Source: Candidatus Woesebacteria bacterium
GTDB lineage: Bacteria; Patescibacteriota; Microgenomatia; UBA8517
Assembly (NCBI GenBank): GCA_026394855.1
Contig: JAPLZT010000066.1
Location: 1-21,613 of the forward strand
Length of the DNA stretch: 21,613 nt
Direction of reading: 5' to 3'
How positions within the stretch are numbered: position 1 is the first letter of the stretch; every line of letters begins with the position of its first letter. Of the stretch, positions 1-21,613 are shown piece after piece. The position numbers and the translations under genes were made by a program. The notes beneath the pieces were generated by a model. That model made no database searches. It saw only the letters and a list, made by a program, of their open reading frames with translations, and was not told where the DNA came from.

Positions 1-1
1 A

Positions 2-775
2 TTTATAATTAGTGGTATTGGAATTCACCCTAAAGAAGCAATTAAACTTAAAAAACAAGATGATTTTGTAGATAAACTGGCAAAACAAATAGAAGTCTTT
101 GCCAAAGCATTTTACCCAAGACCTGTTATCTATAGAGCCACGGATTTTAAAACCAATGAATACCGCTCTCTTAAGGGAGGAATCTATTGGGAGCCAAAAG
201 AACCTAACCCTTTAATGGGTTTTCGAGGAGCCTTCAGATATGTTTCAAACCCGGATGTTTTTAATCTTGAGCTTGAAGCTATTAAAAAGGTGAGGGAAAA
301 ATACGAAAATTTGCATATTATGATTCCATACGTTAGATCTGCCGACGAACTTAAAAGAGTAAGAAATTTGGTTTCTTCAAGCGGTCTTTTTGAAAAATCT
401 TCGTTTAAGTTTTGGATGATGGTGGAACTTCCCGTAAATGTGATCTTAATGGAAGATTTTATTAAGGTAGGCCTTGACGGAGTTTCCATCGGATCTAACG
501 ATTTAACCATGCTAATCGAGGGAACTGACAGGGATAATTCTGAAGTAGCTCAAGCGTTTAATGAAAGATCGGAGGCAATCTCCTGGGCCATAAAACGCGT
601 GATTAAGATATGCGGGAAGTACAATATTTCTGTTTCTATATGCGGACAGGCGCCTTCCGAATATGAAGATTTTACAGAAAATCTTGTTAGAATGGGAATA
701 ACAAGTATTTCAGCAAATCCCGATGCTATTTATAGAGTTAAAAATGTTATAGTTAAAACTGAAAAAGATATATAA
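2..775 (+). CDS. ppsA: Phosphoenolpyruvate synthase, C-terminal part (partial at 5' end)
   Basis: The reading frame is open from base 2, so the gene starts outside the window; only the last 257 codons are seen. Seen: the PEP-utilising TIM-barrel motifs, including DFKTNEYRSLKGG, the NPLMGFRGAFRY block, the SIGSNDLTML strand and, near the end, SICGQAPSE, whose Cys (641-643) matches the catalytic Cys of the family. Known: PEP synthase makes PEP from pyruvate and ATP, releasing AMP and phosphate. The domain is shared with PPDK and PTS enzyme I, but the DFKTNEY and NPLMGFRG wording fits PEP synthase best. It lies 23 nt upstream of enolase, in line with a gluconeogenic/glycolytic operon around PEP. 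Nothing looks damaged in the visible part. Confidence 0.92.
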   Translation, partial: FIISGIGIHPKEAIKLKKQDDFVDKLAKQIEVFAKAFYPRPVIYRATDFKTNEYRSLKGGIYWEPKEPNPLMGFRGAFRYVSNPDVFNLELEAIKKVREKYENLHIMIPYVRSADELKRVRNLVSSSGLFEKSSFKFWMMVELPVNVILMEDFIKVGLDGVSIGSNDLTMLIEGTDRDNSEVAQAFNERSEAISWAIKRVIKICGKYNISVSICGQAPSEYEDFTENLVRMGITSISANPDAIYRVKNVIVKTEKDI

Positions 776-798
776 GCATAGCTTGAAATGATTACATT

Positions 799-2058
799 AT
801 GAGTAAAATAACAAAAATCTGGGCCAGAGAAATTTTGGATTCAAGAGCAATTCCAACGGTTGAAGTTATGGCCCAAACCGAAAGCGGCTTTGTTGCTGTT
901 TCATCTGTACCATCAGGAGCTTCAACCGGAGCTCATGAAGCCGTTGAGTTAAGAGATAACGATAAAGAAAGATTTGGTGGATTTGGAGTATTAAAGGCGG
1001 TAGAAAACATCAATAAAATATTAGGTCCCCAAGTTTTGGGAATGGATGTTCTTGATCTTTTTGCAATCGATAAGAAACTTATAAATCTGGATGGGACAGA
1101 AAATAAGGGTAAATTTGGAGCTAATGCGATTCTTGCAATATCAGAGGTTGTAGTGAAGTTAGGAGCAAGCGACGGCAAACTTACACTTTATTCATGGATA
1201 AATGAGCTTGCCAAAAAACTTGGCATAAAAACAAGTATTAAAATACCGGTTCCTTTATTTAATATGATAAACGGGGGAAAACACGGTGCAGGAAATCTTG
1301 ATTTTCAGGAGTTTTTCATTATTCCCGTTTCTTCCAAAACCTACTCTCAGGGGCTTGAGGCAGGGGTTGAAATATACCATGCAATTAAAGCCAATTTGGA
1401 AAGAAAGGGCGCAATTCATTCCGTAGGCGATGAGGGAGGCTTTGCCCCTAACCTCTTTACCAATGCCGACGCTCTTGAGCTTTTTGTGGAGTCGGTTAAA
1501 GAAACCAAATACGAAATGGGCAGAGACGTATTTTTAGGTTTGGATGTTGCGGCAGACTCCTTCTATAAAGACGGGAGTTATCAAATACGGGATAAATCTT
1601 CCCCTCTTGATGATGACGGCCTTTTGGAATACTACAGGGGAGTTAATAATCAGTATCACTTGGCAGTTTTGGAAGACCCTTTCTTTGAAGACGGATGGGG
1701 AAGCTGGCAAAAATTGACAGCAGAATTTGGAAACCAAATAGCAATTGTGGGAGACGACCTTTTGGCTACAAACCCCAAAAGAGTTCAAAAGGCAATTACT
1801 GAAAAAGCTTGCAATACGATTCTTATTAAACCTAATCAGATAGGCACCATTTTAGAAACATTGTCTGTTATTAAAATGGCAAAAGAAGCTAATTGGAAAG
1901 TAATTGTTTCTCATAGATCCGGCGAAACTAATGACACATTTATTGCAGATTTTGCAGTCGGGGTTGGAGCAGATTATGTAAAATTTGGAGCTCCTGCAAG
2001 AGGAGAAAGGGTAGCTAAATATAATAGATTGTCTTCAATAGAAAATGAAACTCACTAA
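799..2058 (+). CDS. eno: Enolase (2-phosphoglycerate dehydratase)
   Basis: 419 residues, close to the usual 420-430. It interconverts 2-phosphoglycerate and PEP in the cytoplasm. Seen: the N-terminal block AREILDSRAIPTVEV, the substrate loop SGASTGAHEAVELRD, the catalytic lid region SVGDEGGFAPN, the metal-binding Asp-Glu and GDDLLATNP segments, the signature ILIKPNQIGT with the catalytic Lys, and SHRSGETNDTFIAD. All key residues appear present. The ATG at 799 gives the standard N-terminus; no strong Shine-Dalgarno is visible. Its last 14 nt overlap the start of gpmI, so the two are probably co-transcribed and translationally coupled. With ppsA upstream this makes a three-gene block covering 3-phosphoglycerate to pyruvate. 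Confidence 0.97.
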   Translation: MSKITKIWAREILDSRAIPTVEVMAQTESGFVAVSSVPSGASTGAHEAVELRDNDKERFGGFGVLKAVENINKILGPQVLGMDVLDLFAIDKKLINLDGTENKGKFGANAILAISEVVVKLGASDGKLTLYSWINELAKKLGIKTSIKIPVPLFNMINGGKHGAGNLDFQEFFIIPVSSKTYSQGLEAGVEIYHAIKANLERKGAIHSVGDEGGFAPNLFTNADALELFVESVKETKYEMGRDVFLGLDVAADSFYKDGSYQIRDKSSPLDDDGLLEYYRGVNNQYHLAVLEDPFFEDGWGSWQKLTAEFGNQIAIVGDDLLATNPKRVQKAITEKACNTILIKPNQIGTILETLSVIKMAKEANWKVIVSHRSGETNDTFIADFAVGVGADYVKFGAPARGERVAKYNRLSSIENETH

Positions 2059-3706
2059 TTCTAAATTTGTTTGCCTGGTAATTTTAGACGGATGGGGATT
2101 GGCAGCTCCCGGACCGGGAAATGCAATTTCACAGGCAAATACAATTAATATGAATAGATTCCGGGCATCATACCCTCATACTCAGCTTACTGCCTCGGGG
2201 GAGGCGGTAGGGCTTCCCAGAAGCGAAGCCGGCAATACTGAAACAGGACACTTAAATATCGGAGCAGGTAGAATCGTATATCAGGATTTAAAAAGAATCT
2301 CAATGGCAATTGCCAACGGTTCCTTTTTCCAAAACCCTGCTCTTTTAGGAGCAATTGACCATGTAAAGAAAAATAATTCAAATCTTCATATCATGGGTTT
2401 AATCGGAGCTTCAGGAATTCATTCGGACATGGAACACTTAACCGCCCTTTTGGAACTTATGGGAAAAAGCGGTCTTTCTAATAATGTATTCCTACATTTA
2501 TTTACAGACGGCAGGGATTCTCCTCCCACTTCCGCCTCTGAATATATTAAAAAGGTTAGAGAAGATATTCAAAGAGAAAAAGTCGGACAAATTGCGTCCA
2601 TTATGGGCAGGTATTGGGCTATGGACAGAGACCGCAGGTGGGAAAGAACCGAAAAAGCCTACCTTGCTTTGACCAAAGGGCAGGGACAACTAGTTAAAAC
2701 TCCGGAAGAAGCAATTGAAATGTCCTATAAGGAAGGAAAAACGGATGAGTTTCTAGAACCTTCAATTATTACAGATGCAAAAGGAACACCAATTGCAACC
2801 GTTAAAGATAACGACGCGGTGATATTTTTCAATTTTAGAATTGATAGACCAAGACAATTAACCGCTTCATTTGTTGTTGAGGATTTTTCCAATCAAAGCA
2901 TCTTTCTTGATTTTGACCCTTACATGGAAAAATACGAAAAAACACATCTGGTTGAAAGAATTGAGAAAAAACAAAATGTCTTTGAAAGAGGACCTAAATT
3001 AAATAATCTTTATTTTGTAACAATGACCGAATACAGTAAATCTCTTCTAGATGCAGGAACTCATGCCGCATTTCTTCCGGAACATGTAGATGTTCCTTTA
3101 GGAAAAGTCATAGCCGATTACGGCTTAAAACAGCTAAGAATTGCAGAATCGGAAAAAGAAAGATTTGTCACATATTACTTTAATGGATTAAGAGAAGAAC
3201 CATTTACGGGAGAAGAAAGAATAATAATTCCTTCCCAAAAAGTTGCAACTTACGACTTAAAACCCGAAATGTCTGCATATGAAATAACCGATACGCTAAT
3301 CTCAAAACTTAAAGAACCTTTAGACTACTCTTTCATTCTGGTTAATTTTGCTAATCCCGATATGGTGGGGCATACCGGAAGCATAGGTCCGACGGTAAAA
3401 GCCTGTACCATACTTGACGAATGCCTGGGCAAAATTGCAAATTCTATTCTTTCCATTAATGGAACTCTTCTAATTTCATCCGATCACGGAAACGCCGAAG
3501 AAATGATTGATCCCCAAACAGGACAAATTGATACGGAGCATAACGGCAATCCTGTTCCATTTATAGCTATTTCAAAGGAGCTAATGGGAAGGGCTCAAAC
3601 CCTGCAATCAGGAATTTTGGCAGATATTGCTCCAACTGTTCTTTCGCTATTGGGAATAGAAAAACCTGGTGTCATGACCGAAAGAAGCCTACTTTCTAAT
3701 CTTTGA
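2045..3706 (+). CDS. gpmI: 2,3-bisphosphoglycerate-independent phosphoglycerate mutase
   Basis: 553 residues, slightly longer than the usual ~510. It converts 3- and 2-phosphoglycerate through a phospho-enzyme and binds two metal ions. Seen: LVILDGWG (metal Asp15), the nucleophile region AGNTETGHLNIGAGR, HLFTDGRDSPPTSA, GRYWAMDRDRRWER, FNFRIDRPRQLT, NFANPDMVGHTG, SSDHGNAEEM and EHNGNPVPF. The order is that of the alkaline-phosphatase-superfamily iPGM fold with its inserted transferase domain. The residue at the normal nucleophile Ser (GNSEVGH in most homologues) is Thr65 here. Thr is a nucleophile in some relatives of the superfamily, so activity is plausible but not shown. The start overlaps eno by 14 nt. 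The stop (TGA) overlaps the convergent DedA gene by 18 nt. Confidence 0.95.
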   Translation: MKLTNSKFVCLVILDGWGLAAPGPGNAISQANTINMNRFRASYPHTQLTASGEAVGLPRSEAGNTETGHLNIGAGRIVYQDLKRISMAIANGSFFQNPALLGAIDHVKKNNSNLHIMGLIGASGIHSDMEHLTALLELMGKSGLSNNVFLHLFTDGRDSPPTSASEYIKKVREDIQREKVGQIASIMGRYWAMDRDRRWERTEKAYLALTKGQGQLVKTPEEAIEMSYKEGKTDEFLEPSIITDAKGTPIATVKDNDAVIFFNFRIDRPRQLTASFVVEDFSNQSIFLDFDPYMEKYEKTHLVERIEKKQNVFERGPKLNNLYFVTMTEYSKSLLDAGTHAAFLPEHVDVPLGKVIADYGLKQLRIAESEKERFVTYYFNGLREEPFTGEERIIIPSQKVATYDLKPEMSAYEITDTLISKLKEPLDYSFILVNFANPDMVGHTGSIGPTVKACTILDECLGKIANSILSINGTLLISSDHGNAEEMIDPQTGQIDTEHNGNPVPFIAISKELMGRAQTLQSGILADIAPTVLSLLGIEKPGVMTERSLLSNL

Positions 3707-4345
3707 CTTCACAAACTCATAAACAATCGGAGTAATAGAAATTAAAATTATCACAACAACCACATAATGGAAATTGGCTTTAACAAAAGGCAGATTACCA
3801 AAGAAATATCCTGTCCAGGTAAATAAAGATACCCATAAAATTCCACCTAAAATATTGTAGATAAAGAAGAACTTATACGACATCTTGGCAACTCCGGCAA
3901 CAAATGGGACAAAAGTTCTTACGATAGGAACAAACCGACCAATAGTTATAGCTTGTCCACCATATTTGTCATAAAACTTCTGGGTTTTGATTAAATAAGC
4001 TTTTTTAATTAACTTCGAATCCTTCTCAAATACTTTTGGTCCTATGAAGTGTCCAATCCAGTAATTTACGGTATCCCCCAAAATTGCAGCAATTAAAAGC
4101 AAAATATATAGGACCCAAATATTGAACCCGCCTGACGTCGAAAGAGAGCTTGTTGCTGACAAAGCCGCGGCAGCAAAAATTAAAGAATCACCCGGAAGGA
4201 AAGGAGTCACCACAAACCCAGTTTCCATAAAGATAATCAAAAACAAAAGTCCATATGTAGCTGTTCCATACTGTCCAATCACCATCGCCAAGTTTTTATC
4301 AAGATGAAGAAAGATATCAATCACAGTTCTAATAATTTCAGCCAT
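3689..4345 (-). CDS. DedA-family (SNARE-associated Golgi / VTT domain) membrane protein
   Basis: 218 residues with several hydrophobic segments. Seen: the family's N-terminal motif as METGFVVTPFLPGDSLIFAA, then LGDTVNYWIGHFIGPKVF, and the hallmark GRFVPIVRTFVPFVAGVAKM followed by FFFIYNILGGILWVSLFTWTGYFFG. Conserved acidic and Arg residues (E in METG, R in GRF and VRTF) are present. Known: DedA proteins are inner-membrane proteins linked to lipid carrier/phospholipid flipping and membrane homeostasis; substrate cannot be read from sequence. It lies 25 nt downstream of lexA on the same strand and may be co-transcribed, but a TATAAT (minus strand, 4364-4359) sits between them and could give it its own promoter. 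It overlaps gpmI tail to tail by 18 nt, leaving no room for an intergenic terminator. Confidence 0.93.
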   Translation of the reverse strand: MAEIIRTVIDIFLHLDKNLAMVIGQYGTATYGLLFLIIFMETGFVVTPFLPGDSLIFAAAALSATSSLSTSGGFNIWVLYILLLIAAILGDTVNYWIGHFIGPKVFEKDSKLIKKAYLIKTQKFYDKYGGQAITIGRFVPIVRTFVPFVAGVAKMSYKFFFIYNILGGILWVSLFTWTGYFFGNLPFVKANFHYVVVVIILISITPIVYEFVKSKIRK

Positions 4346-4370
4346 GAATTAATTTTATATTATATTGAAG

Positions 4371-4991
4371 TTAATTAGTATATCTTCTGACAAGGCCTAC
4401 AACTTTGCCCTGAATCCTTACGTTTTTGACAAAAATAGGAGACATTTTGGCGTTGGCAGGTTCCAATCTTACCCGGGTAGCCTCTCTAAAGAATCTTTTT
4501 AGAGTTGCCATGCCATTGTCAAGAAGAGCCACCACAATATCGCCGTTATTGGCAGTTTCTTCCTGTTCTACAACTACATAATCTCCATCTCTAATCTGTT
4601 CTTCAATCATGCTTTCTCCCCTTACTTGCAGAACATAGACCCTTTTTTTCTGCGAGTAAAAATTAGGAGGGATAGACATTGTTGCGTTTGGATCGGTATA
4701 GGGCTCAATTGGAGCTCCGGCTGCAATAAATCCCAATATCGGCACACTTATTCCCTGAGGATTAAAGTTAAGTTCAACATCTTTAACTTCTATGCTTCTT
4801 ACCTTTCCTCCTTTTCTTTTAATAAGACCTTTAGTAACAAGCGCTTGAAGATGTTCATGAACCGTTGCAAGAGAAGATACGCCTATGGCGTCGGCAATTT
4901 CCCGCAGTGTTGGAGCGCTGCCTTTAGACTGAATATGCTGCTTAATGAAATCCAGTATTTGTGCTTGTCTTTTGTAAACTATAAGTGCCAT
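4371..4991 (-). CDS. lexA: LexA repressor, SOS regulator
   Basis: 206 residues, the normal length. Seen: an N-terminal winged helix (about residues 5-68) with the recognition region PTLREIADAIGVSSLATVHE, then the autocleavage site in ILGFIAAGAP (Ala91-Gly92), catalytic Ser127 in VRGESMIEEQIRDGDYV and catalytic Lys165 in MATLKRFFRE. This is a complete LexA, able in principle to repress and to self-cleave when RecA is activated. The ATG at 4991 is only 5 nt after a TATAAA -10 box with a consensus TTGACA -35 seventeen bases further up. The mRNA is therefore probably leaderless and no Shine-Dalgarno is needed. It is divergent from uvrB across a 59-nt gap, so self-repression and repression of uvrB from a shared operator are likely (inference). 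Confidence 0.96.
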   Translation of the reverse strand: MALIVYKRQAQILDFIKQHIQSKGSAPTLREIADAIGVSSLATVHEHLQALVTKGLIKRKGGKVRSIEVKDVELNFNPQGISVPILGFIAAGAPIEPYTDPNATMSIPPNFYSQKKRVYVLQVRGESMIEEQIRDGDYVVVEQEETANNGDIVVALLDNGMATLKRFFREATRVRLEPANAKMSPIFVKNVRIQGKVVGLVRRYTN

Positions 4992-4996
4992 ACTTA

Positions 4997-5025
4997 TTTA
5001 TACGAATGTTTACCGAAGTTGTCAA
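4997..5025 (-). promoter_or_regulatory. lexA promoter (consensus -35/-10, leaderless)
   Basis: On the minus strand TTGACA (5025-5020), a 17-nt spacer, then TATAAA (5002-4997). The lexA ATG begins 5 nt after the -10, so the expected +1 falls at or next to the start codon. The spacer holds GGTAAACATTCG, a possible but degenerate LexA site. A second TTGACC lies 8 nt further upstream (5033-5028), giving a short direct repeat. I could not confirm an SOS box by comparison with other promoters. Confidence 0.7.
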
Positions 5026-5035
5026 TAGGTCAATC

Positions 5036-5044
5036 TGATACAAT
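5036..5044 (+). promoter_or_regulatory. Probable uvrB promoter (extended -10)
   Basis: TG-A-TACAAT at 5036-5044 fits an extended -10 element. No good -35 at 16-18 nt is visible, which is normal for extended -10 promoters. The predicted +1, about 7 nt downstream, is at 5051, where the homologous UvrB reading begins. The element lies back to back with the lexA promoter, so one bound repressor could block both. Confidence 0.45.
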
Positions 5045-5050
5045 ATAAAT

Positions 5051-8000
5051 ATATTTAAACTCAAATCAAAATATATACCGATTCCTGATCAACGAAATGC
5101 TATTAATAAACTGACAGATAATGTCTTGCGTGGAGAAAAATATCAAACCTTGTTAGGAGTAACCGGCAGCGGAAAAAGTCTTTCTTATAATGAACGTGTT
5201 TTGGTATATGAAAAAGGTAATAATTCTTTTAAAGCATTTTTTATAGAAATAGGAAAACTAGTAGAAGACCCAACTTCAGTAAATAAAGATTTGTATGTCC
5301 CAAGTATCAATCCAAAGACTGGACAGCAAGAATTAAAACCCATTATCCAGCTGATTAGGCACGAGACACCTAAAAAGATGTATTCGGTTACAACCTCGTG
5401 CGGTAAACAGGTAGATGTTACGGGAGACCATAATTTTTGGGTTATTAGAAACGGACTATTTAAACTGGTAAAAACTACAGAGATCACCAAAAATGATTAT
5501 CTACCCACTCCTAGAATATTAGAAATTAAAGATCTGGCTGTTATTAATACTATTTATCTCAAAGAATACTTGAAACGAGATGCATACTTTAAATTTAATC
5601 AAATTAAAAATGATATTAAAAAAGAAGAACTCAGGAAATTATTAGGATATAAAAAATACTATCGAATAATAAATAAAAATGAAGGGATTAGTATTCGTTG
5701 TATAGATAGTCTGAATTTATCTAATAAGACACTAAATAATATAAAAATATATAAAAAACAAGGGATACCGTTAAAAAATGAAATACATATAGACAAAAAC
5801 TTTTTATCACTTCTTGGAATATATATAGCAGAAGGACACAGCGAAAAGAACTATTTATTAATAAGTGTTCATGAAAATGCTTTTCAGAAATTATTTAAAA
5901 ACTATTTAAATATTTTGGATATAAAATATAAAGAAAGAAATTTTAATTTGGGAGATTTTCAGATTAGTAATTGCTTATTATCTGATCTTTTTTCAAGCAT
6001 GTGCGGGAATAAGTCCAGTAACAAAGTTCTTCCACCTTGGTTTATGCAATTAGATTTAAAACAACTTTCGTATATATTATCAGCATACTTTAGTGGGGAT
6101 GGGACTGTAACAGAAAATGAAATTCAGGCTTGTACGGCAAGCTCAAAATTAGCATGCGATCTAAGTTATGCACTTATGCGTTATGGAATAAATGTTAGGA
6201 TACGAAATAAAATTAAATATGCCACAAATACTATAAATAAGGTTAAGAGACAATATTATGAAATAGTAATTTCTGGTAAAGAGAATCTTACTAAATTTCA
6301 AAAATATATTGGTTTTATTCTAGAACGAAAACAATTTAAGCTTTCCCAAATAATAAAATTGAATTCAAATACAAATGTCGATTTAACACCCATAGACGGA
6401 TATATATTTAAGCAGTTAAGAAAAAATATTGGCTTTACTCATGAATCGTTATCCAAGTTGGTTGGTTGTACAAGATCGTATTTTTCCATGATTGAAGATG
6501 GCTCCAGAAAACCCTCGAATAAATTATTAAGAAAGATTGTAAATATATTTGAAGAAAATACTGATTCGCCGCTAATATTATCTGATCTTAATAAACTTAA
6601 AGTCTTGACAGAAATATTTTGTACTAAAGTTAAAGAAATCAAATTAATTAAACCTACTTCTGATTATGTTTATGATATAGCAGTTAAAGACAACGAAACT
6701 TTTTTAGCTGGAATGGGCGGAATATATGTCCACAATACATTTACAGTTGCTAACGTAATTGAGAAGCTGCAAAGGCCAACTTTAATTATTTCTCATAATA
6801 AGACACTAGCGGGACAGCTGTTTCAGGAAATGAGAGATTTATTTCCCGAAAACGCGGTTTCATATTTCGTTTCCTATTATGATTACTACCAGCCCGAAAG
6901 TTACATTCCTTCAACCGATACCTACATAGAAAAAGACTCTGATATCAATGAACTCATAGATAAATTAAGATTAGCTGCAACCACGAATCTTCTTACAAGA
7001 AAGGATGTAATTGTTGTAGCTTCAGTTTCCTGCATTTATAACATAGGTTCCCCAAGAGAATATGGACATTTTGTTTTTGAATTCTCACAAGGGATGAAAA
7101 TTTCAAGACATCAAATAATAGACAGGCTTTTGGATCTGCAGTATGAAAGAAGCGAATTCGGATTCCATAGAGGAACTTTCAGAATACGGGGAGAGATAGT
7201 AGATATTTACCCTGCCTATCAGGATGAAGCTTTTAGGATAGAACTTTCGGAGGATAAAATTAAGAAAGTAGAAATAATTAACCCCGTTTTCGGTCAAACA
7301 ATTGTAAATTCTAAATTATCAATTAAAAATTATGTTTTATATCCTGCCAAGCATTTCATGACAGACCCGACTAAAAATAAAGAAATAATCTCTCAAATAG
7401 AAAAAGATATGATTAATCAATACAACTTTTTTAAAAAGCAGGGAAAACTTCTTGAAGCTCAAAGAATAAAGCAAAAAGTAACATACGACCTTGAAATGAT
7501 TCAGGAATTAGGTTATGTCAAAGGCATAGAAAACTATTCAAGATATTTTGATGGAAGAGCCCCCGGAGAAGCACCTTACTCCTTACTTGATTATTTTAAT
7601 GAACCTTTTGGTAAAGACTGGCTGGTAATTGCGGATGAATCTCATATGACTTTTCCCCAAGTAAGAGGCATGTATGCGGGAGATTTTTCCAGAAAATCTA
7701 CATTAATTGATTATGGCTTCAGGCTTCCTTCGGCAATAGACAATAGACCTCTAAAGTTTGATGAATTTATGCGGAAGATTCCCAATTTTATTGCCCTTTC
7801 GGCAACTCCAAGTGAATGGGAACTTTCGATGTCGGGTAAATGCGTTGTCGAACAACTTGTGCGACCAACAGGAATACCTGACCCTTTAGTTGAAATAAGG
7901 CCAATAGGAAACCAAGTTGCAGACTGTATAAAAGAAATTAAAAAGCAGGTTGCAAAACACCAAAGAACTTTAGTTACAACATTAACCAAAAAAACAGCAG

Positions 8001-8629
8001 AAGATTTATCTGCCTTCTTAGAAGAAAAAGGGTTAAAAGTTCATTATCTTCATTCTGATGTTAAAACACTTGATAGGGGAGATATCTTGGATAGTTTAAG
8101 AAAAGGAAAATATGACGTTCTTGTCGGAATTAATCTCTTGAGGGAAGGTTTGGATCTTCCGGAGGTATCTTTAGTTGCCATACTAGACGCAGATAAAGAA
8201 GGATTCCTCCGATCCGATGTAACTCTGATTCAAACGATGGGTAGGGCAGCCAGACACGTTGAGGGACGTGTAATTATGTATGCCGATACTTTAACCGGAA
8301 GCATGCGACGTGCCTTGAGCGAAGTTGCCAGGCGGAGAGCTTATCAGATTAAATATAATAAAATCCATAACATAACTCCTAAAAGCATACAAAAACCAAT
8401 CAGAGAAAGACTTATTGAAAATGAAGAAGAACAAGAATTGGAAAAAGTATTTGGTAAGAAAGAATCAACTTTCCAAAAACTACCGCATATAGATCTTGAC
8501 GGATTAACACCAATGGACAAAAAAAGGCTAATTATAAGATTAAAAAGAGAGATGGTTCTTGCTGCCCAAGATCTAAACTTCGAACTTGCTGCTGAAATTC
8601 GTGATAAAATACGCGAAATTGCTATATGA
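5051..8629 (+). CDS. uvrB: Excinuclease ABC subunit UvrB, interrupted by an intein
   Basis: UvrB is the damage-verifying helicase-like subunit of nucleotide excision repair. The extein is about 672 residues, the normal size, once the 520-residue intein (5177-6736) is removed. Seen: Walker A GVTGSGK before the intein and TFTVANV after it, YVSYYDYYQPE-like β-hairpin residues (SYYDYYQPESYIP), VASVSCIYNIGSPREY, the DESH box, SRKSTLIDYGFRLPSA, NLLREGLDLPEV, QTMGRAARH and a C-terminal UVR motif (AQDLNFELAAEIRDKI). Start: the first ATG/GTG/TTG in frame is TTG 5126, but homology extends upstream (FKLKSKYIPIPDQRNAI) to a stop at 5036, and the codon aligning with Met1 is ATA at 5051. The start could therefore be a rare AUA or a sequence error. 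The stop overlaps the ATG of the next gene (ATGA). Confidence 0.93.
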   Translation: MFKLKSKYIPIPDQRNAINKLTDNVLRGEKYQTLLGVTGSGKSLSYNERVLVYEKGNNSFKAFFIEIGKLVEDPTSVNKDLYVPSINPKTGQQELKPIIQLIRHETPKKMYSVTTSCGKQVDVTGDHNFWVIRNGLFKLVKTTEITKNDYLPTPRILEIKDLAVINTIYLKEYLKRDAYFKFNQIKNDIKKEELRKLLGYKKYYRIINKNEGISIRCIDSLNLSNKTLNNIKIYKKQGIPLKNEIHIDKNFLSLLGIYIAEGHSEKNYLLISVHENAFQKLFKNYLNILDIKYKERNFNLGDFQISNCLLSDLFSSMCGNKSSNKVLPPWFMQLDLKQLSYILSAYFSGDGTVTENEIQACTASSKLACDLSYALMRYGINVRIRNKIKYATNTINKVKRQYYEIVISGKENLTKFQKYIGFILERKQFKLSQIIKLNSNTNVDLTPIDGYIFKQLRKNIGFTHESLSKLVGCTRSYFSMIEDGSRKPSNKLLRKIVNIFEENTDSPLILSDLNKLKVLTEIFCTKVKEIKLIKPTSDYVYDIAVKDNETFLAGMGGIYVHNTFTVANVIEKLQRPTLIISHNKTLAGQLFQEMRDLFPENAVSYFVSYYDYYQPESYIPSTDTYIEKDSDINELIDKLRLAATTNLLTRKDVIVVASVSCIYNIGSPREYGHFVFEFSQGMKISRHQIIDRLLDLQYERSEFGFHRGTFRIRGEIVDIYPAYQDEAFRIELSEDKIKKVEIINPVFGQTIVNSKLSIKNYVLYPAKHFMTDPTKNKEIISQIEKDMINQYNFFKKQGKLLEAQRIKQKVTYDLEMIQELGYVKGIENYSRYFDGRAPGEAPYSLLDYFNEPFGKDWLVIADESHMTFPQVRGMYAGDFSRKSTLIDYGFRLPSAIDNRPLKFDEFMRKIPNFIALSATPSEWELSMSGKCVVEQLVRPTGIPDPLVEIRPIGNQVADCIKEIKKQVAKHQRTLVTTLTKKTAEDLSAFLEEKGLKVHYLHSDVKTLDRGDILDSLRKGKYDVLVGINLLREGLDLPEVSLVAILDADKEGFLRSDVTLIQTMGRAARHVEGRVIMYADTLTGSMRRALSEVARRRAYQIKYNKIHNITPKSIQKPIRERLIENEEEQELEKVFGKKESTFQKLPHIDLDGLTPMDKKRLIIRLKREMVLAAQDLNFELAAEIRDKIREIAI
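5177..6736 (+). mobile_element. Intein (LAGLIDADG homing endonuclease plus HTH) in UvrB
   Basis: 520 codons in frame within uvrB. Block A begins with Ser1 (SLSYNERVLVYEKG). Block B is VDVTGDHNFWVI with the Thr82-x-x-His85 pair. Two LAGLIDADG-type helices follow: LLGIYIAEG (about 212-220, acidic Glu219) and ILSAYFSGDG (about 300-309, acidic Asp308). An XRE-like helix-turn-helix lies at about 408-460 (LRKNIGFTHESLSKLVGC then SYFSMIEDGSRKPS). Block F is YVYDIAVKDNETFLAGMGG. Block G is IYVHN, ending His-Asn, and the +1 extein residue is Thr. All residues needed for splicing and cutting look intact, so it should splice to restore GVTGSGK-TFTVANV. By eye it is more AT-rich than the extein, in keeping with lateral arrival. 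Confidence 0.93.
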
Positions 8630-8991
8630 CAGAACATAAATATATAAGTGTGTATACAAGGGAACATTTAGCCGAAAGGTTGGTTATGTTTAAGGATGGT
8701 TATAAGGACAATATCCCTGAAAATATTATTCATAGTGCGGATCCAGATAATAAATATAAAATTAGAACCGCTTGATTTGTCGGCTTGGCTGCCGATTTAT
8801 GGGTATCTAAAGACAATGGAATATTGCCCACTTCCGTAATAGAAGAAGTTAACATTTTCCTTAATTGGTATACAGATGACTTCGGAAAAAGACCTGGATA
8901 CCCGGTAATTAACACAAAGGAAGATATTGAAAAAGGAAACGCAATAATTAATAAGGTCCTGGAAAGTTTGGGAACTAGTAAAAAAACTTGA
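8626..8991 (+). pseudogene. Small unknown gene interrupted by an in-frame UGA
   Basis: The ATG at 8626 overlaps the uvrB stop (ATGA), the usual sign of a coupled downstream gene. The frame reads MTEHKYISVYTREHLAERL and on to codon 49, meets TGA at 8773-8775, then continues in the same frame as protein-like sequence (FVGLAADLWVSKDNGI, then TSVIEEVNIFLNWYTDDFG and so on) to TGA 8989-8991. With the inner stop read through, the product would be 121 residues. The likeliest explanation is a Trp (TGG) to stop mutation in an accessory gene. The second half has its own TTG at 8785 but no clear ribosome-binding site. I do not recognise the family. A small stem (8779-8784 with 8791-8796) lies just after the UGA, so recoding is a remote alternative. 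Confidence 0.6.
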
Positions 8992-9026
8992 ATAGATTCG
9001 GCTTCTTCGGATTCCCTTAGAGATGA

Positions 9027-9061
9027 TATAATATGAACATCCACCGGATGAAACCGGCGGG
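9027..9061 (+). repeat. uvrA-type promoter/leader hairpin, copy 1
   Basis: An extended -10 (TG 9024-9025, TATAAT 9027-9032) is followed 8 nt later by a 21-nt GC-rich element at 9041-9061: CCACCGG, loop ATGAAA, CCGGCGGG, then TTTT. It differs from the uvrA leader copy by one base. Both arms pair except for a conserved A-C mismatch. A 5' hairpin at +1 and a terminator of the upstream gene are both possible readings. Here no start codon follows at the uvrA spacing; the next gene starts 41 nt later from its own -10. Confidence 0.7.
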
Positions 9062-9088
9062 TTTTATAAAATTTTTATTTTGTAGATG

Positions 9089-9094
9089 TATAAT
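9089..9094 (+). promoter_or_regulatory. -10 box of the HEPN-like gene (leaderless)
   Basis: A perfect TATAAT ends 7 nt before the ATG at 9102, placing the expected +1 at or beside the start codon. There is no Shine-Dalgarno. A -35 is not evident. Confidence 0.55.
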
Positions 9095-9101
9095 TCTATA
9101 A

Positions 9102-9545
9102 ATGGCAACAGGTAAAGAACTTCAGAAAATTACACAGGCTAGATTAAAAACAGTTAAAATATTAATTAAAAATAAAGATTGGGAGGGTGCGGCATATATG
9201 ATGGGATATGTTTTAGAATGCTCTCTCAAAGCAGCTATTTGTTCAACGCTTAAATTGTCTATATATCCAGAGAAAGTTAAAGAAGAAAATATTGCAAAAT
9301 ATTTTATGACTCATAATTTTCTCCAATTAGTGGTCGTGTCTGGTTTACAGGGAGTATTCAGCTCTGAAGGACCTGCAAAAGCTTGGCAGAATTGGTCTGT
9401 ATTTACGCTAGAGTATCAAGGGAATTGGACAGAAATGAGATACGACCCTAATCGCATATGGGATGAATTTAAGCTTAAAAAACTCTTCAAAGCATTAGTA
9501 ACCTCAAGAAATGCTATCATTAAGGAGGTAAGAAAAAAATGGTAG
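9102..9545 (+). CDS. HEPN-domain-like protein, first gene of a coupled pair
   Basis: 147 residues, soluble, mostly helical. Seen: a HEPN-like pattern of helix LKTVKILIKNKDWEGAAYMM, then GYVLECSLKAAICSTL, a central THNFLQLVVVSGL and a final helix with SRNAIIKEVRKKW. Known: HEPN proteins include RNase toxins of toxin-antitoxin and defence systems as well as inactive partners; active ones carry R-x4-6-H, which I cannot find here, so it may be non-catalytic or a divergent member. A strong AAGGAGGT (9522-9529) inside its end serves the next gene, whose ATG overlaps it by 7 nt, so the two are made together. The pair lies in the cargo region between uvrB and uvrA. The toxin-antitoxin role is inference only. 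Confidence 0.65.
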   Translation: MATGKELQKITQARLKTVKILIKNKDWEGAAYMMGYVLECSLKAAICSTLKLSIYPEKVKEENIAKYFMTHNFLQLVVVSGLQGVFSSEGPAKAWQNWSVFTLEYQGNWTEMRYDPNRIWDEFKLKKLFKALVTSRNAIIKEVRKKW

Positions 9546-9892
9546 ATAAATTTAAAAAGATTCTCAGCAGGATAATTGAAGAGAAAGGGACAGTTACTGT
9601 TTTTGCCGTCTTAAAAATGGATGAGTTTGTTGATAAATGGACGGTCATATTTTCTGCTCCTTGGTCAATACCAACAACACTAGAAACAGATTTTGAATAT
9701 ATTAGAAAACTTTTAAGAGAAGAATTAACTGAAGAAGAACGGTCGTTAATTGCGAGAATTGGAATTTTTCCTAAAGACGAACATCTCATAAACCTAATAC
9801 TTCAACTTAAATCGGAAACGACAATTACTGAAGATACAAAGTTAAACGGAAATGTTATCCACGAGGGATATGTCTTGGCTTCTAATGGATAA
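9539..9892 (+). CDS. Unknown partner of the HEPN-like protein
   Basis: 117 residues, no signal peptide or membrane segment. I do not recognise the family. Visible: an N-terminal helix (FKKILSRIIEEKG), two β-strands TVTVFAVLKM and KWTVIFSAPW, an acidic helix (REELTEEERSLIARIG) and a C-terminal stretch ending VIHEGYVLASNG. It lacks the GSxxxG...D-x-D motif of the MNT nucleotidyltransferases that usually accompany HEPN proteins. The ATG at 9539 lies 9 nt after a very strong AAGGAGGT and overlaps the upstream gene by 7 nt, so expression is tightly coupled. Directly after its stop, in the same frame, comes the uvrB 3' fragment. A small partner or antitoxin role is plausible from context alone. Confidence 0.6.
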   Translation: MVDKFKKILSRIIEEKGTVTVFAVLKMDEFVDKWTVIFSAPWSIPTTLETDFEYIRKLLREELTEEERSLIARIGIFPKDEHLINLILQLKSETTITEDTKLNGNVIHEGYVLASNG

Positions 9893-9904
9893 AGGACTTA
9901 TTCC

Positions 9905-9970
9905 GCTCAAGATCTCAATTTCGAACTCGCTGCTGAAATTAGAGACAAAATTAAGAAAATAGAGTTATAA
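9905..9970 (+). pseudogene. Fragment of a second uvrB 3' end
   Basis: The frame reads AQDLNFELAAEIRDKI then KKIEL and TAA. The first 16 codons encode exactly the residues found at the end of intact uvrB (8564-8611). By hand count the two 48-nt stretches differ at 8 bases, all silent. That pattern points to a copy which evolved as a working uvrB, for example in a relative, rather than a fresh local duplication. No similarity is seen upstream of 9905. The stop codon overlaps a TATAAT serving the next gene. Confidence 0.85.
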
Positions 9971-9971
9971 T
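9966..9971 (+). promoter_or_regulatory. -10 box upstream of the small Cys-containing gene
   Basis: TATAAT sits across the stop codon of the uvrB fragment and ends 8 nt before the ATG at 9980, matching the leaderless arrangement seen elsewhere in the window. Confidence 0.5.
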
Positions 9972-9979
9972 CATCGCAC

Positions 9980-10192
9980 ATGGAAAATAGTAACAAATGT
10001 ACTTATACAATTGAGTGCATGGGCGAAAAGTATGTATGTGATGGAATAGACTGTTTACGGAATAAGGTTTTTACTGAGGGTCTTCCACGAGTTGCAAGTA
10101 GAATATTTAATATTGATATTATAAAAACTAGATCTTCTGCAAAAGTTATTAACGGGAATTGTATACCTCCTATAAAAACGACTACCCAATAA
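9980..10192 (+). CDS. Small unknown protein with five Cys
   Basis: 70 residues: MENSNKCTYTIECMGEKYV, then CDGIDCLRNKV, and a C-terminal half with INGNCIPP. The first four Cys (7, 13, 20, 25) could bind a metal or form disulfides, but the spacing is not a motif I know. No signal peptide or membrane helix. It has a probable leaderless start from TATAAT at 9966. It lies exactly between the uvrB 3' fragment and the uvrA 5' fragment, so it looks like the middle gene of an alternative uvrB-gene-uvrA junction. Coding status rests on the start context and position; length alone is weak evidence. Confidence 0.45.
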   Translation: MENSNKCTYTIECMGEKYVCDGIDCLRNKVFTEGLPRVASRIFNIDIIKTRSSAKVINGNCIPPIKTTTQ

Positions 10193-10204
10193 ACATTTTA
10201 ATAC

Positions 10205-10276
10205 TATAATCGCACTACCACCGGGTGGAACCGGCGGGTTTTTCTTATGCAAGACTATATTAAAATAAGAGTTTAA
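10205..10276 (+). pseudogene. Fragment of a second uvrA promoter, leader and 5' end
   Basis: TATAAT (10205-10210), 7 nt, the 21-nt hairpin element (10218-10238), 8 nt, then ATG (10247) with codons for MQDYIKIRV and TAA. Intact uvrA has the same order and spacing (-10, 7 nt, element, 8 nt, ATG) and starts MQDYLKIRG. The 21-nt element differs from the uvrA one at a single base. This is copy 2 of the leader, with nine uvrA-like codons attached. A functional leader peptide is possible but less likely than a recombination remnant. Confidence 0.85.
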
Positions 10277-10278
10277 AT

Positions 10279-10299
10279 GTACCACCCGCGAGGTGGTAC
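10279..10299. repeat. Perfect 8-bp inverted repeat (hairpin)
   Basis: GTACCACC (10279-10286), loop CGCGA, GGTGGTAC (10292-10299). It lies 30 nt beyond the 3' end of the minus-strand gene at 10329-10610 and may terminate that transcript, though no long T-run follows on either strand. Confidence 0.6.
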
Positions 10300-10328
10300 G
10301 TTAGTGACAGTAAAAAATGATTGTAAAA

Positions 10329-10610
10329 TTAAAGTCGTTCTCTGAAACCACCCGCTGCTCTTTCAAGAATTTTAATATGATCCTCAAAATCAATGATTGT
10401 AAATTCTGTACCAAAATGAATATTGTTACCTTTTCTTGCAAAAAAACCAGCGAAGTATGTGTATAAATGTTTAGTGATGCGTTTCTCAGGAAACATCAAA
10501 TTTTGCGAAACATCGGTTAGATTTAATTCAGCTTTAGGATTATTATTAAAAGTATCAAATAGATATCTCCCTAATTTTATTTGTTCTGAGTCTGAACTTT
10601 TTATACCCAC
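10329..10610 (-). CDS. Small unknown protein, possibly winged-helix-like
   Basis: 93 residues from a GTG start (10610-10608); an in-frame TAA nine bases upstream rules out a longer form. On the minus strand TAAAAT (10622-10617) lies 6 nt before the start, so the mRNA may be leaderless. The sequence has helices IKLGRYLFDTFNNN and LTDVSQNLMFPEKRITKHLY, then FFARKGNNIHFGTEFTIIDF, which could be a small helix-turn-helix with a wing, but I do not recognise the family. It is the only minus-strand gene between uvrB and uvrA and sits between two copies of the uvrA leader. Confidence 0.5.
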   Translation of the reverse strand: MGIKSSDSEQIKLGRYLFDTFNNNPKAELNLTDVSQNLMFPEKRITKHLYTYFAGFFARKGNNIHFGTEFTIIDFEDHIKILERAAGGFRERL

Positions 10611-10655
10611 GGCGATATTTTACACTTTATCTACGGCGGAATCCAATTAAAATGA

Positions 10656-10689
10656 TATACTTTCTTATCCACCGGATGGAACCGGCGGG
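10656..10689 (+). promoter_or_regulatory. uvrA promoter and leader hairpin (copy 3)
   Basis: Extended -10 (TG 10653-10654, TATACT 10656-10661), 7 nt, then CCACCGG, loop ATGGAA, CCGGCGGG at 10669-10689 and 8 nt to the uvrA ATG. The mRNA would start at about 10668, so the hairpin forms its extreme 5' end. It could protect the 5' end or hinder ribosome entry. Two further copies lie upstream. Confidence 0.65.
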
Positions 10690-10697
10690 ATTTTGAC

Positions 10698-13391
10698 ATG
10701 CAAGACTATCTAAAAATAAGAGGAGCTAGACAGCATAACCTCAAAAACATTGATTTAGATATTCCCAAGAACAAGTTGGTTGTTCTTACGGGAGTTTCCG
10801 GCAGTGGAAAAAGTTCTTTAGCTTTTGACACTATATATGCTGAAGGTCAAAGAAGGTACGTCGAATCATTATCAACGTATGCCCGACAGTTTCTAGGCAT
10901 TATGGAAAAGCCTGACTGTGATCATATAGAAGGCCTCTCTCCCGCAATTTCAATTGATCAAAAGACAACTTCCAGAAATCCCCGTTCAACAGTTGGAACC
11001 GTGACCGAAATATACGATTATTTAAGGCTTCTTTTTGCCCGTATTGGTCACCCTCATTGTCCCATCTGCGGAAGAGAAATATCCCATCAAACTCTGGATC
11101 AAATTGTTTCTAAATCTATTGAAATAATTACAAAAGAAACCAAAAAAAACAGCAAAGGCTGGTTTTTAATTCTCTCTCCTGTTGTTTCTGACAGAAAAGG
11201 AGAATTTTCTTCTCTCTTTGATAACCTGAAAGCCAAAGGATATAAACAGGTAAGGGTTGATGGGATAATTAAAGATATTTCGGAAGATTTCGTACTAATA
11301 AAGACAAATAAACATACGATAGAAGCAGTTGTAGATAGAATAAGCGGAAAAGGTGCCGAATTAAAATCACGTCTGACAGAGGCAGTTCAACAAGCTCTCA
11401 GCTTATCTGAGGGACTGGTTATTTTAGCCCAAATATTAGATTCCGCATTTGAAATTCCGGAATTTCCCAAAAGATTTCAAGACACTTTGTTCTCGGAGAA
11501 ATTTGCTTGTCCTAAAGACAATATTCAAATACAAGAAATTGAGCCCAGAAGCTTTTCATTTAATTCTCCTCATGGAGCCTGTCTTAAGTGTTCCGGTTTA
11601 GGAAAACTTCTAAAGGTAGAAAAAAATGTACTTTTTGCCGAAGAACTAACCATAACTGAAGGAGGAATTTTACCTTTTTCAAGCATGTTTGAGCACGAAA
11701 CCAAGTATTCAAATATGTTCTTAGCATTCTGTGCGGATAACGGTATTGATTCCAAATCACCAATTAATCAATTAACAAGTCAACAAATCAACCTACTGTT
11801 AATCAAAATCATTCCTGATCTTGAAAGAAGGTACAGAGAATCGACTTCGGAGTACGTTAAGAGGGAAATCGAGAAATATATGAGGGAAACTATTTGTGAA
11901 ATGTGTAATGGCGCAAGACTTAAAAAAGAATCTTTGGGAGTAACCATAAATGGACTGTCAATTAGTGAAGTGACGGGAAAGTCTATTTCGGAAACTATCA
12001 AATGGATTGGAAGTCTGACTCTAAGTCTAAGAGAAAAAGAAGTTTCGAAATTAATAATTAATGAAATAGTAACAAGACTGAATTTTCTTACATCCGTAGG
12101 GCTTGAATATATCACTTTAGGAAGAGAGGCAGGAACTCTTTCGGGAGGAGAAGCTCAAAGAATTAGACTTGCTTCTCAAATTGGTTCGGGTCTTACAGGA
12201 GTTTTATATGTTCTGGATGAACCCACAATCGGCCTTCATCAAAAAGACAACCAGAAATTAATAGATACCTTAAAAAAGCTTAGGGATTTGGGAAACACTG
12301 TAATTGTTGTTGAGCATGACAGAGAAATGATAAACCAGGCAGACTGGGTCATTGATTTTGGTCCGGGCGCCGGAGATAGCGGAGGGTATGTTGTGGGGAC
12401 TGGTACACCTGGTGAAATTAAGAAAAATTCAAAATCCATAACCGGACAATTCTTAAGCGGTAAAAGAAAAATTACAGTTCCCAGCCACAGTTCACTGTCC
12501 ACTGTTCACAGTTCACTTTCCCTTTATGGCTGTTCTCAATACAATCTAAAAAATATTGATGTTGAGTTTCCTTTAGGAAAACTTGTTGTTGTTACCGGAG
12601 TATCAGGAAGCGGGAAGTCAACTTTACTGGTAGAAACTTTATATCCGGCTTTATTTAGTTATATTAATCAAGGATTTAGGGGACTAACCGGAAAATTCAA
12701 AAGACTTGAAGGAAAAGAAAACATAGATAAAGTTATATTAATAGATCAATCCCCTATAGGAAGAACCCCAAGAAGCAATCCCGCAACATATACGGGCCTT
12801 TTTGATCCGATTAGGGAGGTATTCTCTTCTTTGCGGGATTCACGAGCGCAAGGCTTCAAAAAAGCAAGATTTTCATTTAATTTAAAAGGCGGACGCTGTG
12901 AAGCTTGCGAAGGACAGGGGCAGACAAAAATAGAGATGCAGTTTATGAGCGATATCTGGATAACCTGCGATATCTGCAAGGGAAAAAGGTATAATACGCA
13001 AACTTTGGAAGTTGAATTCAGAGGCAAAAACATTTCGGATATTCTAGCTTTAACAGTAAAAGAAGGGGTTGAATTTTTCCACGGTCATTCAATGATTCTT
13101 TCCAAACTGGAAACCCTTCAGGAAGTAGGACTTGGTTATATTAAACTGGGCCAGCCCGCGACTACCCTTTCGGGAGGAGAAGCTCAAAGAGTTAAACTGG
13201 CAACGGAACTTTCCAAAAAAGCGACCGGTAAAACTGTCTATATTTTAGATGAACCAACAACCGGACTTCATTTTGCCGATGTGGAAAAACTTTTAAAAGT
13301 CCTAAGACTTCTTGTAGATAGAGGAAACAGTGTCTTTTTAATAGAACATAATTTAGACGTAATTAAAAACGCAGATAGAAATTGTTGCTAA
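10698..13391 (+). CDS. uvrA: Excinuclease ABC subunit UvrA, C-terminus lost by frameshift
   Basis: 897 residues. UvrA is the dimeric ATPase that finds DNA damage and loads UvrB. Seen: start [18 protein letters not shown], Walker [35 protein letters not shown], first zinc module with Cys271, Asp274 (instead of Cys), Cys295 and Cys298, first ABC signature [16 protein letters not shown] and [10 protein letters not shown], second Walker [31 protein letters not shown], second zinc module CEAC...CDIC, second [26 protein letters not shown] and the H-loop [10 protein letters not shown]. After NAD the frame runs into RNCC and TAA, whereas homologues go on with a segment like IDLGPEGG and a tail. That tail survives in another frame (13378-13449). 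A Ser-rich linker with a 21-bp repeat precedes the second half. Function may be reduced rather than lost. Confidence 0.93.
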
Positions 13392-13449
13392 CGGATGCAT
13401 TAAAGACGTAAAGAAATCCAAAAACTCATATACAGCCAGATATCTTTGA
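13378..13449 (+). pseudogene. Frame-displaced UvrA C-terminal tail
   Basis: In a different frame from uvrA, 13378-13449 reads [20 protein letters not shown] then RYL and TGA, the expected UvrA tail (compare the first half's own [18 protein letters not shown]). Only one base separates the NAD codons from it, while about 14 codons ([14 protein letters not shown] in the first half) should intervene. A deletion of about 41 bp is inferred. The old stop overlaps a TTG used by the longest reading of the next gene. Confidence 0.85.
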
Positions 13450-13463
13450 AATATACTTCTATT

Positions 13464-15323
13464 ATGTTTAAAAAGTTCTGGGTTCTATTACTTTGTACTA
13501 TGTACTTTGTACTATGTACTAGCCATGTTCACGCAGAAGGTGAGTTTAGAACAGATGTTGATGTTACCTATAAAGTTCAGGAGACAGGAATTACAACCGT
13601 AACTAATAAAATTACACTTGAAAATCTTTTTACAAACTTATACGCAACTTCCTATACTTTGATTTTAGATAACATTAAACCCGCTAATTTAATAGTTTCG
13701 GAAGTGGGAAAAAACTTACCATTTGAAGTAAAAACAGATGGATCTAAAACAAATATTGTTATTTCCTTCCCCAATTCTTTAGTCGGAAAGGGGAATAAAA
13801 GAATATTTAGCGTTTCCTACGACGATTCTACAATTGCCCAAAGAACAGGAGAGGTCTGGGAAATATCAATCCCAAGGCTTTCTTCCGACTCGTCTTTTAC
13901 CTTATACAATTTATCATTTTTAGTTCCAAATTCTTTCGGAGAAGAAGCATATATTTCCCCAAGTCCTGAAAGAAAAGAGATTAAAGACGGTTTTAAAGTT
14001 TATACGTTTAATAAAGAAGTGGCCTCGAAAACCGGGATTATGGCAGGATTTGGACAGTTTCAAGTTTTTTCTTTTAACCTCATATATCATCTTGAAAATC
14101 CACTAGTCAAATCCGCATCAGTCGAAATTGCCCTTCCCCCTGATACATCTTTACAAAAAGTATATTTTTCGCAAATTAACCCAAAACCAAATAATATTAG
14201 GGTGGATGATGATGGGAACTGGCTGGGAACTTTTACATTGACGCCTCGCCAACGAGTAGATATTAAGGTAGAAGGATCCGTTCAAATATTTGCAGGATCA
14301 AGACCATTTCCTCAACCGCAAGAATCAACTCTTGCAAATAACCTGCTCCCAACCGATTTTTGGCAAGTAAACGATCCCGTAATTTTAGAACTTGCCCATA
14401 AATATAAAACACCGAAAGAAATATATGACTTTGTTGTAAATTATCTTTCGTACGATTTTGAAAGAGTAAAACCAAACGTAATCAGACTTGGAGCTTTAGA
14501 GGCTTTAAAAAATCCCAAAAACGCAATTTGTATGGAGTTTACTGATTTATTTATCGCAGTTTCGCGTGCAGCAAAAATCCCTGCAAGAGAAATAAACGGT
14601 TTTGCTTACACCGAAAATCCTAAAATTCAGCCTCTATCACTTGTTTCAGATATTCTTCATGCCTGGCCGGAATATTGGGACTCAAATAAAAAAACCTGGG
14701 TCGCAATTGATCCTACTTGGGGCTCGACAACCGGAGGAATAGATTTTTTTAATAAACTTGATCTTAGACACTTCGCTTTTGTAATTCATGGAGCCGATTC
14801 TCAAAAACCATACCCTCCGGGTTCATATAAACTAGGACCAAATCCGCAGAAAGACATTTTTGTTAATTTTGGACAACTTCCTTTAGATAGAAATCCAAAG
14901 ATAAAAATAGTAAGCGAAGTTGAAAAATTTATTCCATTTGCTCACCAAAAAATTATGATAAGCATTGAAAATACCGGAGTTGCAGCTTCATATAACTTAA
15001 ATGTGCAAATGTTTTTTGATAACAAACTTATTGAAACTAAAAATATTCAGGCACTTCCCCCATATGGAAAATTCTCATTTACCATTAAAGTTCCGTTCAG
15101 CTTTTTAGGGAAAAACACACCAAACATTATCAAAATTACTGCATCTGATGAGAAATTAGAGATTCAGAGTGCAAAAGCAGAGGTAATAATCTATAATCTA
15201 GCCTCAATCTTTCTAATCTCTTTAGTCATAACTTTAGGGATATTATTTAAACTTGGAAAAATTAAAATTCCTAAAATTAAAAAACTCTTTGCCGGAAAGT
15301 CCGGGAATATACAAATTCCTTAG
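13464..15323 (+). CDS. Secreted or membrane-anchored transglutaminase-like protein
   Basis: 619 residues from ATG 13464; a TTG at 13446 would add six residues, but the ATG gives a better signal peptide (MFKKFWVLLL...SHVHA, cleavage near residue 28). Layout: signal peptide, a long β-rich region (about 30-300), a transglutaminase core (about 305-440) with Cys356 in NAICMEFTDLF, His399 in LHAWPEYWD and Asp416 in AIDPTWG, a β-domain (about 480-580) and a C-terminal membrane helix (SIFLISLVITLGILF) with a basic tail. The Cys-His-Asp triad suggests a peptidase or acyl-transfer enzyme acting outside the membrane on cell-surface protein or peptide; substrate unknown. The gene follows uvrA's old stop closely and overlaps uvrC by 71 nt, so it is probably in their operon. 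Confidence 0.85.
   Translation: MFKKFWVLLLCTMYFVLCTSHVHAEGEFRTDVDVTYKVQETGITTVTNKITLENLFTNLYATSYTLILDNIKPANLIVSEVGKNLPFEVKTDGSKTNIVISFPNSLVGKGNKRIFSVSYDDSTIAQRTGEVWEISIPRLSSDSSFTLYNLSFLVPNSFGEEAYISPSPERKEIKDGFKVYTFNKEVASKTGIMAGFGQFQVFSFNLIYHLENPLVKSASVEIALPPDTSLQKVYFSQINPKPNNIRVDDDGNWLGTFTLTPRQRVDIKVEGSVQIFAGSRPFPQPQESTLANNLLPTDFWQVNDPVILELAHKYKTPKEIYDFVVNYLSYDFERVKPNVIRLGALEALKNPKNAICMEFTDLFIAVSRAAKIPAREINGFAYTENPKIQPLSLVSDILHAWPEYWDSNKKTWVAIDPTWGSTTGGIDFFNKLDLRHFAFVIHGADSQKPYPPGSYKLGPNPQKDIFVNFGQLPLDRNPKIKIVSEVEKFIPFAHQKIMISIENTGVAASYNLNVQMFFDNKLIETKNIQALPPYGKFSFTIKVPFSFLGKNTPNIIKITASDEKLEIQSAKAEVIIYNLASIFLISLVITLGILFKLGKIKIPKIKKLFAGKSGNIQIP
13491..13518 (+). repeat. Perfect 14-bp tandem repeat in the signal-peptide codons
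   Basis: The unit CTTTGTACTATGTA occurs twice in direct succession. As 14 is not a multiple of 3, the two copies are read in different frames (LCTMY, then FVLCT), and gain or loss of one unit would shift the frame. Confidence 0.85.
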
Positions 15324-16485
15324 ATCTTCTGAGATCATCTATGTGGGTAAGGCTATTAACCTCAAAAAAAGGCTGGAAAGTTACTTTAGCCTAAACCTTG
15401 CGCCCAAAACTAAAACTATGGTAAGCGAAGCAACAGGTATTTCTTTTATCAGGGTAACCAGCGAGCTGGAAGCTCTTCTTTTAGAAGCTAAGTTAATTAA
15501 ATTAATGCAGCCTAAATATAACTTCATTGCCAAAGATGATAAACATACATTGTATATTAAAATAACCGACGATACGTTTCCAAGAATAATTACGGCAAGG
15601 AAAGAAGGAAGTTTCGGTCCATTTCCTTCATCTTACAAGGTTTACTCTGTTCTTCGAACTTTAAGGCGGATTTTTCCCTATTCAGACCATAAAACTGGTA
15701 TAAAGCCTTGTATTTATAACCAAATAGGCTTATGCAATCCCTGTCCAAATACAATCAAGGACGCAAAAACAAAAAATTCATATCTTAAAAATATAAAAAA
15801 TATTAGAAAAATACTTAGCGGGAATATCGGAAAAGTAATTAAAAACCTAGAAAAAGAAATGAAACAACTTTCAAAATCGGAAAAATATGAAGAAGCCGTA
15901 AACATAAGAAACCAAATTGAAAGCTTAAAATATATTACCCAGAAGAGAGTTTCTGAAAACCTGTTTCTTGAAAATCCAAACTTAAGTGAAGATATTAAAA
16001 ATGAAGAATTAAAAGCCTTGCAGAATGTCTTACTTGTAAATTATAAATTATCAATTATTAATTTGAGGCGAATAGAGTGTTATGACGTTTCACATATTTC
16101 AGGATATTTAGCGACAGCCTCTATGGTTACATTTATCAATGGATTGGAAGATAAATCGTTTTATAGAAGATTTAAAATAAAAAATTCTAAAAATAGTGAT
16201 GTTGAAGTAATGTCCGAAATTGCCGAAAGAAGAGTAAAACATATTAAAGATTGGGGGGTTCCGGACTTAATCTTTGTCGATGGAGGGGAATCTCAGGCAA
16301 ATGAATTTAAAAAAGTTTTTGACAAATATAATATCCCCATAATTGCAATTACTAAGGGAAAAGAAGAACTGGATTTTCCCAATAGAAAAGCCCTTAATTT
16401 GGTTACAAGGATAAGAGATGAATCCCATAGGTTTGCTAAAAAATATCATAACTTGCTATTTAGGAAGAATTTAATTAGGATTTAA
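15253..16485 (+). CDS. uvrC: Excinuclease ABC subunit UvrC, short form
   Basis: 410 residues against about 600 in typical UvrC. It makes the dual incisions after UvrB marks damage. Seen: GIY-YIG nuclease at about 13-95 (LPESPGIYKFL, IIYVGKAINLKKRLESYF, ELEALLLEAKLIK), a Cys cluster KPCIYNQIGLCNPCPN, a UVR segment (LEKEMKQLSKSEKYEEAVNI) and the RNase H-like 5' nuclease with Asp278 in YDVSHISG, Asp343 in FVDGGESQ and His392 in RDESHRFAKKYH. Both active sites look intact, but the protein stops just after the second domain, so the C-terminal helix-hairpin-helix pair that binds DNA is absent. The TTG start at 15253 puts the usual number of residues before LPESPG; this requires a 71-nt overlap with the upstream gene. 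No ATG suits the N-terminus. Confidence 0.9.
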   Translation: MEKLKFLKLKNSLPESPGIYKFLRSSEIIYVGKAINLKKRLESYFSLNLAPKTKTMVSEATGISFIRVTSELEALLLEAKLIKLMQPKYNFIAKDDKHTLYIKITDDTFPRIITARKEGSFGPFPSSYKVYSVLRTLRRIFPYSDHKTGIKPCIYNQIGLCNPCPNTIKDAKTKNSYLKNIKNIRKILSGNIGKVIKNLEKEMKQLSKSEKYEEAVNIRNQIESLKYITQKRVSENLFLENPNLSEDIKNEELKALQNVLLVNYKLSIINLRRIECYDVSHISGYLATASMVTFINGLEDKSFYRRFKIKNSKNSDVEVMSEIAERRVKHIKDWGVPDLIFVDGGESQANEFKKVFDKYNIPIIAITKGKEELDFPNRKALNLVTRIRDESHRFAKKYHNLLFRKNLIRI

Positions 16486-16490
16486 TAGTA

Positions 16491-16895
16491 ATGAAGTCGA
16501 TTTTGAAAATCTACATAACGTGTACCCTCTCACTATATTTAGCCTCAGTGGTGTTTGGCGGCATGCAGCTTTCAAAAGGAATCAACAGCATACTTCTTGC
16601 AGGTATCGGACTTTCACTTCTTTCTCTTCTCGTTAAACCTCTTATTAATTTACTTCTACTTCCCTTAAACCTGATAACCTTTGGTCTTTTTAGATGGGTT
16701 TCGTCGGCAATTGCTCTTTATCTGGTTACCTTAGTTGTTCCGAGTTTTAAAATTATCGCATTTTCATTTACGGGTCTTGCTTCCAAATGGATTGATATTC
16801 CATCTGTTAATTTAAGCGGAATTTTAGCCATAATTGCATTTTCATTGGTAATTTCGGTTATTTCCTCTATACTTCATTGGCTTATTTCCAGATGA
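16491..16895 (+). CDS. Small four-helix membrane protein, phage holin 4 / YvlD-like family
   Basis: 134 residues, almost entirely hydrophobic, with about four transmembrane helices: near 5-25, 30-60 (LLAGIGLSLLSLLVKPLINL), 60-85 (LLLPLNLITFGLFRWVSSAI) and 108-132. The NLITFGLFRW region with VKPL before it is typical of the family sometimes named phage holin family 4, which is widespread in chromosomes and need not be a phage holin. Function unknown. It starts 5 nt after uvrC and its TGA overlaps the ATG of secG (ATGA), so it belongs to that operon. Confidence 0.8.
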   Translation: MKSILKIYITCTLSLYLASVVFGGMQLSKGINSILLAGIGLSLLSLLVKPLINLLLLPLNLITFGLFRWVSSAIALYLVTLVVPSFKIIAFSFTGLASKWIDIPSVNLSGILAIIAFSLVISVISSILHWLISR

Positions 16896-17101
16896 AAAAC
16901 ATAATTCTAGCGGTTCAAATAGTAACTTCAATTGTCCTGGTTATCCTTATTCTTATACAATCAAAGGGGTCGGGTCTGGGAAGAAGTTTCGGCGGTGGAT
17001 CTTCCTTTTCAAGGAGAGGCTTTGAAAAACTTCTTTATAAACTTACTTTTGTTACGGCCGGTTTATTTATTTTAATTTCATTAATTTCTTTAGTAATTTA
17101 A
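16892..17101 (+). CDS. secG: Preprotein translocase subunit SecG
   Basis: 69 residues from ATG 16892, which overlaps the upstream stop as ATGA; a TTG at 16877 would only add five residues. Seen: first membrane helix IILAVQIVTSIVLVILILIQ, the conserved loop SKGSGLGRSFGGGSSFSRRG, then second helix LTFVTAGLFILISLISLVI. This is the complete SecG layout of two helices and a Gly/Ser-rich loop. SecG assists the SecYE channel during protein export. The next gene (an exported, membrane-anchored binding protein) starts 6 nt later. Confidence 0.93.
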   Translation: MKNIILAVQIVTSIVLVILILIQSKGSGLGRSFGGGSSFSRRGFEKLLYKLTFVTAGLFILISLISLVI

Positions 17102-17107
17102 TAACAA

Positions 17108-18433
17108 ATGCGAAACTTCAGGTATATTTTTAATTTAATTATGGCTTTCCTGGTTCGTTTTAAATGGATTTTTCTTTTAGGAACCATTTTTGGAATACTC
17201 TTTTTCTTAAGTCTTAATGTTTTTGGCTCTAGTATTTTTCAAAAAGGGAGAGAAAGAATTGGCATGGTGGGAAGGTACCGGCTGGATAATCTTCCTAATT
17301 CAATTTTGGAATATGTAAGTGACGGTCTTACAACCATAAATGAAAATGGAGAAATTGGTCCCGCGATTTCTTCATCTTGGGAAAATCAGGATGGTGGAAA
17401 AACTTGGATCTTTCATATCGCAGATGATACAACCTGGCAGGATGGAAAGAAAATAGTAAGTAATGATATTCAAATAAACTTTTCGGATGTCACCACCGAA
17501 AAACCTGATTCCAAAACAATCGTTTTTAAATTACAAACACCATTTTCCCCATTTCCTGCAGTTTTATCCAAACCCATTTTTAAAAAGGGGTTCTTAGGAA
17601 CGGGGGAGTGGAAAGTTAAAAAGGTAACTGTGTCGGGAAATATTGTAGAGCAAATTATTCTTTCAAAGTCTAAAGAGAAAGATATGATTTTTAAATTCTA
17701 CCCGACAGAAGAAAGAGCAAAGCTCGCATTGAAATTAGGGGAAGTTGATAAATTAATGGATATTTTTAATCCCGAACCATTTGATACTTGGAAGACTCTT
17801 GATGTACAAAAAAAAGTTAATTACGGAAGATTTACGGCAGTCTTTTTTAATAGCGCCAAAGAGAAAATAACTTCAGACAAAACATTAAGACAGGTCTTGG
17901 CCTACGCAATTAATAAAGATGTGTTTCCCGGAACCCGCGCACTTAGCCCTATATCTCCAAACTCCTGGGCATATAATCCGCAGGTTAAACCCTACGATTA
18001 CGATTTAGTTAAAGCAAAAGACATGATGAAGGATCTTTCTAAAGAAATTTTAAACAATCTTTCTTTAAATATTGCTACCACTCCTGTACTTTTAGCCGAG
18101 GCGGAAGAAATTGCTAAAAACTGGAGAGATCTGGGAATTACAGTAAATATTCAAGTAATTTCCAGTATTCCTGAAAATTTCGATGCCTTTCTGGCAGTAC
18201 TTGATATTCCTCGTGATCCGGATCAATATTCTCTTTGGCACTCAAGCCAAGTTGCGACAAATATATCAAATTATAAAAATCCAAGGATTGATAAACTTCT
18301 AGAAGACGGAAGAACCGTCACAAATGAAAGTGAAAGAAAAAAAATATACCTTGATTTTCAAAGATTTCTGGTAGAAGATTCCCCTGCAGCTTTTCTTTAC
18401 CACCCCACAAGCTACACGGTTACCAGAAAGTAG
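17108..18433 (+). CDS. Membrane-anchored solute-binding protein, family 5 (peptide/oligopeptide type)
   Basis: 441 residues. An N-terminal membrane helix (about 18-40, WIFLLGTIFGILFFLSLNVF) has no lipobox or clear cleavage site, so it probably stays as an anchor with the rest outside. The body follows the SBP family 5 pattern: ILEYVSDGLTTINENGEI, ISSSWENQDGGKTWIFHIAD, TTWQDGKKIVSNDI, LRQVLAYAINKDVF, then a C-terminal lobe ending LVEDSPAAFLYHPTSYTV. Known relatives bind peptides or other small solutes for ABC import. At 441 residues it is shorter than the usual 500 or so. No permease or ATPase genes lie nearby, so its partner is unknown. It ends one base before the convergent next gene. Confidence 0.88.
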   Translation: MRNFRYIFNLIMAFLVRFKWIFLLGTIFGILFFLSLNVFGSSIFQKGRERIGMVGRYRLDNLPNSILEYVSDGLTTINENGEIGPAISSSWENQDGGKTWIFHIADDTTWQDGKKIVSNDIQINFSDVTTEKPDSKTIVFKLQTPFSPFPAVLSKPIFKKGFLGTGEWKVKKVTVSGNIVEQIILSKSKEKDMIFKFYPTEERAKLALKLGEVDKLMDIFNPEPFDTWKTLDVQKKVNYGRFTAVFFNSAKEKITSDKTLRQVLAYAINKDVFPGTRALSPISPNSWAYNPQVKPYDYDLVKAKDMMKDLSKEILNNLSLNIATTPVLLAEAEEIAKNWRDLGITVNIQVISSIPENFDAFLAVLDIPRDPDQYSLWHSSQVATNISNYKNPRIDKLLEDGRTVTNESERKKIYLDFQRFLVEDSPAAFLYHPTSYTVTRK

Positions 18434-18943
18434 TTATATTTTGGATTTAGGATCAACCCAAAGCATCCAGCCTTCTATCCACGTTCTATCGTGTACATCC
18501 AAAGTATCGTACCACTTAGGTCTAAACTGCCTGTCGGATACGGTCCAAATCCCAGGTCTGTCATTGGAAGGATCAGCCAAAGTTAAGGCACGAAGTTTAT
18601 TGTCATAATTAATAGCGAGGCAGTAGTGGCCTCCGGCACTATCTTCATCAAAATCATCCCACCAATTCAAAATTACTATATTTCCTTTATTCAAATGAAA
18701 AGAAATATCCCTAAAAGTTGCATTGTGTTTATAATTAACAATCTTAAAAAAACGGCTTAAGTAGGCAAGAATCATCTGTTGAGGAGTTCCCCACCAGTTT
18801 TTAAACACATCTCGGGATATTTCGCCTTGGGTCTTTTCAATTCCGCATTTTCCTAAAACCATCTGAATGACAGTTGGCCCGCACCACCCTGGTTTTTCCT
18901 GAAATTTATGATACTTTTTCCAAAGATTAATATTATTAACCAT
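18434..18943 (-). CDS. C39-like (papain-fold) cysteine peptidase
   Basis: 169 residues with no signal peptide. Seen: Gln15 in KFQEKPGWCGP, Cys21 in GWCGPTVIQMVLGKCG, His106 in AGGHYCLAINYD and Asp124 in LTLADPSNDRPG. Spacing and surroundings match the peptidase C39-like family, so a Cys-His-Asp triad with an oxyanion Gln is present. Known relatives trim leader peptides of bacteriocins or act as stand-alone peptidases; no bacteriocin or ABC exporter gene is seen here, so the substrate is unknown. On the minus strand TATAAT (18954-18949) lies 5 nt before the ATG, pointing to a leaderless mRNA. Confidence 0.82.
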   Translation of the reverse strand: MVNNINLWKKYHKFQEKPGWCGPTVIQMVLGKCGIEKTQGEISRDVFKNWWGTPQQMILAYLSRFFKIVNYKHNATFRDISFHLNKGNIVILNWWDDFDEDSAGGHYCLAINYDNKLRALTLADPSNDRPGIWTVSDRQFRPKWYDTLDVHDRTWIEGWMLWVDPKSKI

Positions 18944-18947
18944 GTCT

Positions 18948-18959
18948 TATTATATAATA
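18948..18959. promoter_or_regulatory. Palindromic two-way -10 element
   Basis: TATTATATAATA is its own reverse complement and holds TATAAT on each strand (18953-18958 plus, 18954-18949 minus). The minus copy is 5 nt from the peptidase ATG. The plus copy is 14 nt from the flavoprotein ATG. Promoter use is inferred from position only. Confidence 0.5.
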
Positions 18960-18972
18960 TTCATATTAAACC

Positions 18973-20208
18973 ATGAATGAAATCTTTGATGTGGCAATTG
19001 TTGGTGCGGGACCCGCAGGCATGATGGCAGGAATTTCAAGCAAAACAAGTGGAAATTGTGTCTGTATTTTAGAAAAAAACGACCAAGCCGGTAAAAAACT
19101 TTTGATAAGTGGAAAAGGTAGATGTAATGTTACAACCTCTAAAGACATACATGAGATTGTTACAGCTTTTGGTGAAAACGGAAAGTTTCTATATGGAACT
19201 CTTTCCCAATTTTCTAATCAAGACGTAATTAATTTTTTTGAAAGTAGGGAAGTTCCCCTCAAAGAAGAAAGAGGAGACAGAATGTTCCCCGTATCTGATA
19301 AATCAATTTCAATTCTAAATTGTCTTCTTTTTGAATTAAAAAAGAAGAATGTTAATATTTTTTACAATTTTAGCGTCAAAAAAATTACCAAAAACAATTC
19401 TCATTTTAAAATATCTGATGGGGAAAACATAGTTATTGCAAAAAAGATAATAATTACAACAGGCGGAAAATCTTACCCCGAAACAGGTTCCACTGGGGAC
19501 GGATACAGATTTGCGGAAAGTTTTGGTCACAATGTGGTTAGACCAGTCCCCGCACTTGTTCCTTTAATTGTTCATAGTGGCAAACTAAACTCGCTTGCGG
19601 GCCTCTCTCTTAAAAATGTTGAGCTTACATTTACATCTAATGGTGAAGTATTCTCGCATGAATTTGGTGAAATGCTATTTACACATAAAGGAATATCGGG
19701 ACCCATTGTTTTAAAGCTATCTAAAAAAGTTTATCTGGAACTAACTGGAGGAAATAAAGTTACAGCAAAAATCGATCTAAAACCGAAGCTTGACGAAACA
19801 ACCTTAAGACAAAGAATTATAAGAGAAATACAAACAGCACCTAAAAAAGAATATCAAAGTTTATTAGCAACCTTGCTTCCTAAACTTCTAATTACATATG
19901 CAATCTACGTAACAAAAATAGACAAGCATCATCAAAGTTCTACTCTAGATAAAACCCAGATCACCTCTTTAATTAACTTTCTCAAAAACTTTACTTTTGA
20001 AATTGATGGGGTTGAATCAATTGATAACGCAATTGTTACTCATGGAGGCGTAGATATAAAAGAAATAGATAGAAAAACAATGGAATCAAAAATCACACCA
20101 GGTGTTTACTTTGCGGGAGAAATAATCTGTCTGGATGGTCCAACCGGAGGATTTAATATGCAAAAGGCTTTTAGTACTGGTTATGTGGCAGGAAAATCAG
20201 CTTCTTAG
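18973..20208 (+). CDS. FAD-dependent oxidoreductase, BaiN / HI0933 (YhiN) family
   Basis: 411 residues, the usual length. Seen: the N-terminal FAD-binding βαβ fold with FDVAIVGAGPAGMMAGI, the family block GKKLLISGKGRCNVTTSKD, DRMFPVSDKSISILNCLL, IITTGGKSYPETGSTGDGY, the EFGEMLFTHKGISGPIVLKLS block and the C-terminal GGVDIKEIDRKTMESKI, then GVYFAGEIICLDGPTGGFNM closing the FAD site. Members are soluble flavoproteins; the physiological substrate is generally unknown. No sign of damage. The last 38 nt overlap the end of the convergent obgE gene. Confidence 0.92.
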   Translation: MNEIFDVAIVGAGPAGMMAGISSKTSGNCVCILEKNDQAGKKLLISGKGRCNVTTSKDIHEIVTAFGENGKFLYGTLSQFSNQDVINFFESREVPLKEERGDRMFPVSDKSISILNCLLFELKKKNVNIFYNFSVKKITKNNSHFKISDGENIVIAKKIIITTGGKSYPETGSTGDGYRFAESFGHNVVRPVPALVPLIVHSGKLNSLAGLSLKNVELTFTSNGEVFSHEFGEMLFTHKGISGPIVLKLSKKVYLELTGGNKVTAKIDLKPKLDETTLRQRIIREIQTAPKKEYQSLLATLLPKLLITYAIYVTKIDKHHQSSTLDKTQITSLINFLKNFTFEIDGVESIDNAIVTHGGVDIKEIDRKTMESKITPGVYFAGEIICLDGPTGGFNMQKAFSTGYVAGKSAS

Positions 20209-21088
20209 CTTTTTCTAAACTTTCGTAATCATAAATAGAAACCGGAATTACTTTTTTATTTTCCTTTTTTAACTCTTTGGTCAATTTCTTCACATAACCA
20301 GCATCAACAAGGTCGGTTTTTGTCAATATTACTATTTCAGGTTTTTTAGTGAGTTCAAATTTAAATTTTGAGAGCTCATATCTTACGGTTTGATAATCTT
20401 TGAGGGAATTTACAGTTTCGCAGGAAATGCAATGCAAAAGAACTTCTACCTTTTCTATATGCTTAAGAAATGCAATTCCTAAGCCTTTGCCGGCAGATGC
20501 CCCTTCAATAAGTCCGGGTATATCTGCCAGACACTTGCCTTCAAAAATTCCCAAATTTGGTTCAAGAGTTGTAAATGGATAATTTGCAACTTTTGCCTGA
20601 GCGTTTGTTAATTCATTAAGTAAACTGCTTTTACCGGCATTAGGAAGGCCTATAAGCCCAAAATCAGCAATTAGTCGTAAAGAAAGAATAAGTTTTTTTT
20701 CTTCTCCACGCTCACCTTGTTCTGAAGTTAGTCCCCCCAAACCACCTCTGCCTCCCTTGCAAATAAAAACTCTCTCATCAATTTTACTTAACTCCAAGAT
20801 CAACTTTCCTGTATTTTTATCGTAAATTGAAGTTCCAATAGGTAAAAGTATTTCTATATCGTCTCCTTCTTTGCCTGTTTTATTATTCCGCGCCCCTATA
20901 CCCCCATTACCTGCAGTAAACAGAAATTTTTGACTAAACTCTTTTAGAAGATATAAATTTGAAGAGCACTTTATATAAACATCGCCGCCGTTTCCGCCGT
21001 TTCCGCTATCTGGACCTTTGGGTTTTTTAGCCATACCGGATCCTCCATACCCACCACGAACTGTAATTTCTGCAGTGTCAATTAACAT
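20171..21088 (-). CDS. obgE: GTPase Obg/CgtA
   Basis: 305 residues; an essential GTPase involved in late 50S ribosome assembly and stress signalling. Seen: the Gly-rich Obg domain at about 1-140 (ITVRGGYGGSGMAKKPKGPD, GNGGNGGDVYIK, CKGGRGGLGG, SEQGERGEE), then the G domain with G1 GLPNAGKSS (147-155), G2 YPFTTLEPNLG, G3 DIPG (189-192), G4 TKTD (256-259) and a G5-like VSIYD (283-287). It is shorter than the 330-430 residues of many Obg proteins: the C-terminal extension is missing and the usual FRREK segment of the Obg domain is replaced by a shorter one. Tail-to-tail overlap of 38 nt with the flavoprotein gene. Confidence 0.94.
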   Translation of the reverse strand: MLIDTAEITVRGGYGGSGMAKKPKGPDSGNGGNGGDVYIKCSSNLYLLKEFSQKFLFTAGNGGIGARNNKTGKEGDDIEILLPIGTSIYDKNTGKLILELSKIDERVFICKGGRGGLGGLTSEQGERGEEKKLILSLRLIADFGLIGLPNAGKSSLLNELTNAQAKVANYPFTTLEPNLGIFEGKCLADIPGLIEGASAGKGLGIAFLKHIEKVEVLLHCISCETVNSLKDYQTVRYELSKFKFELTKKPEIVILTKTDLVDAGYVKKLTKELKKENKKVIPVSIYDYESLEKAKKLIFLPHNQY

Positions 21089-21099
21089 CTATGGAGTTA

Positions 21100-21300
21100 T
21101 TATAAACCTAAATTATTTCTTTTTACAAAAATGGCAACCTCATCAGGATTTTTGTGACCATCCGGATAAATCGGATTGGATTTAACTTTCACACAACAAC
21201 CTCTACTTTTTAAACTGTTCAAAAAACCATCAAGAGTAAGAACGTCCTTTCCTCCAAATTTAGAACCAGCCTAATGTAGCACTAATTTCTTAAAAGTCAA
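21100..21300 (-). pseudogene. Broken ORF of unknown family
   Basis: On the minus strand a TTG at 21300 leads to LTFKKLVLH, then TAG (21273-21271), then 56 more in-frame codons (AGSKFGGKDVLTLDGFLNSL... ending VAIFVKRNNLGL) to TAA at 21102-21100. The downstream part has normal amino-acid make-up and no ATG, so it looks like a decayed gene with an amber stop (CAG to TAG would restore Gln) and possibly a lost 5' end. I do not recognise the product. It sits next to the tRNA-His repeat, where integrated elements often leave debris. Confidence 0.45.
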
Positions 21301-21315
21301 GACTATAGGTATTTT

Positions 21316-21334
21316 GGGTGGTCGACGAGATTCG
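21316..21334. repeat. 19-bp copy of the tRNA-His 3' end (att-like), distal copy
   Basis: GGGTGGTCGACGAGATTCG is identical to 21396-21414, which covers the T-loop, T-stem and acceptor 3' strand of the tRNA-His gene. The copies are 80 bp apart and lie on the 3' side of the tRNA, as expected for attachment-site duplication by a tRNA-targeting integrase. No integrase is seen in the window. The 61 bp between them hold no ORF. Confidence 0.8.
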
Positions 21335-21396
21335 TGTGCACATTCTTCTTCCTTGCTTGGCACTATTGAATCAAGTCGGACAACCGAGTCATCGAG

Positions 21397-21469
21397 GGTG
21401 GTCGACGAGATTCGAACTCGCAACTTTCAGCTCCACAAGCTGACACTCTGCCATTGAGCTACGACCACC
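21397..21469 (-). tRNA. tRNA-His (GTG anticodon)
   Basis: The minus strand folds into a full cloverleaf: acceptor GTGGTCG/CGACCAC with the extra G(-1) opposite C73 that marks tRNA-His, D stem GCTC/GAGT, anticodon stem TCAGC/GCTGA with loop TTGTGGA (anticodon at 21436-21434), and T arm GCGAG-TTCGAAT-CTCGT. CCA is not encoded. A TAAAAT (minus, 21487-21482) upstream may be its -10. Confidence 0.95.
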
Positions 21470-21518
21470 AAGTACATGCTTATTTTAGCATTTTATTAAC
21501 AATTGACCAATTCTTGTG

Positions 21519-21524
21519 TATACT
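21519..21524 (+). promoter_or_regulatory. -10 box of the right-edge gene (leaderless)
   Basis: TATACT ends 6 nt before the ATG at 21531, the same short spacing seen upstream of lexA and other genes here. Confidence 0.45.
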
Positions 21525-21530
21525 AAACGT

Positions 21531-21613
21531 ATGGAAGAAAAGAAGAAGATGAGAATGGTCGTTGAAGAAGTAGGAAGCCATAAAGAAGAAGTCAAATCTG
21601 TTGAAGAAGTAAA
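21531..21613 (+). CDS. Start of a Glu/Lys-rich protein (partial, 3' end outside the window)
   Basis: The ATG at 21531 opens a frame that runs off the window: MEEKKKMRMVVEEVGSHKEE and seven more residues. The piece is highly charged and probably helical, with no signal peptide. Too short to assign. The start is supported by the -10 box 6 nt upstream. Confidence 0.5.
   Translation, partial: MEEKKKMRMVVEEVGSHKEEVKSVEEV

Follow-up and report, generated by a model that had tools for sequence, protein, structure and literature searches.

A uvrA leader hairpin and a candidate stack of captured uvrB-X-uvrA junctions in a Candidatus Woesebacteria genome

Introduction

Why does the interval between two DNA-repair genes, uvrB and uvrA, contain three copies of one promoter-leader, scraps of both flanking genes and several small genes? 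The initial annotation of this locus had read the arrangement as stacked alternative uvrB-X-uvrA junctions, in a recombination hotspot that gathers small accessory or defence-like genes without a recombinase of its own. How genes are gained and lost in very small, mostly uncultured bacteria that lack obvious mobile elements is an open question, and a site that keeps the scraps of swapped junctions would show the process in action and name the homology arms to seek. The reading that we prefer, with a probability of about 0.5, combines a uvrA leader hairpin with a permissive, recombinase-free boundary that would have taken up alternative uvrB-X-uvrA junctions and resolved them incompletely.

Materials and methods

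The window is the whole stretch of DNA analysed, 21,613 nt from Candidatus Woesebacteria bacterium (GCA_026394855.1, contig JAPLZT010000066.1); the genome, here G000, has 835,613 bases in 159 contigs with 3.2% contamination. A covariance model built on uvrA leaders (R1) was run on 50 genomes of the family, with at most 128 candidates scored per genome under strict filters. The interval survey covered 46 genomes, with G014 left out and with the gap of G019 overstated because uvrB is broken there. Control genomes for the comparison of junctions were picked for long contigs, and homologues were sought at class level in 328 genomes.

Results and discussion

The 21-nt element CCACCGG-N6-CCGGCGGG occurs three times in the window, each time with no mismatch to the pattern and behind a -10 box (Table 1), exactly where the initial annotation had placed it, and the one-base differences reported between copies 1 and 3 and between copies 2 and 3 were borne out, each lying in the loop. 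The stem is imperfect, its third pair being an A.C mismatch. With up to three mismatches the window gave six matches, its three sites being read on either strand, where 100 shuffles averaged 0.03; neither a search of the whole genome at up to two mismatches nor an R1 scan of it at E ≤ 10 gave anything beyond the three copies. No uvrA codons follow copy 1.

Table 1. Features of the uvrB-uvrA region (window coordinates)
Feature	Position	Strand	Remarks
uvrB, left flank	5126..8629	+	NCBIfam UvrB 7.1e-273
Intein inside uvrB	~5177-6736	+	intein_Nterm 4.9e-10, intein_Cterm 6.3e-6; bounds by eye
ORF A	8626..8991	+	overlaps uvrB stop; in-frame TGA at 8773
Leader copy 1	9027..9061	+	-10 box 9027-9032, hairpin 9041-9061; R1 26.5 bits
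HEPN-like gene	9102..9545	+	147 aa; Pfam HEPN E 0.022, below curated cut-off
Partner gene	9539..9892	+	117 aa; overlaps HEPN-like gene; family unknown
uvrB'	9905..9970	+	last 22 codons of a uvrB; 49/66 nt as in local uvrB
ORF70	9980..10192	+	small, cysteine-containing; best other E 0.026 (328 genomes)
Leader copy 2	10205..10238	+	-10 box 10205-10210, hairpin 10218-10238; R1 43.3 bits, E 3.2e-6 (genome)
uvrA'	10247..10271	+	uvrA start (25 nt), 8 nt past hairpin 2; 23/25 nt as uvrA
Inverted repeat	10279..10299		perfect, 8 bp, GTACCACC-N5-GGTGGTAC; read from sequence
ORF93	10329..10610	-	best other E 0.002 (328 genomes); no Pfam match
Leader copy 3	10656..10689	+	uvrA's own leader; -10 box 10656-10661, hairpin 10669-10689; R1 51.7 bits, E 3.0e-8
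uvrA, right flank	10698..13391	+	897 aa, shorter than relatives

Across the family R1 made 21 matches in 19/50 genomes. Of these, 18 are members of the model, which leaves three independent matches: copy 1, copy 2 and a weak one in G047 (E 0.38). All 21 fall within the uvrB-uvrA interval, as do all six matches of the sequence pattern (4/50 genomes), and more than one copy was found by R1 in G000 only. Since every R1 match lies in such an interval, we identify the element as uvrA's leader and not as a general one, as had been proposed from the window; occurrence ahead of many unrelated genes, named beforehand as the observation that would speak against that identity, was looked for, and matches were found in uvrB-uvrA intervals only. 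A general promoter leader, a terminator or a protein-binding operator such as a LexA box standing before many genes is in our estimate most improbable. Such an element would accord with the adjacency of lexA to uvrB, with the T-rich sequence after the hairpin in several genomes and with a loose scan for a -10 box plus hairpin, which reached a score of at least 12 also for 4/15 secG and 2/10 c11. However, pattern and model matches are all in uvrB-uvrA intervals, the same loose scan gave 0/21 for lexA and 1/21 for uvrB, and the half-site spacing (loop of 4-6 nt) and the stem sequence vary with pairing kept, unlike in an operator; on the first of these counts a general leader or terminator was ruled out, and on the last a LexA operator as the main reading.

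At order level R1 gave no match in six genomes, eight HEPN loci and two Levyibacteriota loci. By eye, a differently worded hairpin is present at the same place in 3/6 order genomes (G055, G051 and G053), G052 has a partial one, and none is clear in G050 and G054. The loose-scan matches in G007 and G018 look like chance. A wider scan of genome contigs gave mostly Firmicutes among the matches listed, and a viral origin of the leader was rejected, since viral contigs, in a search sensitive to close relatives only, gave no match to it. Among the papers listed by a literature search, none dealt with this uvrA leader or with the uvrB-uvrA site.

In 16/18 leaders 9 nt separate the stem from the start codon, and the stem exhibits compensating changes, from C-G to U-A at two pairs (5/18 and 4/18 leaders) and from G-C to C-G at a third (3/18). 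Cells changed on both sides number 13 against 6.3 in shuffles and the covariation score is 0.338 against 0.183, neither value being reached in 500 shuffles, while two of five covariation measures (number of pairs with changes on both sides; additional pair types) were not above shuffles. One conserved pair is non-Watson-Crick (G.U in 6/18 leaders, A.C in 11/18), and single-sequence folds of eight leaders mostly exceed shuffles in stability by a modest margin only (z ranging between -0.39 and -4.06). The paired changes in the stem, together with the fixed distance, point to RNA structure in the leader. Its layout is a -10 box, 6-9 nt, a hairpin of 17-21 nt that starts close to the expected transcription start, a further 8-9 nt and the start codon. 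Specificity, covariation and spacing are observed; the presumed function is most likely that of a hairpin with which the uvrA transcript begins and which would set the life of the mRNA or the start of UvrA translation.

Hairpins at the 5' end of mRNAs that affect mRNA life or translation are a general class. The uvrA leader resembles them in that its hairpin is short and stable and lies close to the transcription start, ahead of the start codon, and differs from them in being gene-specific within the family, in its fixed distance to the start codon, in its conserved non-Watson-Crick pair and in having no Rfam family at cut-off (four matches up to E 5 in window positions 8600-10900, none at gathering score). 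A hairpin leader that is specific to uvrA, shows compensating changes and belongs to no Rfam family at cut-off is a new candidate control point of DNA repair in this group. An RNA thermometer is rejected, as the 3' arm stays paired on warming (mean pairing 0.67-1.00 at 55 C in eight leaders). Classical masking of a Shine-Dalgarno sequence is not clearly supported: SD-like motifs are rare (upstream of only 8/260 ORFs across 21 genomes, starts being called crudely), and yet 4/4 16S ends carry an intact anti-SD.

The interval also holds the scraps of both flanking genes that had been described: uvrB' scores 81, whereas none of 100 shuffles exceeded 25, and uvrA' is a near match to the start of uvrA (Table 1). 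Copy 2 does keep the 8-nt spacing, and it is followed by eight uvrA-like codons (MQDYIKIR), not nine as first counted. Between uvrB' and the local uvrB 16/63 bases differ and yet 17/21 residues are kept (4/21 differ), a retention that neutral decay reached in 1/20,000 simulations; with many base and few residue changes, the fragment must have diverged inside a working uvrB. None of the other 31 intervals tested has uvrB' or uvrA' debris of equal strength. A uvrB-tail-like stretch in G016 and in G042 is barely over shuffles (25 against 22 and 32 against 25) and was taken as chance. An assembly artefact, in which the contig joins variant junctions from co-existing strains, would suit the fragmented and partly contaminated assembly and the presence of the stack in G000 only; we consider it very unlikely, because synteny is intact on both sides (ptsI-eno-gpmI-lexA-uvrB ... 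uvrA-transglutaminase-uvrC), the copies share stretches of only about 20 nt, and the ends of uvrB' and uvrA' are short and internal.

Of the stacked uvrB-X-uvrA junctions of the initial annotation, the leader copies and scraps are confirmed, while the recombination steps below are a proposal. The boundary between uvrB and uvrA would tolerate insertions, and G000 would carry the remains of two or more additional junctions: a first running from uvrB over ORF A to leader 1, a second made up of uvrB', ORF70, leader 2 and uvrA', and a third ending in ORF93, leader 3 and uvrA, with the HEPN-like gene and its partner, a pair that looks mobile, lying after leader 1 and before uvrB'. DNA of relatives that carried a uvrB-X-uvrA stretch of their own would have recombined through homology in the uvrB tail and in the leader or head of uvrA, and incomplete resolution would have stacked the junctions rather than replaced them, with no need for a recombinase of the site's own. 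Capture from relatives by homology is most likely; the scraps and their selection history are observed, donor, uptake and recombination presumed. In its favour, extra leader copies are confined to G000, and uvrB' is no closer to the local uvrB (42/54 nt identical) than to those of other genera (best 44/54). Against it count the lack of a donor junction and of comparable debris in the other 31 intervals. In addition, leader copies 1-3 are nearly identical, and uvrA' has its nearest match in the local uvrA (best other genome examined 21/25), as expected if it came from the own lineage.

These last two observations are also what a local origin would explain, in which one or two tandem uvrB-uvrA duplications stayed functional for long and were then deleted down to leaders, uvrB tail and uvrA head, the cargo having come separately. 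No donor genome was found among the 328 of the class, and no donor junction either, since neither ORF70 nor ORF93 has convincing relatives there. We nevertheless hold a local origin to be a possibility on the unlikely side: the between-genus distance of uvrB' and its purifying selection mean that both copies would have had to be functional for long, and no tandem uvrB-uvrA pair is present in the intervals examined.

The suggestion that contents turn over with the ends kept was checked in the interval survey and was confirmed. uvrB adjoins uvrA in 46/46 genomes, with gaps from -3 to 3720 bp, below 150 bp in 18 and from 211 to 3720 bp with varied contents in 28. In two genomes of one genus, G002 (95 bp) and G003 (1431 bp), similarity is confined to the final 44 bp (91%), which make up the leader. 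Among eight genera with at least two genomes examined, intervals differ outright in three (g3, g8, g33) and partly in two (g12, g27). The claimed lack of an own recombinase also holds, as no recombinase, integrase or transposase was seen among the window ORFs between uvrB and uvrA, and no recombinase in a Pfam scan of 20/27 cargo ORFs listed from the other genomes.

Among the junctions compared uvrB-uvrA is the most loaded, with more than 300 bp in 12/21 genomes, against 5/21 at lexA-uvrB (Fisher p = 0.058), 6/21 at uvrA-transglutaminase (p = 0.12) and 0/21, 0/21, 0/17, 1/19, 0/15, 1/15 and 0/14 at co-directional junctions (p = 5e-5 against a junction with 0/21). The term recombination hotspot is partly supported; for a hotspot in the strict sense the evidence falls short, since the two flanking boundaries are not clearly less loaded. 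The loading of these two boundaries, with co-directional junctions mostly free, would suit a merely permissive boundary, where illegitimate joining is harmless between transcription units and the leaders are passengers, with no homology-driven capture. That we judge unlikely: both scraps come from exactly the flanking genes in the right order and strand, the leader stands at its native distance from uvrA', and at the convergent gpmI-lexA boundary 0/11 genomes exceed 300 bp, so that not every boundary is permissive.

Integron-type cassette arrays consist of small genes with repeated short hairpin-like elements between them. The stack at this locus is similar in its small genes set apart by such elements, and differs in that there is no integrase among the window ORFs and that each repeated element is the promoter-leader belonging to the flanking gene, with -10 box and gene scraps. 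More speculatively, and in our view somewhat doubtfully, uvrB tail and uvrA leader may be standing homology arms throughout the family, with small genes travelling as uvrB-tail/X/uvrA-leader units that pile up without a recombinase. If true, the site would gather cassettes without a recombinase, and its "repeat" would be an RNA leader at work in front of a DNA-repair gene. Also comparable are the hotspots of homologous recombination free of mobile genetic elements, among which, as far as that source describes them, cases with DNA-repair flanking genes were noted (2017, PMC5635113). Shared with these are a gene content that varies between two conserved neighbours, the lack of a visible recombinase, DNA-repair genes as flanks and homology available in relatives. 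In contrast to that account, the uvrB-uvrA intervals are small, are compared between genera and not strains, retain visible debris of the uvrB and uvrA ends, and are known from gene content, not from recombination rates of the flanks.

As to the cargo itself, the label defence-like fits some genes, but much of what the intervals hold is ordinary (UppP/BacA, a T4SS-type pilin, a nucleotidyltransferase). Neither piece of ORF A has a Pfam match above cut-off. The supposed HEPN pair stands for its first member, as HEPN-like with a match below cut-off, and not for the second, which gave no Pfam match up to E 1, none in NCBIfam or PADLOC and no nucleotidyltransferase-like match. Homologues of the HEPN-like gene are present in eight other genomes of the 328, scattered over distant families; all nine aligned sequences match PF05168 at E ≤ 0.05 (best 1.5e-6), and the partner is retained beside a homologue elsewhere. 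The RX4-6H motif was absent from the alignment by eye, invariant columns include H71 and R113-Y114, and no relative of the family was detected among solved structures at E ≤ 1. A viral origin was rejected, no relative being found in viral contigs (close relatives only). HEPN-containing two-gene modules are toxin-antitoxin-like, and the pair resembles them as a small HEPN-like gene that overlaps a small partner and is scattered across distant families; it differs in the unmatched partner and the unseen motif. ORF70 bears a weak likeness to the interval of G035 (20/2000 shuffles as good, uncorrected for other intervals), and the class search did not report it; identity of the two cargoes was rejected. 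The inverted repeat at 10279-10299 is possibly the terminator of ORF93.

Three copies of a uvrA leader between uvrB and uvrA

The 2068 bp that separate uvrB from uvrA contain three copies of a leader, each made up of a -10 box and a 21-nt hairpin element, the third copy preceding uvrA itself. The initial annotation had reported the element three times, and this was borne out: the copies are exact and start at 9041, 10218 and 10669, each 7-8 nt after its -10 box, with a chance expectation of 0.03 in the window (≤3 mismatches) and no fourth copy in the 835,613-base genome (≤2 mismatches). ORF A, the first frame of the interval, looks like a decaying gene.

Features of the uvrB-uvrA interval and its flanks, in window coordinates
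Feature	Position	Strand	Remark
Frame upstream of uvrB	4981-5126		open to TTG 5126; UvrB-like residues
Intein in uvrB P-loop	5177-6736		homing-endonuclease-like motifs
ORF A	8626-8991		overlaps uvrB stop; broken frame, in-frame TGA at 8773
Leader 1	9041		
HEPN-like gene			
Partner			overlaps HEPN-like gene
uvrB'	9905-9970		scrap of uvrB tail
ORF70	9980-10192		70-aa frame
Leader 2	10218		
uvrA'	10247-10271		25-nt scrap of uvrA head
ORF93	10329-10610	-	93-aa frame
Leader 3	10669		followed by uvrA
UvrA-like residues	13360-13450		another frame, past uvrA end; by eye

The suggestion that the element is a uvrA leader is supported by its distribution in related sequences. The element pattern (≤1 mismatch) was present in 4/50 family genomes, the window's own and three others (G029, G035, G044) which each have one copy directly before uvrA. 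At the threshold used, 47/50 genomes gave a UvrA match, and the upstream region was collected from 45 relatives, excluding the partial match of G014; in many of them uvrA is preceded by a -10 box, a hairpin whose stem letters differ, and a short spacer. A covariance model and alignment built from 18 of these leaders gave 21 matches in 19/50 genomes, every one inside the uvrB-uvrA interval, 18 of them being the model's own members and the others copies 1 and 2 and a weak match in G047 (E 0.38). In the window's own genome the three copies and nothing else were found at E≤10, and at most 128-150 candidates were scored per genome. A less strict scan that ignored the letters of the stem reached score 12 at 26/46 uvrA genes, of which two (G007, G018) look like chance. 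No gene reached this score for ptsI (0/20), eno (0/21), gpmI (0/17), dedA (0/9), lexA (0/21), transglutaminase (0/21), uvrC (0/21) and 17108 (0/17), while some did for uvrB (1/21), 16491 (1/19), secG (4/15), c11 (2/10) and others (7/105).

By eye, a -10 box and a hairpin with quite different stem letters also precede uvrA at three loci from another family of the order (L173, L175, L177). In G005 (locus L024) and G029 (locus L009) a short uvrA-like or extra start lies between the leader and the start of uvrA proper, as though the 5' end of uvrA had been duplicated or split. A TTTGCGTGG-like stretch is seen 3' of the hairpin in several family genomes, in or out of the uvrA frame.

The leader as an RNA structure

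Among the 18 aligned leaders, C-G is replaced by U-A at two stem pairs (5/18 and 4/18) and G-C by C-G at one (3/18), while one pair is G.U in 6/18 and A.C in 11/18. Cells changed on both sides numbered 13 versus 6.3 in shuffles, none of 500 shuffles being as high, and the covariation score was 0.338 versus 0.183; two further measures, pairs changed on both sides and further pair types, were not above shuffles. The stem begins 6-9 nt past the -10 box, and its end lies 9 nt from the start codon in 16/18. Judged from these patterns, the leader behaves as an RNA structure, and it is best taken as a 5'-end hairpin that would act on the life of the UvrA mRNA or on its translation start. An Rfam search of 8600-10900 gave no family at its cut-off. 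An RNA thermometer is unlikely, since the 3' arm would still be paired on warming.

An SD-like motif precedes just 8/260 ORFs in 21 genomes. The anti-SD is intact in all four 16S ends read and was not found in the 16S locus of the window's own genome (L205), where the gene looks interrupted near its 3' end (3060-3200).

Origin of the scraps

Over the last 22 codons of uvrB, uvrB' is identical at 49/66 nt, with a score of 81 versus at most 25 in shuffles. Relative to the local uvrB, 16/63 bases are changed but only 4/21 residues, a conservation reached under random change in 1 of 20,000 simulations, also with transition bias. Because so few residue changes for its base changes are rare in simulation, the divergence of uvrB' is taken to have happened inside a working uvrB. 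Scraps of both types together were seen in the window's interval only, of 32 tested; the uvrB-tail scores of G016 and G042, slightly above their own shuffles, are taken as chance.

The best reading, to which we give a probability of about one half, is that uvrB-X-uvrA junctions of relatives were captured by homology at the uvrB tail and the uvrA leader or head, and stacked by incomplete resolution. The main rival, a local duplication, is rather unlikely: uvrA' is indeed closest to the local uvrA (23/25, next best 21), which fits a source in this lineage or one closely related to it, whereas uvrB' is equally near to other genera (44/54 to G045 and G018) and to the local uvrB (42/54).

Turnover and loading of the junction

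uvrB precedes uvrA in 46/46 genomes examined. The gap is <150 bp in 18 of them and spans 211-3720 bp in the other 28, that of G019 being overstated by a broken uvrB. Its contents include an UppP/BacA-like gene, encoded on the opposite strand, in seven genomes and a T4SS-pilin-like gene in four (of each, one was checked by Pfam and the rest by eye); further contents are a nucleotidyltransferase, a Fic protein, proteins of the beta-propeller and PD-(D/E)xK-like kinds, and unknowns. For the eight genera with at least two genomes examined, contents differ outright in three (g3, g8, g33), partly in two (g12, g27) and not in three (g6, g30, g34), which are empty or alike. The loaded and the near-empty interval of genus g3 have nothing in common but their last 44 bp, which are the leader and are 91% identical, in agreement with the proposal that gene content turns over while the ends are kept.

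In a syntenic control block compared in 21 genomes, gaps of >300 bp, scored as loaded, were most frequent at uvrB-uvrA (12/21), followed by uvrA-transglutaminase (6/21) and lexA-uvrB (5/21). The remaining junctions were ptsI-eno (0/21), transglutaminase-uvrC (0/21), uvrC-16491 (1/19), eno-gpmI (0/17), 16491-secG (0/15), c11-ptsI (1/15), secG-17108 (0/14), gpmI-lexA (0/11) and dedA-lexA (1/6). The junction, a possible hotspot as proposed in the initial annotation, is thus the most loaded, but it is not clearly above its two neighbours (p=0.058 versus lexA-uvrB, p=0.12 versus uvrA-transglutaminase). Since uvrA has its own promoter, the uvrB-uvrA junction separates two transcription units, and an insertion there does the least harm.

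The HEPN-like pair

Homologues of the HEPN-like gene occur in 9/328 class genomes including the window's own, the others belonging to other families and at 28-54% identity. A partner homologue follows in 6/8 of these other genomes (tblastn), and in the remaining two a similar-sized gene with 18-19% identity to the partner. By its occurrence, the pair is a scattered module and not a family property. A search for viral relatives found none; by eye only, some neighbours of the homologues resemble recombinases or a DNA methyltransferase.

Flanking genes

Upstream of its putative TTG start the frame of uvrB is open, and no ATG, GTG or TTG lies near. The reading frame of uvrA stops after 897 aa, whereas the other 20 control genomes have 925-1005 aa, and C-terminal residues of UvrA type continue past it; the shifted C-terminus would reflect either decay or an assembly error. 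The uvrB P-loop is uninterrupted in 40/45 relatives; of the other five, three are truncated by a contig end or a short locus and two (G019, G023) are odd. In turn, the putative homing endonuclease in the window's uvrB intein could promote exchange of the flanking DNA.
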